Assembly (NCBI GenBank): GCA_040388375.1
Contig: JAZKBU010000001.1
Coordinates: 398,996 to 462,995, forward strand
Direction of reading: 5' to 3'
DNA: 64,000 nucleotides
Origin: Bacteroidota bacterium
Lineage (GTDB): Bacteria; Bacteroidota; Bacteroidia; UKL13-3
In this document: piece by piece, positions 1-64,000 of the stretch
Layout of the letters: each line of letters begins with the position of its first letter
Position numbering within the stretch: the first letter of the stretch is position 1
The notes under the pieces: model-generated
Database searches by the model: none
What the model saw: the letters and a program-made list of their open reading frames with translations, nothing else
What the model was told of the DNA's origin: nothing
Position numbers and translations under genes: made by a program

Positions 1-2988
1 ATTATTGCAGGCAGACCTGCAACTGTAGCCAAGAGTAACAATATAGTTGATATTAAAGTAAACCGGGATAGTTTAGGCAACTGGACTTTGTATAGCGATA
101 CTACAAGTAGTGGTAATTTTATATTGGAAGGAAGTGCCAATGACAATACTTTTACTACTACTGCTTATACGGGATTTTTTGCCCGGTTTACCAGCGGAAA
201 CGTTAGCAATTTTTATTTAGATAATGTTTATATAGGTGAACCTATTGTAGATATAAACCCACCTTTATTAGAAAGTTTTGCACTTATTAATGACAGCACC
301 TTACAACTCCATTACAACGAAGCATTGGAAAGCAATGCGGTTAATGATATAGCTAATTTTGAGCTGAACAATAATTTCCCAACCATAACCCATACAAAAC
401 TGGCTGACGATTTAAAAAGTATCATTATAGCATTTGACCATTCGTTTGTTTTAACCAATAACTATGTTTTAACGATTAAAAACATACAAGACCTTCACCA
501 TAATATAGCTAATGACACAAGCATTTCATTTTTGTTTTATAAACCCGCTATTGACGATATTGTTATCAATGAAATAATGCCTGACCCATCACCAAGCAAT
601 GGTTTACCAGATGCGGAGTTTATTGAACTGTTTAACCGAAGCAACTACCCTATTGCTATTGGCAACTGGAAAATAAATGATTTAAGTACTTCGGCTACTA
701 TTCCCAGTTTTACTATTCAACCTAAAGCGTATGTAATTATTTGCAGCCCCGCTAACGAAAATTTATTTAAACCTTATGGTACTACTTTGGCTGTACCTTT
801 TTTACCGGGTTTAAATAACGATGGCGATTTGGTACAACTAACTACTGCTAACAATACTCTTATCAATCAAATAAAGTATGATTTGAGTTGGTATACCTCA
901 ACGACTAAAAAAGAAGGTGGTTGGAGCATGGAATTAATTAATCCGTATACCTTGTGTAAAGGAACCGATAACTGGCAAGCTACTGAAAAAACAACCGGCG
1001 GTACACCAGGGCAGGTTAATTCTTTTCATAGTTTAATACCCGATACTGTTAAACCTACTATACTTAAATGGTATTATAAAAATGATAAAAACCTTGTACT
1101 TATATGCAATGAAAAAATGGATTCATTGACAATGCAACAGGTAAAACTAAATGTAACCGGAAATACTATTGCTTCTATAGCTGTTATCGGTAGTCGTTTT
1201 GATTCTATACTGATAACACTGAGCAATGTCATGGTTGACAGGCAAACTTATACACTTAAAATTGATTCGGCTTTTGATTGTTCATTGAATAAAATAGCCG
1301 ACAATACAGTTATTTCTTTTACATACATTCCCATAAAGGCCGCTCAGCAAAACGACATACTGATTACTGAAATATATGCCAATCCGAAACCGAATACGGC
1401 TTTACCTGATGCGGAATATATTGAGTTATATAATCGCTCCAGCAATATTGTTTCGTTAAATCGTTTTAAAATTAAAAGCGGTTCTACTATCACAAATATT
1501 GAAAATGTACAATTATATCCCGATAGCTTTATAGCCATATGTGATGACAGCAATTTGCCTTTATTTATCAATTATAAAAATGTAATCAGTGTAGCTACAT
1601 TACCTACTTTTAGTTTGGATGATGAAATTGTTTTATACAATGAAAGCAATTATATCATACACCAAATAGCGTATAAACAAAGCTGGTTTAACAACAATGT
1701 GAAAGCTGATGGCGGTTGGAGTATTGAAATGATTGACACTAAAAATCCATGTGGTTTAGCGAGTAACTGGACTGCCAGCAAAAACAACAAAGGAGGAACG
1801 GTGGGCTTTGTCAATTCTGTTAAAGGCATTAGCTTGGATAATACTAAAACTTTGGTTAACCGTATTTATCCTGCTAACTCACATACCATTGAAGTATATT
1901 TTAACAAAACACTTGATAGTACAAGTGCCTGCAATAAAAATATTTTTAGCATAAACCCTCCATTAAACGGCTCTTTTGTTTTTGATTTTAAAGATGATTA
2001 TTTAAGCCAGTTGCGTATAACAACTACTGATAGTTTAAAAAAAGGTCAAGTATATTCTATTAAAACAGATAGTGCCAAAGATTGTGCAGGCAATACACTG
2101 GCTGATGAAAACCCATTCAGCTTTGCACTTTGTAAACCTGCTGACAGCAACAATTTAGCCATTAATGAATTGTTGTTTAACCCCACTATTGATGGAATTG
2201 ATTTTATAGAGATTTATAACAAAAGTAATTTGTTTATTGATATTAAAGATGTTTTTATAGCCAATAGAAATGCATCGGGTTTAATAGAGAATTTTTACAA
2301 CCTCGCTGACTCCGGATATATGCTTTTACCAAATAGCTATTACATAATAAGTACTGACGAAAATATTGTAAAACAACATTATCAGGTTATCAATAATAAA
2401 AACTGTATTCGGTTAAATGCTATGCCTAGTTTTAATGATGACGCAGGAACAGCTCTTTTATTCACCAAGCCCGAAAACATTTTTGATGAACTCTCTTACG
2501 ATGATAAAATGCACTTTGCTTTGCTTGATAATAAGGAAGGTGTGAGTATAGAACGCATTGATTTTAACAGGAGCACTACCGACAGAAACAATTGGTCATC
2601 TGCCAGCAGCACCAGTGGATTTGCCACGCCTACTTATAAAAATTCTCAGTACTTAGTAGCTGCCAATAAAGCATTAGCATTGAATATTGAACCTGAAATT
2701 TTTACACCCAATAATGATGGTATTAACGATGTAGTTAATTTTACTTACAAGTTGGGTAAGAATAATTATTCGGGTACTATACTTGTTTATAACAGCAATG
2801 GAATATTGGTAAAAAATATTTTAAACAATGCTCCGTTAGGTGCCGAAGGTATCATCACATGGAATGGTTTAAGCGATAAAAACCAAGCTTTACCTGTTGG
2901 TATTTACATTGTATATTTTGATTATTTCAATACGGATGGCAGTTCGGACAGTATCAAAAAAACATTGATTATAGGCAAAAGTTATTAA
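1..2988 (+). CDS. Secreted lamin-tail-domain protein with CHU_C/FlgD-like C-terminus (5' end outside window)
   Basis: The frame is open from the first base, so the gene starts upstream of the window. Three lamin-tail-type modules are visible, each opening with an INE or TEI core followed by a 'FIE(L/I)(F/Y)N(R/K)S' motif, at about bases 550, 1350 and 2150. They alternate with Ig-like segments of the SbsA type (repeated 'Y.LKI.SA.DCS.N.IAD' pattern). The end reads FTPNNDGINDVVNFTY and then GIYIVYFDY, the gliding-motility/CHU_C style C-terminal domain often used for type IX secretion (type B). Lamin-tail domains in bacteria are usually on secreted or surface proteins, sometimes next to nucleases; no catalytic domain is visible in this portion. 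The next gene starts 9 bases after the stop, so the two may be co-transcribed. Confidence 0.85.
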   Translation: MIAGRPATVAKSNNIVDIKVNRDSLGNWTLYSDTTSSGNFILEGSANDNTFTTTAYTGFFARFTSGNVSNFYLDNVYIGEPIVDINPPLLESFALINDSTLQLHYNEALESNAVNDIANFELNNNFPTITHTKLADDLKSIIIAFDHSFVLTNNYVLTIKNIQDLHHNIANDTSISFLFYKPAIDDIVINEIMPDPSPSNGLPDAEFIELFNRSNYPIAIGNWKINDLSTSATIPSFTIQPKAYVIICSPANENLFKPYGTTLAVPFLPGLNNDGDLVQLTTANNTLINQIKYDLSWYTSTTKKEGGWSMELINPYTLCKGTDNWQATEKTTGGTPGQVNSFHSLIPDTVKPTILKWYYKNDKNLVLICNEKMDSLTMQQVKLNVTGNTIASIAVIGSRFDSILITLSNVMVDRQTYTLKIDSAFDCSLNKIADNTVISFTYIPIKAAQQNDILITEIYANPKPNTALPDAEYIELYNRSSNIVSLNRFKIKSGSTITNIENVQLYPDSFIAICDDSNLPLFINYKNVISVATLPTFSLDDEIVLYNESNYIIHQIAYKQSWFNNNVKADGGWSIEMIDTKNPCGLASNWTASKNNKGGTVGFVNSVKGISLDNTKTLVNRIYPANSHTIEVYFNKTLDSTSACNKNIFSINPPLNGSFVFDFKDDYLSQLRITTTDSLKKGQVYSIKTDSAKDCAGNTLADENPFSFALCKPADSNNLAINELLFNPTIDGIDFIEIYNKSNLFIDIKDVFIANRNASGLIENFYNLADSGYMLLPNSYYIISTDENIVKQHYQVINNKNCIRLNAMPSFNDDAGTALLFTKPENIFDELSYDDKMHFALLDNKEGVSIERIDFNRSTTDRNNWSSASSTSGFATPTYKNSQYLVAANKALALNIEPEIFTPNNDGINDVVNFTYKLGKNNYSGTILVYNSNGILVKNILNNAPLGAEGIITWNGLSDKNQALPVGIYIVYFDYFNTDGSSDSIKKTLIIGKSY

Positions 2989-2997
2989 ACACAACCA

Positions 2998-3705
2998 ATG
3001 GGAAACAACTACTTTCAGTTTAAACAGTTTTTAATTAAACAGGATAAGTGTGCTATGAAAGTAGGCACTGACAGTGTTTTATTGGCTTGTTTAACTGATG
3101 TAAGTAATTGTAAAACCGTTTTAGATATTGGCACGGGTACGGGTATTATAGCACTCATGTTGGCTCAAAAAAATACATCGCTTTTAATTGATGCTATTGA
3201 AATAGATGATGATGCTTTTATACAAGCTAAAGAAAATATAGAAACATCGGTATTTGCTCCGCAAATACAAATACACCACGGTGCTTTGCAACATTTTGAA
3301 CCCAACAAAAAGTTCGATTTAATAATTAGTAATCCACCTTATTTTATTGGTAAAAATAATTTTAGCATACATAATATACAAAGGGCCAAAGCCCGCCATG
3401 ATGATGATTTGCCGTTCGATGTATTGATTCAAAAAGCTAGCGACTTACTGACTAATGATGGTACATTGCGTGTAATATTACCTGCTCAGGAATCGAAGGT
3501 ATTTATAAACCTAGCTTTACAAATGGGCTTGTATTTACAAGTTCAAACTTATTTAAAACCTAAGCCTGATAAATCTTATAACAGGGTTATTATCCAGTTG
3601 GGTAAAACAGAACAAACTGTTATAGAAAATGAGTTTACTATATACCATGAGGATGGAAACCAAACGGAATGGTATAAGGAAACATGTAAAGATTTTTATT
3701 TATAA
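2998..3705 (+). CDS. trmN6: tRNA1(Val) (adenine(37)-N6)-methyltransferase family (YfiC/TrmN6)
   Basis: This 235-residue Rossmann methyltransferase has the SAM-binding motif DIGTGTG (residues 43-49) and the amino-methylating catalytic motif NPPY (112-115) expected of N6-adenine methyltransferases. The N-terminal 'FQFKQF.I.QD.CAMKVGTDSVLL' pattern is typical of YfiC, which methylates A37 of tRNA1(Val). Length is usual for the family. It follows the secreted protein with a 9-base gap and ends 116 bases before a convergent gene. A 10-bp perfect inverted repeat lies in that gap. Functional identity beyond the family is inferred. Confidence 0.9.
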   Translation: MGNNYFQFKQFLIKQDKCAMKVGTDSVLLACLTDVSNCKTVLDIGTGTGIIALMLAQKNTSLLIDAIEIDDDAFIQAKENIETSVFAPQIQIHHGALQHFEPNKKFDLIISNPPYFIGKNNFSIHNIQRAKARHDDDLPFDVLIQKASDLLTNDGTLRVILPAQESKVFINLALQMGLYLQVQTYLKPKPDKSYNRVIIQLGKTEQTVIENEFTIYHEDGNQTEWYKETCKDFYL

Positions 3706-3720
3706 ATACATAAGCAATAA

Positions 3721-3748
3721 TACTAACACCATGCAGCAGGTGTTAGTA
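3721..3748. terminator. Hairpin between convergent genes
   Basis: Arms TACTAACACC and GGTGTTAGTA are perfect complements around an 8-base loop. The hairpin lies between two convergent stop codons. It lacks a strong T run on either side, so it is a possible rather than a certain intrinsic terminator. Confidence 0.4.
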
Positions 3749-3821
3749 AAATGCCTATGTTATAAAAGAATAAACCGTCTATGAATGCAGCTTATTGCCT
3801 TTATTTCTTCTTCTATGATTA

Positions 3822-5117
3822 CTATTCTGTAATCACTAATTTTTGGGTAACCACACTGGTGTTCGTTTGTACTTTTAACATATAAACACCTTTGGCTAAT
3901 AAAGCAATATCTAATGCCATTTCTTTTTGATTGCGTATAACCGGTACTGTAATATTTTCTCCTTTGGTATTTACCAATGTGATAGTTGCTTCCTGGTTTT
4001 CATTTAAAAAAGGTATATAAATATTCACATTTTTACTGGCCGGGTTCGGATAAACTGATACTTCATACTTGATAATTGCTGGCTCCGTTTTAACTCCTGT
4101 TGGTTGGCTAAACAGCAATCTAAGAATAGGATTTGCGGACCAAACATTACCCGCTGAATCAAATGTAAACATGTAACCATTTATAGGTTTATTATTATTG
4201 TAACTGAAAGTATATTTCTGAGAGTTTCTCCATCCTGAATTATCTGATGGCCAATAAGCACTTTTAACTTCAGTCAATTGATTTTGGTTATTATACTGAA
4301 GAATATCATTTGAAAGAGGCATTAATTGAAATTCCTGGCCATTAGTGGTCATACCGTGATGTATGGCACGTATAACATTTCCATTGTTATCATAATCAAA
4401 TGTATCTTGAGCCGTGATACTCCAATTATTACCATTTACTCCTTCGGTATAAACTGTATGTAATTTATTATTGGTATAAGTATAAATACTATTACCTGTA
4501 ATGGTATCACTTGCACTTTCTGTATAAACGGTTTGAATTAAGTTAGAAGCACCATCGTAGGTATGTGAGCTGATATAACTCTCTTGCGTTTGATACACAA
4601 ACATGCTATCCTTAACTCTTTGGCCTGAACCATTATAAGCATAATGAATTTCATAATAATCAAGAAACTGATCATACGTTGGAGGGATAGCTCGCATAAT
4701 TACAACTTTACTTGGTTGGTTATTAGCAGCGTAGGTAAAATTATATTTTAACACCATTGTATAGGTATAGTCCGGATAGTCATAATGCACATTTTCAATG
4801 GCTATAGCTATTCTATTCTGATTGTCTAATACAAAACTATCTGTATTAAGTTGCACATCTTTCCACTCATTATTTGTTCTTTGCGATGTTTTACTTTCTT
4901 TCCTAAATGGTTCAATAGCGGAAGGAATCCATGTATATCTGGTATTATCAATCCAGGTATCATTGGCGGCTCTTCTTTGCTCAAGCACATACGAGTTTTC
5001 ACGTAGTATTTTTTCAAAACCAATAACAGGGTACTCAGGTAAAGTTGGCACAAGTGATTGCGTAAATCCTGCCATAACGCTCATCGATAATAATAGTGTG
5101 AGGTATTTTTTTTTCAT
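3822..5117 (-). CDS. Secreted protein with T9SS type A sorting tail, unknown function
   Basis: A 431-residue protein. Residues 1-20 form a signal peptide (hydrophobic LTLLLSMSVMAGFTQ). The middle (about 90-340) is rich in Tyr, Asn and Thr and repeats a 'Y.YN..G....' pattern like YD/RHS-type beta-strand repeats ('YDNNGNVIRA', 'YNNQNQLTEV', 'YNNNKPINGY'). The last ~80 residues (VYPNPASKNVNIYIP to KLVITE) are a type A C-terminal sorting domain recognised by the type IX secretion system, so the mature protein is probably exported across the outer membrane. No enzymatic domain was recognised. Confidence 0.8.
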   Translation of the reverse strand: MKKKYLTLLLSMSVMAGFTQSLVPTLPEYPVIGFEKILRENSYVLEQRRAANDTWIDNTRYTWIPSAIEPFRKESKTSQRTNNEWKDVQLNTDSFVLDNQNRIAIAIENVHYDYPDYTYTMVLKYNFTYAANNQPSKVVIMRAIPPTYDQFLDYYEIHYAYNGSGQRVKDSMFVYQTQESYISSHTYDGASNLIQTVYTESASDTITGNSIYTYTNNKLHTVYTEGVNGNNWSITAQDTFDYDNNGNVIRAIHHGMTTNGQEFQLMPLSNDILQYNNQNQLTEVKSAYWPSDNSGWRNSQKYTFSYNNNKPINGYMFTFDSAGNVWSANPILRLLFSQPTGVKTEPAIIKYEVSVYPNPASKNVNIYIPFLNENQEATITLVNTKGENITVPVIRNQKEMALDIALLAKGVYMLKVQTNTSVVTQKLVITE

Positions 5118-5213
5118 GTTTTAATGTTTTTAGTAACCTTAAGTCAAACAAAAAATCATGATGGTTGCAAGGATATAATTTTACTCAGGTAACTTTACAA
5201 TTGAACAATTGCT

Positions 5214-5645
5214 TTAAAAATGCACACCCGATTTTTTCTTATACCTTAAATAATGCACTACATAATCAAGTTCTAAAGCTGATAAATTGCTTTCTTTTAA
5301 ACGGTCTCCATGCGATGGATATTGAATTCTCACTTCATAATCCATGAGTTGCGGCAATGAAAAATCCGGTACCACTGCTACTCCGTTTACCATTTTGTTA
5401 TGGCATCCGGCACATATAGTATTGTAAACAATAATTCCTTTTTCATAAAAGCTAATGAACTCTGCTTTTTGCGCTTCTGTCATTGTTGCACTGTCGTAAG
5501 GCAAATCGTAAGGCGCAACTACTGGTGGTTTTTTTGTTTCTGTTTTTGCCAGCATTTCACTTTTTGAGTTGCTTTGCGAACTTGTTTTACAATTGGCTAA
5601 AACAATGGTACTTATTACTAAAACTATGATTATAGTGGTTTTCAT
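5214..5645 (-). CDS. Monohaem cytochrome c lipoprotein
   Basis: A 143-residue protein with a lipoprotein signal (VLANC, acylated Cys19) and one haem-binding CAGCH (Cys78, Cys81, His82). A Met in 'LMDYEVRIQYPSHGD' (about residue 101) could be the distal haem ligand. The fold size fits a small class I c-type cytochrome anchored in the periplasm or outer membrane. It begins 6 bases after the stop of the dihaem peroxidase gene on the same strand, so the two are almost certainly co-transcribed, and this protein may pass electrons to the peroxidase. The partner role is inferred from adjacency. Confidence 0.85.
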   Translation of the reverse strand: MKTTIIIVLVISTIVLANCKTSSQSNSKSEMLAKTETKKPPVVAPYDLPYDSATMTEAQKAEFISFYEKGIIVYNTICAGCHNKMVNGVAVVPDFSLPQLMDYEVRIQYPSHGDRLKESNLSALELDYVVHYLRYKKKSGVHF

Positions 5646-5651
5646 TTGTTG

Positions 5652-7580
5652 TTAATACGTGCCGCCTACTTTGCGGTTATTTAAAGCGGTAATGGTTGAC
5701 TTTGGTAATTTTTGCGGAGCTACTTCAAATTGTATTTGCTCGTTTAATGATTGTATAAAGGCAATCAGATATTTTTTTTCTACAGGGTTTAATTGCAATG
5801 AATCGGGTGGTAAGGTTTGATTTGGTACTTGCAAGCCTTTGCCTGCTCCGCCACCTGCATTGTAAAAATCAATTACTTGCTCCAGGTTTTTAAAAACACC
5901 ATTGTGCATATAAGGTGCTGTGTATTGTGCATTGCGAATGGTTCCTGTACGGAATGCATGTAATGTTTCTTCGGCCGGATTCACTAAATACCGTCCTTTA
6001 TCAGCACTTAATGAATCGTATTGTAAACTGCTTGGCACACCTAATACTTCAAACTCGGAACTTACGTAAGGTGGTTTTACACCGTTAAATTGTGGTGCAA
6101 AATGGCAAGTGCCACATTGGGCTTTGCTCATAAATAAATTAAAGCCTTTTTGTACTTCTATACCGGCTTCGGTATGCTTATTCATAGCCGCATCAAAAGG
6201 TGCAGTGTATTGACTAAACTTACTGTAGTAATAGGTAATAACTGATGCTATGTGGTCGGCTGTAATTTCTTTTTCGAGCGGTGTATAGGGTAACAATTTT
6301 TCAAATGCTTCTTTGTATTTATTGCAACTTAATACTTTTGCTACCATTTCTTTTTCATTGCTTGCCATTTCAGCCGGATTGGTTAAAACGCCTTTGGTTT
6401 GGTGTTGCAATGAAATATGTTTTCCATCTAACATAATTAAATGGTTATACGCTGCATTGATTAATGTTGGTGTGTTGCGCGTTAAAAAACTGGTTTGATC
6501 AAACTGCAAAGAAGTGGCAGTGGCGGTATCGGTAAAAAACTGTTTGGGGTTATGGCACGATGCACAACTGCGCAAATTATTGGCTGATAATATGGGGTCG
6601 TAAAACAATAATTTGCCTACGTTATCCATTGCTTCTAATACTTTTTCATCGTTTACGCGTAAAAAAATACCCTTTGCATTTTGGCCTTGGTATAGGTTTT
6701 TTGAAAAAATTGAAGTTGCCTGTTTGTTTAATGTATAATCAACAAAACTTCTGCTTACTACTTTGTATTGCAATAACATTTGTTGGTTTAATGCAAACAA
6801 TGGATTTACATAATTGCGTATAAAGGCATAATGGTTAAACAAACTATAACTGGTAGCTTGTTTTTTTACAAACTGAATGGTTTGTTGGTATAAGGCTAAG
6901 TATTCCTCGCCAATGGGTGTATTTGCATAACTCTGGTTATAGGCGGTATAAATAGTGTTTACTTCATTTAACATTACGTATAACTCGGGTATTATGCTTG
7001 CCGTATCAGGGCACTCAAAACCTGAGGTATAAATGGTAGCTAAATTTAATAAGTATAATCTGTTACACAAAAAGAAATGATGGTATGCTTTTATATTTTT
7101 GGTAATAGAGTCGGCATAATAAGTTTGTATAGCGGCTATACTTTGTTGTATTAAACCGGCTAGTACTTTTTTATCAAGTTGTTCTTCGTCTTCTAAATAT
7201 TGTAAGGCTAATGTTAAGCCTGCTCCTTCACGTTTGTATGGTTTTTCAAATTTTTCAAATACTTCTGTTTCCCACTCTACCGGCAATGGGCCATTTATTT
7301 TTTTTTGTGCTAATGGCTCTAAATAACGTAACCAAAAATCAACACCCTTAAGCTTATTGCGTGTTAACTGTATGTTTTGTTTTATGTTGTTTATACTACT
7401 TGCTACCTGCAAATCACTTTTATCAATACAAGTTAGTAAAACATTTTCACTGGCTTCTAATGCTTGTATTTTTTGTTGATACAATAAGCTATATGCATTT
7501 TGTTCTTCACTGTTCTGAAAAGAAAAAGTAATGCCGGTAGCTATGGCTATAAAAATAAATAGTATCGTTTTTCTTGTCAT
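5652..7580 (-). CDS. Dihaem cytochrome c peroxidase/MauG family with long N-terminal helical domain
   Basis: The 642-residue protein has a signal-like N-terminus and two haem sites, CASCH (339-343) and CGTCH (489-493), in the spacing of bacterial dihaem cytochrome c peroxidases and MauG. Conserved family phrases include 'LG.LLFYDPILS' just before the first haem and 'RTGTIRNAQYTAPYMHNG' near residue 560, where a Met-rich segment usually ligates the electron-transfer haem. About 300 residues precede the peroxidase core and look all-helical; this N-terminal part may resemble imelysin-type domains, but I cannot confirm that. It would act in the periplasm. A small cytochrome gene follows by 6 bases. 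Confidence 0.87.
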   Translation of the reverse strand: MTRKTILFIFIAIATGITFSFQNSEEQNAYSLLYQQKIQALEASENVLLTCIDKSDLQVASSINNIKQNIQLTRNKLKGVDFWLRYLEPLAQKKINGPLPVEWETEVFEKFEKPYKREGAGLTLALQYLEDEEQLDKKVLAGLIQQSIAAIQTYYADSITKNIKAYHHFFLCNRLYLLNLATIYTSGFECPDTASIIPELYVMLNEVNTIYTAYNQSYANTPIGEEYLALYQQTIQFVKKQATSYSLFNHYAFIRNYVNPLFALNQQMLLQYKVVSRSFVDYTLNKQATSIFSKNLYQGQNAKGIFLRVNDEKVLEAMDNVGKLLFYDPILSANNLRSCASCHNPKQFFTDTATATSLQFDQTSFLTRNTPTLINAAYNHLIMLDGKHISLQHQTKGVLTNPAEMASNEKEMVAKVLSCNKYKEAFEKLLPYTPLEKEITADHIASVITYYYSKFSQYTAPFDAAMNKHTEAGIEVQKGFNLFMSKAQCGTCHFAPQFNGVKPPYVSSEFEVLGVPSSLQYDSLSADKGRYLVNPAEETLHAFRTGTIRNAQYTAPYMHNGVFKNLEQVIDFYNAGGGAGKGLQVPNQTLPPDSLQLNPVEKKYLIAFIQSLNEQIQFEVAPQKLPKSTITALNNRKVGGTY

Positions 7581-7610
7581 AAAAATGTGGATTTGCCAAA
7601 ACCATTAAAT

Positions 7611-7650
7611 ACAAAAACGGGTACACATTTAAGTGCCCCGTTTTTTTGTA
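7611..7650 (-). terminator. Terminator after the giant secreted-protein gene
   Basis: Complementary arms AAAAACGGG (7613-7621) and CCCGTTTTT (7637-7645) enclose a loop that can pair further (CAC/GTG). On the minus strand the hairpin is followed by a T-rich tract. It lies 13 bases past the stop of the giant gene and before the start of the peroxidase gene. Confidence 0.7.
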
Positions 7651-7662
7651 TTATTTAAACTA

Positions 7663-10600
7663 TTAATGCATTACTACTAATTTTATAGTAGTGGTTTTAT
7701 TACCTGTTGTTACTCTTACAAAATAAACTCCGTTTTGTAAGTTAGCTGTTTGCAGGTTAACGTTATGCTGTCCTGCTGTTAAATCGCTTTCCAATACATT
7801 TACTACTGCTTTACCTTGTATGTCTAATAAGGAAACTACAGTATGTTCTGTTGATTGTAATTGAATAGCCAATGTAGCATCGCTGTTACTTGGATTAGGA
7901 AACACATTGATGTTTTCTACTGATGAAATGGTAGGAATACCCACGTTTTTCATACGTACCAACTTAACATTAAATGTTTCAGCTGACTGTAATGAATCGG
8001 TTGTTTCATAAGCATACACTGTCCATTTTAAGTTTAACGAATCGCCTTTGGCTATTCCGTTATTGGCAAGTATTACATCTAAAGCATTGCTGGTTAATGT
8101 TAACTTAGCATCTGCTCCTGTATTATCAGCATCCATGTTTAATAAAGGAGCTGTAAAGTTACCTGTTAGGGTAGCTGCTTTCCATTTGTATTTAGTTGCA
8201 TTAGCTGAAGCTGACCATGTAATAACAATTGGAGTAGTATTGTTTTGTTCTACTTCTACCCTTGCATTGTTAGCCGGAGCTGTTAAGTTAAATGAACTTA
8301 ATATACGTTTACGAATTACATTTATGTTCCAATCCTGACTTGCTTTTAATGAATCGTTAGCTGTTAAATAAGCATACACTGTCCATTTTAATACTGTTGA
8401 ATCGGTACGTTTAATACTTAATGAATTCAATACATTGTCTAATGCTCCACTTGTGATGGTTAATATACTATCAGCACCAAAATTATTTGCATTTAAGCGT
8501 AACAATGGTGTAGCAAAATTGCCTGCTACAGTAGTTAAAAACCATTTGTAAGTAATTGCATTGGTCGATTTTGTCCAGTTAATATTTACTGCAGTTGTGT
8601 TTGCTTCTTCTACTACCAGTCTGGTATTGTTAGCCGGAGCTGATAAACTAAATGCACCAAGTATTGCTTTGTTACGAGCCAATGTTATATTAAATACTTG
8701 TGTAGCTTGTAATGAATCGTTCACACCTTTGTAAGCAAATACAGTCCATTTGGTTTTAATTGAATCACCTCTGCTTACACTTAAGTTAGCCAACATAGCA
8801 TCTAATCCACCTGATGTTAAACTTAACAAAGTATCGGCACCTGCATTGTCAGCATTTACAACCAATAAAGGTGTATTAAAGCTACCTGTAGCTGATGTTA
8901 AGAACCATTTGTATTTAGTTGCATTTACTGAACTGTTCCAGTTTACCTGAATAGCTGAAGTATTTGCACTATCTGTATTTATTCTTGTATTGTTAGTTGG
9001 GTTCAATAAATTGAATGCTGATAAAGGTGTTTCCATGATATCTTTTTTACGCACTCCATATAATTGATAACCTAATGCACAACCGTTGGTTGGCGATGAA
9101 CAGAACTGTGCTAAAATACCCTCAAAAATGAATGAACCTTTATAAACAGTTACTGCCGGTGCATCTTCTACTTCGGTATCTTGTGCAGCAATGACTCTTA
9201 GTATAGTACTGTCGCCAGTATTCGGACCATCCCAAACGGTAGTATTGCTACTTGCAGCAAAGGTAGCGGCAGTGCTGTTGGTTTTTAAACCTACTATACG
9301 TACTAATTTACTTTCATACTGCTCACCATTGGTATTTATTTGTTTTAGTGTTACTAATATTGGAGCAGGAATAGTTGCATTTGTACTTAATTTAGTTACT
9401 CTGCTATTTTCACCAAATGCACCATTTCCAACATTAATTTGAGAATAATTGTTAAAATCACCTCTTCCTCCAACTACTTCTACAAAATCGCCTTCTTTTA
9501 AACCACTGCTTAAAATGGAATCAACCATGGCACCAGAAGATTGACGAACAGCAATAGCTCCTGTTGAATCTTGAATATAAATAAATCTACCCCAAGCTCT
9601 GGTAATTATACCTCTAACTCTTACTGTGTCGTTGTTAATTGAGCGTGATGATCCAATAGAAATTAATTGTTCTCCGATAGCCGTAGCAGGATTAAACATT
9701 TTTAAAATTTGTCCACCTTCTACAAATTCAGTATTAGTAGCATAATGAGCTTGGTCAACCAATAAGAAATTACCAGCACCTAATATATCTTGTACATCAA
9801 TTACTCCAGAAGCTTCTTCATCTTGTGTTAAGTAATTAGCAGCACCATTTATAAATCTAGTAGAATCGTGTGAAGCGATTAAAGTTAATTTGTCATTAGC
9901 AATAGTGTATTGCCATGTTTTACCTATATGAACATTATTTCCTACATCTTCTTGAATAATAATATGACCAAATTTATCAATACCTATATTGTCCATCATT
10001 TTAGGACCTTCAGTACCATCTAACACCGCAGTTATAGTTCCACCAGTTGTAGGGTTCTTAATATCATTAAAACGTAATCTCCACATTTTGCTTGGAGCGG
10101 TAAATGCATTGGTAGTTACAAAATAAAAGTCGTTAGGATTTGAAGGGTCAAAAGTGCCATCTTCTGGTCTTAAAAACTTAGTTACCAATAAAGCATTACT
10201 TGTATTATTTAAAGCCAAACCTGTTGAATCTTTAACTATTCCTAAATCAACCATAGTAAAGGCTGTGTTAGGAGCAGGAACAGTTGCACTTATTTCAGCA
10301 GCTAAACCTGTTACAGCTATTCCATATAATCTACCATTGGTTAAGCCGGCTTTGTCCATTTCATTTCCTGTATTGGTTTTATTACCTACATAAAAATAAA
10401 CTTGTCCATCTGTTCCATCATCCATTCCGGCTACTACTGTTTTGTCACCTGAAGCAGGAGATGCTACTGAGTTTTCCCATGAGAATTTACCTAAAGAAGG
10501 TAACTCGTATGTAGTACCGGCATTCGTTCCTGTAGCAATGTGTCCAAAAGCTCTTCCCTCTGTTCCATTTTCTTCACCATTCATAAATATACGCTCTTGT

Positions 10601-13600
10601 GTTCCTAATCCGGTAAGTGAATTATAGAAAGCAGAAACCGAAGGTAAATCAGCGGAGCAAAAACGAGTGAACGCTTTTTTACTTGTAGTATCAGCTGGAT
10701 TGTATAAAGTATACCCAATTCCTGTAGTATATAAATTTACTTTTTGAATTAAATCAGCACCACTTACAACGGATAAATCGTTTTTATTGATTACCCATTT
10801 AGAAACAAAAGCACCTTTAGCTCCATGTGCACGGTTAATACCAACTGTATTTCCCAACTCATGGTTAACTAATAATGTAAATGTTCCATTGTTATTATCC
10901 CAAGCACCTGTTCCATCAGGTATACCAACCATTTTGTAACCATTGTTAGCACTATCGCCTACAGAAAGGATGGAATTAAATTTCACTCCTGGAGCAGCCG
11001 AAGTTAAATAAGGAGTTTGTGACGAATTAGGTGAAGCACCTGCAAAAGCATTGGCCGTAGTAGGATTAAACATTTTTAAAATTTGTCCACCTTCTACAAA
11101 TTCAGTATTGGTAGCATAATGAGCTTGGTCAACCAATAAGAAATTACCAGCACCTAATATATCTTGTACATCAATTACTCCAGAAGCTTCTTCATCTTGT
11201 GTTAAGTAATTAGCAGCACCATTTATAAATCTAGTAGAATCGTGTGAAGCGATTAAAGTTAATTTGTCATTAGCAATAGTGTATTGCCATGTTTTACCTA
11301 TATGAACATTATTTCCTACATCTTCTTGAATAATAATATGACCAAATTTATCAATACCTATATTGTCCATCATTTTAGGACCTTCAGTACCATCTAACAC
11401 CGCAGTTATAGTTCCACCAGTTGTAGGGTTCTTAATATCATTAAAACGTAATCTCCACATTTTGCTTGGAGCGGTAAATGCATTGGTAGTTACAAAATAA
11501 AAGTCGTTAGGATTTGAAGGGTCAAAAGTGCCATCTTCTGGTCTTAAAAACTTAGTTACCAATAAAGCATTACTTGTATTATTTAAAGCCAAACCTGTTG
11601 AATCTTTAACTATTCCTAAATCAACCATAGTAAAGGCTGTGTTAGGAGCAGGAACAGTTGCACTTATTTCAGCAGCTAAACCTGTTACAGCTATTCCATA
11701 TAATCTACCATTGGTTAAGCCGGCTTTGTCCATTTCATTTCCTGTATTGGTTTTATTACCTACATAAAAATAAACTTGTCCATCTGTTCCATCATCCATT
11801 CCGGCTACTACTGTTTTGTCACCTGAAGCAGGAGATGCTACTGAGTTTTCCCATGAGAATTTACCTAAAGAAGGTAACTCGTATGTAGTACCGGCATTCG
11901 TTCCTGTAGCAATGTGTCCAAAAGCTCTTCCCTCTGTTCCATTTTCTTCACCATTCATAAATATACGCTCTTGTGTTCCTAATCCGGTAAGTGAATTATA
12001 GAAAGCAGAAACCGAAGGTAAATCAGCGGAGCAAAAACGAGTGAACGCTTTTTTACTTGTAGTATCAGCTGGATTGTATAAAGTATACCCAATTCCTGTA
12101 GTATATAAATTTACTTTTTGAATTAAATCAGCACCACTTACAACGGATAAATCGTTTTTATTGATTACCCATTTAGAAACAAAAGCACCTTTAGCTCCAT
12201 GTGCACGGTTAATACCAACTGTATTTCCCAACTCATGGTTAACTAATAATGTAAATGTTCCATTGTTGTTATCGTAAGCTCCTGTTCCATCAGGAATACC
12301 AACCATTTTATAGCCATTTTCAGCGGCATCACCAACGGTAAGAATTGGATCTATTTTTACACCGGCTGCTGCTGGTGTTACATATGCCGATTGAGAAGAT
12401 ACTGATAAAACAGCCGGTTTATAATTTGCTAATTTTTTAGCACCACTTATACGGTAAGTAATTACATGACTTAGATTACCTGTTGCGGTAGCAATACCAT
12501 TTGCAAGAGCAGATTTTTGTCCAAAATCATTATCGTTTCCAATAGCAATGGTGCTATCATTGATAATGGCTAAACCTTCTGCTTTATCTAAAACCGCAGG
12601 CCAGCCACTTGCTAATAAATCAATAACCAAAGTTTTGCTTACTGCTTTAATTCCATAAGCAGCTAAACCTGTTGAGTCAACTAAACCTTCTAAAGTATTT
12701 GTTCCATATAAACCTGAATGTACAGCTGTAGCCTGGTTTATATTTATCTTGTATAAACGTTTAATATCACTTGTTCCTCTTGCTGCTGCTTCTAATACTA
12801 AAAATGTACTATCGTTAATAGCAGCCATATCACCAATTTTCCAATCACTTAATCTAATTTGGTTAGCACCGCTTGCTCCTATGATACCATCATTTAAATA
12901 AACTATCATGCGTTGATTGCCGGTTGCAGGGTCAATTTCCAATATGCGATGAACCCTGCTGTTATCACCAACTGTAGCGGTTGGGTATAAAATACCACTT
13001 TGTATCATTGCATAAATTTTTCCGTTTGGAGCAATTGAAATGCCTTCAAATCCACGGTTGTTTTTGCGGTATTTAAAAACAGAATCAATTTGAACATCTA
13101 CAGATTGTTTACCTGCTAAATGAGCGTAAGGAGTATATCTTTTAATTAAAACACCATTTGGATTTAACTGCCAAATAGTAGCTCCGCCTTCTTCGCATAA
13201 CCAGAAGTTACCCGCTTTATCAACTACCAATCCTTCAGGGTCTATACCAAAAGTATCTTTAGGAGTTGTTTTTAAATTAAAGTTAGCACAATTCTGAACA
13301 GTATCAGTTGAAGCTACTTCGGCTGCGGTACTTCCTAATCCTGTTGGATTAATAATACCGGTAGCACCAGTTCCATTCGGACGTTTTATGGTAATACTTT
13401 GTAAAATTTGTATAGAGTCACCAACAATACGTATGCGATGAATTTTAGGCGTGTATGAAGGGAATGCATACATTTTATCGTAAGTAGGTCTGCAACTTGC
13501 TGTATTAGCATTGGCACAATCAATATTCACCCCACGGTCAGAGCAAGTCCAAAACTCTGTTCCATTGGTATTTGGAATAGGAAATAAAGTGGAGAAACCA

Positions 13601-15333
13601 GCTTCTTTGTAATTGATGCCTTGAAATGTTCCAATGGTAGCCGAAGTATTATTTTTATAATCTTGTAATTTGGTTATACCTTCTGTTTCCGGTGTATTTA
13701 AAGTATAAAATGCTACCGTGCCACTTACTTCGTTCGAAAGCATAATCATATTTACACCATTTGGACTTTCTGAACTAGGAATAAATGCAATTCCCTCAGG
13801 ACCTAAATCGCCCACAGTAGACAAATTAGCCTGACTTGGAGTAACACTAAAATTTCTGGAATTAATATATTGTACAAAGTAAGGTGCAGTTGGATTGGTA
13901 ATATTATAAATCATTATACCACCAATTCTTTCTAAAGCAACAAAAGCATAAATACTGTCTTTAATTTTTCCAACAGTTACACTTTCCGGCTCAGGTCCTT
14001 TGTTATCACTTCTATCGTCAAGAGCATTGGTAGTATGTCCTGCATTAAAATAAGCCGGGTAACTATTTTTTGTAATTTGTTCAAATTCATCTTTACTATC
14101 CCAAACCAAAGCTCCGGTAGTGCTATTCCAAATAGAAAACGAGCGACCTCCAAAAGCAAAAATACTATCAAATTTCCCATCGTTATCAAAATCGCCATAA
14201 CGGTTTGTAACGGTTAAACGACCTAAAGCAGTATTGGCTTTGATAGCAGCCACTCCGGTAGCGCCACCGAATTTAGTAGTATCTAACACATAGGCAGCAT
14301 CACCCACTCTATTTTCTTCAACGTTGGCAGTACCCCAATCAGCGCGGGCATCTCCCTCATTGGCTGTGATTAAATAAGTTTGGCTTCCACTTTTAAACGA
14401 TGAAATTCCATCAGGTAAAAACAAACCAAAAACAGGAAAAGTATCTATTTTAGCTAAAGCACCATTTGAACCATTATCTCTGTCTGATGGGTCTAAACCG
14501 TTTCCTAAAAGTACATGGTTTTTATAGCCTAATGGTAATAAACTTGTTACTGTAGCAGTATTAATGTTTACCACTGCAATGGCATTATTTTCCTGGCAAG
14601 TAACCCATGCTGTTGAATTATCTTCAGAAATGGTTATGTATTCTGGTTCTAAATCTTCGGCAACCGTTGAATTACGCAAAAAAGTACCACCCGACTGAAT
14701 TTTTCCAAAAATTCTAATCTTTGAATCAATAACAGCAGGAGAGTTAAAAGCAGTAAAACCGGCAGTTTGCACATTGGCTTGTGTTAACGAAGCCGCACCT
14801 CCGCTTAAATCAATAATTGAAATAGAACCTTCCGGGTCTATTGTATAACCTACATTGGGTTCACCTTCGTTGGCACATATTAATTTATTTCCATCTGAAG
14901 TAAATATAATATGATCAGTATTTGCACCGGCCTTTACTTTACTTATAAAGTTTCCATTAATATCGGTAAATACAATGCTACTAGCATTGGTTTTTCCATT
15001 CGAATCAACAACTGCCATAGCAATTAAACCTTTTTTATTGCAAGCAATAGAATTGATGTCAATACCATAAGGTTTAATAGAAAGTGTAGTAATTAAAACT
15101 GGATTGGCAGAGTTTGCAATGTTTACAATTTTAACTGTAGAGTCAGGTCCATTGATTACAAACATACGTTTGGAACCCGGATCGAAAGCAGAGATTTCGG
15201 CTACACCTCCATTGGAATTGTATGTTCCAATAGAATATCGCCCTAAAAACTGCGCATTAATTTGCGCTTTACCTTTTAAGTGGAATAGTACACTACAAAG
15301 AGTAAAGAGAACAAGGGTCAAATTTTTTCTCAT
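7663..15333 (-). CDS. Giant secreted protein: choice-of-anchor I, phytase-like, two PhoX-like modules, OB-like, three Fn3-like repeats, T9SS tail
   Basis: I place the start at 15333 (MRKNLTLVLF...GKAQ, a good signal peptide) rather than at the upstream Met at 15363, giving about 2556 residues. Domains in order: choice-of-anchor I beta-propeller-like (about 25-545); esterase-like phytase/PF13449 type, with 'EGISIAPNGKIYAMIQ' (about 555-985); two PhoX/DUF839-like modules, 'VGIPDGTGAYDNN...LLVNHELGNT' (about 991-1430 and 1450-1888); an OB-like module, 'RVRGIITRAWGRFIYIQD' (about 1890-2095); three ~119-residue Fn3/SusE-like repeats (2104, 2224, 2343 onwards); and a type A sorting tail (about 2470-2556). 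PhoX-family enzymes are calcium- and iron-dependent phosphatases and phytase-like proteins act on phosphate esters, so extracellular phosphate release is plausible but inferred. The cores of the two PhoX modules are nearly identical in DNA. Confidence 0.85.
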   Translation of the reverse strand: MRKNLTLVLFTLCSVLFHLKGKAQINAQFLGRYSIGTYNSNGGVAEISAFDPGSKRMFVINGPDSTVKIVNIANSANPVLITTLSIKPYGIDINSIACNKKGLIAMAVVDSNGKTNASSIVFTDINGNFISKVKAGANTDHIIFTSDGNKLICANEGEPNVGYTIDPEGSISIIDLSGGAASLTQANVQTAGFTAFNSPAVIDSKIRIFGKIQSGGTFLRNSTVAEDLEPEYITISEDNSTAWVTCQENNAIAVVNINTATVTSLLPLGYKNHVLLGNGLDPSDRDNGSNGALAKIDTFPVFGLFLPDGISSFKSGSQTYLITANEGDARADWGTANVEENRVGDAAYVLDTTKFGGATGVAAIKANTALGRLTVTNRYGDFDNDGKFDSIFAFGGRSFSIWNSTTGALVWDSKDEFEQITKNSYPAYFNAGHTTNALDDRSDNKGPEPESVTVGKIKDSIYAFVALERIGGIMIYNITNPTAPYFVQYINSRNFSVTPSQANLSTVGDLGPEGIAFIPSSESPNGVNMIMLSNEVSGTVAFYTLNTPETEGITKLQDYKNNTSATIGTFQGINYKEAGFSTLFPIPNTNGTEFWTCSDRGVNIDCANANTASCRPTYDKMYAFPSYTPKIHRIRIVGDSIQILQSITIKRPNGTGATGIINPTGLGSTAAEVASTDTVQNCANFNLKTTPKDTFGIDPEGLVVDKAGNFWLCEEGGATIWQLNPNGVLIKRYTPYAHLAGKQSVDVQIDSVFKYRKNNRGFEGISIAPNGKIYAMIQSGILYPTATVGDNSRVHRILEIDPATGNQRMIVYLNDGIIGASGANQIRLSDWKIGDMAAINDSTFLVLEAAARGTSDIKRLYKININQATAVHSGLYGTNTLEGLVDSTGLAAYGIKAVSKTLVIDLLASGWPAVLDKAEGLAIINDSTIAIGNDNDFGQKSALANGIATATGNLSHVITYRISGAKKLANYKPAVLSVSSQSAYVTPAAAGVKIDPILTVGDAAENGYKMVGIPDGTGAYDNNNGTFTLLVNHELGNTVGINRAHGAKGAFVSKWVINKNDLSVVSGADLIQKVNLYTTGIGYTLYNPADTTSKKAFTRFCSADLPSVSAFYNSLTGLGTQERIFMNGEENGTEGRAFGHIATGTNAGTTYELPSLGKFSWENSVASPASGDKTVVAGMDDGTDGQVYFYVGNKTNTGNEMDKAGLTNGRLYGIAVTGLAAEISATVPAPNTAFTMVDLGIVKDSTGLALNNTSNALLVTKFLRPEDGTFDPSNPNDFYFVTTNAFTAPSKMWRLRFNDIKNPTTGGTITAVLDGTEGPKMMDNIGIDKFGHIIIQEDVGNNVHIGKTWQYTIANDKLTLIASHDSTRFINGAANYLTQDEEASGVIDVQDILGAGNFLLVDQAHYATNTEFVEGGQILKMFNPTTANAFAGASPNSSQTPYLTSAAPGVKFNSILSVGDSANNGYKMVGIPDGTGAWDNNNGTFTLLVNHELGNTVGINRAHGAKGAFVSKWVINKNDLSVVSGADLIQKVNLYTTGIGYTLYNPADTTSKKAFTRFCSADLPSVSAFYNSLTGLGTQERIFMNGEENGTEGRAFGHIATGTNAGTTYELPSLGKFSWENSVASPASGDKTVVAGMDDGTDGQVYFYVGNKTNTGNEMDKAGLTNGRLYGIAVTGLAAEISATVPAPNTAFTMVDLGIVKDSTGLALNNTSNALLVTKFLRPEDGTFDPSNPNDFYFVTTNAFTAPSKMWRLRFNDIKNPTTGGTITAVLDGTEGPKMMDNIGIDKFGHIIIQEDVGNNVHIGKTWQYTIANDKLTLIASHDSTRFINGAANYLTQDEEASGVIDVQDILGAGNFLLVDQAHYATNTEFVEGGQILKMFNPATAIGEQLISIGSSRSINNDTVRVRGIITRAWGRFIYIQDSTGAIAVRQSSGAMVDSILSSGLKEGDFVEVVGGRGDFNNYSQINVGNGAFGENSRVTKLSTNATIPAPILVTLKQINTNGEQYESKLVRIVGLKTNSTAATFAASSNTTVWDGPNTGDSTILRVIAAQDTEVEDAPAVTVYKGSFIFEGILAQFCSSPTNGCALGYQLYGVRKKDIMETPLSAFNLLNPTNNTRINTDSANTSAIQVNWNSSVNATKYKWFLTSATGSFNTPLLVVNADNAGADTLLSLTSGGLDAMLANLSVSRGDSIKTKWTVFAYKGVNDSLQATQVFNITLARNKAILGAFSLSAPANNTRLVVEEANTTAVNINWTKSTNAITYKWFLTTVAGNFATPLLRLNANNFGADSILTITSGALDNVLNSLSIKRTDSTVLKWTVYAYLTANDSLKASQDWNINVIRKRILSSFNLTAPANNARVEVEQNNTTPIVITWSASANATKYKWKAATLTGNFTAPLLNMDADNTGADAKLTLTSNALDVILANNGIAKGDSLNLKWTVYAYETTDSLQSAETFNVKLVRMKNVGIPTISSVENINVFPNPSNSDATLAIQLQSTEHTVVSLLDIQGKAVVNVLESDLTAGQHNVNLQTANLQNGVYFVRVTTGNKTTTIKLVVMH
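9681..10893 (-). repeat. Near-identical internal duplication, C-terminal copy
   Basis: About 1213 bases here match the block at 11055-12267 with a constant offset of 1374 bases (458 codons). By eye I found only isolated differences (for example at the base after CCGTAG and one in GTATTAGTAG/GTATTGGTAG). It encodes residues about 1481-1884 of the giant protein. Beyond both edges the copies remain homologous in protein but are clearly diverged in DNA. Confidence 0.95.
11055..12267 (-). repeat. Near-identical internal duplication, N-terminal copy
   Basis: Second member of the pair, encoding residues about 1023-1426. The 30 or so residues before it (TPAAAGVKIDPILTVGDAAE) are only similar to those before the other copy (TSAAPGVKFNSILSVGDSAN). 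Identity is therefore concentrated in the core. Confidence 0.95.
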
Positions 15334-15492
15334 AAAATTATTTTTTTTGATGCTGCAAATCACCCCAAGTAGTATTTTCTAATCGTATCCTATGTGTTAC
15401 TAAAAAGTGACCGAATAATTATGGGAACATTTTTTCGCTTTCTTTTTTATTCGTTCTCAAACACATACGTTTATTTAAAATGATTACAAATA

Positions 15493-15524
15493 AAAAAGCC
15501 TTCACTTTTTCAAGTAAAGGCTTC
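15493..15524 (-). terminator. Terminator of the acs operon
   Basis: AAGCCTTCACTT and AAGTAAAGGCTT are complementary with one mismatch, and on the minus strand the stem is followed by a TTTTTTATTTG tract. It lies about 25 bases beyond the acs stop codon. Confidence 0.75.
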
Positions 15525-15547
15525 TTGTTATTGATTTATAAAACAGT

Positions 15548-17464
15548 TTAAACCAAAGCACCGCTTTTTATTTCGTCCACTACCAAAGGGTCGAGTAAGG
15601 TGGATGTATCGCCTAAATTACCGGTTTCGCCTTCGGCTATTTTACGCAGTATTCTACGCATAATTTTTCCGCTGCGGGTTTTGGGCAATCCTTTTACAAA
15701 TTGAATTTTATCGGGTTTGGCTATGGCTCCTATAATACGCGAAACTGTTTGCGCTATATCCTGACGGGTTAAACTTTCGTTTTCATGCATGCCATCAAAT
15801 ATTACATAGGCATAAATGCCTTGTCCTTTTATATCATGCGGGTAACCCACTACAGCACTTTCCACCACACCACTATGCATATTTATAGCATTTTCTACTT
15901 CGGCAGTGCCAATGCGGTGTCCGCTTACATTGAGTACATCATCTACTCTACCAGTAATTCTATAATTGCCTTCTTCATCGCGCAAGCAACCATCGCCTGT
16001 AAAGTACATATTATTATAGGTAGCAAAATAAGCTGTCCGGCAACGCTCATGGTCGTTATAAGTTGTGCGTATAATACCCGGCCACGGTTGTTTAATACAT
16101 AAGTTACCACTTACGTTGTTGCCTAAAATTTCATTTCCATTTTCATCAACCAAACAAGGTAAAACTCCCGGCATAGGTAAAGTAGCATAGGTTGGTTTTT
16201 GTGGTGTTACCCCTGCAAAGTTTGAAATCATAATGCCGCCTGTTTCGGTTTGCCACCAGGTATCAACCACCGGACATTTTTCTTTACCTATATTTTTATA
16301 AAACCATTGCCATGCTTCTTCATTAATTGGTTCACCAACGGAACCCAAAACTTTTAAAGAACTTAAATCTTTGTTCTTTACATAATCCAAACCAAAGCCC
16401 ATTAAACTTCTAATGGCTGTTGGTGCTGTATATAATATATCTACTTTGTGTTTATCTACTACATCCCAAAGCCTGCCTGCATCGGGCCAGGTAGGTATGC
16501 CTTCAAACATTAAGGTAGTAGCTCCTGCGCTTAAAGGTCCGTATATAATATAACTATGCCCCGTAATCCAACCAATATCAGCCGTGCAAAAATGTATTTG
16601 CCCCGTTTGGTATTGAAATACATTTACAAAAGTATAATTAGCCCAAACCATATAACCTGCAGTAGTATGCACTACGCCTTTGGGTTTACCTGTTGAGCCT
16701 GAAGTATAGAGTATGAATAAAATATCTTCGGCATCCATTTCGGCAGCAGGGTAATCAGGATTGCCTTGTGTTTCTACTTTCTTTATTTCGTCTTCCCACC
16801 ATACATCACGGCCTTTAATCATACTTACCGATGTTCTGGTTCGTGTACATACTATCACGCGTTTAACAAACTTACAGGCTACCAATGCATCATCTATTAC
16901 GCTTTTTAAAGGAATATCTTTATTGCCACGATAAGCACCATCGCAGGTTATTATAAATTCAGCATTGGCATCTGTTAACCTGTCGGCAATGGATTGAGCA
17001 GAGAACCCTCCGAATATAACGGAGTGAATAGCACCAATCCTTGCACAAGCTAAAACAGCTATAGCTAGCTCCGGAATCATACCCATGTATAAGCAAACAC
17101 GGTCGCCTTTTTTTACACCATTGTTTTTAAGTACATGCGCAAACTGCTTTACTTTAAACAATAATTCTTTATAGGTTAAAACCCGGTGTGCTTCCTCTTG
17201 GTCATTAGGCTCCCAAATAATAGCAGGTTTATTGCCTAATTTTTCTATGTGTCTGTCTAAACAGTTTTCAGTTATATTAAGCTTAGCTCCTTCAAACCAT
17301 TTAATATCTGGTTCTTTAAAATTCCAGTCCGAAACTTTATCCCATTTTTTTTGCCATTGAAAATGATCAGCAACAGAAGCCCAAAAAGCTTCCGGGTTTT
17401 CTATACTTTCTTGGTAAGCTTCTTTGTAGTCATCAAAGCTTTTTATTTGATAGGGATACGACAT
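15548..17464 (-). CDS. acs: Acetyl-CoA synthetase (AMP-forming)
   Basis: Activates acetate with ATP and CoA to acetyl-CoA. The 638-residue length matches Acs. The P-loop-like adenylation motif YTSGSTGKPKG is at 253-263; 'WWQTETGG' lies mid-protein; and the C-terminal PKTRSGK places the conserved catalytic lysine, the usual site of acetylation control, at Lys600. It is third in a minus-strand series after an aldehyde dehydrogenase and a DUF779 gene, 41 bases after the DUF779 stop. With its neighbours it would convert acetaldehyde to acetyl-CoA. A hairpin terminator follows the gene. Confidence 0.97.
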   Translation of the reverse strand: MSYPYQIKSFDDYKEAYQESIENPEAFWASVADHFQWQKKWDKVSDWNFKEPDIKWFEGAKLNITENCLDRHIEKLGNKPAIIWEPNDQEEAHRVLTYKELLFKVKQFAHVLKNNGVKKGDRVCLYMGMIPELAIAVLACARIGAIHSVIFGGFSAQSIADRLTDANAEFIITCDGAYRGNKDIPLKSVIDDALVACKFVKRVIVCTRTRTSVSMIKGRDVWWEDEIKKVETQGNPDYPAAEMDAEDILFILYTSGSTGKPKGVVHTTAGYMVWANYTFVNVFQYQTGQIHFCTADIGWITGHSYIIYGPLSAGATTLMFEGIPTWPDAGRLWDVVDKHKVDILYTAPTAIRSLMGFGLDYVKNKDLSSLKVLGSVGEPINEEAWQWFYKNIGKEKCPVVDTWWQTETGGIMISNFAGVTPQKPTYATLPMPGVLPCLVDENGNEILGNNVSGNLCIKQPWPGIIRTTYNDHERCRTAYFATYNNMYFTGDGCLRDEEGNYRITGRVDDVLNVSGHRIGTAEVENAINMHSGVVESAVVGYPHDIKGQGIYAYVIFDGMHENESLTRQDIAQTVSRIIGAIAKPDKIQFVKGLPKTRSGKIMRRILRKIAEGETGNLGDTSTLLDPLVVDEIKSGALV

Positions 17465-17505
17465 GTTTTTTTATTACAAATAAAATTCTTTTTTAAAATT
17501 ATCAA

Positions 17506-17880
17506 TCAGTCTTCTTTAAAAGTGACAGGCTCCAGATTTATTGCTTCATCGGCTGTAATTAAGCGCGATTGTATAATAAAGCGTAAGCCCATTGGAATTT
17601 CCAGCGAAAAACTTGAACCGTGTCCTTGTGTAATATCAACCGTTAACTGCGTATGTTGCCAATATTCAAACTGGTCTTTACTCATCCAGAATTCGCAATC
17701 TTCAATGGTACCTAAACATACATCGCTGGAGCCAATTATAAATTCGCCTTTGGCAAAACACATCGGTTGTGAACCATCGCAACAACCACCACTTTGGTGA
17801 AACATTAATGGACCCTGTATTTCTTTTAACTGCGCAATTACCTGCGCTGCTTCATTACTTACCAATATTCGTTTTACCAT
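17506..17880 (-). CDS. DUF779 family protein
   Basis: About 124 residues from MVKRILVSNEAA; an upstream in-frame Met at 17895 is less likely. The family signature is clear: 'MFHQSGGCCDGSQPMCF', with paired cysteines near residue 35, and 'VDITQGHGSSFSLE'. DUF779 genes are commonly found beside acetaldehyde/aldehyde dehydrogenase genes, as here, but their biochemical role is not established to my knowledge. The conserved Cys-Cys and third Cys suggest metal or redox chemistry. It lies 91 bases after the dehydrogenase stop, beyond a strong hairpin, and 41 bases before acs. Confidence 0.88.
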   Translation of the reverse strand: MVKRILVSNEAAQVIAQLKEIQGPLMFHQSGGCCDGSQPMCFAKGEFIIGSSDVCLGTIEDCEFWMSKDQFEYWQHTQLTVDITQGHGSSFSLEIPMGLRFIIQSRLITADEAINLEPVTFKED

Positions 17881-17895
17881 ATTTATAAAAAGCAA

Positions 17896-17938
17896 GTAAC
17901 CACAAAAGCACTTGGTATGTATAAGTGTTTGTGGTTAC
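17896..17938 (-). terminator. Hairpin between aldehyde dehydrogenase and DUF779 (terminator or attenuator)
   Basis: GTAACCACAAAAGCACTT and AAGTGTTTGTGGTTAC form a long stem with a small bulge around a 9-base loop. On the minus strand it is followed by GCTTTTTATAAAT. It may reduce read-through from the dehydrogenase gene into DUF779 and acs, or protect the upstream message. Confidence 0.6.
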
Positions 17939-17970
17939 ATTTTACCCTCTCTCTTTTTATTTATTGTTAA

Positions 17971-19476
17971 CTAAAAGAACCCTAATTTTTGTTTGCTGTA
18001 TGAAATAAGCATATTTTTTGTCTGGCGATAATGACCCAACATCATTTTATGTGTTTCTCTGCCAAAGCCCGATTTTTTATAGCCTCCAAATGGCGCATGC
18101 GCAGGATAAGCATGGTAGCAATTTACCCAAACACGTCCTGCCTGAATAGCGCGTGGTACCTGGTATAGCTCATGCGCATCGCGTGTCCATACACCGGCTC
18201 CCAAACCATACAAAGTATCGTTGGCTATTTCCAATGCTTCTTCGGTTGTTTTAAATGTAGTAACACATACTACAGGACCAAATATTTCTTCTTGGAACAC
18301 ACGCATTTTATTGTGCCCTTTTAAAATGGTTGGTTGTATATAATAACCTCCACCTTCTTCGCCACTTAGTTTTTGTAAATCACCACCCACTAATACTTCT
18401 GCGCCTTCTTCTTTTCCTATTTTAATATACGATAAAATTTTCTCGTACTGATCGTTAGAAGCTTGTGCACCCATCATAACGGTTCCGTCTAACGGGTTAC
18501 CCATTTTTATGGCTTTTACTCTTTCAATAACACGGGTCATAAATTTATCGTAGATGCTTTCGTGTACCAAAATACGCGATGGGCAGGTACATACTTCACC
18601 CTGGTTTAAAGCAAACATCACAGCGCCTTCAATGGCTTTATCAAAAAAATCATCATCGGCATCGGCTACTGACGGAAAAAATATATTAGGCGATTTACCA
18701 CCTAATTCCATCGTTACAGGAATAATGTTTTCCGAAGCATATTGCATAATTAAACGACCTGTAGTGGTTTCGCCTGTAAAAGCTATTTTAGCTACACGTG
18801 GTGAAGTAGCCAATGGCTTGCCTGCTTCCGGACCAAAACCTGTTACTATATTCAATACACCCGCGGGTAAAATATCGGCAATCAGTTCCATTAATACAAT
18901 AATAGAAGTAGGTGTTTGCTCAGCAGGTTTAACTACTACAGTACAACCTGCAGCTAAAGCCGGAGCCATTTTCCATGAAGCCATTAACAAAGGAAAATTC
19001 CAGGGAATAATCTGGCCAACTACACCCAATGGTTCGTGCAAATTAATACTTACAGTATGTTCATCGTGTTCTGAAATAGTACCTTCTTCGGCACGTAATA
19101 CACCTGCAAAATAACGGAAGTGGTCTATACACAATGGCAAATCGGCCGCACGTGTTTCGCGGATGGCTTTACCATTATCTATGGTTTCTATGGTTGCCAA
19201 ATACTCTAAGTTATCTTCCATAACCTGCGCAATTTTTAACAACACACCACTGCGGCTTGCTACTGATGTTTTGCTCCATGATGGAAATGCAGCATGAGCT
19301 GCATCTAAAGCTGCATCTATATCTTCTTTTGTCCCTCGGGCAGCTTGGGTAAATACTTTTCCATCTATAGGTGAGTAGTTATCAAAATACTCTCCTTTAA
19401 CAGGAGCTACAAATTTGCCACCAATGAAATGATCGTATCTGGCTTTAAATGCCGGACGTTTTGCTAATGTTGTCAT
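17971..19476 (-). CDS. NAD(P)+-dependent acetaldehyde/aldehyde dehydrogenase (AldB/ExaC type)
   Basis: Oxidises aldehydes, probably acetaldehyde, to the acid. I start at [10 protein letters not shown] (19476), not at the Met 10 codons upstream, giving 501 residues, normal for the family. Key features: 'IIPWNFP' with Asn160, 'MELGGKSPN' with general base Glu257, and [11 protein letters not shown] with catalytic Cys296, the form typical of AldB/ExaC enzymes. It is the first gene of a unit that continues with DUF779 and acs and is transcribed away from an AraC-type regulator. A pair of 16-base direct repeats lies in the divergent intergenic region. The substrate is inferred from neighbours and from the cysteine-motif subtype. 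Confidence 0.93.
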
Positions 19477-19530
19477 AATAATTTTATGTTTATGGAACAC
19501 GAACATAGAAGTTGCTCTTATACAAGTGAT

Positions 19531-19567
19531 AGTACAATCCTATCATTTAGTAGCACAATTGTATCAT
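19531..19567. promoter_or_regulatory. Direct-repeat candidate operator for the AraC-type regulator
   Basis: AGTACAATCCTATCAT (19531-19546) and AGCACAATTGTATCAT (19552-19567) match at 13 of 16 positions and are 21 bases apart, two helical turns. That arrangement is typical of AraC-family half-sites. It lies between the divergent dehydrogenase and AraC genes, closer to the dehydrogenase start. Binding is inferred. Confidence 0.55.
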
Positions 19568-19645
19568 ACCTTTGTCATAAGCTATAAAATATTTGCACTT
19601 AGCTACTATTATGCTATGTTTGATTGAACAAATAAAAAGGCAGCA

Positions 19646-20563
19646 ATGAAATACCATGTAAATCCGGTTGCACTATCAAACGAATCACAATTAAAAACAT
19701 TGATTGAAAACCGAACAGCCTACTCATTAGCGCAATGTGAGCTGAACGTTTTTGAAACACACAGGTCTTCATTCAGTGTACCACTTACTTTTAACAGCCT
19801 TGTTATAACGAGTATGTTAAGGGGCAAAAAAATTATGCATTTGTTTGATGAAAAAGGCTTTGATTATTTACCGGGCGAAAGTGTAATTGTACCTGCTGAT
19901 GTTACCATGCGTATAGACTTTCCGGAAGCAGATGCAGGTAACCCTACACAGTGTACGGCACTGGCTATTGATAGTTCACATATTGACAATACTATTCATT
20001 ACTTAAACGAAAGTTTCCCAAAAGAAAACGGTTCACAGCCGTGGCAATTGAACTACAACCAATACCATTATTTTAACAACGAAGCCATTGCTTTACTCAC
20101 CAATAAACTAATAGCTATTTGTACCAGCAGTAAACTGAATAAAGATATTTTTGCTGATTTAACTTTAAAAGAATTATTGGTTAGCATTATGCAGAACCAA
20201 AATTTAAACCACCTGAGCAATGCCACCTATGTTAATAATAATCCACTGGCATCTATTATGGGTTATATCAGGAATAATATTCATGAAAAATTTCAAATAG
20301 AAAATTTAAGCAGTAAAGCCTGTATGAGTAAAGCTACTTTTTACCGGGTTTTTAAAAGAGAGTTAGGTATAAGTCCGCTGGAGTATATATTTAACGAAAA
20401 GGTTAACAGAGCTAAAGAGATGCTTAAAAACCCCACCCTGAAAATTGCGACCATTAGCGATGAACTGGGATTTTCGGATGCCAATTATTTTATACGTGTA
20501 TTTAAAAAAATGGAAGGTATAACACCCAACCAATATCGCTTAAATATACTTGCTGCCAACTAA
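19646..20563 (+). CDS. AraC-family transcriptional regulator, probably of the divergent aldehyde/acetate operon
   Basis: A 305-residue protein: an N-terminal AraC_N-like sensing domain (about 10-190), then a C-terminal double helix-turn-helix (about 205-303) with the signature 'FQIENLSSKACMSKATFYRVFKRELGISPLEYI' (split across the two helices) and 'ISDELGFSDANYFIRVFKKMEGITPNQYR'. It is divergent from the aldehyde dehydrogenase gene, 169 bases away, with a direct-repeat operator candidate between. Regulation of the dehydrogenase-DUF779-acs unit is therefore likely, though inferred. Confidence 0.9.
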   Translation: MKYHVNPVALSNESQLKTLIENRTAYSLAQCELNVFETHRSSFSVPLTFNSLVITSMLRGKKIMHLFDEKGFDYLPGESVIVPADVTMRIDFPEADAGNPTQCTALAIDSSHIDNTIHYLNESFPKENGSQPWQLNYNQYHYFNNEAIALLTNKLIAICTSSKLNKDIFADLTLKELLVSIMQNQNLNHLSNATYVNNNPLASIMGYIRNNIHEKFQIENLSSKACMSKATFYRVFKRELGISPLEYIFNEKVNRAKEMLKNPTLKIATISDELGFSDANYFIRVFKKMEGITPNQYRLNILAAN

Positions 20564-20748
20564 ACCGTTTTAGTTTTATCTCCTTGCAAGAATCCTTCCT
20601 TGCCAAAGCCAAAACCTGCCATCAGTTTTAAACGCCAACTGTTGGGTATGTAAGCCACTTGCAAAACAAATAAGGTAATTTTAATCAAATAGTTCGAATA
20701 TATACTGTTGTGCACTAATATTGCAGCGCAAAACAGCAAAATCAACAC

Positions 20749-23163
20749 ATGAATTTTACTTTAAAATCAATCCTGATTTATTCCTTTCTAAGCATTGTAA
20801 GCCTTTCGGTTTTTGCCCAGCAAAAATCGGTTTTAAGCGGTTACATACGCGATAACAAAACAGGTGAAGAACTTATTGGCGTTTCGGTACTTATTAAAGA
20901 AAATGGCAAAGGGGCTATAACCAATGAGTATGGTTTTTTCTCTTTAACGTTGCCTCCGGCTACTTATACCGTAAGTGTAAAATACTTAGGCTACACTACG
21001 GTTACGCAAACCATTGACTTAAGCACCAGCCAAAAATTGAATCTGGAACTAGCTCCCCAAAACAAAGAGCTTAAAACGGTTAATATTACCAGCGAGAAAA
21101 AAGACGAGAATCTTAAAACAACCGAAATGTCTACTAACAAGTTAGACATGAAAACCATCAGCAAAATTCCTGCCTTGTTAGGCGAGGTTGATTTGGTAAG
21201 AAGCATACAGTTACTACCCGGTGTAAGTACTGTGGGCGAAGGCGCTTCCGGCTTCAATGTACGTGGTGGAAGTATTGACCAGAATTTAATTTTATTGGAT
21301 GAAGCACCTGTATATAACTCATCTCATTTATTCGGTTTCTTCTCTGTATTTAATCCTGATGCGGTTAAAGATGTTAAACTATTCAAGGGCGGAATCAATG
21401 CAAAATATGGTGGACGTTTATCATCTATTTTAGATGTACGTTTAAAAGAAGGAAACAAAAAACACTTTGCCGCACAAGGTGGTATTGGCTTAATATTTTC
21501 GCGCTTAACATTAGAAGGGCCAATTAAAAAAGGCAAAGGCTCTTACATTATTGCAGGCCGCAGAAGTTATGGCGATGTATTGGCTACTCCTTTTTTAGCG
21601 GGCAATGCCGACTTTAAAGGTTTTCAGTTATACTTTTACGACTTAACCGTAAAAGGCAATTATAGCCTGAGCGAAAAAGACAAAGTATATCTTTCAGGCT
21701 ATATGGGTAGGGATGTTTTTGGCGTAGCTTCATTTGGTTTTAACTGGGGTAACCAAACTTTAACTGCCCGTTGGAACCATATATTCAGCGATAAATTATT
21801 TAGCAACACAACAGCCTTTTACAGTAATTACGACTATGGAATTGGCACTGATAATATTGGCGCCAGAGAAGCTTTTAAATGGACTTCGCGTATTATTAAC
21901 TACAGTTTAAAACAAGATTTTACCTGGTATCTCAACAGTAAAAACACCATTAATTTTGGCGGACAAAGTATATTCTACCAATTTCAACCGGCTAACGCAA
22001 GTTTTGTAAGTGGTGGTATCAGGCAGGATATTAATTTGCCTTACAAATACGCTTTGGAAAATGCTTTGTATGCTTCAAATGATCAGGTAATCAATAGCCG
22101 CATATCATTGAGCTATGGTTTGCGTTTTTCTACCTTCCATTACTTAGGTAAAGGCGTACGCCAAAATTATGGCGAAGGTTTTACCAGCTTCGGCCGTGAA
22201 TATATCAGCAGCCAATCGTTCAACGATTTTGAATCTATTCAAAACTATTTTAACTTAGAACCAAGAGCCGCTGTAAAGTATGAGTTGAATGCAACAAGCA
22301 GCTTAAAAGCAAGCTATATGCGTACTACGCAGTATGTGCATTTAATATCAAACACAGCTGCTTCTATTCCTTTAGATGTATGGACACCAAGTACCAATAA
22401 TATCAAGCCACAACTTTCTGATCAGGTAGCCATTGGTTATTTTAAAAACTTTGGCAGCACTAAAAACGATTACGAAACTTCGGTAGAGGCTTATTATAAA
22501 ACCATGCAAAATCAAATTGACTATGTAGACGGAGCTGACTTATTATTAAACCCTTATTTAGAAGGGCAAATACTAAGTGGCAAAGGCAGGGCTTATGGTT
22601 TAGAGTTTTTTGTGAAGAAGAATACTGGCCGCTTAACCGGTTTTATAAGCTATACATTGGCACGTACCGAGCGCCAGGTTGATAGAATAAACAATAACGA
22701 TTGGTACCCTACCCGTTTTGATAAATTACATAATTTAAACTTAGTGGTAAGTTACGATTTAACCAAACGTTGGACCATTAACACAAATCTGGTATATGGC
22801 AGTGGAACACCCGTAAACTTACCTACCAATGCGTTTGTTTTTGAAGGTTATCAGGTGCCGCATAATCCGGCAGCACCCCGAAACAATATTCGTATACCTG
22901 ACTTTTTCAGAATTGATTTAACGGCTACCGTAAAAAGTAAAGACCGCAAGCAACCGGATATAATGCCTACCAACTTTTTTAAACGAATGAAATACACCTA
23001 CGAGTGGGAAATAGTATTTGGGGTATATAACCTGTTGGGTAAACGAAATGCCTTTGCGGTGTATCCACGTATCAATGACAAGTCGCCAGCCATTACAGAA
23101 TTGGTTCAATTCTCATTGTTTGCGGTACCTATACCGGCCTTTACTTACAATTTTAAATTTTAA
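20749..23163 (+). CDS. TonB-dependent outer-membrane receptor with carboxypeptidase-regulatory-like N-domain
   Basis: An 804-residue outer-membrane receptor. A signal peptide (1-24, ending VFAQ) is followed by a CarboxypepD_reg-like beta-sandwich (about 28-110, 'LSGYIRDNKTGEELIGVSV'), a plug domain (about 130-235, with 'GFNVRGGSIDQNLILLDEAPVY' as core, split here) and a C-terminal barrel. It lacks the long SusC architecture and fits the class that pairs with DUF4249 proteins; that gene follows 36 bases downstream. The substrate is unknown. A weak -7-like TAATATTG (20716-20723) precedes it. Confidence 0.92.
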   Translation: MNFTLKSILIYSFLSIVSLSVFAQQKSVLSGYIRDNKTGEELIGVSVLIKENGKGAITNEYGFFSLTLPPATYTVSVKYLGYTTVTQTIDLSTSQKLNLELAPQNKELKTVNITSEKKDENLKTTEMSTNKLDMKTISKIPALLGEVDLVRSIQLLPGVSTVGEGASGFNVRGGSIDQNLILLDEAPVYNSSHLFGFFSVFNPDAVKDVKLFKGGINAKYGGRLSSILDVRLKEGNKKHFAAQGGIGLIFSRLTLEGPIKKGKGSYIIAGRRSYGDVLATPFLAGNADFKGFQLYFYDLTVKGNYSLSEKDKVYLSGYMGRDVFGVASFGFNWGNQTLTARWNHIFSDKLFSNTTAFYSNYDYGIGTDNIGAREAFKWTSRIINYSLKQDFTWYLNSKNTINFGGQSIFYQFQPANASFVSGGIRQDINLPYKYALENALYASNDQVINSRISLSYGLRFSTFHYLGKGVRQNYGEGFTSFGREYISSQSFNDFESIQNYFNLEPRAAVKYELNATSSLKASYMRTTQYVHLISNTAASIPLDVWTPSTNNIKPQLSDQVAIGYFKNFGSTKNDYETSVEAYYKTMQNQIDYVDGADLLLNPYLEGQILSGKGRAYGLEFFVKKNTGRLTGFISYTLARTERQVDRINNNDWYPTRFDKLHNLNLVVSYDLTKRWTINTNLVYGSGTPVNLPTNAFVFEGYQVPHNPAAPRNNIRIPDFFRIDLTATVKSKDRKQPDIMPTNFFKRMKYTYEWEIVFGVYNLLGKRNAFAVYPRINDKSPAITELVQFSLFAVPIPAFTYNFKF

Positions 23164-23199
23164 TATTTTATAGTTAAACCTTATTATAAAAATTAACAC

Positions 23200-24246
23200 A
23201 TGAAAACATTCCATAAAATATATATAGTGCTATTATTAACCATTACAACACTGAGCAGTTGTATTGATAAAATTGATATAGACGCAGGTAAAGGCGAAAG
23301 CCAATATGTAATAGAAGGTCAAATAATATATGACCCTTTAGACCCGGCCAAGCTGATAAAAGATACCATTAAAATAAGCAAATCGATTGGTTATACAGAG
23401 AACGGACAAGTACCAAAAATCAACAATGCAACTGTAGTTATTATTGACTCAACAGCAGGTTCGTTTTTTGTTGATACCTGTGTAAGCATTGGCAACGGTA
23501 ATTATATTCCAAACAAAATAATACCACAACCTAACCACTCTTATTTGTTATTAGTTCGTTTACCTGAAGGCGATACCGTTATTTCTTATTCAAAAATTAA
23601 CCGTCCTTGTGTATTTTACAAAGACAGTATTTATACTACCATATTAAATGATGAAAGCCTTGGCAGAACAGGACCTGGCGGGCCTTTAAAATCAGGCTGG
23701 GGTTATGTGGAAATGAAAGTAATTGACCCTGCAGGTTTAGGCGATAGTTACCGATTGAAATATTATGTAAAACGCAACCCGGTAGCAACCAATCCATACT
23801 TTGCTGAGAGTGGAGGTTTCACGGGTTGGACTTTTTATAACAAAGTAAATAACTTAGTTATCGTAAGTGAATCAAACAGTGCTGATAATTCGCCTAACTC
23901 GCAGTTAGAAAAAGAAGCCGTTTTCAATTTCCCTGTTGCACGTTCTATCAATACTGTTGAAGATGATGTAATGAAACGCCCAGCCTTTTACCCGGGCGAC
24001 TCTATAAAGGTTGAAGTGTATAGCATTACCAAAGAAAATCTATTCTTTTATGCACGTATGAAAACAGAATTGACCAATGGAACTGGTGGCGGATTTTCAG
24101 GTTTGTTTGCTACACCGGTATCAAACGTTCCTTCCAATATATTTCCTTTCGGTCAATCAAAAATTAAAGTACTGGGTTGGTTTGGCGCATCGCATAAAGT
24201 AACGCAGGCTACGCAAATGACTAATTTCAATTTCGACATCCGGTAA
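23200..24246 (+). CDS. DUF4249 family lipoprotein, partner of the TonB-dependent receptor
   Basis: 348 residues with a lipoprotein signal (LSSCIDKIDID; Cys near residue 21). The early motif 'ESQYVIEGQI' followed by a segment on imported-ligand presentation ('NNATVVIID') matches DUF4249, a beta-rich family encoded beside TonB-dependent receptors in Bacteroidota. It is 36 bases downstream of the receptor gene. By analogy it may act as a surface lid or ligand-binding partner; this is inferred. A perfect 17-bp hairpin terminator follows. Confidence 0.85.
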   Translation: MKTFHKIYIVLLLTITTLSSCIDKIDIDAGKGESQYVIEGQIIYDPLDPAKLIKDTIKISKSIGYTENGQVPKINNATVVIIDSTAGSFFVDTCVSIGNGNYIPNKIIPQPNHSYLLLVRLPEGDTVISYSKINRPCVFYKDSIYTTILNDESLGRTGPGGPLKSGWGYVEMKVIDPAGLGDSYRLKYYVKRNPVATNPYFAESGGFTGWTFYNKVNNLVIVSESNSADNSPNSQLEKEAVFNFPVARSINTVEDDVMKRPAFYPGDSIKVEVYSITKENLFFYARMKTELTNGTGGGFSGLFATPVSNVPSNIFPFGQSKIKVLGWFGASHKVTQATQMTNFNFDIR

Positions 24247-24266
24247 ACATCAAAAATACCAATAAT

Positions 24267-24304
24267 AAAAAAGGCTATAAGTTTTACAACTTATAGCCTT
24301 TTTT
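24267..24304. terminator. Bidirectional intrinsic terminator
   Basis: A perfect 17-bp stem (AAAAAAGGCTATAAGTT and its complement) with a TTAC loop, A-run on one side and T-run on the other. It lies between the convergent DUF4249 and BamA-like genes and can terminate both. Confidence 0.9.
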
Positions 24305-24306
24305 AT

Positions 24307-25491
24307 TTAAAATGCTTCGTTCATGGTAAAGTAAAAACCTTGTATATTGTTTTCTCCCCGCCCGTAATCAATACGCACGTTTACATGCTCTCGTCTGATG
24401 GCTAAAAACCGGAAACCAATTCCATAATTAGGTTTTATGTTCTCAAATAAAACAGAAGTAGTATTGCCTACATTGCCAAAGCCACCAAAAAAAGTAAGAG
24501 ATATAGGACCCCATACTTTTTTGCGTAACTCCGCTTGAAAAGCCATAGAGTTTTTATCTCTGTAACGACCATTGTAATAACCCCTCATGTATGCATCGCT
24601 GCCAATAGTAGCCAATTGCTTAAAAGGAATATCGCCATCGTTAAAACTACCATAGGCCTGTAAGGCTAAAATATTTTCTTTCCATAGCTTTATATAATTA
24701 CGTGCATCAATGGTTATATTGTTATAGGTATAATCACTGCCCAAAGCTTTTGCATTAAACAAATTAGTTATATCAATAAAATGGCCTTTGGTGGGGAAAT
24801 ATATTTTATCGCGGTTATCCAAACTCAACACCAAACCCGCACCTGAAGTAAAGCTTCCGTTGTTACCCAATATACCGGGTGAAGTGAACAAACCATTACC
24901 CTTGAAATCAAAATTATTTATCTGGTTGGCTTCGTACTGCAAGCCTACATACATACCTTTTAATACTTGCTTAGTAGCACGCAATTGCAGCCTGTTTTGT
25001 GCATAATCATACAGTGCTTTATTGGCCTCTGCGGTGTTATTACCAATGCCCCAAAAGTATTCGTTAAACTTCCTGTAAGTATAAATGGCTTTTATATTGT
25101 ATCGGTTGTTTTTAGTAAAAATATCGATGTACGGACGCACACTGTATTGGCCCAACTCTGTTGTTTGCCCATTCAACCTGATTAAGGAAGGGCGCGTATT
25201 GCTATCGTTGCTATACCTGTACAAATAAACCAAACTCAGCCCCAATTGCCAACCCGTTTCAGGGTATACACCCCAAATGGGTAATGCAAAAAACGAACTT
25301 TTTTTAGGCTTGCTTGAATCGCCTTCCAACTTATCGTAAATCTTATTGATATAGTTTTCCAGCTTTGATTGCGCTTGAACAGAATGTTGCACAAACAATA
25401 CAAAAAAGAGTAGAAAAATTATCCGTGAGAAACGGTTTGTATTACCTGTTTTTTTATTGACCACCAACGCAAATATAAAATTTATAACCAC
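24307..25491 (-). CDS. BamA/TamA-like outer-membrane surface antigen (Omp85 barrel)
   Basis: 394 residues, starting at a GTG that overlaps the stop of the upstream gene by 10 bases (AAGTGGTTATAA), which suggests translational coupling; no ATG is available in frame before the signal peptide (RIIFLLFFVLFVQHSVQAQ). The rest is a beta-barrel of the bacterial surface antigen family, with 'SLDNRDKIYFPTKGHFIDI' and 'YYNGRYRDKNSMAFQAELR', typical of Omp85 barrels, and an aromatic C-terminal residue (EAF). No POTRA domains are present, so it is the short form. Role in membrane biogenesis or transport is uncertain. Confidence 0.82.
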   Translation of the reverse strand: MVINFIFALVVNKKTGNTNRFSRIIFLLFFVLFVQHSVQAQSKLENYINKIYDKLEGDSSKPKKSSFFALPIWGVYPETGWQLGLSLVYLYRYSNDSNTRPSLIRLNGQTTELGQYSVRPYIDIFTKNNRYNIKAIYTYRKFNEYFWGIGNNTAEANKALYDYAQNRLQLRATKQVLKGMYVGLQYEANQINNFDFKGNGLFTSPGILGNNGSFTSGAGLVLSLDNRDKIYFPTKGHFIDITNLFNAKALGSDYTYNNITIDARNYIKLWKENILALQAYGSFNDGDIPFKQLATIGSDAYMRGYYNGRYRDKNSMAFQAELRKKVWGPISLTFFGGFGNVGNTTSVLFENIKPNYGIGFRFLAIRREHVNVRIDYGRGENNIQGFYFTMNEAF

Positions 25492-26525
25492 TTAATTTTG
25501 GGTATCAATCTGTAAAACCGATAGCCTATATTAAATCCAAAACTGGTTGATTGAAAGGCCACAAAATTAGGATAACCAAAAGCATTTAAGCTGGCATCGT
25601 AATTCACAAACACATTCCAGAAATATTGGTCGCCATTCCTACCCATCGAAAGTTTTGCGTGCGTATCCGCATCAAAGTTTATTCCTTTCTTCGTTGTGGT
25701 AGGATTCACCACCATAAAAGAGGCTAATCCCAAGCCTAAAAAAGCCGAAGGAGAAATAAACCAAGTGCCACCTTTAAAACAAAAATTATAGGCATAACCC
25801 GGCCTGAAATTAATATGCCATAAGCGCAAATGATTCATCTGGCTTAACTCGCCATAATTCTGCTTTGAGTCAATATTGGGAGGTATTAATGAGGAGTCTG
25901 CCTGGATAGATTTAAAACCCAGGTTACACATCATTAACATGGCCCCTGACGACTTACGCTGGAACTCGGCCATAGACAAAGCACTGCGGTAAGAAAACTT
26001 GCGGTGGTTAAAGTTATAAAATAAGTTTAAGCCATTTGCCAATATTTTTACATCGGGCCGTATTGATAAATTGGTATCAACCCCCAAAGTACGGTATATA
26101 CCGCTAAAGGAGCGTGAGTATATTTCTCCTCCCCAGCGCGACTGGTAGTAACTGAATGAGAAGTCGTAAAAGTTGGTTCGCCCAAAAGTTTTTTCATCGC
26201 CATTGGTACCCGGTACCTGCACACCTAATGACACTGTAAAATATTTTAAACCCAAGCTCACCCCTGTTTGCCAGCTTAAGTTAGGCGACAGTTTTAACAG
26301 CTCGCGCGAGTTACTGAAGCGTGGCGGATTGATATAAAAATCGAAATTATTTAGCCAAGAGTTTAACTGAATATTATAAGGCCGATAAAACTGCGCTATA
26401 TAGTTGGTGTCTTTTTTTTGCGCATAACTGTTATAGCTGCTTAGCAAACCAAACAACAAAATAAAAACCCTAAAAAGGAGTTTGAACCGGTAAATCAAAA
26501 CGTAATTTTCAGGGTTTTTGTTCAT
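25482..26525 (-). CDS. DUF4421-like outer-membrane protein
   Basis: 347 residues with an N-terminal signal/membrane segment (about 14-35, LFRVFILLFGLLSSYNSYAQ) and a predicted beta-barrel. Phrases such as 'WQTGVSLGLKYFTVSLGVQVPG' and 'GYAYNFCFKGGTWFISPSAFLG' resemble DUF4421 proteins of Bacteroidota. It overlaps the following BamA-like gene by 10 bases, so the two are probably co-translated outer-membrane proteins. Function unknown. Confidence 0.7.
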   Translation of the reverse strand: MNKNPENYVLIYRFKLLFRVFILLFGLLSSYNSYAQKKDTNYIAQFYRPYNIQLNSWLNNFDFYINPPRFSNSRELLKLSPNLSWQTGVSLGLKYFTVSLGVQVPGTNGDEKTFGRTNFYDFSFSYYQSRWGGEIYSRSFSGIYRTLGVDTNLSIRPDVKILANGLNLFYNFNHRKFSYRSALSMAEFQRKSSGAMLMMCNLGFKSIQADSSLIPPNIDSKQNYGELSQMNHLRLWHINFRPGYAYNFCFKGGTWFISPSAFLGLGLASFMVVNPTTTKKGINFDADTHAKLSMGRNGDQYFWNVFVNYDASLNAFGYPNFVAFQSTSFGFNIGYRFYRLIPKIKWL

Positions 26526-26552
26526 GTATAAATACTAAAACTATTCAAGGTA

Positions 26553-28076
26553 TTAAGGTAATAAACGTCCGTACATTCTAGGGAACGGAATACTTTCGCG
26601 TACATGTGGTAATTTACATACCCATGCTACTAAACGCTCCAAGCCTAAACCAAAGCCTGCATGCGGTACACTTCCGTATCTGCGTAAATCCAAATACCAT
26701 TCAAATACTTCCATTGGTAATTGGTGTTCGTTTATTTTATCGGTTAATAAATTAACATCTGTTTCACGTTCGCCACCACCAACTATTTCGCCATAGCCTT
26801 CCGGAGCCAAAACATCAACCCCCCGTGCAAAATTAGCGTTGTTAGGATCGCGTTTTAAGTAAAATGCTTTTACCTCGTGAGGCCAGTTATAAACCATTAC
26901 GGGTACACTGAACAAACGTGTTAATACTGTTTCATCGCTACCACCAAAATCGTTTCCATACTCAAAGTTACGTGCTGAATTTAACCAGCCCGGAATATTG
27001 CGTGCTTCTTCTTCTAAGTCTTTTAACTCTTGTTTTAGTTTATCAATTTTAGCTTGGTTAAAACCTATCTCACCCTTTTTCATACCGGGTGTTTTAATTT
27101 TTTCTTCGCGCTCTGTAATCTCTGCGTTGGCTTCTACAATTTTTGCTTCTACCGCAGCTAAGTCAGCTTCTAGGGTTTTAATAGAGTTCATGCCATCTAC
27201 ATCCTTTTCGCCTTTTATAATGCTTACGGCTTCATCGTATGTTAAACGTGGAAATACCTGTGTTATGTTTTTTAACACGGTGGTATCGCGGCCAATAATA
27301 GCCAACTCGTTTTCACAATTAGCTAAAACCTCACCTACTACGGTGCGTAAAAAGTCTTCAATCAAATCCATGTTCTGGAAAATATCAAAGAAAACCATCT
27401 CCGGTTCTATCATCCAAAACTCAGATAAATGCCTGCGTGTTTTCGATTTTTCCGCTCTGAATGTTGGGCCAAACGTATAAATTTTGCCCATGGCAAAAGC
27501 CATTGCCTCGCCATATAACTGGCCGCTTTGGCTCAAATAGGCAGGGTCGCCATAAAAATCGGTTTCAAATAAATTAGAAGTTCCTTCTGAAGCATTACCT
27601 GTAAACAAAGGTGCATCCATTTGTACAAAACCTTGCTTTTGGAAAAAATTATGAATGGCATAAATCAACTGATTTCTTATTTTCATAATAGCCCATTGGC
27701 GTTGGCTACGTAGCCACAAGTGGCGTTTATCCATTAAAAAATCAACCCCATGTTCTTTTTTCGAAATAGGATATTCTTCTGCTATAGCTATAATGTTTAA
27801 GTCGCTTACCTGCACTTCAAAACCACCCATTTGTTTTTCGTCCATGCGTATAGTTCCGGTTACTTCAATGGCTGTTTCCAATGTAATATTTTTACATTTT
27901 TCAAAAACCTCTGCACTTACCGTTTCTGCGCTTACCACGCATTGGCACCAACCGGTTCCATCGCGCAATACAATAAAATATATTCCTTTACTATCCCTGC
28001 GATTGCTGGCCCAGCCCTTTAATGTTACCTGTTGGCCTTCGTAGTTTTTTAAATCTTTAACTAAAAATTGCTGCAT
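26553..28076 (-). CDS. asnS: Asparaginyl-tRNA synthetase
   Basis: A class II synthetase that charges tRNA-Asn. The N-terminal OB anticodon-binding domain (about 1-100, 'VTLKGWASNRRDSKGIYFI') is followed by the catalytic core with motif 2 'FRAEKSKTRRHLSEFWMIEPE' (split across residues 207-226) and motif 3 'GFGLGLERLVAW' near the C-terminus. At 507 residues it is about 40 longer than E. coli AsnRS; the extra length is a charged, heptad-like segment at about 297-362 (ADLAAVEAKIVEANAEI and following). It is on its own transcript as judged by flanks. Confidence 0.97.
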   Translation of the reverse strand: MQQFLVKDLKNYEGQQVTLKGWASNRRDSKGIYFIVLRDGTGWCQCVVSAETVSAEVFEKCKNITLETAIEVTGTIRMDEKQMGGFEVQVSDLNIIAIAEEYPISKKEHGVDFLMDKRHLWLRSQRQWAIMKIRNQLIYAIHNFFQKQGFVQMDAPLFTGNASEGTSNLFETDFYGDPAYLSQSGQLYGEAMAFAMGKIYTFGPTFRAEKSKTRRHLSEFWMIEPEMVFFDIFQNMDLIEDFLRTVVGEVLANCENELAIIGRDTTVLKNITQVFPRLTYDEAVSIIKGEKDVDGMNSIKTLEADLAAVEAKIVEANAEITEREEKIKTPGMKKGEIGFNQAKIDKLKQELKDLEEEARNIPGWLNSARNFEYGNDFGGSDETVLTRLFSVPVMVYNWPHEVKAFYLKRDPNNANFARGVDVLAPEGYGEIVGGGERETDVNLLTDKINEHQLPMEVFEWYLDLRRYGSVPHAGFGLGLERLVAWVCKLPHVRESIPFPRMYGRLLP

Positions 28077-28253
28077 ATAAAATCTTTCTACTCTCTTAAA
28101 AATTGGAACGCGAAAATACTGTTTTTAGTCCATTCACCCACACCGGCAAGCTTCTTTTTTATTTAATTTAACAAAAATCGGCATTTATGTCAGTCTTATT
28201 TCTTGGTGACTAATTTGTATATTGCCCATGGTAAATATTTTAACATTAACAAC

Positions 28254-28844
28254 ATGAAAAAAGGAACCATTATTTTATTAAGTGTAGCTGCAGTGTTTAT
28301 TCTGCTTATTTTTAACGCTTGTGGAAGCTATAACAAAATGAACGAAAGACGCGCTGAAACAGAAAGTGCGTGGGCTAAAGTACAAAGTGCTTACCAACGT
28401 AGGTTAGATTTAATACCTAACTTAGTAGCTACCGTAAAAGGTGCCGCTAATTTTGAGCAAAAAACTTTAACCGATGTAATTGAAGCACGTGCAAAAGCAA
28501 GTTCAATCCAGGTTGACCCTGATAAATTAACGCCTGAAAACATTAAAAAATTCCAGGGAGCACAAGGCGAGTTAAGCCAGGCTTTAGGCCGTTTAATGGT
28601 GGTATCAGAACAATATCCGCAATTACGCGCTACGCAAAACTTTAGCGAGTTACAAAGCCAGATTGAAGGTACTGAAAACCGCATAAAAGTAGAGCGCGAT
28701 AATTTTAACGATGCCGTTAAAAATTACAACGTGTATATCAGAAACTTTCCGCAAGTACTTTATAGTGGTGCGTTAGGATTTGAGAAACGTGGTTTCTTTG
28801 AAGCCGATGCTGCTGCTGAAAAAGCACCTGAAGTTAAATTTTAA
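28254..28844 (+). CDS. LemA family membrane protein
   Basis: 196 residues from MKKGTIILLS (the upstream Met at 28203 is less likely). An N-terminal membrane segment or lipobox-like stretch (FNACGSYNKM) is followed by the LemA helical domain: 'AWAKVQSAYQRRLDLIPNLV' and 'ALGRLMVVSEQYPQLRAT' with 'NFNDAVKNYNVYIRNFP'. LemA proteins are three- to four-helix bundles of unclear function and often neighbour TPM-domain genes, as here. The next gene is 120 bases downstream past a palindromic repeat. Confidence 0.92.
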   Translation: MKKGTIILLSVAAVFILLIFNACGSYNKMNERRAETESAWAKVQSAYQRRLDLIPNLVATVKGAANFEQKTLTDVIEARAKASSIQVDPDKLTPENIKKFQGAQGELSQALGRLMVVSEQYPQLRATQNFSELQSQIEGTENRIKVERDNFNDAVKNYNVYIRNFPQVLYSGALGFEKRGFFEADAAAEKAPEVKF

Positions 28845-28850
28845 TATTAG

Positions 28851-28916
28851 CGTCATTGCGAGTAAAACACAGTCATCTGAAATACTATTTAGGTGGCTGC
28901 ACCACTCGCAATGACG
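28851..28916. repeat. Palindromic repeat CGTCATTGCGAGT...ACTCGCAATGACG
   Basis: Perfect 13-bp complementary arms separated by 40 bases, followed by a T-run (GTTTTTTTA). The arm sequence resembles a dispersed CGTCATTGCGAG palindrome that I recall from many bacterial genomes. It may also stop transcription after lemA. Confidence 0.65.
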
Positions 28917-28964
28917 TTTTTTTATACTTATCAGTTAATTTAACTGATTCAATAAAAACAATTC

Positions 28965-29414
28965 ATGTCAGAACAATTTTTTAGTAAAACAGAACAGGAT
29001 AGCATTGTTTCGGCCATTCAAAAGGCCGAGTTAAATACCTCAGGCGAAATACGGGTGCATTTGGAACCCAATTGTGAAATAGATGCAGTAGAAAGAGCCA
29101 AGCAGGTTTTTGAAGAGCTGAATATGCATGCAACAGAACTAAAAAATGGCGTATTGTTTTACTTAGCTTATCAGGATAAAAAATTTGCCATTATTGGCGA
29201 TAGCGGTATTCACGAGAAAGTAAGCGATGCTTTTTGGAACGAAGAAAAAGAAATACTACAAACACATTTTAAAAATAAACAATTTACCGAAGGCCTTTGC
29301 TTAGGTATAGCAAAAGCCGGTGAAAAATTGCAACAATACTTTCCTTACCAAAGTAATGACACCAATGAGTTAAGCAACGACATTTCTTTTGGAGGAGACA
29401 ACAATGAAAAATAA
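28965..29414 (+). CDS. TPM domain protein (cytoplasmic)
   Basis: 149 residues with no signal peptide. The sequence 'AIQKAELNTSGEIRVHLEP' followed by 'GVLFYLAYQDKKFAIIGDSGIHEKVSDAFWNEE' (split) is the TPM (TLP18.3/Psb32/MOLO-1) fold. Family members include weak phosphatases and proteins involved in membrane-protein turnover. It overlaps the next TPM gene by 11 bases, so the pair is translationally coupled. LemA lies upstream. Confidence 0.88.
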   Translation: MSEQFFSKTEQDSIVSAIQKAELNTSGEIRVHLEPNCEIDAVERAKQVFEELNMHATELKNGVLFYLAYQDKKFAIIGDSGIHEKVSDAFWNEEKEILQTHFKNKQFTEGLCLGIAKAGEKLQQYFPYQSNDTNELSNDISFGGDNNEK

Positions 29415-30171
29415 ACTACTATTGGTTTTTAGCTGTTTGCTACTGACTATACAACTTTTTGCTAAAGACATTCCACCTGCACCCAATCCACCTAGATTGG
29501 TAAACGATTATGCAGGCGCTCTATCAGGCGAAGAACAGGCCGCACTGGAAACGAAGCTGAACAGTTATTTTAAACAAACATCTACCCAAATTACCGTTGT
29601 TATAGAAAACACACTAGATGGTGATGATGCTTTCAGTTATTCGCAAAAATTAGCACAAGCCTGGGGCATTGGCGAAAAAGGAAAAAGCAATGGCATATTA
29701 CTTTACTTTGCTATTGCCGACAGGAAAGTATGGTTTCAGGTAGGTTATGGCTTGGAAGGAGCCATGACAGATGCCATGTCAAAGCGTATCATTAACAACA
29801 ACATAAAACCCAACTTTAAAGAGCAAGCCTATTACCAAGGTATAAACGAAGCCACCGATAATATTATAAAGGTTATAGCTGGCGAAGGTTTTACCAACGA
29901 CAGGAAAGCCAAGAGGAATATTCCCTGGGGGCTTATAGGCGTTGTGGTTGTATTCATTATTATATCCTTGCTTAAAGGTAAAGGCGGACGCAGAGGTGGC
30001 GGAGGCGGTGGTGGTATAGCCGAAGCAATACTTTGGGGTACATTAGCCAGTGGTGGTTTTTCAGGCCGCAACAATGGTGGCGGTGGATTTGGTGGTGGTA
30101 GCAGCAGCGGTGGATTTGGCGGATTTGGTGGCGGTAGCTTTGGTGGTGGTGGTGCCGGTGGCGACTGGTAA
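29404..30171 (+). CDS. TPM domain membrane protein with Gly-rich tail (YgcG-like)
   Basis: About 255 residues from MKNKLLLVFS at 29404, inside the end of the previous gene. Signal peptide 1-20; TPM domain about 25-150 ('PPRLVNDYAGALS' and 'SNGILLYFAIADRKVWFQVGYG'); one membrane segment about 178-196 (WGLIGVVVVFIIISLL); then a Gly/Ser/Phe-rich tail ending GGGGAGGDW. This is the layout of YgcG-type proteins found beside LemA. It probably sits in the inner membrane with the TPM domain in the periplasm. Confidence 0.9.
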   Translation: MKNKLLLVFSCLLLTIQLFAKDIPPAPNPPRLVNDYAGALSGEEQAALETKLNSYFKQTSTQITVVIENTLDGDDAFSYSQKLAQAWGIGEKGKSNGILLYFAIADRKVWFQVGYGLEGAMTDAMSKRIINNNIKPNFKEQAYYQGINEATDNIIKVIAGEGFTNDRKAKRNIPWGLIGVVVVFIIISLLKGKGGRRGGGGGGGIAEAILWGTLASGGFSGRNNGGGGFGGGSSSGGFGGFGGGSFGGGGAGGDW

Positions 30172-30190
30172 CACTTATTGAGTCAGGTGT

Positions 30191-30218
30191 GTAAAGACGT
30201 TACATGCAACGTCTTTAC
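30191..30218. repeat. Palindrome GTAAAGACGTT-ACATGC-AACGTCTTTAC
   Basis: A perfect 11-bp inverted repeat with a 6-base loop, 20 bases past the TPM gene. Similar GT(A/C)(A/G)AGACGTTGCATGCAACGTC palindromes are familiar as dispersed repeats in bacteria. It lacks a T-run, so it is probably a repeat rather than a terminator. Confidence 0.6.
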
Positions 30219-30270
30219 CAATCAATGCATACTCCATTTGTTCTAAACTATTAATCATGCAAAAATTAAT

Positions 30271-31032
30271 ATGCTCAACTACGCGCAATCACTCAGCGAA
30301 ATAGAATCTGTTCTTGGTAAATTAAGCATAAACGAACAACCTTCGGGCATCAATAATTTACAAAACTATATTGGTACGCAATACCATTTTTATGCTTTAA
30401 AAAATCCTACGGTACAAGGTGTGTTTAAAACTGGCTTTTCCTTTAGCAAAGAACCCATACAAGCACAAATGGATTTGTATACGCAGCTTTGGAATAAAAG
30501 CCATTGCTATGAAATAATGTATTTAAGCCTGATGTACCTAACTGTTTATGCTAAGAAAAACAAAGGTTTAGAAGCACATACCAAAGCCAAAAGTTTCCTG
30601 CCTAAAATAGATAATTGGGCGCACAGCGATTTCCTGTCAAGCATCATAGGTCGCAATATGCTGCACGATGAAGCAGCTATTTACACCGATTTAAAATCAT
30701 TGAACAATAGCGGAAACCAATGGGAAAGACGTGCTTCTTTGGTGCCTTTAATTTACAACATCAAAAACAAAAAATCAGGCCTTACACCCAATCACTTTTT
30801 CGAATTGATTAATCCGCGTATAGCAGACGATGCCTATTTTGTACAAAAAGCCATTGGCTGGTTGTTGCGCGAGTTTGGCTCTGTTTATCCGCATGAGTTG
30901 CTGGCCTTTTTATATAAGCATGCTTTTGAAATGAGCAGCACAGCCTTTGCATCGGCCAGCGAAAAAATAGATAAAACCGACAAGGAACAACTGAAACAAA
31001 TACGCAGCGATTATAAGAAACTAAAAAAATAA
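30271..31032 (+). CDS. DNA alkylation repair protein, AlkD-like HEAT-repeat fold
   Basis: 253 residues matching the AlkD (PF08713) pattern: 'GVFKTGFSFSKEPIQAQMDLYTQLWNKSHCYEIMYLSL' region (about 50-95), 'NQWERRASLVP' (about 147-158) and 'FVQKAIGWLLREFGSVYPHELLAFL' (about 190-214, split). AlkD removes bulky or cationic alkylated bases without base flipping. The Trp-Arg-Arg stretch and the 'GW.LRE.G' helix are those seen in family members. It is 45 bases upstream of an exonuclease gene on the same strand, a plausible DNA-maintenance pair. Confidence 0.85.
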   Translation: MLNYAQSLSEIESVLGKLSINEQPSGINNLQNYIGTQYHFYALKNPTVQGVFKTGFSFSKEPIQAQMDLYTQLWNKSHCYEIMYLSLMYLTVYAKKNKGLEAHTKAKSFLPKIDNWAHSDFLSSIIGRNMLHDEAAIYTDLKSLNNSGNQWERRASLVPLIYNIKNKKSGLTPNHFFELINPRIADDAYFVQKAIGWLLREFGSVYPHELLAFLYKHAFEMSSTAFASASEKIDKTDKEQLKQIRSDYKKLKK

Positions 31033-31076
31033 AACTTTTAAAAACTCTGTTTATATTCGTTTAAAAACATAGTGGC

Positions 31077-31796
31077 ATGCTCGAACAGTTAGATTTAACC
31101 AAAGTATTAATTTTAGATATAGAAACCATTCCTCAATACGCAAGCTTTGATGAGTTGCCCGACAGGTGGAAAGAATTATGGATTAAAAAGGCAGGCACTA
31201 TTAACAAGGATGCTACATTGGATGCTTCATCCATCTATCCGCGGGCAGGCATTTATGCCGAGTTTGGGCAAATAGTTTGCATATCGGTTGGTTTTTTTAA
31301 CAGCTCGGGGCGCTCTTACCAGTTCCGTATAAAATCGTTTTACGGCCATAACGAAGAAGAGTTGCTTATTGATTTTTGCAAAATGGTATCACGCCATTTT
31401 GATAGCCCTGACGATTTATTATGTGCACACAATGGTAAAGAGTTTGATTTCCCTTACATAGCACGCAGGTGCGTTATTCATAAAATACCTTTGCCTGATA
31501 TGTTAAACATAGCAGGGAAAAAGCCTTGGGAAATTCGCCATCTCGACACGATGGACCTATGGAAGTTTGGCGACTATAAAAGCTATACTTCGCTTGATTT
31601 ACTGGCAGCTGCTTTTAATATACCTACCCCTAAAGATGATATAGACGGAAGCCAGGTTTGGCAAGTATACTGGCAGGAGAAAAACTTAGAGCGCATTAAA
31701 AATTACTGCCAAAAAGATATTGTAACTGTAGCGCAACTGCTGCTTAGTTTCCGGGGCGAAAACCTGCTGAATGAAGAAGACATCATCATTGTTTAA
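31077..31796 (+). CDS. Predicted 3'-5' exonuclease related to DNA polymerase B exonuclease domain
   Basis: 239 residues of DnaQ/PolB-type exonuclease. Exo I reads 'VLILDIETIP' (Asp14, Glu16); Exo II 'LLCAHNGKEFDFPYIARR' (about 114-131); Exo III lies in 'RIKNYCQKDIVTVAQLLL' near residue 210. These supply the DEDD metal ligands. It fits the PF10108 family (DNA_pol_B_exo2). It probably trims DNA or RNA ends; its neighbour is an AlkD-like repair protein. Confidence 0.88.
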   Translation: MLEQLDLTKVLILDIETIPQYASFDELPDRWKELWIKKAGTINKDATLDASSIYPRAGIYAEFGQIVCISVGFFNSSGRSYQFRIKSFYGHNEEELLIDFCKMVSRHFDSPDDLLCAHNGKEFDFPYIARRCVIHKIPLPDMLNIAGKKPWEIRHLDTMDLWKFGDYKSYTSLDLLAAAFNIPTPKDDIDGSQVWQVYWQEKNLERIKNYCQKDIVTVAQLLLSFRGENLLNEEDIIIV

Positions 31797-31821
31797 CACT
31801 ACTTATTAAAAACACTACTGC

Positions 31822-32691
31822 ATGCCTGTTGTTAATTTACCGCACGATATTGACCCCGATAAAAAACCGGAAAGCATTGTTTTTCATAATTACCTTGCTT
31901 CGTTCAACTCGTTAAAGGGCAAAAGCATTTTACATACCAATGCCATCAGTCTGGTAATGACGGGTGAAAAAACCATGCACTTTGCCGATAAAACAGTCAA
32001 CATCAAAGACGATGAATTTCACTTTCTTTCCTCGGGTAATTGTTTAGCCTCGGTAAGTATATCGCCACTTAAAAAATTCAGGAGCATACTCCTGTTTTTT
32101 GACAGCAAAGTGTTAACAGATTTTTATGTAAAGTACCATGCAAAAGTGTCACCAATAAAGGCTTCGCAAAAAATTAAGTCCGAACCTTATATAGCTTTTA
32201 AGAAAGATGAATTTGTATTACACTTTATACAATCATTACAAATACTTTTTGCATCCGGCAATCCTATTTCAACAGCCATGAAGCTGCTGAAATTTGAAGA
32301 GCTGATGCTACACCTGTTAGAAAATTATCCGGAAAAATTACTCGCTTTTCAAAACGATAAGAACCATACGTTAAGCGATTTTGAAATACGAAAAGCGGTT
32401 GAAACCAATATAGTAAACAATATGAGTATTGAAGAGCTTGCCTTTTTATGCAATACCAGCTTATCAACTTTTAAAAGGCGTTTTACCCAAATATATGGCA
32501 CATCGCCAAAAAAATGGATGCTGCAAAAAAGAATGGAAATGGCCAAAGACCTTTTGCATAACGAACATATAAAACCAAGCGATGTATTCCACCAGATTGG
32601 TTACGAAAACCACTCTAGCTTTAGCGAATCGTTTAAACAAAATGTGGGATTAACTCCCAAAGAATTTCAGGAACAGCTATTGAACGTATAG
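31822..32691 (+). CDS. AraC-family transcriptional regulator
   Basis: 289 residues. The N-terminal half (about 1-185) is a cupin-like sensory region; the C-terminal HTH region (about 190-287) contains 'MSIEELAFLCNTSLSTFKRRF' (split), 'YGTSPKKWMLQKRMEMAKDLL' and 'IGYENHSSFSESFKQNVGLTPKEFQ'. It is 25 bases downstream of the exonuclease gene and 80 upstream of an ester cyclase gene. Its target is unknown; the ester cyclase is a candidate. Confidence 0.88.
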   Translation: MPVVNLPHDIDPDKKPESIVFHNYLASFNSLKGKSILHTNAISLVMTGEKTMHFADKTVNIKDDEFHFLSSGNCLASVSISPLKKFRSILLFFDSKVLTDFYVKYHAKVSPIKASQKIKSEPYIAFKKDEFVLHFIQSLQILFASGNPISTAMKLLKFEELMLHLLENYPEKLLAFQNDKNHTLSDFEIRKAVETNIVNNMSIEELAFLCNTSLSTFKRRFTQIYGTSPKKWMLQKRMEMAKDLLHNEHIKPSDVFHQIGYENHSSFSESFKQNVGLTPKEFQEQLLNV

Positions 32692-32771
32692 CCATATTTT
32701 TTGAACCAATACCCTTAGTGGGTGGCCTGCGCAGCATTGTAATATTGCATCATTATAACAAACAAAATAAT

Positions 32772-33191
32772 ATGCAATTCACCACAGAACAAAACAAACA
32801 AATCGTAACACGATTTAACAAAGAATTTATTGAACAAGGAAACATAGATGTGTTTAAAGAATTAATAGCTGACGATGTAATAAACCACAGCGCGCCCGCA
32901 GGTACTTCAAAAGGACCCGACAGCATGCTATATTTTTTACAACACATTTTAAAGGCGGGCTTCCCCGATATACAAGTGGAGATATTGGACCAGGTAGCCG
33001 AAGGCGATAAAGTAACCACACGCAAAGTATTTCATGGTACCCATACAGGCGAAATAATGGGCATAGCTCCTTCCAACAAAAAAGTAACTATTAACGTAAT
33101 TGATATCATCAGGTTACGCGATGGAAAATATATAGAGCATTGGGGCGCCAGTAATTTTTCAGATATTATAAAAGAAATAAGCATGCCTTAA
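32772..33191 (+). CDS. Ester cyclase / SnoaL-like protein
   Basis: About 139 residues from MQFTTEQNKQ (32772). The pattern 'FNKEFIEQGNIDVFKELIADDVINHSAPAG' and 'TTRKVFHGTHTGEIMGIAPSNKKV' is the NTF2-like SnoaL polyketide-cyclase/ester-cyclase family, in which acidic and His residues line a pocket. Substrate unknown. It is downstream of an AraC regulator on the same strand and directly before the repeat island. Confidence 0.85.
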   Translation: MQFTTEQNKQIVTRFNKEFIEQGNIDVFKELIADDVINHSAPAGTSKGPDSMLYFLQHILKAGFPDIQVEILDQVAEGDKVTTRKVFHGTHTGEIMGIAPSNKKVTINVIDIIRLRDGKYIEHWGASNFSDIIKEISMP

Positions 33192-33194
33192 CAT

Positions 33195-33360
33195 GACTCC
33201 GAAGGAGTCAAATATGAATAACAGGACACTCAACAAATAACGGACTCCGAAGGAGTTCAATGTAAATAAAAAACTGTTTACATACCGGTATTCGACCCCT
33301 TCGGGGTCGCGAATTAACTCACCACATCATTAGCTATTTATATTTGACCCTTTCAGGGTC
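33195..33360. repeat. Cluster A of GAA-loop hairpins
   Basis: Four short palindromes: GACTCCGAAGGAGTC (33195-33209), GACTCCGAAGGAGTT (33243-33257), CGACCCCTTCGGGGTCG (33293-33309) and GACCCTTTCAGGGTC (33346-33360). Stems change together (CT/AG against CC/GG) while the 3-base loop stays GAA or its complement TTC. The intergenic stretch 33192-33506 contains these and the hairpin at 33406; no gene is seen. Confidence 0.9.
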
Positions 33361-33405
33361 ATTAGTAAGTGATATTCCATATAGATTTGCTATAACCTTA
33401 TTGCC

Positions 33406-33430
33406 CTTGTTGGTGTTCTTCACCAACAAG
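33406..33430. repeat. CTTGTTGGTG hairpin, copy 1
   Basis: CTTGTTGGTG-TTCTT-CACCAACAAG, a perfect 10-bp stem. One of five copies in the window. It lies between hairpin cluster A and the CPBP protease gene. Confidence 0.9.
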
Positions 33431-33506
33431 TTTTTCGAAATTGCACATTAGCCTGCCTGATGCAAAACCCCTGTTACCTGCTGGACTTTTTTGAGTTAAG
33501 ATTATT

Positions 33507-34220
33507 TTATTTCGTTGTCGCCATTAGAAAAAGTGTTCCAATTATTATTACGTCTTGTATAAAATGTATTGTCCAAGCCCAAAAGAAGCCATTTGTTTCG
33601 TAAAGCGATTTGGCTAAAACAAGTCCTAAAACTCCTGCCATAGTTGCACCTATTAATCCATTTGGCATACCTGCTAAATGTGGAATTCCAAATAAAATAG
33701 CCGAAATAATAAAAACTGTCATTGGTTGTAAAAGCCCTTTTAGCGGTGATACTATTCCCATTCTATATATCATTTCTTCTCCAAATGAATTAGTTAACGA
33801 AAAAAGTAAAATCCAAAAAATGCCACTTTGTAATAAAGTCCAATTAACCTGTGCATGTTTCAGTTGAAAATACATAAAAGTTGCTGTTGCTAAACTTATG
33901 AATATTGTCAATGAAATTCCTGTTTTCAGCCAACTGTCATTGGCTTTAATTCCAAACAATTTCAATTCATTCGCAGGCTTTGAAATGTCGCCAAATTTAA
34001 AATAGTTAAACAAATTTTCTTTGCTTAAAAAATAGGTTACAGTCAAAGAAAGTAAGGTAATAAGCAACAGCAAAAACTGGTAATTAAATTGAAAGTTTAT
34101 ATATTCATTTTGAGAAACTTCAAACAACTTTGAGGTTTTCAGTTGTTGAGAAACCAATAAAATCAATGCCGTAAATACTACAACAAGAATTATCGGTAAT
34201 GCTATTTTAAACTTTTCCAT
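33507..34220 (-). CDS. CPBP family intramembrane metalloprotease (CAAX protease-like)
   Basis: 237 residues with about six to seven hydrophobic segments. The Abi/CPBP active-site motifs are complete: EEMIYR (Glu148, Glu149, Arg153), 'FGIPHLAG' with His181 and 'WTIHFIQD' with His219 and Asp223. Members cleave prenylated or membrane peptides and some relate to bacteriocin immunity. It is 77 bases downstream of a Crp/Fnr-type gene on the same strand, so the regulator may control it. Both lie inside the repeat island. Confidence 0.88.
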   Translation of the reverse strand: MEKFKIALPIILVVVFTALILLVSQQLKTSKLFEVSQNEYINFQFNYQFLLLLITLLSLTVTYFLSKENLFNYFKFGDISKPANELKLFGIKANDSWLKTGISLTIFISLATATFMYFQLKHAQVNWTLLQSGIFWILLFSLTNSFGEEMIYRMGIVSPLKGLLQPMTVFIISAILFGIPHLAGMPNGLIGATMAGVLGLVLAKSLYETNGFFWAWTIHFIQDVIIIGTLFLMATTK

Positions 34221-34297
34221 TTTTATACTTGATTACAATTAGTGCAAAAATGAAAACATAATTTAAAAAAAACATATCGTATGGTAAGAAATGAAAA

Positions 34298-34873
34298 TCA
34301 AGACATCTTTTTTCTTATTCGGCTAAAACTTTCTGGTGTAATTCCCAAATATGAAGCAATGTATTTGTTTGGCGTCCTCTGTATAATGTTTGGTTGCTTT
34401 TCAAACATTTCAAGATAGCGTTGTTCGGCAGTTTTTGATAATAGTTCTAACTGTTGCGTTTGTTTGTGTATGTACAAACTTTCAGATGCAATTTGGCAAA
34501 TTCGTTGCCCATATTCAGTTTTCGACAATAGCTCAAAATTTTGTTTGTCTATCCTAAAAAGAGTAGAAGGTTCAAAACAAATCACTTCGAGTTCTGTCGA
34601 CTGATTGGTGATAAATGAAAAATAATCGCCAAAAAAATCACCTTCGTAACACAAGTCAATGCACAGATAATTATTGTTTTGAAACAACATAATTCCACCT
34701 GAACCTTTTAAAATAAAATAAAAGTATTTTTCTCGCTCGCTATACTTTTTTAGCACTTCGTTTTTAGCAGTTTCAATTACTTGTCCACTTTCAGCAAATG
34801 TTTCCCAAATTTCTATCGGTGCATTAAAGTAAAGATCAAATGTTTGCTTAAAAGTGTCTGCTAAATTCTGCAT
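34298..34873 (-). CDS. Crp/Fnr-family regulator with cyclic-nucleotide-binding domain
   Basis: 191 residues: a cNMP-binding beta-roll (about 20-125, 'EREKYFYFILKGSGGIMLF' and 'LCYEGDFFGDYFSF') and a C-terminal winged helix with 'PNKYIASYLGITPESFSRIRKKMS'. The degenerate phosphate-binding cassette, lacking the usual RxA arginine pattern, is common among Bacteroidota Crp-like regulators. It precedes the CPBP protease gene on the same strand and is probably co-transcribed with it. The ligand is unknown. Confidence 0.87.
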   Translation of the reverse strand: MQNLADTFKQTFDLYFNAPIEIWETFAESGQVIETAKNEVLKKYSEREKYFYFILKGSGGIMLFQNNNYLCIDLCYEGDFFGDYFSFITNQSTELEVICFEPSTLFRIDKQNFELLSKTEYGQRICQIASESLYIHKQTQQLELLSKTAEQRYLEMFEKQPNIIQRTPNKYIASYLGITPESFSRIRKKMS

Positions 34874-35015
34874 TTTTATTTACTGTTGTTATTCAAAGGG
34901 TGTCTCGTAGCCTTGCAGGTAAATTGTATATAGGCCCCATAATAGGAGACCAATCTCTCTATTTTGGCTGGACAGGTCTCATAAATAGCCCTTTTATTTT
35001 CAAATGTATGTTTTA
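34874..35015. other. Intergenic segment with imperfect inverted repeat
   Basis: The stretch upstream of the Crp/Fnr gene has no gene. GGAGACC (34945-34951) and GGTCTC (34975-34980) are complementary at their cores, and flanking GGCC/GGGC stretches (34933 and 34988) extend a loose inverted repeat. It may be a worn recombination site like the two clearer ones nearby, but this is weak. Confidence 0.35.
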
Positions 35016-35141
35016 TTCATAAATCATCCATGTACTTTTTACCCTTGTTGGTGTTCTTCACCAACAAGTTTTATAGCTTCAACTATTTACAAAATACCCA
35101 ATGTAATTTAAACATAAACCACGTCAGTAAATTTAGTATTG
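35016..35141. repeat. Leader block, copy 1 (partial)
   Basis: About 126 bases matching 36406-36532: ATTCATAAATCATCCATGTAC, the CTTGTTGGTG hairpin (35044-35068), then TACAAAATACCCAATGTAATT and CACGTCAGTAAATTTAGTATT up to CTAAC. It abuts the attC-like site on its left side. The left third of the full block, present in the other copies, is missing here. Confidence 0.9.
35044..35068. repeat. CTTGTTGGTG hairpin, copy 2
   Basis: Perfect 10-bp stem with TTCTT loop, identical to copy 1. It lies inside leader block copy 1. Confidence 0.9.
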
Positions 35142-35266
35142 CTAACTGTTCCACGCCTTGCGCTGGTGCCGATTTTGGAAACGTATGTGTCCACAGATAT
35201 AATTTAATTAGAAAACGAAAAGCTCAATGTTAGAAGTTACCGGCACTTGCGCAAGACGTGTGTTAC
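35142..35266. repeat. attC-like recombination site 1
   Basis: 125 bases from CTAAC (35142-35146) to GTTAC (35262-35266). Read from the two ends, CTAACTGTTCCACGCCTTGC... and GTAACACACGTCTTGC... align as an imperfect inverted repeat, continuing to GTGCCG on both arms with a few unpaired bases on one side. This matches the general design of integron attC sites (RYYYAAC...GTTRRRY ends, bulged stem, variable centre). It starts 7 bases beyond the stop of the minus-strand gene at 35274. Confidence 0.6.
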
Positions 35267-35273
35267 GCGTGGT

Positions 35274-36293
35274 TTAGTCGAAGGAGTCATGTTTCCAATG
35301 GTCAACTGTAATTCGATCATATTCCGACATTACGGCCAACTCTTTTAACCCGTCATAAATAGGGTCTGGGAATCGCTCTAGCGCTGCAACAATATAAATT
35401 GCATGTTCATGATTAATTTCAGTCTTCGAATCTTTTAACACTTTCTCAATCATTTGCCTTGAGGCCGAGTCTTTATATTGAACCATGGCTCTGTAAAGCA
35501 TTCCTAGAATGTGGCCAGTGTTAGTTGAGACCTCTGCAAGTTCTCTCTTCTGAATGGTCTGCAAATAAGGAAAGAAGTCATTAGCCGGGAAATGTCTTAC
35601 AGCCTTCAGTCCGTCAAACCACTGCCAGATACTTGTGTCCACTAATAATTTAACTATTAAATCTTTGTCGCGTTCCTTATGGAATTTGGAGAGATATACA
35701 ATACACTTACCTGAGGATGTCTGAATGTAAATGGATCTTATTCGTTCATAGTGCTTTTCACTTGCAGGGGCTCTTTGGATTGCACTCCACTTGGCTGAAA
35801 GCATTATGGTAGCATCAAAAATCAATATACTGTCTATGAGGTTATTTTCTGATAAGGATAATTTATAAGCATCAGGTTCTTGATATTTGGAAGTTACCAC
35901 ATCCAAGAAGTAGTCACCAACCCGATACCTTGAAATTATGCAACCTTGAAAGGTTTTAACTGTTGTCGTGTCATGTAGGTGCTTGGTCAGAATTGTCAAT
36001 ACACTCGAGTCCTTCCTTTTGGCTAAAGCAAGAAAAGCGTAACATCTAACGGAAGCATTAGCATTGTCAGTAAGTAAAAGTAATTCTGATTTTGTCGCTA
36101 TCTTGTTGAGATTCTCAAAATTGATATATTGTTTAGACCTCGCACCTCCCTCTCCAATGGCGCGACTGTGAACCTGATTGTAGTCCGCAATAGAACGAAC
36201 CAAAGTTAGTACCCTTGGCCGTATATTTTGTCCCGTGGAACTAAATTGTCCGCACGTGAATAGAAAAGCTATTATAATGGATATGATTCTCAT
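35274..36293 (-). CDS. Exported HEAT-like repeat protein, cassette gene
   Basis: 339 residues with an N-terminal signal peptide (about 1-22, ISIIIAFLFTCGQFSSTGQ). Helical repeats such as 'NANASVRCYAFLALAKRKDSSVLTILTKHL' resemble HEAT/PBS-lyase repeats, with further pairs near residues 230-330. No catalytic motif was found. The ATG lies 8 bases after a GTTATGC core, and the stop is 7 bases before the attC-like site, so the gene occupies nearly the whole of a 1.16-kb cassette-like unit. Its codon use and GC look higher than the neighbours on both sides, consistent with transfer. Confidence 0.8.
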   Translation of the reverse strand: MRIISIIIAFLFTCGQFSSTGQNIRPRVLTLVRSIADYNQVHSRAIGEGGARSKQYINFENLNKIATKSELLLLTDNANASVRCYAFLALAKRKDSSVLTILTKHLHDTTTVKTFQGCIISRYRVGDYFLDVVTSKYQEPDAYKLSLSENNLIDSILIFDATIMLSAKWSAIQRAPASEKHYERIRSIYIQTSSGKCIVYLSKFHKERDKDLIVKLLVDTSIWQWFDGLKAVRHFPANDFFPYLQTIQKRELAEVSTNTGHILGMLYRAMVQYKDSASRQMIEKVLKDSKTEINHEHAIYIVAALERFPDPIYDGLKELAVMSEYDRITVDHWKHDSFD

Positions 36294-36307
36294 AAATCAC
36301 GCATAAC

Positions 36308-36532
36308 TTATATATATGTGCTATTTTATGGCACATATCCAACCAAAATTTGATGGATTGGTGCCATAACTAAATGCACATAATCGTATTGCAATGTATT
36401 ACTATTTCATAAATCATCCATGTACTCTTTACCCTTGTTGGTATTCTTCACCAACAAGTTTTTACAGCTTACACTATTTACAAAATGCCTCATGTAATTT
36501 AAACATAAACCACGTCAGTAAATTTAGTATTT
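36308..36532. repeat. Leader block, copy 2 (full)
   Basis: About 225 bases between a GTTATGC core (minus strand, 36307-36301) and the CTAAC of attC-like site 2. It shares TTGCAATGTATTACTATTTC and ATAAATCATCCATGTACTC with copy 3, and everything from 36406 with copy 1. Relative to copy 3 it carries about 44 extra bases containing an inverted repeat (TATGGCAC...GTGCCATA, 36318-36370 region). No gene is seen. Confidence 0.88.
36434..36458. repeat. CTTGTTGGTG hairpin, copy 3
   Basis: CTTGTTGGTATTCTTCACCAACAAG; one stem position is changed (GTA against CAC). It lies inside leader block copy 2. Confidence 0.88.
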
Positions 36533-36660
36533 CTAACGTTTGGCAGATTTGCGATGGGCGGGATTTTTACCACTGAACTTTATGCGGAGTACAGAACTTT
36601 CGGCTAATACTAAACTGTCTGCGGAGCGCGAAACCCCACCTATTGCAAATGTGCTGTTAG
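36533..36660. repeat. attC-like recombination site 2
   Basis: 128 bases from CTAAC (36533-36537) to GTTAG (36656-36660). The arms GCAGATTTGCGATGGGCGG and GCACATTTGCAATAGGTGG (right arm read in reverse complement) pair at most positions, several mismatches being G-T wobbles, and continue to GATTT/GGTTT. CTAAC is followed by an unpaired GTTTG on one side only, the asymmetry expected of attC. The minus-strand gene's stop codon TAA lies inside the terminal GTTAG. Confidence 0.65.
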
Positions 36661-37136
36661 TGGCTGGCATTTCTATCTTTGATTATTTTTATGTCCTGCT
36701 TTTTGTCCGTCAACCACAAATGAATTTCATAAAAGTCATCTCCATCAAGTCCATCGTCACTTATTTTGTCAAGATTACCATAATAAAGTCTTGCTCTATA
36801 AATCCCATTTTTAAGTTCAATTCTTTTTGCCTCTGGGAAATAGTCTGTGCAACCTGCTATTACAATTTTTCCTGAACTAATTTCTATGTCGCACTCGTTT
36901 ATTTGTACAATTACATTTTCGTTGTCAGTCAAAAATGGTGGTTCAATGTCAAATGTTTTAATTGTTACCGGAACATACATATTCCTTACTGTTCCAACAC
37001 CTATTGTTCCGTCCGCTGTCGCTAAAAGTTGTTCAACTGCTTCTGTTGTCCACTTGTCGCCCAAATCACCATCTACTTTTTCGTCTTGAATATAGAACTG
37101 AAAGTAGTCTGCAAAAAGTTCTAATTTAATTTCCAT
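36657..37136 (-). CDS. ComJ/Nin-like protein, cassette gene
   Basis: 159 residues from MEIKLELFADY (37136); an upstream Met at 37220 lies in the repeated leader and is less likely. The segment 'KWTTEAVEQLLATADGTIGVGTVRN' (split) resembles the 'W(T)DEAIE...AADGAISFEAQRN' region of Bacillus ComJ (Nin), inhibitor of the competence nuclease NucA. The rest is beta-rich with acidic stretches (DDGLDGDDFYEIHLWL). The match is from memory of the family and moderate. A nuclease-inhibitor or immunity role would fit a cassette gene, but no partner nuclease is seen. The stop codon is inside the attC-like core. Confidence 0.6.
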   Translation of the reverse strand: MEIKLELFADYFQFYIQDEKVDGDLGDKWTTEAVEQLLATADGTIGVGTVRNMYVPVTIKTFDIEPPFLTDNENVIVQINECDIEISSGKIVIAGCTDYFPEAKRIELKNGIYRARLYYGNLDKISDDGLDGDDFYEIHLWLTDKKQDIKIIKDRNASH

Positions 37137-37176
37137 GTTCACTGTCTTATGGTTGTCTTGTATGCTTGCCACTAAC

Positions 37177-37284
37177 TTATATATATGTGCCATAACCAAG
37201 TGCACGTAATTATATTGCAATGTATTACTATTTTATAAATCATCCATGTACTCTTTGCCCTTGTTGTTGTTCTTCACCAACAAG
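37177..37284. repeat. Leader block, copy 3
   Basis: From the GTTAGTG core (minus strand, ending 37176) through ATATTGCAATGTATTACTAT and ATAAATCATCCATGTACTC to the hairpin at 37260-37284. It matches copy 2 apart from the missing 44-base insert. Beyond the hairpin the copies part, and the sequence continues into hairpin cluster C. Confidence 0.88.
37260..37284. repeat. CTTGTTGGTG hairpin, copy 4
   Basis: CTTGTTGTTGTTCTTCACCAACAAG; one stem position is altered. The 79 bases 37260-37338 match the reverse complement of 43620-43698 with about six differences. Confidence 0.9.
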
Positions 37285-37323
37285 TTTATCGCTACTAGTC
37301 TTTTTGTGTTACCATCTTTGGTA

Positions 37324-37390
37324 GACTCCGAAGGAGTCAAATCTGAATAAAAAATACAACCCACCAGACACCCGACCCCGAAAGGGGTCG
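37324..37390. repeat. Cluster C of GAA-loop hairpins
   Basis: GACTCCGAAGGAGTC (37324-37338) and CGACCCCGAAAGGGGTCG (37373-37390; loop GAAA). The gap 37137-37471 holds leader block copy 3 and this cluster; no gene is supported there. Confidence 0.9.
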
Positions 37391-37471
37391 AATAAAGCCA
37401 TAGCGTATTTACCACCCTATTATTTTGTCTTTGTTTTTTTTATTTACTTTGGGCAAAAGTTTTAACAACCT

Positions 37472-37951
37472 ATGACCCCAAGCATCACCACAATAACAGC
37501 AAAAAAACTGGTAGGCACATCCGTTACCATGTCGTTTGCCAATAACAAAACAGGGCTTTTATGGCAAACATTTATGCCCAAGAGAAATGCAATACAGCAT
37601 ACTAACAACAACGATTTATACTCCCTGCAACTATACCCAAGCTCCATTATTGAAAATGGATTTAGCTTTGATACCCAATTTGAAAAATTGGCATTGAAAG
37701 AAGTAAGCAGCTTTGACAATATACCTGAAGGCATGCAACCGTTTGTTTTACCCGCTGGCTTGTATGCTGTTTTTCATTATAAAGGACTATCAACCGACAC
37801 TACCATATTTGATTTTATATTTAAAACCTGGTTACCACAGTCAGGTTATGTATTAGACAACAGGCCACATTTTGAAATACTGGGTGCTTTATACAAAAAC
37901 AATGACCCTGCCTCGGAAGAAGATATTTATATACCCATCAAACTAAAATAG
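37472..37951 (+). CDS. GyrI-like small-molecule-binding (AraC effector-binding) protein
   Basis: 159 residues with no DNA-binding domain. It opens 'ITAKKLVGTSVTMSFANNKTGLLWQTFMP' and ends 'PHFEILGALYKNNDPASEEDIYIPIK', the GyrI/AraC_E_bind fold used to sense or sequester small molecules, with the conserved C-terminal Glu. It is 5 bases upstream of the zinc-ribbon/alphaCTD-like gene, so the two are probably one operon. Ligand unknown. Confidence 0.85.
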   Translation: MTPSITTITAKKLVGTSVTMSFANNKTGLLWQTFMPKRNAIQHTNNNDLYSLQLYPSSIIENGFSFDTQFEKLALKEVSSFDNIPEGMQPFVLPAGLYAVFHYKGLSTDTTIFDFIFKTWLPQSGYVLDNRPHFEILGALYKNNDPASEEDIYIPIKLK

Positions 37952-37956
37952 TCAAT

Positions 37957-38250
37957 ATGCCAACTGCTCCTAAAACAGCCCGGACATGCAGTCGCGGGCA
38001 CGTATATTATAAAAGCAGCGATTGTCCTACCTGCCCCATTTGCGAAAAAGAGAATAAACCGGAAAGTAGTTTCCTGGCTTTACTATCGGCACCCGCACGC
38101 AGAGCACTGCAACAAAAAGGCATTGATAGTTTAGCCCTGTTAGCTACTTATACCGAGGCCGATATTTTACAGCTGCATGGTGTAGGCAAAACTACTTTAC
38201 CTGTATTGCGCAAGGTTTTACTAGCCGAAGGCTTACATTTTAAAGGATAA
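37957..38250 (+). CDS. Small zinc-ribbon protein with RNA polymerase alpha-CTD-like domain
   Basis: 97 residues. The N-terminal part has 'CSRGHVYYKSSDCPTCPICEKE', with four cysteines and a His suited to a zinc ribbon (about 11-32). The C-terminal part, 'LLSAPARRALQQKGIDSLALLATYTEADILQLHGVGKTTLPVLRKVL' (about 42-88, split), has the helix-hairpin-helix of the alpha-subunit C-terminal domain. It might bind DNA or RNA polymerase; this is inferred from the fold. It sits 5 bases after the GyrI-like gene, a neighbour that suggests joint regulation. Confidence 0.8.
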   Translation: MPTAPKTARTCSRGHVYYKSSDCPTCPICEKENKPESSFLALLSAPARRALQQKGIDSLALLATYTEADILQLHGVGKTTLPVLRKVLLAEGLHFKG

Positions 38251-38254
38251 AAAA

Positions 38255-38965
38255 TTATTCATCACCTCTCTGACCTTTAGGTACAGTATTATTACACTGT
38301 TTGCTCAATGCATCCATTTGTTTCATTAATTCCAAATACTCCGTTTTTTTTAAGGTTATATAAAAAGCCTCCGTAGTATGTATTAATTCCTCAAATACGG
38401 GCACGGCTTCTGCCCGTAAAGTCAATATATTTTTTTTAGGTTGTTGGGCTATATCTGCATTGCGCAACAAAAACAGTTCGTTAAAACCTATGTTGGCTTC
38501 CTTTAGCTCCGCCACCCACTCCGTAGCATGCAGTAAAGTTATAGCGGCCTGCATAGGCACATGGGTTTCGCAGTCGTTTACAATGCTGCTAATAACTTGT
38601 GTTTCGACTAAATAATTCATTTTGGCTATGCGGCTGCCAAACCTGTCCATACGCTCCAGTATTAATTGACTCGCTTCCCGGTAAGTGGCATTATAATGTG
38701 TTTCATAGCTCTCCACCAGTTTGCGTATGCCTACTATAGCCGCATCGCGCCTGGCATCCAAACTTTCAATATCATTGGTTGCTTTGTTTCTTTTATCTAC
38801 CATAAAAACCGTATCCATATCGGCTATACAGTTTTCCAGCGCCACTACCAATGGCTCCAGTTGCAAAGCGCTTATATCGTATGCACGGTAGATGGCTACC
38901 GTATCAATATAATACTGCATCAATACTTTGTTGCGGTAATCTTTTAGTTTGGGTACAGTTTTCAT
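38255..38965 (-). CDS. DUF6261-like helical protein
   Basis: 236 residues, all-helical, no signal or membrane segment. The pattern 'RRDAAIVGIRKLVESYETHYN' and 'REASQLILERMDRFG' followed by 'LHATEWVAELKEANIGFNELFLLRN' recalls DUF6261, a Bacteroidota family of unknown function that often exists in several copies per genome. It is convergent with the preceding gene, 4 bases apart, and its upstream flank carries a cluster of GC-rich hairpins. Confidence 0.7.
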   Translation of the reverse strand: MKTVPKLKDYRNKVLMQYYIDTVAIYRAYDISALQLEPLVVALENCIADMDTVFMVDKRNKATNDIESLDARRDAAIVGIRKLVESYETHYNATYREASQLILERMDRFGSRIAKMNYLVETQVISSIVNDCETHVPMQAAITLLHATEWVAELKEANIGFNELFLLRNADIAQQPKKNILTLRAEAVPVFEELIHTTEAFYITLKKTEYLELMKQMDALSKQCNNTVPKGQRGDE

Positions 38966-39096
38966 AGCTAAGCTCCTTTACAGTTTGGCTACTACATAAA
39001 AGCAAAAAGAAAGAAAAACGTATGTGTTTTTGCCTCTTTTTTTTGTAAAAACATGCTGCCTACGTTAGCGGGAACTAAAATAAATGAATGTAAAGC

Positions 39097-39275
39097 TTGC
39101 TCCCCCGGGGAGGAGCAAAAACCTTGCGCGGTAAAGGCTGCTCCGCTGCGGAGCAACACTTCCCACCAAAAAGAAAAGCTGCTCCCCTGCGGAGCAACAA
39201 AAAATTCCTGCGGTAAAACGTGCTCCGCAGCGGAGCACACTTTAGCGCGTGTTTTAAAAGCCGCTCCGTTGGGGA
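39097..39275. repeat. Cluster of TGCTCCG...CGGAGCA palindromes
   Basis: Five palindromes in 180 bases: TTGCTCC...GGAGCAA (39097-39118), TGCTCCGCTGCGGAGCA (39139-39155), TGCTCCCCTGCGGAGCA (39180-39196), GTGCTCCGCAGCGGAGCAC (39220-39238) and a weaker CTCCGTTGGGGAG (39264-39275). GCGGTAAA precedes two of them and CACTT follows those two, so the unit is longer than the hairpin. The region 38966-39667 otherwise shows no supported gene; open frames across the cluster in three phases are products of the repeat. Confidence 0.85.
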
Positions 39276-39667
39276 GAAACAAAAACGGACAAGAAAAACA
39301 TTTACTGACAAAATAACAATTAACTATAAATAAAGTGAAATCTTCACGATTAACGTAGTATAATCAACCCTCTTGAACACAATTTCCCAAAACTATAAAG
39401 CACAATTTAAAGCCACAAAAAAGGCAATAATGTATAATTTTTAAAGTAAACACTGAGGATGAACTGCGTCACCCAATGTTTTCAATACTTGTCATATATA
39501 ACTTTTTAAATATTGATGTAGAAAATCCATATTTAATATTATTAAACGTAATTATTTTCAATAAAAGTTTTCATTTTACAACAACAAACACCCTTACATG
39601 CATCTGACAAACAAATACTTACAAAAAATATGGCATGATATTAGTGGATTCCGTATAAAAAAATTAT

Positions 39668-40153
39668 ATGATAGAAAAAGAAATAAATGAAGAGCAATTG
39701 AAACTTCTTGAGTATTTAAAAGAGTTTTACCCATCAAAAGAAATTGATATTACAAATTTCTTTAAAAAAGCAAGAGCTAAATATAATGTTAGCGATCAGT
39801 ATTTATATTATAATGTTTATGCTCAAATAGAAAATAGATTCATAGATTTTCATGTTGATTCAATAAAATTGAATTTTTCAGCTGATGTCTTCCCTGTTCA
39901 TGCTACACTTAAGCAAGAAGGATATGAATATTTAAATTCTATACCTGTTTCAAAACAAAATAAAAGAACTGCATTCTGGTACTATCCCTTACTAATTCTT
40001 TCTTTATTTGGAAACTTCAAAACATTTGTTCTTGATCCAAATCAGAGCCCAAAACCCATCATTATTGAACAAAAACTGCAAGAAATAGATAGTTTGATTA
40101 AAACTATTCAATCAAATATGCCGACCATATATAATAACATTTCTAAAAATTAA
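39668..40153 (+). CDS. Unknown AT-rich gene with one membrane segment
   Basis: 161 residues, not recognised. Residues 1-95 are Lys/Glu-rich and could form a winged-helix-like domain ('EEQLKLLEYLKEFYPSKEIDI...HATLKQEGYEYLNSI'). Residues about 104-120 (FWYYPLLILSLFGNFKTF) could span a membrane, and a short coiled tail follows (LQEIDSLIKTIQSN). Codon use is strikingly AT-rich compared with the genes on either side. It is 54 bases upstream of another unknown AT-rich gene on the same strand; the two look like one acquired unit. Confidence 0.7.
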   Translation: MIEKEINEEQLKLLEYLKEFYPSKEIDITNFFKKARAKYNVSDQYLYYNVYAQIENRFIDFHVDSIKLNFSADVFPVHATLKQEGYEYLNSIPVSKQNKRTAFWYYPLLILSLFGNFKTFVLDPNQSPKPIIIEQKLQEIDSLIKTIQSNMPTIYNNISKN

Positions 40154-40207
40154 ACTTATTGATACTTATAATTAACAATCATAACAAAATATCAAACAAT
40201 AAATATA

Positions 40208-40804
40208 ATGACAGATATAATTACAAAAACCAAAACATCAATTGAACTTCCAACTTTTAATGGGGGTTTTAATCAAAAAAACTTAAAGGAACATATAAAT
40301 AATTTAAAACCAGATGTGCTTAAAGATGAGGCTGCATTAGCAGAACAATTAACTATTATAATAGACAAGTTTCACTTGGAACAAGTTCATTTCTCGGAGT
40401 GTGAAGTATTAGGTCATGAATATCTATGGAATGAAAAAGGCGAATTCACTTTTAATGTTAGAATTAATTTCAAAGGGTCTATTGAATTATTTCAATACTA
40501 TGATGACAAACTAAGAAAAGAAAAAATAAGTAAAAATCCTCATGGAAAAGAACCTAACAATCTTAAAATATACCAACCAGATGATAATAAAACAATTATT
40601 TTTAACTTTAAAATAGACTCCTTAAATAATAACCTTGACTTAAATAGAAAAATTGAAGATACCTTATTTTATACTAAGGAATTGATTAATGCAAATAACC
40701 AAAAAGTAGAGGACTATAATAAAGAAATCTCCTATCAAATTAAATTAATGCTCTATGATTATCAAAAAATCATACTCAGGTTATATAATATGACTACCGA
40801 TTAA
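40208..40804 (+). CDS. Unknown AT-rich gene, soluble
   Basis: 198 residues, not recognised; no signal or membrane segment. N-terminal 60 residues look helical, the middle ('FTFNVRINFKGSIELFQYYDD', 'KTIIFNFKIDSL') beta-rich, and the C-terminal 60 ('NRKIEDTLFYTKELINANNQKVEDYNKEI', split) a long helix or coiled coil. It shares the AT-rich base use of the preceding gene. A role in defence or stress is possible but has no sequence support. Confidence 0.7.
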   Translation: MTDIITKTKTSIELPTFNGGFNQKNLKEHINNLKPDVLKDEAALAEQLTIIIDKFHLEQVHFSECEVLGHEYLWNEKGEFTFNVRINFKGSIELFQYYDDKLRKEKISKNPHGKEPNNLKIYQPDDNKTIIFNFKIDSLNNNLDLNRKIEDTLFYTKELINANNQKVEDYNKEISYQIKLMLYDYQKIILRLYNMTTD

Positions 40805-40861
40805 AATAGTTCGAATAAATTTTACAAATCTACTTCTATATTGCCTCCTCAATATAGATAC

Positions 40862-41326
40862 ATGAAAGAATTACTATTAAAACAAATACAATTTGAACAT
40901 TGGGCCAATACTACTTTGCTGGCTTCTATGAAAACCGCCAATCCATTAGATGCAAGAGCCCTCTTTTTGTTTTCGCATATTTTATCGGCCAGTAATATGT
41001 GGTTAAGCAGGGTTAATGGCACACCTATTACTACTGCCCTGTTCCAGGAAAGAGATTTAGCCGAATGTGAAGCTTTGATACACGAAAACACCAAAAACTG
41101 GATTGAGTTCATCAATAAAACGGATGAAGCTGAATTCAAAAAAATACTGGAGTTTATTTTACCTGTTGACGGAAGCCAAAGACGTATCCGTGTGCAGGAT
41201 GGTATTTTGCATGTGGTGCACCACTCCTCATACCACCGTGGCCAGATTGTTACCAAACTAAAAGGTACGGTAGAAACCCTGCCACTGGTTACCTATATTA
41301 TTTATGCTATTGAAAACCTTGATTAA
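40862..41326 (+). CDS. DinB-like damage-inducible family protein
   Basis: About 154 residues from MKELLLKQIQFEHW. The four-helix DinB fold is shown by 'QFEHWANTTLLASM', 'LFSHILSASNMWLSRV' and the metal-binding 'VVHHSSYHRGQIVTKL' near residue 125. Such proteins are thiol-dependent transferase-like and bind a divalent metal with three His. It opens a same-strand series of stress-type genes (VOC, DGPF protein, ECF sigma factor). Confidence 0.88.
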   Translation: MKELLLKQIQFEHWANTTLLASMKTANPLDARALFLFSHILSASNMWLSRVNGTPITTALFQERDLAECEALIHENTKNWIEFINKTDEAEFKKILEFILPVDGSQRRIRVQDGILHVVHHSSYHRGQIVTKLKGTVETLPLVTYIIYAIENLD

Positions 41327-41473
41327 ATAGCGCACAACCAAAATTTAACTGTTTAATAATTAAAGTATTTGGGCGTTGGAAAAATATTTTTTTATCTTGT
41401 TGTCCGGTTTTAAAAAGTCAATCGTCATTAGGGTACAAATTCAATAAATTTTTACAACTTAAAAACAACAATT

Positions 41474-41857
41474 ATGACACCAGAAGTTAATGCAATTAAT
41501 TGGTTTGAAATATCGGTAAGCGATATTTCACGCGCCAAAAAGTTTTACGAAACTATTTTTGGTATTGAAATGCCTGTACAGGAAATGATGGGTATGCAAA
41601 TGGCCTTTTTTCCCGGTGAAAACGGGAACGGAAAAGTGGGCGGAGCCCTGGTACAAAGCAATTCGCATAAGCCTAGCATGGATGGCGCTAAAATATATTT
41701 AAATGGGAACCCCGATTTGGATAATGCTTTAAGCAAAGTAGCAACAGCAGGCGGTAAGGTAGTAATGCCTAAAACACATATTGCCGATGATATAGGCCAT
41801 ATGGCATTTTTTATTGACAGTGAAGGAAACAACGTAGCTTTACATTCTAACAATTAA
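41474..41857 (+). CDS. VOC superfamily (glyoxalase-like) protein
   Basis: 127 residues with the paired beta-alpha-beta-beta-beta modules of the vicinal oxygen chelate fold: 'INWFEISVSDISRAKKFYETIFGIEM' (split) and 'GHMAFFIDSEGNNVALHSN'. A Glu and His near the ends could bind metal. Substrate unknown. It is 12 bases before a DGPF/YCII-related gene and part of the ECF sigma cluster. Confidence 0.88.
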   Translation: MTPEVNAINWFEISVSDISRAKKFYETIFGIEMPVQEMMGMQMAFFPGENGNGKVGGALVQSNSHKPSMDGAKIYLNGNPDLDNALSKVATAGGKVVMPKTHIADDIGHMAFFIDSEGNNVALHSNN

Positions 41858-41869
41858 TTAAAACCGAAG

Positions 41870-42217
41870 ATGAAAGACTTTTTATTGATTTTTAGAATGG
41901 ATGTAAATACACCACAACCGCAATTATCGCCCGATGAAATACAAGCTATGATGAAACCTTGGCAAGACTGGATGGGTAGCATAGCTGCACAAAACAAATT
42001 GGTTGACCAGGGTAATAGACTAGAGCCTAATGGCCGTGTGGTTAAACCGAATAATATAGTAACCGATGGCCCTTTTGTAGAAATAAAAGAAGCCGTAGGT
42101 GGTTATACCATTATCAAAGCAGCATCGTTTGACGAGGCGGTAGAGATTTCCAAAGGCTGCCCTATTCTGCATGTTGGCGGACACGTAGAAGTACGAGCCA
42201 TTATACCGATGGATTAA
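41870..42217 (+). CDS. YCII-related DGPF-type protein
   Basis: 115 residues with the diagnostic DGPF ('NIVTDGPFVEIKEAVGGYTII', split) and C-terminal 'GCPILHVGGHVEVRAI'. YCII-related DGPF proteins accompany ECF42-type sigma factors, and such a sigma gene follows here after a strong hairpin. It may act with or report to that sigma factor; the mechanism is not known from sequence. Confidence 0.88.
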   Translation: MKDFLLIFRMDVNTPQPQLSPDEIQAMMKPWQDWMGSIAAQNKLVDQGNRLEPNGRVVKPNNIVTDGPFVEIKEAVGGYTIIKAASFDEAVEISKGCPILHVGGHVEVRAIIPMD

Positions 42218-42232
42218 TTATTTGAAAACAAT

Positions 42233-42274
42233 AAATTGCCTGCTCGTTTTAAAACAGAGCAGGCAATTTTTTTT
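42233..42274 (+). terminator. Intrinsic terminator immediately before the sigma-factor start codon
   Basis: A perfect 13-bp stem, AAATTGCCTGCTC and GAGCAGGCAATTT, around an 11-base loop, then a T-run (TTTTTT) that ends at the ATG at 42275. It would stop transcripts from the DGPF gene. On a read-through message it would place a stable structure just upstream of the start codon. Confidence 0.85.
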
Positions 42275-43510
42275 ATGCAAACAGAAACTGATTTAATACC
42301 TCACCTGTTTAGAACAGAGTTTAGCAAGCTGGTAGCGGTACTCAGTAAGCTGTTTGGTATTGAACACATAGAAACGGCTGAAGATATAGTAAGCGAAACG
42401 TTTTTACTGGCAGCCGAAACCTGGGGACAAAAAGGCTTACCACCCAATCCTACTGCCTGGCTTTATACCGTTTCAAAAAATAAAACGCTCGATTATATTA
42501 AGCGCAACAAACTGTTTTCCGATAAAATTGCGCCCGCTTTACAATCCAGTCAGGACTTCAGCATCAGCGAAAAGGAAATTGATTTATCGCCACGAAACAT
42601 AAACGATAGTCAGCTGCAAATGATGTTTGCCATTTGCCACCCGGGCATACCTGTAGAAGCACAAATAGGTTTATCGCTTAATATTTTGTGTGGTTTTGGT
42701 GCGGAAGAAATAGCCGATGCATTTTTATCGAACAAAGAAACCATATACAAACGCTTGGCCCGTGCTAAGGAAAAACTAAGAACGGAAAAAGTAAAAATAG
42801 AGCTGCCTCCGCCAACGGAAATAAGCAACAGGCTGGATACCATTTTAACTACTTTGTATTTATTGTTTAATGAGGGCTATTACTCTTCCTCCCAAAATAC
42901 CACCTTGCGCCAGGAGTTGTGTATAGAAGCCATGCGCTTAAACCTGATGCTTATTACCAATGCCGCTACCAATATACCCGCAGCCAATGCTTTACTGGCA
43001 TTGATGTGTTTTCACTCTTCGCGCTTTGAAGCCCGCACCAACCAAAATGGCGAACTGATTTTATACGAGGAGCAGGATGAAACACTTTGGAATAAGGAAT
43101 TGATAAGCAAAGGCGAATTGTATTTAAACCAGGCATCGCAAGGCAAACAATTAACAAAATACCATTTGGAAGCGGCCATCGCTTATTGGCATACGCATAA
43201 AAAAGACAGTGCTGAAAAATGGGAAAATATTTTACAGCTTTACAATAAACTATTGATAGTAGCTTATTCGCCCATAGTGGCACTGAACCGTACCTATGCC
43301 TTGGCAAAAGCCAATGGTAAAATAGCGGCTATACAAGAAGCGGAAAAGCTAAACTTACAGCACTTGCATTTATACCATTCTTTATTGGGAAACTTATATA
43401 CCGAGGTAGATAATGCCAAAGCAAAAGCCCATTTCAACACCGCATTATCATTGGCCAAAACAACAGCGGATAAACAAGTTATTACAAAAAGTGCTGCGGC
43501 TTTGCAGTAA
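42275..43510 (+). CDS. ECF sigma factor with long C-terminal extension (ECF42-type, DUF6596)
   Basis: About 411 residues from MQTETDLIPH, starting directly after a hairpin and T-run. Sigma region 2 ('AEDIVSETFLLAAETW', 'AWLYTVSKNKTLDYIKR') and region 4 ('LSNKETIYKRLARAKEKLR') occupy the first ~180 residues. The remaining ~230 residues (starting 'LYLLFNEGYYSSSQN') match the DUF6596 and helical-repeat extension of ECF42 sigma factors. The extension can take the place of a separate anti-sigma factor in this group. A DGPF protein and VOC protein precede it. Confidence 0.9.
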   Translation: MQTETDLIPHLFRTEFSKLVAVLSKLFGIEHIETAEDIVSETFLLAAETWGQKGLPPNPTAWLYTVSKNKTLDYIKRNKLFSDKIAPALQSSQDFSISEKEIDLSPRNINDSQLQMMFAICHPGIPVEAQIGLSLNILCGFGAEEIADAFLSNKETIYKRLARAKEKLRTEKVKIELPPPTEISNRLDTILTTLYLLFNEGYYSSSQNTTLRQELCIEAMRLNLMLITNAATNIPAANALLALMCFHSSRFEARTNQNGELILYEEQDETLWNKELISKGELYLNQASQGKQLTKYHLEAAIAYWHTHKKDSAEKWENILQLYNKLLIVAYSPIVALNRTYALAKANGKIAAIQEAEKLNLQHLHLYHSLLGNLYTEVDNAKAKAHFNTALSLAKTTADKQVITKSAAALQ

Positions 43511-43567
43511 TGGTTAATGACCTTGAAGATGTCAAGTATCAATAACCATTACTGCAACATACTTATT

Positions 43568-43845
43568 CGACCCCTTCAGGGTCGTATGTTTTCGCGGTTA
43601 ACATTTTTTATTAATATTAGACTCCTTCGGAGTCTACCAAAGAAAGTAACACCAAAAGACTCGTAGCGATAAACTTGTTGGTGAAGAACACCAACAAAGG
43701 CAAAAATTGGACTCCTTCGGAGTCATTTCATACTATTGCTTGTGTTCATATAGCTGTGTTTACATGCAGGAATGAATGACCCTGAAAGGGTCAAATATAA
43801 ATAGTCAATAAAATCATGAGTTGATTCGCGACCCCGAAAGGGTCG
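43568..43845. repeat. Cluster B of GAA-loop hairpins
   Basis: Five palindromes: CGACCCCTTCAGGGTCG (43568-43584, one mismatch), GACTCCTTCGGAGTC (43620-43634), the same again (43710-43724), GACCCTGAAAGGGTC (43778-43792) and CGACCCCGAAAGGGTCG (43829-43845, one mismatch). Read in reverse complement, 43774-43845 follows cluster A 33293-33364 (shared GCGAAT.AACTC and CTATTTATATTTG spacer). The gap 43511-43939 holds only these and the copy 5 hairpin. Confidence 0.9.
43674..43698. repeat. CTTGTTGGTG hairpin, copy 5 (inverted)
   Basis: CTTGTTGGTGAAGAACACCAACAAA, the reverse orientation of copies 1-4. It lies between two GACTCC hairpins of cluster B and is part of the 79-base match to 37260-37338. Confidence 0.88.
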
Positions 43846-43939
43846 AATAGCTAGTATCAAAATCAGGTATTACAATAATAGTTTTGCTAAACAATATTTG
43901 TTTCATTTATTCGTTCAACCCTATTTACATTTAAAAAAT

Positions 43940-44356
43940 ATGAAAGGCTTTAAACTGATTACCGCTGACCAACAGGAAATACATTTTGAATATTACTTAA
44001 CCGAAGCTCCAGTAACGGTCCAGGCTTTTCATACCCTATTACCTTTTACCAAAACTTTTTACCATGCCCGTGTATCGGGTCAGGAAATATGGATAGACAA
44101 TGTGCCTCCTTTGGATATTATACAAGAAAATGCCTCGGTTTTTACGGAAGCCGGTGAAGTGGTTTTTGGACCTGCTAAACCCACCCGAACAAAAACGGCC
44201 AACTGCTTTGGCATTTATTATGGCGAAGGCAAAGGACTGGACGCTGCCAATATTTTTGCCAAAGTGGTGGCGGCTGATTTTCAAAAATTACAGGAATTGG
44301 GCGATAGCATCTGGAAAAACGGCTCTCAGGATTTGTTGATTGATACATGGAATTAA
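43940..44356 (+). CDS. Cyclophilin-like fold protein (DUF3830-like)
   Basis: 138 residues from MKGFKLITADQQ. The pattern 'HARVSGQEIWIDNVPPLDIIQENASVFTEAGEVVF' (split) and 'NCFGIYYGEGKGLDAANIFAKV' recalls the cyclophilin-like DUF3830/TM1367 type, in which the beta-barrel lacks peptidyl-prolyl isomerase residues. Function is not established. It lies 89 bases upstream of udk on the same strand. Confidence 0.72.
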   Translation: MKGFKLITADQQEIHFEYYLTEAPVTVQAFHTLLPFTKTFYHARVSGQEIWIDNVPPLDIIQENASVFTEAGEVVFGPAKPTRTKTANCFGIYYGEGKGLDAANIFAKVVAADFQKLQELGDSIWKNGSQDLLIDTWN

Positions 44357-44444
44357 GCACTTAATAGTTTCCCTGTAACAGCTATTACCCATTCATTTTT
44401 AAATTTTATTTACTGCATGTATTGTACTATTTTGCAGCCCGATT

Positions 44445-45077
44445 ATGCATAAGCAAAAACCTTATTTAGTTGGTATTACAGGCGGTAGTGCTATGGGTAA
44501 AACCTATTTTTTAAAATCGCTCAAAAAATTATTTCCCGCTAACGAGGTATGTGTGGTTAGCCAGGATAATTACTACAAACTGGTTTACGAACACCCCAAA
44601 GATGAGCAAGGTGAAACCAATTACGACTTACCTGATTGCATAGATTTAGACGATTTTGCCAACGATTTACGTAAACTGCATAACAACGAAACCATATACC
44701 GCCACGAGTATTTGTTTCAGCACGAAAACCAACAAGGCCCTTTATTGGAATTTAAACCTGCTCCCATTATAGTATGCGAAGGCTTGTTTATTTTTTATGC
44801 GGAGAACATCAGCAAACAGTTTGACTTAAAAATATATATACAAGCGGAGGAAAGTGTAGCTTTAAAACGCAGGTTAAAACGCGATATAGCAGAGCGTAAT
44901 ATTCCGGAAGATTTTGTGCTGTACCAATGGAAAAACCACGTAATGCCTGCTTACCAAAAATACCTGCTGCCATTTATGGCCAATGCCGATATTATTATTA
45001 ATAACAATACGCATTTTGAAAACAGCTTAACCATGCTGGCTAACCATTTTAAACAAATAATTGCGGATAGTAAATAG
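44445..45077 (+). CDS. udk: Uridine kinase family NTPase
   Basis: 210 residues. Phosphorylates uridine/cytidine in pyrimidine salvage. The P-loop is GGSAMGKT (13-20), followed by 'VVSQDNYYKLV', 'NYDLPDCIDLDDF' and 'APIIVCEGLFIF', the usual uridine-kinase sequence. The substitution of Met at the fifth loop position is slightly unusual. It is convergent with exbD, 15 bases away. Confidence 0.88.
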   Translation: MHKQKPYLVGITGGSAMGKTYFLKSLKKLFPANEVCVVSQDNYYKLVYEHPKDEQGETNYDLPDCIDLDDFANDLRKLHNNETIYRHEYLFQHENQQGPLLEFKPAPIIVCEGLFIFYAENISKQFDLKIYIQAEESVALKRRLKRDIAERNIPEDFVLYQWKNHVMPAYQKYLLPFMANADIIINNNTHFENSLTMLANHFKQIIADSK

Positions 45078-45092
45078 GGTTTAAAAAGGCGT

Positions 45093-45494
45093 TTATTGTG
45101 CGCCTACCTGCGTAGCCATTACCACCCTAATTTTTAAGCGGGTACCAATAGAAAGTATATCAACCAAATCCTGAATATTTAACTTGGCATCCATACGCAA
45201 AACAATAGTCGGATCTTGAATGCCGGCTGTTTTTTCTTTAATTACCTGTTCCAAATTAGCCGGGTCTATTTGCTCATGTTCAAAATAATATTCTTTGCTT
45301 TCCTTAACGGTTAAAGCAAATTGTTTTTTATTTAAGGTCTGGCTTTTTTCTCCTTTAGGTAATAATACCTTTATTACATTTGGGTTAGCAATGGTTGATA
45401 TAATTAAAAAGAAAAGCAACAGGAAAAACATAATATCGTTTAACGATGATGTTGATACCTCTGCCTCAAAACGTTTTCTTCTGCGTAATTTCAT
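45093..45494 (-). CDS. exbD: ExbD/TolR-type energy-transducing protein
   Basis: 133 residues: cytoplasmic RRRKRFEAEV, one membrane helix (about 21-39, IMFFLLLFFLIISTI) containing the 'LNDIMFFLL' region with the conserved membrane Asp, and a periplasmic domain. ExbD works with ExbB to power TonB from the proton gradient. It begins 24 bases after exbB on the same strand. It could also serve a Tol- or gliding-type motor; the TonB role is the default. Confidence 0.9.
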   Translation of the reverse strand: MKLRRRKRFEAEVSTSSLNDIMFFLLLFFLIISTIANPNVIKVLLPKGEKSQTLNKKQFALTVKESKEYYFEHEQIDPANLEQVIKEKTAGIQDPTIVLRMDAKLNIQDLVDILSIGTRLKIRVVMATQVGAQ

Positions 45495-45518
45495 AATCGT
45501 TTATTGCTTTATTACTGA

Positions 45519-46145
45519 TTAGCTGTCTAAAATATCAATAAAGTCAATGGCGGTAGCTTCTAACTTAGCATTAAATTTATCAATCATACTGTTTAATAAA
45601 TGGTAACCTGTATAAGCTATTACCCCTACTATTAAACCTGAACCTGAAGTAATCATTTTTTCGTACAAACCACCGGCTATAATACCTATACTGATATTAT
45701 CGCTAACTGATATGTTATAAAATATTTTAATAATACCGGCAATGGTTCCAATAAAACCAAGCATAGGCGCTATACCTGCTATAATACCTAACCAGTTTAG
45801 GTTTTTTTCTAAAATACCTGTTTCTAAACTGGCAGTACTTTCCATACTGCTTTCAATTTCGTTAATGGGTTTACCTATACGCATGACCCCTTTTTCAATT
45901 ACACGGCTAATGGGTGAGTTTACTCTTTGGCAAAATGCACGGGCTGCTTTTAAATCGCCTTTGGCTAATAAATCTTTTAAATTATTTAAAAAATTGGCTT
46001 CCATTTTCGATGCATTCCTGATATAAATAAAACGCTCAATCATAATATAAATAGTAATTACTGAAAGCAATCCTATTGGAATCATAACTGCACCACCTTT
46101 AAAAATGAGCTCTAAAAAATTTAAGCCTTGTTGTGTATTTTCCAT
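45519..46145 (-). CDS. exbB: ExbB/MotA/TolQ-type proton channel protein
   Basis: 208 residues with three membrane helices (about 18-36, 114-138, 160-182). 'GIIAGIAPMLGFIGTIAGIIKIF' (split) is the conserved MotA/TolQ/ExbB core lining the proton path. It is the first gene of the exbBD pair. Upstream, 46146-46618 is a gap in which only the divergent secDF promoter is recognised. Confidence 0.92.
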   Translation of the reverse strand: MENTQQGLNFLELIFKGGAVMIPIGLLSVITIYIMIERFIYIRNASKMEANFLNNLKDLLAKGDLKAARAFCQRVNSPISRVIEKGVMRIGKPINEIESSMESTASLETGILEKNLNWLGIIAGIAPMLGFIGTIAGIIKIFYNISVSDNISIGIIAGGLYEKMITSGSGLIVGVIAYTGYHLLNSMIDKFNAKLEATAIDFIDILDS

Positions 46146-46476
46146 GTGTATTTATTTAAAATATTGAATAAAACGAAAGTATAGGCTGTTTGGTGCTTTC
46201 AATTGTGCAGTTATAAACAGTATGTATAAATAATCGGCTGCATTAGCCAAAAGTGTTCACATAAATGAGCAAATGAAAACGGAAAAAACGGGTACGCTTT
46301 GCTGCTGAAAATACCTTCCTGAAAACAAATGACTGTTTTAAAATGTGTTGGTCCGCCAAAAGCAGGTTTACAGCCAGTAATTTAATTGCTGTTTTTTGCC
46401 TGTTTTGTTACTTTTAAATACTTCAAATAAAATCAATCAATTAGCTAACAGGCTAATTACTAGTGGTTTTAAAAAC

Positions 46477-46507
46477 TTTGCTTTTAAGTAGTCAAAACAT
46501 ATATTTG
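46477..46507 (+). promoter_or_regulatory. Bacteroidota-type promoter of secDF
   Basis: TTTG (46477-46480), 19 bases, then TATATTTG (46500-46507), an exact match to the TTTG-N19-TAnnTTTG consensus for the Bacteroidota housekeeping sigma factor. Predicted transcription start near 46514 gives a leader of about 105 bases before the secDF ATG. Nothing else was recognised in the 473-base gap. Confidence 0.75.
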
Positions 46508-46618
46508 CGCTCCTTTGTAAAATTAGCAGAAATGTACATATTGCCGAGGTAAAATGTTAAACGGGTATTATGTTTAACACCATAAAAAGTACAACAAAAT
46601 AGAATACATACATACAAA

Positions 46619-49564
46619 ATGAAAATTAAAGGAGCAGTAAAGTTTTTTACCGTTGCGCTAGTGATAGTTTCCTTATTCCAACTATCATTTTCACTGGTAA
46701 CTTACCGAGTAGAGCAAAAAGCAAAGGCTTTTGCAAATGGTGATTTAGAAAAAGAAAGAGCCTACATTGATTCAGTTGGCCGCGAAGTGGTTTACAATAT
46801 TGGTATAAAAAAATATACCTACTTACAGTGTAAAGCACATGAGTTAAACCTTGGTTTGGACTTACAAGGCGGTATGAACGTAACTTTAGAGTTAAGTCAG
46901 GACGAGTTAATGAGAGGTTTGGCTAACAACAACCCGGATGCAAATTTTAACAAAGCCGTTAATATGGCCGCTGATGCAAGCAGAACAAGCCAAAAAGATT
47001 TTGTTACTTTATTTGGAGACGCTTACACTCAGGTTGACCCTAATGGTAGACTGGCTGCTATTTTCTCTAATGCAGGTAACCGCGATAAAATAAAATTAAC
47101 TTCATCAAACAGCGAAGTAATTAATTATTTAAAAGAAGAAGCCAATTTAGCTATTGAGCGCTCATTTAAAGTATTACGTACTCGTATTGACAAGTTTGGT
47201 GTAACCCAACCTAATATTCAAAAATTAGAAGGAACAGGTCGTATTGTTATTGAATTACCTGGTGTTGACAATCCTGCCCGTGTGCGCAAATTATTACAGG
47301 GAACAGCTAAGTTGGAGTTTTACCAAACTTACGACAACCCGCAAGCATACCAATTCTTATCATTAGCTAATGATGAATTGAAAAAAAGCAAATTGCCTGC
47401 TGATAGTACTAAAACAGCCACTGATACTGCAGCCGCTAAAAGCGCTTTAGCTGATATTGGTGGTACTACAACTAAAGCTGACAGCACTAAAGCCAATAAA
47501 AAAGATACTGCTGCTAACAAGCAAATGACTCCTGAGCAATACCAAAAAGAAAATCCTTTATTGGGTATGGTAACTCCGGTAATTGACGATAAAGGACAAT
47601 TACTACCTAATGGTTCATGGTGTGGTATCGCATTAATCCGCGATACAGCTAAAATTAATGCAATGTTGGCTATTCCTGCTGTTAAAGCTATTATTCCAAA
47701 CGATTTAGTATTTGCATGGGAATACAAAGCCATTGGCGAAAACGGTGCTGCTGTGCGTTTACACGCTTTAAAACGTGAGCGTAATGGCGAAGCCGCTATC
47801 AGTGGAGAGCACGTAATCAGAGCTAACCGCGATATTTCGCAAACTACCGGACAAGTAGAAGTAAATATGGCTATGGATGCTATAGGAACTACTGAATGGA
47901 AAAACTTAACCAAACAAAATATTGGTCACTCTATAGCTATTGTGCTTGATAATTTAGTTTACTCATCGCCTAACGTACAAAACGAAATTCCTAACGGAAG
48001 TTCAGTAATCAGCGGTGGTTTTTCTGATGAGGAAGCAATGGATTTATCGAACGTATTAAAAAGCGGTAAATTACCTGCTACTACCCGTATAGTGGAAGAG
48101 GCAGTAGTTGGACCAACTTTAGGAGCTGAAGCTATCAGCCAAGGTTTATGGAGTATGATTATAGGTACTATAGTTATTTTAGTATTTATGGTATTGTACT
48201 ACAACAACTCAGGTTACGTAGCGGATTTTGCAGTATTATTAAACGTATTCTTTATATTAGGTGTGTTGGCCTCAATGGGTGCAGCATTAACCTTACCGGG
48301 TATTGCAGGTATCGTATTAACCATTGGTATGGCGGTAGATGCAAACGTGTTGATTAACGAGCGTGTAAAAGATGAATTACATAACGCCCGTAATTTAAAA
48401 AATGCTATTGCTGACGGATATGCCCATGCAAGTTCTTCTATTATTGACTCTAACTTAACTACTTTATTGGCCGGATTTGTAATGTATGCATTCGGTACAG
48501 GTCCTGTTCAAGGTTTCGCTATCACTTTAATTATTGGTATCTTATCATCAATGTTTACTGCGGTATTGTTTACACGTGTTGTTACTGAGTGGTGGTTAGA
48601 TAAAGGTAAAGAAATTAAATATGCTACTGAGAAAACAATGAGAGCATTTAAAAATTTCCATTACGACTGGGTTGGTAACCGTAGAAAATTCTATATTTTC
48701 TCAGGTACTATTATTCTTTGTGGTTTTGTTTCTATGTTTACCAAAGGCTTTACTTTAGGTGTTGATTTCAGAGGTGGTTATACTTATATAGTACAATTAA
48801 GCAAACCGGTTGAAACCCCTCAGGCACAAGAAGCATTAGCGGCTGTATTTGGTACTTCACCTGAAATAAAAACATTTGGTACTAATAATAAAGTTAAAAT
48901 TACTACTACTTACCGTATTGATGATGTAACACCAACGGTAGGAGATGAAGTACAGGCTAAGTTAATAGAAGGTTTAAACAAAGTTGACGATAAAGCTGTT
49001 GTTTTAAGCTCAGCTAAAGTAGGGCCAACCGTTGCAAACGATGTAAAAACAGGTTCGTTCTGGGCAGTGCTTATTTCATTAGTTGGAATCGGGTTATACA
49101 TTTTGGTTCGTTTCCGTAAATGGCAATATACTTTAGGTGCAATTGTTGCATTAACGCATGACGTATTAATGATGTTAACTTTCTACTCTATTTTTGATGG
49201 TATTTTACCATTTGCTATGGAAGTTGATCAGAATTTTATTGCAGCTATATTAACCATTATCGGTTTCTCTATTAATGATACCGTGGTTGTATTTGACCGT
49301 ATTCGTGAGTTCTTAGCCATCCACAAACGTGAAGAAGACACCAAATCAATTATTAATAATGCATTGAATGATACTTTAAATAGAACCATTATTACTTCAT
49401 TAACTGTATTTATGGTAACTATGGTACTATTTATATTCGGTGGTGAAGTTATTAGAGGCTTTACTTTTGCTTTGTTAATAGGTATCGTATTTGGTACTTT
49501 CTCTTCATTGGCTATTGCAACGCCAATTGTAGTTGACTTTGACACCAAAAAAGTTAAAAAATAA
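46619..49564 (+). CDS. secDF: Protein translocase SecDF fusion
   Basis: 981 residues combining SecD and SecF, which use the proton gradient to pull proteins through SecYEG. The SecD part has 'NLGLDLQGGMNVTLEL', a large periplasmic domain and 'GMAVDANVLINERVKDEL'; the SecF part begins about residue 680 with 'FTLGVDFRGGYTY' and ends with 'SINDTVVVFDRIRE' and its helices. The periplasmic region holds an extra Thr/Lys/Ala-rich linker (about 262-300, DSTKTATDTAAAKSALADIG). A fused form is common in Bacteroidota. A promoter and a 17-bp terminator bound the gene. Confidence 0.97.
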   Translation: MKIKGAVKFFTVALVIVSLFQLSFSLVTYRVEQKAKAFANGDLEKERAYIDSVGREVVYNIGIKKYTYLQCKAHELNLGLDLQGGMNVTLELSQDELMRGLANNNPDANFNKAVNMAADASRTSQKDFVTLFGDAYTQVDPNGRLAAIFSNAGNRDKIKLTSSNSEVINYLKEEANLAIERSFKVLRTRIDKFGVTQPNIQKLEGTGRIVIELPGVDNPARVRKLLQGTAKLEFYQTYDNPQAYQFLSLANDELKKSKLPADSTKTATDTAAAKSALADIGGTTTKADSTKANKKDTAANKQMTPEQYQKENPLLGMVTPVIDDKGQLLPNGSWCGIALIRDTAKINAMLAIPAVKAIIPNDLVFAWEYKAIGENGAAVRLHALKRERNGEAAISGEHVIRANRDISQTTGQVEVNMAMDAIGTTEWKNLTKQNIGHSIAIVLDNLVYSSPNVQNEIPNGSSVISGGFSDEEAMDLSNVLKSGKLPATTRIVEEAVVGPTLGAEAISQGLWSMIIGTIVILVFMVLYYNNSGYVADFAVLLNVFFILGVLASMGAALTLPGIAGIVLTIGMAVDANVLINERVKDELHNARNLKNAIADGYAHASSSIIDSNLTTLLAGFVMYAFGTGPVQGFAITLIIGILSSMFTAVLFTRVVTEWWLDKGKEIKYATEKTMRAFKNFHYDWVGNRRKFYIFSGTIILCGFVSMFTKGFTLGVDFRGGYTYIVQLSKPVETPQAQEALAAVFGTSPEIKTFGTNNKVKITTTYRIDDVTPTVGDEVQAKLIEGLNKVDDKAVVLSSAKVGPTVANDVKTGSFWAVLISLVGIGLYILVRFRKWQYTLGAIVALTHDVLMMLTFYSIFDGILPFAMEVDQNFIAAILTIIGFSINDTVVVFDRIREFLAIHKREEDTKSIINNALNDTLNRTIITSLTVFMVTMVLFIFGGEVIRGFTFALLIGIVFGTFSSLAIATPIVVDFDTKKVKK

Positions 49565-49580
49565 TAAACGCATATAAATA

Positions 49581-49617
49581 AAAAAACCTCCAACAATTAA
49601 ATTGTTGGAGGTTTTTT
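49581..49617 (+). terminator. Intrinsic terminator of secDF
   Basis: AAAAAACCTCCAACAAT and its complement ATTGTTGGAGGTTTTTT form a perfect 17-bp stem around TAA, followed by T. It begins 17 bases after the secDF stop. Confidence 0.9.
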
Positions 49618-49692
49618 TATGGGTTATACTTTATAGAAATAAAAGCAATACAGGCCTTATACTTTGCTTATGTACTCTTTATTTGTTTTGTA

Positions 49693-50712
49693 TTAAACTG
49701 TTTTTGCAGGCTTTTTCTTTAAAGCCAGTATGGAGAAATCGGTATTCTCTTTTTTAATGGTATTGCTTAATTTTCCTAAGCCTGTAATTTCCATTTCTAC
49801 CACATCGCCATCTTGTAGCCATTGTGGCTTAAAGTTTTTATCGTTTAATAAACCTGTACCGTTTAGCTCTAAAAAGCATCCTGTACCTACGGTACCGCTT
49901 CCTATTACATCACCCGGTAGAATATCAACACCATAAGCGCAACGCTCTATTATCTCGGCAAATGTCCAGTCCATATCGCTTACATTGCCTTCACTTACCT
50001 GTACACCATTTACCCAGCATTTCATACCTAAGTTATAGGCATTACCTACATGGTTTGCTTTGGCCGGTACTTTAAATGGTTCTAACTCATCAGGTGTTAC
50101 AAAGTATGGCCCTATTACGGTTGAAAAATCTTTGCCTTTTGCCGGCCCTAGGTTTAACAACATTTCTTCCATTTGCAAGGTACGTGCACTCATGTCGTTC
50201 ATAATCATATAACCGGCTATGTATGCATCGGCCTCACTGGCTTTTATGTTGCGTCCTTTTTTACCAATAACAATAGCGGCTTCTAATTCAAAATCTAACT
50301 TTTGAAAATGATCAGGCATACATGGTATGTCGCCAGGACCCTGAATAGCATTGTGGTTGGTAAAATAAAATATCGGGTATTGATCAAACTCTTCAATCAT
50401 TGGCACACCACGGTTTCTGCGTGCTGCTGCCACATGCTGCCTAAATGCATAGCCATCTCTGCACGAGGTGGGTTGCGGAACGGGTGCTTCTAATTTTACA
50501 TCAGCTTCTAACACAAATGGTTTTTCTACTTTGCCTAATTTTATTTGGGCATCCCATTTTTTTGCTTTATCCATTACTTGCTCTCCGGCAAATAAAAACT
50601 TACGCATTTTATCGGGGAATGAAGCATCTAAATCTTTCAATGCCCATATTTTTCCATCGTGTATAATACCTAATTGGGTATTTTTCTGATGTGTGTAGGT
50701 AACTAATTTCAT
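49693..50712 (-). CDS. Fumarylacetoacetate hydrolase family protein
   Basis: 339 residues. The C-terminal catalytic domain has 'DFELEAAIVIGKKGRNI' (metal-binding Glu residues), 'GYMIMNDMSARTLQMEEM', 'GPAKGKDFSTVIGPYFVTPDEL' and 'DVIGSGTVGTGCFLELNG'. FAH enzymes cleave C-C bonds in beta-diketo acids and act last in tyrosine catabolism. The length and N-terminal half suit FAH-type proteins in Bacteroidota, but no hpd or hmgA gene lies nearby to fix the substrate. Confidence 0.88.
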   Translation of the reverse strand: MKLVTYTHQKNTQLGIIHDGKIWALKDLDASFPDKMRKFLFAGEQVMDKAKKWDAQIKLGKVEKPFVLEADVKLEAPVPQPTSCRDGYAFRQHVAAARRNRGVPMIEEFDQYPIFYFTNHNAIQGPGDIPCMPDHFQKLDFELEAAIVIGKKGRNIKASEADAYIAGYMIMNDMSARTLQMEEMLLNLGPAKGKDFSTVIGPYFVTPDELEPFKVPAKANHVGNAYNLGMKCWVNGVQVSEGNVSDMDWTFAEIIERCAYGVDILPGDVIGSGTVGTGCFLELNGTGLLNDKNFKPQWLQDGDVVEMEITGLGKLSNTIKKENTDFSILALKKKPAKTV

Positions 50713-50754
50713 ACTTTAATTTTTTAAAAAATATCGGGTCAAATATAGGTGTAT

Positions 50755-52107
50755 TTATCCTAATTGAATGCCTTTGAGTTTGCGGTAAAAACCAATGGCT
50801 GCATTATCTGTCATACCTGAAATAAACTCACCTATTTTCATGATACGTTCGTACAAATCGTGCGAGGGTATTTTGTTTTTACCTATAAATTGTTCGGGTA
50901 TTAACTCTATTACTTTTTGGCTTCGGTAATACTTAAGTGTTTTATCCTGTTGTGCCATGTAATGTTGGTTAACAGCTGAAATACATATATGCAATAGGCC
51001 GCTTATTACTTCAAAACCGGCTGCTTCTATTTCTATAACAATGCGGTTCTTATATACTTTTTCACGAGTAATGGTTTTTATTTTATCAATTAAATGGCTT
51101 TTACTGCTTAGCTTTATCAATGACTGGTTGAAGGTTCCATTTAAAATGGCTTCTTCGTTTTGCATAAATATTTGAGCCAGCTCATTGGTTAAATAATCAA
51201 TGGCGGAAGCACGCAGAAAACCCACCTGTCCTTCAAAGGTCATTTGCTCAAACTTATCCGCTTTATAGTTTTCTACAAAAGGTATAAGCAGTTCTTTAGC
51301 ATGGGCAAAATCTATCCATTTTAAATTTAAACCGTCTTCAAAATCAATAATGCTGTAGCATATATCGTCAGCGGCTTCTACTAAAAAGGCTAAGGGATGG
51401 CGGCACCAGTTTAAATGCCCGTCATTGCGGGTGTTTAACAAACCTAATTTGGTAGCTACATCTTCAAAATAGCTTGCTTCGCTTTGAAAAAAACCAAACT
51501 TTTTTTCATGTACCTGCTTATCGGCATAAACGGGTAAACTCTCTTTTGGGTATTTACTAAATGCTGCCAGGGTCGGATAGGTTAAACGCAAACCTTTATC
51601 GTTACCACTTGAATTGGTTACTACTTTAAATCCGTTGGCATTACCTTCAAAATTAATAAGGTCTTCCCATTTTTTATCATCGGCTATTGCTTGCTTCAAT
51701 GTTCCACCCTGCCCGTTTAAAAAGTATTCGCGTATAGCATCTTCACCACTATGCCCAAAAGGCGGATTGCCAATATCGTGTGCCAAGCAGGCGGCCGCTA
51801 CTATACAACCTATGTCGTAACTACTTAATGCGGTGTTTAACTCGGGGTATTTTAACAATAAAGCTTCTGCTACTTTCCTGCCTAAACTGCGCCCAACGCT
51901 GGAGGTTTCTAAACTATGGGTTAACCTGTTATGTACAAAATCGTTTTCGGGTAAGGGTATTACTTGTGTTTTATCCTGTAGTTTTCTAAATGGTTCTGAA
52001 AACACTACTCTGTCAAAATCGCGCTCAAACTCGGTTCGGCTTGTAGCGCCATCTTGTAAGGTTTGTTTGTATCTATATGGTTTTAATAATTGAAGCCAAT
52101 TCATCAT
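50755..52107 (-). CDS. dgt: dGTP triphosphohydrolase (dGTPase)
   Basis: About 450 residues from MMNWLQLLKPY; the longer frame would need a non-ATG start. HD-domain residues are in 'RLTHSLETSSVGRSLG' and 'CLAHDIGNPPFGHSGE' (HD near residue 110), with a later Asp in 'FLVEAADDICYSIIDFEDG'. The enzyme removes triphosphate from dGTP to give deoxyguanosine. Length is usual for the Dgt type. Confidence 0.93.
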   Translation of the reverse strand: MMNWLQLLKPYRYKQTLQDGATSRTEFERDFDRVVFSEPFRKLQDKTQVIPLPENDFVHNRLTHSLETSSVGRSLGRKVAEALLLKYPELNTALSSYDIGCIVAAACLAHDIGNPPFGHSGEDAIREYFLNGQGGTLKQAIADDKKWEDLINFEGNANGFKVVTNSSGNDKGLRLTYPTLAAFSKYPKESLPVYADKQVHEKKFGFFQSEASYFEDVATKLGLLNTRNDGHLNWCRHPLAFLVEAADDICYSIIDFEDGLNLKWIDFAHAKELLIPFVENYKADKFEQMTFEGQVGFLRASAIDYLTNELAQIFMQNEEAILNGTFNQSLIKLSSKSHLIDKIKTITREKVYKNRIVIEIEAAGFEVISGLLHICISAVNQHYMAQQDKTLKYYRSQKVIELIPEQFIGKNKIPSHDLYERIMKIGEFISGMTDNAAIGFYRKLKGIQLG

Positions 52108-52184
52108 AAGTAGGTGCAAATAAAATAACTACAACCTAGTTATTACTATGTGTTGGTAAAAATTATATAAGTATGCTTTATAAT

Positions 52185-52817
52185 TTAGGTTTGTACTATT
52201 AAAACCTTGTTTTCAGGAGCTATCGGGTAGGTTTTAAGGGTGCAATTGTTTTGTTTATTTTTATAAAAACTAAATAGGGTATTTAATTGAAGTAGCTGGT
52301 TTTTATTGTTACAAATAGCATTGATAATAATAGTTCCATTTGGACACATATTTAACAATTGCTCGTTAAATTCAATATTGAATACGTTCTCCACTACTTT
52401 ATTGTCTTCAAATAAATCAACAATAATTAAATCGAATGTTTCTGTAGCAGCTTTTTGTTGGGCGTAAACAAAGGCATCGGCTATTACTACATTTAAATGA
52501 CTGAACTGCTGTAAGCCAAAGTATTTATTGGCTATTTGTACCATTACTTCATCGTACTCAATGGCCGTAATATGGCTGTTGAGCTGTAGCTCATTTTTTA
52601 TAATATGTATTATACTGCCGCCTGCCAAGCCTAAGCATAGTATTTTTTGCGGAACTACTTTTTCTAATTGTAAATCGTTAAATATGGTTTTGAATAATTG
52701 GTGTAAGCCATCAAACGACTGATTGGCATTGCGTGTATTTACCACCAGCTTATCATGCAAGCGTATTACATTTATTTTGCCATTTTTGGCGCTGTCAAAG
52801 CTTTCTACTAATTGCAT
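52185..52817 (-). CDS. Spermidine synthase-like Rossmann methyltransferase-fold protein
   Basis: 210 residues. 'ILCLGLAGGSIIHIIKNELQLNSHITAIEYDE' (split, about 60-92) is the nucleotide-binding glycine loop with acidic ribose residue, and 'FDLIIVDLFEDNKVVENVF' the polyamine-synthase-like active-site loop. It lacks the full N-terminal strand domain of SpeE and is shorter, so a polyamine role is unproven. It is on the same strand as dgt but 66 bases beyond it in sequence. Confidence 0.8.
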   Translation of the reverse strand: MQLVESFDSAKNGKINVIRLHDKLVVNTRNANQSFDGLHQLFKTIFNDLQLEKVVPQKILCLGLAGGSIIHIIKNELQLNSHITAIEYDEVMVQIANKYFGLQQFSHLNVVIADAFVYAQQKAATETFDLIIVDLFEDNKVVENVFNIEFNEQLLNMCPNGTIIINAICNNKNQLLQLNTLFSFYKNKQNNCTLKTYPIAPENKVLIVQT

Positions 52818-52917
52818 GAGTCCGCAATTTTAAAGCAAGTTGGCAACAATTGAAACAATTATGTTTTTAGGTGCTATTCACATACTTTTGGATTCACTTA
52901 ATTGAAGCCTGTAATTT

Positions 52918-53793
52918 TTGAAAAAGTTTTTATTTAACATTTATGCTATTCCATTTTATGTATTGGGTATGTTACCATATCCTATACTTTATATGTTTAG
53001 TAATTTGCTGTACTATTTGGCTTTTTATGTAATAGGTTACCGCAAAAAGGTGGTGTATGGTAATATACGCAATGCTTTCCCCACTTATACGGAGCAGCAG
53101 GTTGAAACCATTGCTAAAAAATTCTATAAACATTTGTTCGATGTATTTCTAGAAACTTTTAAACTACTTACCTGCTCCGCAAAGGAGCTTTATAAAAAGG
53201 GCGTCTATCCTAATTTTGAGGTCATACAACCTTTTATAGATAAGAAACAAAGCTTTATTATTTTAACCGGCCATATGGGCAATTGGGAATGGTTACCCAG
53301 TATATGGCATCTGGAAAAAACGGTACAAATTTGTGGTATTTACCATAAGTTAAGCAGTCCGTTTTTTGAATGGCTTACTTTTAAAATGCGTACGCGTATG
53401 GGCGTACATTTGTTTACCATGGAAAATACTTTGCGCGAAATGGTTGCGCAACGCAATGAGTTTACGGCTACCGGTTTTATTGCTGACCAAACACCCAGCG
53501 CACAAAATGCGCATTGGCTTACTTTTTTAAACCAAGACACACCTGTTTTTATTGGTGCGGAAAAAATTGCCAAAAAATTTAAATACCCTGTAGTTTACTG
53601 CCATGTAACTAAACCTCGCAGGGGCTATTACGAGTGCCGATTGGAGGTATTATGTGACGATGCCAGTACTACTGACGATTTTTATGTGACGAATATTTTC
53701 CATAAAAAACTGGAAGAGGATATTATTCACCAACCTGAAATATGGCTATGGAGTCACAGGCGCTGGAAACACAAAAGACCTGCTAAAGATTAA
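52918..53793 (+). CDS. Lipid A biosynthesis-type acyltransferase (LpxL/HtrB-like)
   Basis: 291 residues starting at TTG: the codon two before it is a stop (TAA at 52912-52914), and the first ATG would remove the family-conserved N-terminal helix (KKFLFNIYAIPFYVLGMLP). The acyltransferase motif is 'TGHMGNWEWLPS' (HxxxxE). Further family phrases are 'YGNIRNAFP', 'GFIADQTPSAQN' and 'EDIIHQPEIWLWSHRRWKH'. It would add a secondary acyl chain to lipid A at the inner membrane. Confidence 0.9.
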   Translation: MKKFLFNIYAIPFYVLGMLPYPILYMFSNLLYYLAFYVIGYRKKVVYGNIRNAFPTYTEQQVETIAKKFYKHLFDVFLETFKLLTCSAKELYKKGVYPNFEVIQPFIDKKQSFIILTGHMGNWEWLPSIWHLEKTVQICGIYHKLSSPFFEWLTFKMRTRMGVHLFTMENTLREMVAQRNEFTATGFIADQTPSAQNAHWLTFLNQDTPVFIGAEKIAKKFKYPVVYCHVTKPRRGYYECRLEVLCDDASTTDDFYVTNIFHKKLEEDIIHQPEIWLWSHRRWKHKRPAKD

Positions 53794-53806
53794 CCCAAAG
53801 AATACA

Positions 53807-54742
53807 TTACTGCAAATTTATAAGTGTGTTGCAAACGCTGTCTATAACCTTTGCCATTCTGTTTAAATCCAGTGTTTCTAAGGTATCAGTTGTTTCATGG
53901 TAATTGTGGTTGCGGTAAAAAGAAGTATCCGTAATCATACAGGCACTAAAACCAAATTTCCAATAGTTTAAATGGTCTGAATAATCAATGCCTGGTAAGG
54001 AAGCGGGGCCTGCAAATTTTTTTGTTATGATATATTTGGTGGCCTTAAATCCTTTACAAAATTTGCGTGTGAATTTTCCGGCTGATATTTTTTTTACGAA
54101 TGTTATGTAATTACCCTTATTGCCATAAAACAAGGAGAGGATACCTAATGGATAACTTTGTGTTTTCTTTTCATCTTTAAAATAGCCTATCATTTCCAGC
54201 GAAATCATTCCATACACGCTGGCTTTGCTATCAACCAATGATTTGGCATGTATATAACTACCCATAAAATTGGTTTTAAAATAGGGTGGCTCTTCTAATG
54301 AATAGGCTACCAGATCAATTCTGTATTTTAGCTTTTGACCTTTTAACATACGGGCCAATTCGAGTAAACCAACCACACCGCTAGCATTGTCATCGGCTCC
54401 TTCCTGCCGGCTGCAAACATCGTAATGGGCTCCAATAACTATTCGTTTGCTATTTTCTGTACCAAATGAGCATATTACATTTTTATACTCCAATCCATTT
54501 GCCTGGTAGTTTTGAAAGCTTACGCTATCGCTGTATTGATTAAAAACGGATTGTATATAGTTGGCTGTTTTATTGAGCAGGTCTATATTATCGTATGTTC
54601 TATAACCATCGGTTTTTGTAATTAACGCTAAATGGTTTTTAATAATAGTGGTATCGGAAAAGGATAGTGCTTTACTGTTGTTGCCAATAATTAGCAACAA
54701 CGCAATAAGTATACTTATGGGTTTATTAAACCAACTTTTCAT
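53807..54742 (-). CDS. M28-family zinc peptidase, exported
   Basis: 311 residues with an N-terminal signal peptide (about 8-25, ISILIALLLIIGNNSKAL). Zinc ligands lie in 'IVIGAHYDVCSRQEGADDNASGVVGLLELARML' (His and Asp, split), 'SLEEPPYF' (catalytic Glu pair) and a later His in the C-terminal region. M28 enzymes are aminopeptidases of broad kinds. It follows the peptidyl-prolyl isomerase gene by 16 bases on the same strand, so both may share a transcript for periplasmic protein quality or turnover. Confidence 0.88.
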   Translation of the reverse strand: MKSWFNKPISILIALLLIIGNNSKALSFSDTTIIKNHLALITKTDGYRTYDNIDLLNKTANYIQSVFNQYSDSVSFQNYQANGLEYKNVICSFGTENSKRIVIGAHYDVCSRQEGADDNASGVVGLLELARMLKGQKLKYRIDLVAYSLEEPPYFKTNFMGSYIHAKSLVDSKASVYGMISLEMIGYFKDEKKTQSYPLGILSLFYGNKGNYITFVKKISAGKFTRKFCKGFKATKYIITKKFAGPASLPGIDYSDHLNYWKFGFSACMITDTSFYRNHNYHETTDTLETLDLNRMAKVIDSVCNTLINLQ

Positions 54743-54758
54743 TCATTGAATAAAAATG

Positions 54759-55385
54759 TTAAGGCACAAAATTGTATTCTGTCTTTAACTCATCAAGCGT
54801 TTTCTTCACTATGTTTACATCCATTACTATATTGGTGTATGGTCTGTTATTGCTTGCTTTTTGTGGCTGTACTACTATTTGTTCTGCCACTTCCATGCCT
54901 TTTATAATTTTACCAAATACGGTATATCCACCATCTAAATTGGGTGTACCTGATTTGTTTATTACTATATAAAATTGTGATCCGCTTGATGCTTTTGCGG
55001 GATTATTTGTTCTGGCAGCACCTACTGCGCCATATACATGTTTAAATTTGGTAGCATCTATTTCTGCGGGTATGGTATAAGTAGGACCTCCTGAACCGTC
55101 ATTGGTTGAATCGGCATCTTTTGAATTGGGGTCGCCTCCTTGTATTACAAAGTCTTTTACACAACGATGAAAAGTAGTTCCATCTAAATAACTGGTTTGG
55201 GCTAAACTTAGGTAATTGGCCCTGTGCTGTGGGGTTTCTTTGTATAACCACATGTACATATTGCCAAAACTGGTTTTTATTTCCAGTATTTCTTCTTGAG
55301 CGGTTTCTGTTGTTTTTGATTCTTCTTTACTACAAGAAGCAAATGCAAGTGTAAGGATAAAGGTAAACAGGAATATATTTTTCAT
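54759..55385 (-). CDS. Cyclophilin-type peptidyl-prolyl isomerase lipoprotein
   Basis: 208 residues with a lipoprotein signal (LAFASCSKEE, Cys18). The cyclophilin core shows 'TTFHRCVKDFVIQGGDPNSKD' (catalytic Arg in FHRC, split), 'GAVGAARTNNPAKASSGSQFYI' and 'NLDGGYTVFGKIIKGMEV'. It would assist folding of periplasmic or outer-membrane proteins. Confidence 0.92.
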   Translation of the reverse strand: MKNIFLFTFILTLAFASCSKEESKTTETAQEEILEIKTSFGNMYMWLYKETPQHRANYLSLAQTSYLDGTTFHRCVKDFVIQGGDPNSKDADSTNDGSGGPTYTIPAEIDATKFKHVYGAVGAARTNNPAKASSGSQFYIVINKSGTPNLDGGYTVFGKIIKGMEVAEQIVVQPQKASNNRPYTNIVMDVNIVKKTLDELKTEYNFVP

Positions 55386-55459
55386 CGTAAAAACGAATAT
55401 AAAAATATATTCCTATGAAACAACTTTTAAGATATTGAGTACTATAAGTTTTTACAAAC

Positions 55460-58279
55460 CTATTTACTCAAGAACATGCTTTTCTCGCTTTTTAACTGGC
55501 GGAAATGCGGGTCGTTCAGGTCTTTTATAAAACGTATAGATTCGCCTGTCGATTTCATTTCGGGGCCTAACTCTTTGTTTACATTCGGGAATTTATTGAA
55601 TGAAAACACGGGTTCTTTTATAGCGTATCCTTTTAGTTGTCTATCGAAGGTAAAGTCAGTTAACTTATTTTCGCCTAACATAATTTTGGTGGCTATATTA
55701 ACGTATGCTATTCCATATGCTTTGGCTATAAATGGAACCGTTCTGCTTGAACGCGGATTGGCTTCAATTACATAAACCTTTTCGTTTTTAATGGCAAACT
55801 GCATATTCATTAATCCTCTAATGTTCATTTTAAAGGCTAGTTTGGTAGCAATGTCTTCCATTTGTTTTTGTACATTTTCGCTTAAGCTAAATGGTGGTAA
55901 TACGGCACTACTATCGCCACTGTGAATACCGGCAGGCTCTATGTGTTCCATCATACCTATAATGTGAACGGTTTCGCCATCGCATATTAAATCTATTTCG
56001 GCTTCTTCTGCCCTATCTAAAAAGTGGTCAATTAATACACGGTTTCCGGGTAAATCACCTAATAAATCGATTACTGCTTTCTCCAAGTCTTCATCGTTTA
56101 TTACTATTTTCATGCCTTGTCCGCCTAATACGTAACTTGGACGAACTAACACGGGATAACCTACTTTATTCGCTACTGCAATGGCTTCGTCTGCATCTTC
56201 GGCTACGCCATAATTAGGATAAGGAATATCTAATTCTTTTAGTAAATCAGAGAATGAGCCTCTGTCTTCTGATAAATCCATATCAGGGAAACTAGTTCCT
56301 ATAATTTTTATACCGTGCTCGTGGAATTTACGGGCTAGTTTTAAAGCTGTTTGACCACCTAGTTGTACGATTACGCCTTCTGGTTTTTCTTTTTCAATTA
56401 TTTCGCGGATGTGTTCCCAGAAAATCGGCTCAAAATATAATTTATCAGCCATATCGAAATCGGTTGAAACGGTTTCTGGATTACAATTAATCATAATGGC
56501 TTCGTAACCGCATTCTTTTGCGGCCAATAAACCGTGTACGCAACAGTAATCGAACTCTATACCCTGGCCTATTCTATTTGGACCTGAACCTAGTACAATT
56601 ACTTTCTTTTTATCGGAAACGATACTTTCATCTTCCTGGTCAAAGGTTGAATAGAAATAATTGGTTGGTGAAGGAAACTCGGCTGCACAGGTATCTACCA
56701 TTTTGTAAACACGCTTAATGCCCATTTTCTTTCTTAAATCCCAAACTTCGTCTTCGCTAGTATCGGCTCCCAGTAAATGGGCTATTTGTGCATCGCTGTA
56801 TCCTTTTTGTTTTAAGTCTAACATTACCTCGTGGGGCATGTTATTCAGGTTAAAACGTTTGCAGGTATTTTCTAAATGTACCATATCGCTTATCTGGTTC
56901 AGGAACCAACGGCTAATACGGGTCATTTTCTCTACTGATGAAATAGGTATCCCTAAACTCAATGCATCTTTTACGGCAAATATTCTATCCCAGCTAGGGT
57001 TTTTCAGTTTTTCTACTATGTCTTCTAATTTCTTTTGCTGGTAACCATCGGCTCCTAAACCATTGCGTTTTATTTCTAGCGACTGAATGGCTTTTTGCAG
57101 GGCTTCAATAAAGGTTCTGCCTATACCCATGGTTTCGCCCACTGATTTCATTTGTAAACCAAGGGTTTTGTTAGCTCCTTTAAATTTATCGAAATTCCAG
57201 CGTGGTACTTTTACTATTACGTAATCAATAGCCGGCTCAAAAAAGGCTGAAGTGGTTTTGGTTACGGGATTTTTTAATTCATCTAAGTGATAACCTATAG
57301 CCAGCTTGGCTGCAATTTTTGCAATTGGGTACCCGGTAGCTTTACTTGCCAACGCTGATGAACGTGAAACACGTGGGTTAATCTCCACTGAAATAATTTC
57401 TTCGTCTTCAGGGTTTACGGCAAACTGTACATTACAGCCGCCTGTAAAGTTTCCAATGCTGCGCATCATGTGTATAGCCATATCGCGCATACGCTGGTAA
57501 GTGCTATCGCTCAGGGTCATAGCAGGTGCAACAGTAATTGAGTCGCCTGTGTGAATGCCCATCGGGTCAAAATTTTCGATGGTACAAATTACTGTTACGT
57601 TGTTGTTTTTATCGCGTAACAATTCTAATTCGTATTCTTGCCAACCAAATAAGGCTTTTTCTACTAATACTTCGTGTGTTGGCGAAGCTTCTAAACCTCG
57701 TTTTAAAGCAGCATCTAATTCCGATTTATCTAATACAAATCCTCCGCCTGTTCCGCCTAATGTAAATGACGGGCGTATTACCAGGGGGAAGCCTATTTCT
57801 TGTGCAATTTCTTTTCCTTCTAAAAATGAGTTGGCCACACGTGATTGTGCAACGGGTACGCCTATATCAATCATTTTCTGGCGGAAAAGCTCTCTGTTTT
57901 CAGTGGTATTAATGGCTGCAATATCAACCCCAATCATACGCACATTATATTTATCCCAAAGGCCAATTTCATCGGCTTCGATGGCTAAATTTAAAGCTGT
58001 TTGCCCGCCCATGGTTGGTAAAACAGCATCAATATGGCGCTCTTGCAGAATTTGCTCAATACTTTCTATGGTTAATGGTAAAAGGTATACATGGTCAGCC
58101 GTTACTTTATCGGTCATAATGGTAGCCGGATTTGAGTTAATTAAAGTAACTTCAATTCCTTCTTCTTTTAATGAACGGGCGGCTTGACTTCCTGAATAAT
58201 CGAATTCGCATGCTTGACCAATAATAATAGGTCCACTTCCAATAATAAGTACTGATTTAAGGCTGGTATCTTTAGGCAT
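55460..58279 (-). CDS. carB: Carbamoyl-phosphate synthase large chain, lacking the regulatory domain
   Basis: 939 residues. Two ATP-grasp halves: carboxyphosphate (about 1-400, 'IGSGPIIIGQACEFDYSGSQA') and carbamoyl-phosphate (about 560-935, 'LGSGPNRIGQGIEFDYCCVH'), joined by a helical oligomerisation region. The enzyme makes carbamoyl phosphate for pyrimidines and arginine with the CarA small subunit. E. coli CarB has about 1073 residues, the extra ~135 being an MGS-like allosteric domain binding UMP and ornithine; this protein ends shortly after 'GPEMKSTGESIRF', so that domain is absent. CarA is not in the window. Confidence 0.95.
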   Translation of the reverse strand: MPKDTSLKSVLIIGSGPIIIGQACEFDYSGSQAARSLKEEGIEVTLINSNPATIMTDKVTADHVYLLPLTIESIEQILQERHIDAVLPTMGGQTALNLAIEADEIGLWDKYNVRMIGVDIAAINTTENRELFRQKMIDIGVPVAQSRVANSFLEGKEIAQEIGFPLVIRPSFTLGGTGGGFVLDKSELDAALKRGLEASPTHEVLVEKALFGWQEYELELLRDKNNNVTVICTIENFDPMGIHTGDSITVAPAMTLSDSTYQRMRDMAIHMMRSIGNFTGGCNVQFAVNPEDEEIISVEINPRVSRSSALASKATGYPIAKIAAKLAIGYHLDELKNPVTKTTSAFFEPAIDYVIVKVPRWNFDKFKGANKTLGLQMKSVGETMGIGRTFIEALQKAIQSLEIKRNGLGADGYQQKKLEDIVEKLKNPSWDRIFAVKDALSLGIPISSVEKMTRISRWFLNQISDMVHLENTCKRFNLNNMPHEVMLDLKQKGYSDAQIAHLLGADTSEDEVWDLRKKMGIKRVYKMVDTCAAEFPSPTNYFYSTFDQEDESIVSDKKKVIVLGSGPNRIGQGIEFDYCCVHGLLAAKECGYEAIMINCNPETVSTDFDMADKLYFEPIFWEHIREIIEKEKPEGVIVQLGGQTALKLARKFHEHGIKIIGTSFPDMDLSEDRGSFSDLLKELDIPYPNYGVAEDADEAIAVANKVGYPVLVRPSYVLGGQGMKIVINDEDLEKAVIDLLGDLPGNRVLIDHFLDRAEEAEIDLICDGETVHIIGMMEHIEPAGIHSGDSSAVLPPFSLSENVQKQMEDIATKLAFKMNIRGLMNMQFAIKNEKVYVIEANPRSSRTVPFIAKAYGIAYVNIATKIMLGENKLTDFTFDRQLKGYAIKEPVFSFNKFPNVNKELGPEMKSTGESIRFIKDLNDPHFRQLKSEKSMFLSK

Positions 58280-58348
58280 TTTCTATAATTTGTTGATTGA
58301 ATGAAACAATCTGAAGCGTGTCCGTAAATGGAACTGCTTAAAATTGGG

Positions 58349-58356
58349 CAAAGATA
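58349..58356 (-). promoter_or_regulatory. Candidate -7 element of the carB promoter
   Basis: On the minus strand TATCTTTG matches TAnnTTTG exactly, about 70 bases before the carB ATG. The upstream -33 element is weak (CTTTA region), so confidence is limited. Confidence 0.4.
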
Positions 58357-58468
58357 ATTATTGCCAGCAAACTATAAAGGGTGTGGAAAAGAAAGTGAAA
58401 CAAATTGTAGTTATACTACTCAATTATTGGATTGTTAGCTTTTTATATAAAACCAATATATTTGATTG

Positions 58469-59008
58469 ATGAAAACAGAATTGGTTAAATTTTTATTTTT
58501 TTCACTGTTCGTTTTGTTCCTATATGGGTGCGGATGTGATTTTCCGGGCAGAACGGGAATTGACTGTACGGAATATGCTATGAGAAATGGCCTGGCTTGC
58601 AAAATGAATATGGACTCAACCACCAATGGTTTTAAGCTGCAGGAACTGAACGCTACTTATATTGTTAAATATGAGTCAGATTCGGCCAATGCATTTGCAC
58701 ATGTGGTTGATACTACGTATTTGTATGATGATAGAAATATTGCCTTTACTGAGCTCACGAATGCATTATACCCTTATAACTTATATGTATATGAAGGTGG
58801 CAGGAATGTAAATTACACTTCGGATTTCAGTTATAAAATTATCAATTCAAACTCACAGGTGGTAAATGAAATTACGGATATTAAAATAATTTTTATCGGT
58901 AATAACTCAAAATGTTGCAGTAAGTATGCGGCACAGGATGTAAGCAGCTATCTATTAAATGGTGCTTTAAAAAGTAATGACAAAACTATTGTAATCAATA
59001 AAAAGTAA
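58469..59008 (+). CDS. Cys-rich lipoprotein of unknown function
   Basis: 179 residues from MKTELVKFLF. Signal peptide ends with a lipobox-like LFLYGCGCDFPG, and more cysteines follow (GIDCTEYAM, LACKMN, SKCCSKY), suggesting disulfides in a periplasmic or surface protein. A TATATTTG (58457-58464) only 4 bases before the ATG would give a leaderless message if used. It is divergent from carB. No family was recognised. Confidence 0.75.
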   Translation: MKTELVKFLFFSLFVLFLYGCGCDFPGRTGIDCTEYAMRNGLACKMNMDSTTNGFKLQELNATYIVKYESDSANAFAHVVDTTYLYDDRNIAFTELTNALYPYNLYVYEGGRNVNYTSDFSYKIINSNSQVVNEITDIKIIFIGNNSKCCSKYAAQDVSSYLLNGALKSNDKTIVINKK

Positions 59009-59019
59009 ACAAGAAATAT

Positions 59020-59520
59020 TTACTTGAAAAACAGGGTATAAATTAATACGCCTGCTACTATACCGCAAGCTATTCCAATATATTCTGCTACTTTATCTGC
59101 ATCTCCGTTTTTCGAAGGGTTATTGGGTTTATCATCGGGCATGCTAAAAGCAATAGGTATTTTATAGTAAACCTGTACTGGCTTACCATTTTGACTACCG
59201 GGTTTCCATTTGGGCATTAACTGCAATACCCTTATTACTTCTTTGTTAAATGCCTCTGGTGTTTTACTAAGTATTGTTATATTGGTAACATCGCCCGCAT
59301 CGCTAATAACAAATTTGGCAATTACTTTTCCTGTAATACCATTCTTTCTTTCTTCTGCCGGGTATTTTATGTTTTCATTCAAAAATTTATACATAGCTTC
59401 TTCTCCTCCCGGATACTGAGGTGGGATTTCTATATAACCAACTGTTGAATCTTTGGTTTGTGCATTTAAAAAACAGCATGCACAAAGCATAAAAATTACT
59501 GATAAAAATAGTTTATTCAT
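59020..59520 (-). CDS. TonB C-terminal-domain protein with C-terminal membrane helix
   Basis: 166 residues from MNKLFLSVIFM. A signal peptide (about 1-21, CACCFLNAQ) is followed by a TonB C-terminal fold (about 30-130, 'PPQYPGGEEAMYKFLNENIKYP' split, 'GDVTNITILSKTPEAFNKEVIRVLQLMPKWKPGSQNGKPV' split) and ends in a hydrophobic segment (about 146-164, GIACGIVAGVLIYTLFF). Conventional TonB has its helix at the N-terminus, so this topology is reversed. The start overlaps the stop of the isoaspartyl peptidase gene by 8 bases (ATGAATAA), suggesting coupling. Confidence 0.82.
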   Translation of the reverse strand: MNKLFLSVIFMLCACCFLNAQTKDSTVGYIEIPPQYPGGEEAMYKFLNENIKYPAEERKNGITGKVIAKFVISDAGDVTNITILSKTPEAFNKEVIRVLQLMPKWKPGSQNGKPVQVYYKIPIAFSMPDDKPNNPSKNGDADKVAEYIGIACGIVAGVLIYTLFFK

Positions 59521-60451
59521 AAATGCCGATAAAGACTTGTTCTCCCTGACGCAAAAAACCCCTATACATGCCATCGGAGTTAAAACTCAATTCAATATTG
59601 CCCAATTTGTCTAAGGCTATTAAACCCCCTTCGCCACCCATTTTAACTAACTTATCTTTTACTACATAATTACACGCTTGTTGTAATGAATAGCCTTTGT
59701 ATTCCATTAAGCAACTTATATCGTAAGCTACTACGGCACGCATAAAAAACTCTCCATGGCCGGTGCAACTTATAGCACAGGTATTGTTATTGGCATAAGT
59801 ACCTGCACCAATTATGGGGCTATCGCCTACTCTGCCAAAACGTTTATTGGTCATACCACCGGTTGAGGTAGCGGCAGCTAAATTACCCGCTGTATCAATG
59901 GCCACTGCACCTACAGTACCAAACTTTTTTTCGCCTGTTTCCAATACGGTATGGTCTAGCTGATAGCCATCGGTATCTTTTACATCCTGCCATTGTTTAT
60001 AGCGCTCTTCGGTATAAAAATATTCATCGGGTTGAAAAGGCAATTGCATGGTTTTAGCGAACTGTTCTGCATCTTTCCCCTGCAAAAAAACATGCCCTGA
60101 TTTTTGCATAATAACTTTGGCTAGATGAACAGGGTTTTGTACTTGGCTGATGCCTGAAACAGCACCTGCCTGCAATGTTTTTCCTTCCATAATAGATGCA
60201 TCCATTTCGTGTGTGCCTTTATTGGTAAAAACAGCACCTCTGCCTGCGTTAAACAATGGAAAGTTTTCCAGACTCATTACTGCAGCTTCTACCGCATCTA
60301 AACTGGAGCCACCTCCACTTAATATTTTACTTCCCGCTTCTAAGGCATTTTGTAAACCTTGTTTGTATTGCGCTTCTTTTTCAGGTGTCATTAATGAGCG
60401 GAGTATTGTACCTGCTCCACCATGTATAGCTATTGCGTGTTGATTTGCCAT
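59513..60451 (-). CDS. Isoaspartyl peptidase/L-asparaginase (Ntn-hydrolase)
   Basis: About 312 residues from MANQHAIAIHGGAG (60451; the codon before at 60457 is TTG). The autoproteolytic site is 'KKFGTVGAVAID' with nucleophile Thr179, and 'TSTGGMTNKRFGRVGDSPIIGAGTYANN' (split) supplies substrate loops. Such enzymes remove isoaspartyl residues from damaged peptides and hydrolyse asparagine. No signal peptide. The C-terminal stop overlaps a TonB-like gene. Confidence 0.94.
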   Translation of the reverse strand: MANQHAIAIHGGAGTILRSLMTPEKEAQYKQGLQNALEAGSKILSGGGSSLDAVEAAVMSLENFPLFNAGRGAVFTNKGTHEMDASIMEGKTLQAGAVSGISQVQNPVHLAKVIMQKSGHVFLQGKDAEQFAKTMQLPFQPDEYFYTEERYKQWQDVKDTDGYQLDHTVLETGEKKFGTVGAVAIDTAGNLAAATSTGGMTNKRFGRVGDSPIIGAGTYANNNTCAISCTGHGEFFMRAVVAYDISCLMEYKGYSLQQACNYVVKDKLVKMGGEGGLIALDKLGNIELSFNSDGMYRGFLRQGEQVFIGIYE

Positions 60452-60521
60452 TGTCAAAAATTAATGGACAAAAAAACGGTTTTACCTATGATAATAAAAG
60501 TATGTGCAGAAATAAATAAAC

Positions 60522-62303
60522 CTACTTTTCGTCTTTCCAGTTTGGAACGGTAAAACGGATGGTATCGTTTTTTATATACGTTCTAAAAGACATGTCAGGC
60601 AAGGCATTCCCACGTTTATTGGCAAACTCTGTATCCCAATTGCCCCGGGTTATTTTAAAGGTATTATAGTTTTTATTGAAACTGTTTATATGCAATATTC
60701 TTTTATCGTAACCTAAAAAACTAAACTTAAATCGTTCATCCTTTTCGTTCCAGTTGTTAAAATCGCCCGTTAAATAAACAGCATCGGTAGTGCCCGGTGG
60801 CAATTGTTCAATAATAAAAACTACTCTTCTTTTTAAACTATAATCTAACCAATTCACTATACGCAAGTCAACGGTATCATTATCCTGACAGCACTCAAAC
60901 TTTCTATTACTTAACTTTTCTAATCTTGCATTAGCTTCTTCACTATGCCAGCCACCACGGGTAATTTTAAATTCGTGGGCTTCGTTGTCTTTTAGTTTCA
61001 GCACATATATGTATTTACCATTGCTTAGTTTTTTAAATACAAAGCGGTCATCTTTATCATTCCAGTTATTAAAATCGCCTGCCAAATATATTCTATCTGT
61101 TGGCTCGGTATACTCAGGCACTTTATGAATAATGAATATTATTTTTCTTAAACCATCACTCACTTCCATCCGTTGTGAAAAATTGATGGTTGAAGGTAAT
61201 GGTGGCGGTGCGGGTTTTTCTGATACGCCCGGTAAGGTTATATCTAAAAAGTTAGCTCTTCTGCGTATAATGTTTTTATAGTTTGGTGCTTTATCAAACC
61301 AGTTCACTACTCTTAAATAAGTGGTATCGCGTTTTAATAAATTAACTGTTCTGTTGCTTAATTCCTGAAAGTTGGCATCAGCTTCCTGAAAATCCCAACC
61401 GCCACGTGTTACTTTAAACTCATGCGTTCTTCTATCGTTAAAATTCATGGTTAAAACCAACTTGCCACCAGGCAGTTTTGAAAAGGTTAAATTTTTGTCG
61501 TAAGGGTTCCAGTTATTAAAGTCACCCACTAAAAACACATCGGCACTTTTAGGTGTATTCTGTGGCACACTTTCTATTATAAAAGTATGTTTGGTTTGTG
61601 TTTGTAATGGTAAGTCGAGCCAAGCTTTAATGTTTATTTTTACGGTATCTTTTTTACCAAAATCTATTTGACGTATATTTACTTCTCTACCAAATTCATT
61701 GGCTTCAACGGTTTCATTAAAACCTCTGTTTATTTTAAACTCTACTTTATTGGCCAGCTTAAATAGGGTTAAATAGTATTTATTATTTTTAGCTTTTGTA
61801 AACTTAAACGACTCGTTAGCCAAGCCCCAGTTGTTAATATTACCCATAAAAAATATAGTGGTATTTTTAGGTGTATTAACCGGCAACGAATCAATTTCTA
61901 ATACCATACGTGAGCAGTTTACGGGCTCTAAATCGTGCCAGCTAACAATGTTATTTTCTATCTGATCGCTTGAGTCGGCTGTAAGCAGTGTACGGTTTCC
62001 AAATTCACCACCACAGCTATCTGTTTCAGTTGTGGTCCAATCGCCACGCGTAAACTTATATTCTATTTTACCAAAGCCCATTGGCAAATCAACCCAATAG
62101 GTTTTATCAGCAGCGTTATACTTTAAAATATAATTGGCATCTCCCGGATTCCAATTGTTAAAGTTACCCGCTACAAATATTTGCGAACCTTTTGGTGTAT
62201 TGGTTGGTACGTTGGTTATAACCAATTTTTTTCGCGTACACGCAGAGAACACCACCAACAGGCAGCTTGCTAAAAATAATATATGCTTTGGTTTATACTG
62301 CAT
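60522..62303 (-). CDS. Lipoprotein with five tandem carbohydrate-binding-like (CBM20/48-type) repeats
   Basis: 593 residues: lipobox VVFSAC (Cys22), then repeats at about 26-125, 132-230, 238-337, 386-487 and 492-591. Each has 'V.LVGDFNNWNP.D' and 'F(K)(I/V)(T/N)RG.W..E.A' with an ending 'V.(N/S)W.D'. These match isoamylase-N/CBM20-like starch-binding folds. A Pro-rich linker (KPAPPPLPST, 363-372) separates repeats 3 and 4. There is no catalytic domain. It is 9 bases after a LytTR regulator gene, so it is probably in the operon with the kinase and regulator and exposed on the cell surface. Confidence 0.88.
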   Translation of the reverse strand: MQYKPKHILFLASCLLVVFSACTRKKLVITNVPTNTPKGSQIFVAGNFNNWNPGDANYILKYNAADKTYWVDLPMGFGKIEYKFTRGDWTTTETDSCGGEFGNRTLLTADSSDQIENNIVSWHDLEPVNCSRMVLEIDSLPVNTPKNTTIFFMGNINNWGLANESFKFTKAKNNKYYLTLFKLANKVEFKINRGFNETVEANEFGREVNIRQIDFGKKDTVKINIKAWLDLPLQTQTKHTFIIESVPQNTPKSADVFLVGDFNNWNPYDKNLTFSKLPGGKLVLTMNFNDRRTHEFKVTRGGWDFQEADANFQELSNRTVNLLKRDTTYLRVVNWFDKAPNYKNIIRRRANFLDITLPGVSEKPAPPPLPSTINFSQRMEVSDGLRKIIFIIHKVPEYTEPTDRIYLAGDFNNWNDKDDRFVFKKLSNGKYIYVLKLKDNEAHEFKITRGGWHSEEANARLEKLSNRKFECCQDNDTVDLRIVNWLDYSLKRRVVFIIEQLPPGTTDAVYLTGDFNNWNEKDERFKFSFLGYDKRILHINSFNKNYNTFKITRGNWDTEFANKRGNALPDMSFRTYIKNDTIRFTVPNWKDEK

Positions 62304-62312
62304 GTTTAATTT

Positions 62313-63071
62313 TTACGAGTCCATCCAGGTTAAAAAATCATCAACCTTAACCCTGCTTACCAATATTTCTTCTGTGGCCTTTGGTTCTACTTCAATTAAT
62401 AAGCGGCTGTTGAAATACTTATTTACTTTGCGTATACTTTTTATAGAAACAATATAGCTGCGTGTGGCTCTGAAAAATAGTTTAGGGTCAAGCTGATGTT
62501 CCAGTTCATCCAATCTGAAATCAACAATACTTTTTTGCCCTTGGCTATTGACTAAATAAATAGTGTTTCGTTCTGCATAAAAATACGCCACATCATCAAT
62601 GGGTATAAACTTATACTGGTCGCCTATTTTGGTTAAAAACCTCGACTTATATGTTTTAACGGGTTGGAATAAATCTCTTAGTTTATTGGTATCTATGGTT
62701 TGGCTGGCAAACGATTCTTTTACTATGTTTAACTTATCGAGTGCTTTTTGCAGTGCTTTTTCTTCAATTGGTTTTAGTAAATAATCTATACTGTTTAATT
62801 GGAATGCCTTAATAGCATACTCATCGTATGCGGTAGTAAAAATAATAGGTTTGGTAATTTTCACGTGGTCAAATATTTCAAAACTTAAACCATCGGCCAA
62901 TTGTATATCGAGAAAAATAATATCAAACTGCTGGCTACTGCTTAACCACTCCACGGCATCCTGTACACTATCAATTTCTTTTACAAATTGTATAGTGCTA
63001 TCCACGTTGGTAATTAACCGCTTTAACTCGTGGCGTGCAAATGGTTCGTCTTCAATTATTACTGCTCTCAT
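62313..63071 (-). CDS. LytTR-family response regulator
   Basis: 252 residues: receiver domain (about 1-120) with phosphorylatable Asp55 in 'IIFLDIQLADG', acidic pair 'IEDEP', and Lys in 'LLKPIEEK'; then LytTR DNA-binding domain (about 150-250) with 'DDVAYFYAERNTIYLV' and 'FFRATRSYIVSIKSIRKVNK'. It is 6 bases downstream of the sensor kinase gene and 9 upstream of the five-repeat lipoprotein, so it probably controls that chain or its own targets. Confidence 0.93.
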   Translation of the reverse strand: MRAVIIEDEPFARHELKRLITNVDSTIQFVKEIDSVQDAVEWLSSSQQFDIIFLDIQLADGLSFEIFDHVKITKPIIFTTAYDEYAIKAFQLNSIDYLLKPIEEKALQKALDKLNIVKESFASQTIDTNKLRDLFQPVKTYKSRFLTKIGDQYKFIPIDDVAYFYAERNTIYLVNSQGQKSIVDFRLDELEHQLDPKLFFRATRSYIVSIKSIRKVNKYFNSRLLIEVEPKATEEILVSRVKVDDFLTWMDS

Positions 63072-63077
63072 CTTAAA

Positions 63078-64000
63078 TTAATCAATTAGTGGTACTGAAA
63101 TAACAAATGACTCCTCTGTTTTATTAATCACTATCTTTCTATCGCTCACGTAATCATATCGGTTGCTGATCATTGTCAATCCCAGCCCGCTAGAGTATTC
63201 GCGCGTTTCTTTAATTTGTAAATTATTACTTACTGTTAAAGTATCGTTTTCTGTTTTTACAGTAATGTGTAGTGGCCTGTTGCTACTTATTACGTTGTGC
63301 TTAATGGCATTTTCCACCAACATTTGCAAAGTAAGTGGGATAATTTTTTTTGTAAGTGCCCTTTCTTCTACCTGTACATCAAAAAACAGCATATCCATAA
63401 AACGTACTTGCAATAAATCAGCATAGGTATTAAAAAAACTAAGCTCTTCGCTTAGTAAAATAGTTTCTTTGTTTCTATACTCTAAAATATTGCGGTACAC
63501 GCCTGAAAGCTTTCTTAAAAAATCGGCTGCTTTATCTTGGTTAATATATATAAGTGAAGAAAGGGTATTTAAATTATTGAATAAAAAATGGGGGTTGATT
63601 TGTGTGCGTAACAGTTCTAAGCTAAACTGTGCCTTCTCTTTTTCAAATGCTTCTTTTTCAATTTTCGAACTATTCCATTTCTGTATTAAGTAACTACTGA
63701 AATCAAAAATCACAAACAATTCTATCACTAAAACCAAAACCAAAAATTTAATGAAAACATCAAAGAAACCAACGTAGGTATAGTTACCAAAAAAATTATA
63801 AATAAGCACTTCGCTAAATTTATCGGAATAAGGATTGCTCGTTACATCTAAAGTTAAACCAATAAAAACATAGCTTAAAACAATGTGCAGTAAAATAATA
63901 ATGCCCCCGCTTACTGATACTCTTAGTATGGACTCCATGATTAACCTTTTCTTGGGGTTTACATTCCAATCATAATTTTCATTAAGCCAGTCTTTAAACT
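63078..64000 (-). CDS. LytS-type sensor histidine kinase (5' end outside window)
   Basis: The frame stays open from the Met at 63938 to the window edge, encoding 'WLNENYDWNVNPKKRL', so the true start is beyond 64000. Visible parts: several membrane helices (at least 63938-63700 region), His_kinase core with 'LLRTQINPHFLFNNLNTLSSL' (His in NPHFLFN, split), 'LPLTLQMLVENAIKHNVIS' type N box and 'SSGLGLTMISNRYDYVSD' ATPase glycine motif. This is the LytS/YpdA architecture. It is followed by its LytTR regulator with a 6-base gap. Confidence 0.93.
   Translation of the reverse strand, partial: FKDWLNENYDWNVNPKKRLIMESILRVSVSGGIIILLHIVLSYVFIGLTLDVTSNPYSDKFSEVLIYNFFGNYTYVGFFDVFIKFLVLVLVIELFVIFDFSSYLIQKWNSSKIEKEAFEKEKAQFSLELLRTQINPHFLFNNLNTLSSLIYINQDKAADFLRKLSGVYRNILEYRNKETILLSEELSFFNTYADLLQVRFMDMLFFDVQVEERALTKKIIPLTLQMLVENAIKHNVISSNRPLHITVKTENDTLTVSNNLQIKETREYSSGLGLTMISNRYDYVSDRKIVINKTEESFVISVPLID

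Follow-up and report, generated by a model that had tools for sequence, protein, structure and literature searches.

The locus raises the question of whether two minus-strand genes (35274-36293 and 36657-37136), each with an inverted-repeat site after its stop codon, are captured gene cassettes, and which enzyme could have captured them. In the window, that is the whole stretch of 64,000 nucleotides analysed here, both genes and both sites were verified (site limits 35143-35265 and 36534-36659). The sequence-only reading had interpreted them as a two-unit integron-like array, possibly an integrase-less cluster. Its cassettes are borne out by an attC covariance model, an integrase search and related genomes, and both units are real, although a third unit had been missed. 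We consider it highly likely (probability about 0.9), as judged from sequence comparison, that the window's cassettes form a satellite cluster of an integron-like system of Bacteroidota and are served by a tyrosine recombinase whose gene lies in another part of the genome.

The attC model gave exactly two matches in the window up to an E-value of 1, namely the two sites already noted, both of which belong to the 41 sites used for training the model. The GTTA cores described ahead of each gene (36304-36307 and 37173-37176) are both attI cores, and the window contains three attI copies, all on the minus strand, with a different captured unit after each. Unit A begins with a REP-like hairpin (37260-37284) fused to the 3'-terminal codons of an integrase-like gene, ending in KEYMDDL and a stop (37233-37259; hairpin and tail together 37233-37284). 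Then follows attI copy A (37173-37232), which lacks about 45 nt found in copy B and has its core at 37173-37176; the flank after this core is complementary in 5/5 positions to the end of cassette A. Cassette A (36534-37176) consists of gene 36657-37136, whose stop codon TAA forms the first three bases of the TAAC of its attC, and the attC itself (36534-36659; 93.5 bits, E 4.5e-18, as a training-set member).

Unit B (leading block 36407-36533) has a spacer X at 36460-36533, the REP-like hairpin at 36434-36458 and the integrase tail codons at 36407-36433. Its attI copy B (36304-36406, core GTTA 36304-36307) was identified by alignment with the attI of the genome's own integrase. Cassette B (35143-36307) comprises gene 35274-36293 and its attC (35143-35265; 77.3 bits, E 1.4e-14, likewise a training-set member), with an end match of 4/5. 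The overlooked unit C (leading block 35017-35142) repeats the arrangement, with spacer X at 35069-35142, hairpin at 35044-35068 and tail codons at 35017-35043, followed by a diverged attI copy C (34920-35016) with one mismatch, the core being mutated to TTTA (34920-34923). Cassette C (33431-34923) carries a Crp-like gene (34298-34873), a CAAX-protease-like gene (33507-34220) and the 5' half only of an attC, with TAAC at 33473-33476; the 3' half was lost at a REP-like hairpin (33406-33430). The window search with the attC model gave no match here, and the cassette start CCTGC is complementary to its end GCAGG as read by eye. Given the lost half site and the mutated core, at least unit C is probably dead.

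The units are separated by direct repeats of roughly 100 nt, which contain a REP-like hairpin, the 3'-terminal codons of an integrase-like gene and an attI. They are 84% identical over 71 nt to the 3' end and attI of the genome's integrases; these end in SPFDDL, to be compared with the KEYMDDL of the unit A tail. The presence of attI copies within the cluster sets it apart from a plain attC-only array, and this refines the integrase-less cluster suggested before.

The absence of an integrase gene holds for the window: none of the eight Phage_integrase matches in the genome at E 0.001 lies inside it. Two integrases (own1 and own2) are encoded on the same contig, about 200 and 260 kb away, each with an uninterrupted reading frame and each followed by an attI and attC sites. 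Residues R202, K227, K230, H292, R295, H318 and Y327, which we take to be catalytic, are invariant in a 42-sequence alignment. The sole NCBIfam model passed by own1 and own2 is NF040815 (226.1 and 222.9 versus 220 bits). The IntI-specific (I2) domain is absent: every one of the 80 members measured has 70-71 aa from the KGKKDR to the LRHS motif, versus 112 aa in IntI L132, and the long form with I2 was found in nine further IntI loci among the 12 sampled, two of which yielded no protein. The members measured are the two own integrases and 78 of 80 loci, which are the best 80 of 553 integrase relatives (L093 and L123, with internal stops, were left out). The predicted structure of the integrase has a pTM of 0.55, so that its top Foldseek hits, XerA and IntI4, serve only as a consistency check. 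The label integron hence holds for the apparent working of the system and not for the usual enzyme-based definition.

Relatives of these integrases adjoin attI/attC arrays across Bacteroidota. A scan for TAAC..GTTA hairpins (threshold 10; stricter criteria did not pick up the window sites) in the 80 related loci gave 95 matches in 325.5 kb downstream of the integrase, one of them a doubtful match of 61 nt, versus 3 in 646.4 kb upstream; on first-order Markov sequence, 0 or 1 match per 104 kb was obtained at threshold 9 (six runs). Covariance-model matches numbered 162, of which 160 are on the integrase strand. Five were left out: L090 (upstream) and L083 (overlapping a plus match) for lying on the minus strand, and L053, L056 and L081 for not being full length. 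Of the 157 entered, 155 lie downstream and 2 upstream. Only 45 of these best 80 loci have a downstream match; many contigs end soon after the integrase. In the window's class, attC-like sites occur in 204 of 295 sampled genomes (E 1e-4; counts per genome are lower bounds, with at most 11 candidates scored in each) and an integrase relative at E 1e-70 or better in 103. The model was applied within the phylum only. Among 40 genomes of other classes picked for carrying IntI it found matches in 20, and 15 of the 40 have an integrase relative (E 1e-60 or better), in several beside an array. Near the 12 IntI loci (44 kb in total) no match was found up to E 1.

At the sequence level the attC sites are paired palindromes of rather constant size, 124-129 nt in 78 of 93 sites, and 67 of the 93 show an A.C mismatch at one position of the stem. 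Stem cells are paired in 91.4%, versus 61.7% when shuffled and 30-39% when slid, a figure partly built in because complementarity was a filter in site detection. Cells with a change on both sides number 254 versus 76.6 in shuffles; two of five stem measures did not exceed the shuffles (both-side-changed pairs 19 versus 17.3, pair types 46 versus 45.6). In 64 of 93 sites the bottom strand has the more stable fold (mean -20.85 versus -19.54 kcal/mol).

In 36 of 38 loci an attI core that matches the first attC is found 81-136 nt downstream of the integrase stop codon, and AGTTA is invariant in 19 aligned attI regions. Of 61 loci, 35 have the motif TAnnTTTG, a putative Bacteroidota -7 element, between integrase end and core, and in 31 it falls at +9 to +19 (controls: shuffle mean 4.8, opposite strand 8/61). 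In the window this -7-like motif is degenerate (TACATTGC).

That modules are moved by host XerC/XerD at dif-like sites and not by the linked integrase is conceivable in that XerC- and XerD-like enzymes are also encoded in the genome. Dif-like sites measure about 28 bp. The present sites are imperfect palindromes of about 126 nt, with an attI partner downstream of a dedicated integrase as just described, and we regard such host-driven movement as very improbable.

Cassette boundaries were evaluated by the complementarity of the two ends of one cassette. For consecutive sites with a gap of up to 3 kb and intact TAAC and GTTA, ends match in 85 of 87 pairs, whereas the two flanks of one and the same site do so in 19 of 110. 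The longest ORF has the same orientation as the attC in 69 of 85 verified cassettes and the opposite one in 6, and 10 lack an ORF of 50 aa. Another attI-like core in the own genome, at C1:33797, has no integrase with it and precedes a cassette that matches in 5/5 positions. Failures in this genome comprise the step from own1 to 144553 (0/5), the first own1 unit spanning as much as about 12.5 kb if real, the last own2 step (2/5), the first step of cluster C5:225k (1/5), C5:62k (0/5) and three steps on C9 (2, 3 and 3 of 5; the first is 5/5 by eye once a one-base offset of the site start is allowed for). At the more distant locus L230, four of five steps gave 0-1. A cassette of 1.44 kb, of mercury-transport type in Flavobacterium and Pelobium, is common to three organisms, Flavobacterium denitrificans, Pelobium manganitolerans and a Bacteroidia MAG; its breakpoints coincide with GTTA or fall no more than 4 nt from it, and its flanks are unrelated.

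These results bear on the objection that REP or terminator hairpins after genes were mistaken for attC. A REP-like hairpin (CTTGTTGGTG) does lie between the window units and elsewhere in the genome, and it fits the definition of REP as a short palindrome of one sequence family that is scattered; an Rfam search gave nothing useful. The attC sites are separate from it and different in sequence: they have TAAC/GTTA ends and match the end of the neighbouring cassette instead of their own flank, their arms vary with compensating changes unlike a single-family palindrome, and 160 of the 162 matches are on the integrase strand. End complementarity and the shared cassette with unrelated flanks contradict confusion with REP, which we deem extremely improbable; the sequence-only reading had itself named ordinary REP elements as what would speak against it.

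In the satellite-cluster reading, the recombinase encoded elsewhere would recombine attI (core like TATATAyAAGTTA) with a folded attC, the single strand being the supposed active form, and a circular cassette of gene plus attC would insert in trans at GTTA, shortly after a stretch that bears a promoter-like motif from which it may be expressed. The block of integrase 3' tail and attI was probably multiplied to three copies by recombination between REP-like hairpins, each copy then taking up a different unit, apparently one by one. Recombination activity of the system is likewise predicted from sequence. Compatible with the satellite-cluster reading is that the cluster is a fossil, assembled long ago, in which recombination has ceased. 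The mutated attI copy C, the truncated attC of cassette C, the shortened attI copy A and the lack of an integrase in cis point in this direction; the GTTA cores and model-fitting attC sites retained by units A and B, and the two integrases with uninterrupted frames, point away from it. We give the fossil state nearly an even chance.

How the integrases relate to IntI can be read in two ways. An ordinary IntI integron whose I2 domain was secondarily lost in Bacteroidota, with nothing mechanistically new but the loss, would agree with the scores on the integron integrase model TIGR02249 (203-211 bits in two stretches, below the cut-off of 265) and with a tree in which the family clade groups with IntI, excluding two XerA and two XerC/D sequences (81.6/93). 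The domain is absent from 13 more distant relatives as well as from all members measured, which would place any single loss far back in time; this origin is possible, at somewhat less than even odds. Held just as tentatively is a second widespread Bacteroidota integron branch with integrases that never had I2, either as a stem state of IntI, with attC capture preceding I2, or as an independent invention of attC capture. The tree does not decide, as the node joining IntI is only moderately supported and outgroup sampling is thin. An earlier preference for independent origin was dropped. It had rested on distant 'SPLD' relatives supposedly without cassettes, of which the downstream side alone had been viewed; the other side carries divergent arrays. 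Relatives with this classical divergent layout likewise lack I2. In 247 genomes of the phylum, IntI with the domain scored above cut-off in 70, the sole one of the same class being G037 (from a same-class sample of unstated size), and the own genome had no I2-bearing IntI match at E 1e-40.

The arrangement resembles the reverse integron layout described for Treponema (PMC3607928) in that the integrase is transcribed towards attI, cassettes have the same direction, an attC follows each gene and the core is GTTA. It differs in the enzyme without I2, in attC of mostly 124-129 nt with the frequent A.C stem mismatch, and in about 70 aa ahead of the Xer/IntI-aligned region in many family members. 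With two attC matches and no integrase in the window, the cluster is a CALIN, the IntegronFinder term for clusters of two or more attC sites that lack an integron integrase (PMC9024848); contrary to a CALIN as so described, each unit lies at its own attI copy. Delta-attI-type cassettes of mobile integrons share attI-derived sites inside the array and not only beside the integrase (PMC12901181), whereas the window repeats lie on a Bacteroidota chromosome and additionally bear an integrase tail and a REP-like hairpin. Own1 and own2 belong by model to the XerA/IntI-like simple tyrosine recombinases (NF040815), with XerA and IntI4 as closest solved structures, and differ in being linked to attI and attC arrays.

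Gene capture that is integron-like in working thus appears, from sequence, to be widespread in Bacteroidota with an enzyme lacking the domain that usually defines integron integrases. IntegronFinder asks for that domain (PMC9668308), and a survey made with it reports almost no integrons in Bacteroidetes proper, only In0 earlier and then one complete in Salinibacter ruber (PMC9024848). Our literature search found no description of this Bacteroidota system with an I2-less integrase. If the system works, a large pool of mobile genes, including the mercury-transport-type cassette, has been overlooked. Furthermore, I2-less enzymes linked to attC-like arrays would make directly testable a stated paradox (PMC4792948): how selection could have acted on the I2 domain before there were attC sites, and on attC sites before there was an I2 domain.

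As for the genes carried, no copy of the window's cassettes was found elsewhere in another context. The gene of cassette B shows a weak, below cut-off similarity to HEAT repeats, and for that of cassette A a relative occurs in a single further genome among 395. A neighbouring gene has matches in 9 of 58 genomes including its own, the other eight covering part of the query with 65-72% identity.

The sequence-only reading had proposed an integron-like cassette array at 34874-37300, made of two minus-strand genes with attC-like sites and no visible integrase, and had suspected more of it outside the window. Both genes and both inverted-repeat sites were confirmed, and the attC covariance model R1, whose 41 training sites come from many genomes and include both window sites, gave exactly two window matches up to an E-value of 1, namely the claimed sites of cassette A (36534-36659, minus strand) and cassette B (35143-35265, minus strand). 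The two ends of a cassette, after the upstream core and before the attC, are complementary at 5/5 bases in cassette A and at 4/5 in cassette B. The reading proved right about the gene cassettes and in suspecting more outside the window. Two attI-linked integrases are located elsewhere on the same contig. A GyrI-like/Cass2 gene (37472-37951, plus strand; both models above cut-off) adjoins the cluster; Cass2 stands for 'integron-associated effector binding protein', and the gene lies outside the cassettes, on the opposite strand.

What that reading overlooked is that 33.4-37.3 kb of the window holds one block in three copies, each ordered as a REP-like hairpin, an integrase-like tail of about 27 nt and an attI-like region with TATATAyAA-GTTA at its end. 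The tail, which reads as the final codons of an integrase-like gene, gives ..KEYMDDL* in copies A and B; the two attI-linked integrases of the same genome end in ..SPFDDL*, followed by a region similar to the window attI (84% over 71 nt). The gene unit that follows differs from copy to copy. In copy C the core is mutated to TTTA, and the unit there, a Crp-like regulator and a CAAX-protease-like protein, terminates in half an attC, interrupted at a further REP-like hairpin. A simple history would be that tail, attI and spacer were multiplied between REP-like hairpins, followed by separate capture at each copy, in the order we infer. REP-like hairpins of the CTTGTTGGTGAAGAACACCAACAAG type are found at 33406-33430, 35044-35068, 36434-36458, 37260-37284 and 43674-43698; the family is also present on other contigs, with many members at 43-60 kb of contig C3, often with GGC directly after them.

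The genome (34 contigs, 3.97 Mb) shows eight Phage_integrase matches, two of which, own1 (C1:172505-173539) and own2 (C1:232326-233360), have attI-like sequence downstream, are 74% identical and share contig C1 with the window (398996-462995). XerA/integron NF040815 was the only NCBIfam model they passed; the integron integrase model matched in two stretches with a score under its cut-off. Alignment to IntI4 skips the extra-domain stretch, with 60 residues in IntI4 versus 18 in the query. The distance between two conserved motifs is 70-71 aa in all 80 family members measured (L093 and L123 were excluded for internal stops), versus 112 aa in the IntI reference L132, 78 in the genome's own XerD and 75 in its XerC; nine more IntI loci also have the long form. 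Unlike those of IntI integrons, the integrases of this Bacteroidota family thus lack the IntI-specific additional domain I2. A 42-sequence alignment shows no variation at the residues that we take to be catalytic.

When genome contigs were searched with this integrase, the best 80 of 553 relatives were used: 78 are titled Bacteroidota (Flavobacterium, Chitinophagaceae, Saprospiraceae, Pelobium, Algoriphagus and others), one Ignavibacteria and one Azoarcus. The last, with an integrase 64% identical, could be mis-binned. R1 gave 162 matches in the 1.08 Mb of these 80 loci; among the 157 entered, 155 lie downstream and two upstream of the integrase, in 45/80 loci, the five excluded matches including a third upstream one (L090, minus strand). 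Many of the 80 contigs stop shortly past the integrase. The two ends of one cassette are complementary (4-5 of 5) in 85/87 pairs of consecutive sites at most 3 kb apart with TAAC and GTTA intact, versus 19/110 for the flanks of one single site, as would be expected if a circular cassette whose site was complete had been opened at GTTA. In 36 of the 38 loci whose first R1 match begins with TAAC, a GTTA 81-136 nt past the integrase stop bears the partner that matches the first cassette. The median length of verified cassettes, by the script's own measure, is 740 bp, and in 85 of them the longest ORF runs along the attC strand in 69 and opposite in 6, while 10 lack an ORF of 50 aa.

In the 41 aligned sites, 91.4% of cells are paired versus 61.7% with shuffled partners and 30-39% with slid ones, a figure that is partly circular since sites were originally picked by a complementary-arm scan. 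Changes on both sides occur in 254 cells versus 76.6 shuffled; two of five structure measures are not above shuffles. Free of that circularity is the contrast between 95 scan matches downstream and 3 upstream of the integrase. An A.C mismatch between position 19 of the 5' arm and position 23 from the 3' end occurs in 67/93 sites, and the bottom strand folds better in 64/93.

R1 detects 23 sites at an E-value of 0.01 or better in the window's own genome. The own2 chain of attI and five sites has steps of 5, 5, 4, 5 and 2 of 5, the own1 chain 5, 5, 5, 0, 4 and 5 of 5; the first own1 unit (C1:159927-172398) would span about 12.5 kb if its matching ends are real. Four attI-like cores without an adjoining integrase tail lie close to attC sites (L236, L237, L044). 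C1:33797 chains cleanly to its next cassette (5/5); C5:225257, C9:57018 and C9:60050 score 1/5, 2/5 and 3/5 at the first step, which at C9:57018 is 5/5 by eye, the scored site start being one base off. The core pattern, with at most one mismatch, occurs at 87 places versus 145 for the reversed control, and was therefore counted only beside attC sites. Two exact core matches on contigs C3 and C4 have none of the 23 attC sites beside them.

Cassettes also appear to have moved. One of 1.44 kb, encoding an ArsR-type regulator and a MerT/heavy-metal (HMA) protein (L058:11162-12225), is common to Flavobacterium denitrificans, Pelobium manganitolerans and a Bacteroidia MAG at 93-94% identity; its flanks are unrelated, and in F. 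denitrificans it sits immediately next to attI. Of the three comparisons, one has both breakpoints precisely at GTTA, and in the remaining two the similarity stops no more than 4 nt away from it. Locus L057 has a 1.1 kb duplication within one array (99% identical).

Integron-like capture by I2-less integrases across Bacteroidota is, on these sequence comparisons, strongly supported. The integrase would bind attI and a folded attC, with strand exchange at GTTA, and the cassette would arrive downstream of a TAnnTTTG motif that reads like a Bacteroidota -7 element and may form part of the cassette promoter. This motif occurs in 35/61 loci, 15 of them exactly at +14, versus a shuffle mean of 4.8 and 8/61 on the opposite strand. 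Uneven spacers between TAAC, stem and GTTA, together with the A.C mismatch, are candidates for preventing second-strand cleavage without I2. Among literature considered by title and start of abstract, without preprints and with few subscription journals, no account of arrays like these in Flavobacterium or in the rest of the Bacteroidia was found, nor were Bacteroidetes and related terms, sought in its text, found in PMC7370490. PMC8138268 describes the insertion as incompletely conserved within its integron-like subgroup, an earlier hint; related integron literature includes PMC9024848, PMC2426708, PMC8618304, PMC9668308, PMC3607928, PMC4792948 and PMC12901181.

In a tree of 52 sequences, the family groups with 12 distant I2-less relatives in one clade (99.8/100), separate from that of seven IntI (100/100), and the node uniting both with XerA excluded has 81.6/93; an earlier 44-sequence tree gave 99.9/100 for family plus IntI. 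I2 may have been lost or the ancestor may have been I2-less, the trees being compatible with either. Distant I2-less relatives with a divergent, classical-looking layout are L217, L218, L219, L223, L230, L231 and L232. An attI candidate was looked for and not found at L223, L231, L232 and L234, and steps at L230 are weaker (1, 5, 1, 0 and 1 of 5). L218 and L219 each have seven sites pointing away from the integrase; every one of the twelve steps matches at 4-5 of 5 positions, and a candidate attI is located about 180-220 nt ahead of the aligned integrase start. Among 295 sampled genomes of the window's class, 204 have an attC-like site (E-value of 1e-4 or better) and 103 an integrase relative (1e-70 or better).

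Follow-up and report, generated by a model that had tools for sequence, protein, structure and literature searches.

A probable orphan attI platform bearing the 3' end of a former integrase gene in an integron-like cassette array of a Bacteroidota bacterium

What is a gene-free block of about 225 bp, partly repeated nearby and bounded on both sides by GTTA cores, doing between cassette-like genes in the chromosome of a Bacteroidota bacterium? The block in question (positions 36308-36532, hereafter block B) lies in a stretch of 64,000 nucleotides, which we call the window, and is present there as described, without a convincing gene. The original prediction offered three options, namely a gene-less cassette, a repeated attI-like platform, or a promoter carrier. 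We consider it probable (about 0.85) that block B is an orphan attI landing platform, carrying the truncated 3' end of a former integrase gene, in an integron-like cassette array. The reading of block B as a landing platform minus its integrase gene is based on intact integrase-attI units in the same genome and on an insertion signature in the cassettes.

When the 225 bases were searched against the source genome, which comprises 3.97 Mb in 34 contigs and is 98% complete, the partial repetition within the window was borne out. In addition to the block itself, the search returned two window copies (35002-35139, 90% over 139 bases; 37186-37286, 91% over 101 bases). Block-B bases 1-124 have a further copy at C1:172402-172527, and the remaining matches, which are short and numerous, consist of a 25-base hairpin alone. 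The GTTA cores at either end were also confirmed: on the minus strand, they are the end of an attC site (36534-36537) and the core of an attI site (36304-36307), which places block B between an attC core (G at 36537) and an attI core (G at 36307), and the block does adjoin CTAAC cores. The first of the window copies (block A) is a genuine repeat whose extent had been drawn too short, as it reaches ~34924 and is a full-length third copy. Similarly, the ~44 bases that B has in excess of block C are a real difference, being the stretch between two attI direct repeats (TTATGGCAC) that is deleted in C. The other hairpin, CTTGTTGGTG-TTCTT-CACCAACAAG, belongs to a separate, genome-wide REP-like element.

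The copy at C1:172402 overlaps the last codons of an integrase gene (integrase 1) at its 3' end. Alignment on the minus strand revealed the last integrase codons in A, B, and C (...YMDDL* versus ...SPFDDL*), followed by the region downstream of the gene. This indicates that the block is not a free-standing leader; it combines the end of an integrase gene that has been lost with the sequence found behind such genes (Table 1). Block A has the full attI layout with a mutated core, TTTA at 34920-34923 instead of GTTA. Block C has an intact G^TTA core (37173-37176), and its sequence upstream of the hairpin differs from the leader of A and B. Neither the leader nor the stub was found in relatives, both being present in the source genome only; the matches in relatives were the hairpin alone (G040) or the attI part (G045 and G029).

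Table 1. Features of the three blocks and the adjoining cassettes (window coordinates)
Feature	Position	Strand	Remarks
Block B	36308..36536	-	Leader, REP-like hairpin, putative integrase 3' stub, and complete candidate attI
attI-B (candidate)	36304..36367	-	Spacing common to ~25 intact integrases; 0 matches in 20 shuffles
attI-B elements	DR1 36360-36367; inverted copy 36328-36335; DR2 36317-36324; core 36304-36307	-	DR2 is followed by TATATATAA, then core G^TTA
Integrase 3' stub	36407..36431	-	...KEYMDDL* (~8 terminal codons); the intact integrases have the homologous ...KSPFDDL*
REP-like hairpin	36434..36458	.	CTTGTTGGTR-TTCTT-CACCAACAAG; copies genome-wide; z = -5.05
Leader	36459..36536	-	GTTAGAAATACTAAATTTACTGACGTGG..., ~75 bp, behind the attC core; in A and B only
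Block A	34924..35145	-	Leader, hairpin, and stub as in B; attI with another motif (GAGACC)
Block C	37173..37284	-	Hairpin, integrase stub, and attI without the 44 bp between DR1 and DR2
attC-like site, cassette at attI-C	36531..36662	-	96.6 bits, E 1.6e-19; training site of model R1
attC-like site, cassette at attI-B	35140..35268	-	74.7 bits, E 2e-14; training site of model R1
Cassette gene after attI-C	36657..37136	-	159 aa, no known family; start GTTAGTGGC = reverse complement of attC 5' end
Cassette gene after attI-B	35274..36293	-	339 aa, no known family; start GTTATGCGT versus attC end GTTACGCGT
Crp/Fnr-type regulator gene after attI-A	34298..34873	-	

The window array contains integrase stubs only, with no integrase gene nearby; intact genes are found elsewhere in the genome. 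Integrase 1 is a 345-aa tyrosine recombinase (C1:172505-173539; L019:6503-7540, minus strand). Integrase 2 (L024:8327-9361), also intact and 74% identical to integrase 1, has an attI and cassettes directly behind it, the cassette genes all pointing the same way and being separated by hairpin sites. Residues R, K, H, R, H, and Y are conserved in both. The two proteins pass the NCBI family NF040815 (XerA / integron-integrase; 226.1 and 222.9 bits against a cut-off of 220) and fall short of the curated cut-off of 265 bits for TIGR02249 (IntI), scoring 210.9 and 201.6 bits. Where IntI4 (2a3v) has a stretch of 59 residues, there are 17 residues here. The distance from the K-box to HxLRH, taken in every new integrase and every IntI that allowed measurement, is 58-59 residues in the new integrases and 100 in IntI; it is 60-66 residues in three Xer proteins. 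The new integrases form one clade (100/98) and IntI a separate clade (100/99) in a tree whose long branches lead us to claim no order of the groups. In both family and fold, the catalytic part matches XerA / XerC-like recombinases best (NF040815; PDB 4a8e, 5hxy), and a fold search with the whole chain gave archaeal Xer and IntI4 as the best matches. The predicted structure (mean pLDDT 81, pTM 0.50) has an extra N-terminal part, residues 1-56, made up of strands and two helices, for which no Pfam family was matched. Judged from sequence, this is a clade of integrases that lacks the ~41-residue IntI domain and has an additional N-terminal domain. Directly upstream of integrase 1 there are ~150-bp tandem repeats (ggcggtgctgtgcatta...; L019:7680-9200).

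A single layout runs from the stop codon to G^TTA behind about 25 integrases. An 8-bp motif lies at -60, an inverted copy at -28, and a direct copy at -17, and the layout ends with TATANNNNA and then G^TTA, ~100 bp (97-127) past the stop codon. Integrases 1 and 2 each have such an attI, 100-102 bp past the stop codon. The 8-bp motif varies between integrases and agrees within a site (permutation test, 0/10,000 for the direct copy and 0/10,000 for the inverted copy). We infer that the N-terminal domain of the integrase may be the reader of these repeats. All elements of the layout are present in attI-B, with the GGCAC motif of integrase 1, which matches B and C and not A.

The partner sites were found in a scan of one genome per species, which gave 31 integrase loci, nearly all in Bacteroidota (Flavobacterium, Lutibacter, Chitinophagaceae, and others). 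The sites behind the integrases are ~126 nt long and read TAACA...GTTA. Nineteen aligned sites were used to build an attC model (R1), whose E-values are rough. Changes on both sides occur in 16 of 21 pairs of the alignment, and 92.7% of cells are paired, a percentage that is biased upward because the sites were picked for complementary arms. Two constants were not selected for, namely the length and an A x C mismatch whose place is fixed. Over all loci, the model gave 59 matches, of which 39 are further sites, co-oriented with the exception of one echo; those in integrase loci are all downstream of the integrase and on its strand, save for one weak reverse echo (an L024 site). The source genome has ~20 attC-like sites, clustered at C1:141-160 kb, at C1:226-231 kb (integrase 2), in the window, and on C5 and C9. 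The folding z-score of the site of the cassette at attI-B is by itself unremarkable (-0.14), and the support for this site comes from its conserved pairing pattern and position, not from folding energy.

An inserted integron cassette opens with bases complementary to the 5' end of the attC that it carries. To score this signature, the five bases after GTTA at the cassette start were compared with the reverse complement of the five before the TAAC of the cassette's own attC. At least four of the five bases agreed in 43 of 48 cassettes, against 5.75 expected from other pairings, and 0 of 20,000 permutations reached the observed mean. The signature was found in two of the three window units, the cassette at attI-C scoring 5/5 and that at attI-B 4/5; behind the Crp/Fnr-type gene, the attC model detected no attC. 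This signature is the strongest evidence that cassettes entered exactly at the cores of blocks B and C. The option of a repeated attI-like platform is supported as the right one, given an attI layout like that behind ~25 intact integrases and two cassettes with the insertion signature. As for the cassette contents, neither the 339-aa nor the 159-aa protein had a match in Pfam, NCBIfam, or PADLOC. The 339-aa gene has a homologue (30% identical) in another genus, where it is flanked by an attC site on each side.

Orphan attI sites are also found outside the window. The source genome has a second integrase stub (KSPFDDF*) with an attI within a cassette cluster (L151:8976-9100, i.e., C1:146976-147100), ~230 bp behind an attC, and the cassette behind it scores 5/5. 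In a relative (G045, locus L149), an attI lies behind a Lon-type gene with no integrase gene adjoining, and there the cassette-start match fails (1/5). Genes beside attC sites in that same relative resemble anti-phage defence genes (L149:878-4332 and L150:4701-7510); they include an AbiL pair (AbiLi, 1.3e-82; AbiLii, 1.1e-25), an ATPase with an Mrr/type IV-like end, a PDC-M60C-like gene, and a TIR/ThsA-like gene.

Wherever the system is intact, the integrase gene runs towards the cassettes, with the attI ~100 bp beyond its stop codon. The integrase would bind attI at the three copies of the 8-bp motif, two of them direct and one inverted, and would recombine attI at G^TTA with the folded attC that a circular cassette provides, so that this cassette comes to lie directly behind attI. 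At the window locus, a deletion may have removed the ancestral integrase gene from the 5' side as far as the hairpin, and the module of stub and attI may have been duplicated after that deletion. The B and C sites might still be servable in trans by integrase 1, given its GGCAC motif; this is a guess, because attI-B is 82% identical to the attI of integrase 1. A simple tandem duplication fails to explain block A, whose leader, hairpin, and stub are 93% identical to those of B and which yet has an unrelated attI motif (64% identity). The history of A would need a recombination event. The anatomy of the blocks, their homology to intact integrase-attI units, the cassette signature at B and C, and the array context can, by comparison, be read directly from the DNA.

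The explanation that competes with a landing platform least well is that the block is a mere REP/RAYT-type palindromic repeat that came to lie between cassettes by chance. The hairpin does occur at many loci (contigs C1, C2, C3, C4, and C7), with 5 window matches at up to 3 mismatches against 0.00 expected, and the genome has four matches to Y1-transposases of the RAYT type. However, it accounts for only 25-30 of the ~230 bases, and its other copies come without stub and attI, so that this origin is very improbable and is rejected for the block as a whole, while it holds for the hairpin. It is also improbable that the block is a promoter or leader driving the downstream cassette gene. It does lie directly upstream of each gene, and the 339-aa gene begins ~14 bp past the core; against this, promoter-like sites are no commoner than in shuffled sequence (8 versus 9.4 in shuffles), and the Bacteroidota-type pattern occurs 2 times versus 2.1 in shuffles and never on the gene strand, both being weak tests. 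These scans give no support to the promoter-carrier option of the original prediction. A terminator scan showed no excess, the hairpin being terminator-like on the plus strand only, opposite to the genes. No credible Rfam match was obtained over 30-46 kb, and no tRNA gene was found within 30-45 kb. The window copies of the hairpin are at 33406-33430, 35044-35068, 36434-36458, 37260-37284, and 43674-43698; the palindrome is usually preceded by GCC and has many copies in L017, L018, and L020-L023. The window has other repeats as well. Long repeats (88-91%) that carry GACTCCGAAGGAGTC palindromes stand in direct and in inverted orientation at 33195-33437, 37254-37355, and 43603-43849 and flank the cassette region and a sigma-factor gene; five copies of a GCTCC-N-GGAGC palindrome recur at 41-bp spacing at 39092-39281; and a 2566-aa open frame at 7663-15363, with plus-strand shadow ORFs at 1374-bp spacing, suggests a large internal repeat.

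Two further explanations stay closer to an integron. The copies may be inert debris that tandem duplication of a decayed integrase end left long ago and that plays no role today, a view that we doubt while granting it a real minority chance: the integrase gene is gone, the core of A is dead, and C lacks two of the three attI repeats, but no attI element is missing from B, and the insertion signature is preserved in the cassettes at both B and C. Past function and decay are, moreover, compatible. Somewhat more unlikely is that block B can move by itself, as a gene-less cassette of the kind in which attI replaces attC; the integrase would join the attC core at one end of the block to the attI core at the other and move it as a ~230-bp circle, which would have spread the copies. 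Formally this fits a block between two cores of the same orientation, and A and B share a leader directly behind two different attC sites; in class 1 and 2 integrons, functional cassettes have been reported in which a full or partial attI replaces attC and which are able to recombine (PMC12901181). On the other hand, the sequence upstream of the hairpin is a different one in C, the leader was found in the source genome only, and unequal homologous recombination yields the same picture.

The landing-platform reading can be compared with known systems. Among the features by which a functional integron is recognized, those found are a recombinase gene adjacent to the array, an attI insertion site, co-oriented attC sites, and the cassette-start complement. 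The likeness to IntI integrons (class 1-3 and chromosomal) covers the tyrosine recombinase, attI next to its gene and with accessory repeats, tandem co-oriented cassettes whose start is complementary to their own attC 5' end, and an attC with a GTTA core and a conserved stem. In contrast, the integrase here is without the IntI additional domain, has an extra N-terminal domain, and falls in a separate clade, and attC, ~126 nt long, pairs over 4 bp at its core and always has an A x C mismatch. The additional domain is what defines IntI in the literature (PMC9668308, PMC2426708). The Treponema "reverse" integrons, to which we liken the system by description, have the same integrase orientation and are filed as ordinary IntI integrons (PMC3607928). 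Delta-attI-type cassettes of class 1/2 integrons (PMC12901181) likewise have attI or a part of it inside the array and can recombine, but there attI replaces the attC of a gene, whereas here each cassette follows a full attI to which an integrase gene stub is still attached. CALIN elements, clusters of attC without an integrase, resemble the window array in having attC sites and no integrase gene nearby; they are defined as lacking attI, whereas the window keeps orphan attI sites. Archaeal XerA acts at chromosome dif sites, whereas the integrases described here sit at cassette arrays.

The attC type is present in 63 of 64 genomes of the window's family and in 138 of 198 of its class, and the integrase in 38 of the 64. 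Canonical IntI, in turn, scored above cut-off in 84 of 296 genomes sampled across the phylum, only one of the 84 being from the window's class. No site of this attC type was found in 19 of 36 genomes with canonical IntI, which indicates that the attC model does not simply detect any attC. Outside the class, G069, G064, and G079 have a canonical IntI and, on different contigs, sites of this attC type, and so the two kinds of integron may coexist. A complete plasmid of Chryseobacterium sp. SNU WT5 (NZ_CP041688.1) has the integrase and five attC-like sites (L102:12001-22126), together with two genes of the Crp/Fnr type, a type that is found in the window too.

Published surveys detect integrons by IntI-trained profiles, and IntegronFinder 2.0 found complete integrons in Bacteroidetes almost only in Salinibacter, with In0 before that (PMC9024848). 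Among the open-licence papers searched on integrons in Bacteroidota, Flavobacterium, and Chitinophaga, none was found to describe this system, and an earlier description elsewhere is possible. It is tempting to see here a separate and widespread integron lineage of Bacteroidota without the IntI domain, in which the N-terminal domain reads the attI repeats and one integrase would serve several orphan platforms and hence several entry points; we offer this tentatively, with the balance leaning slightly against it.

If active, the system would be a major way for Bacteroidota to capture genes, and one that has been overlooked. A long-standing question would also become testable, namely whether the additional domain of IntI is needed for attC recognition or is a later addition. 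The integrase-specific attI repeats would give a direct handle on the pairing of integrase and site, and orphan attI platforms such as block B would let new cassettes enter at several places in the chromosome.
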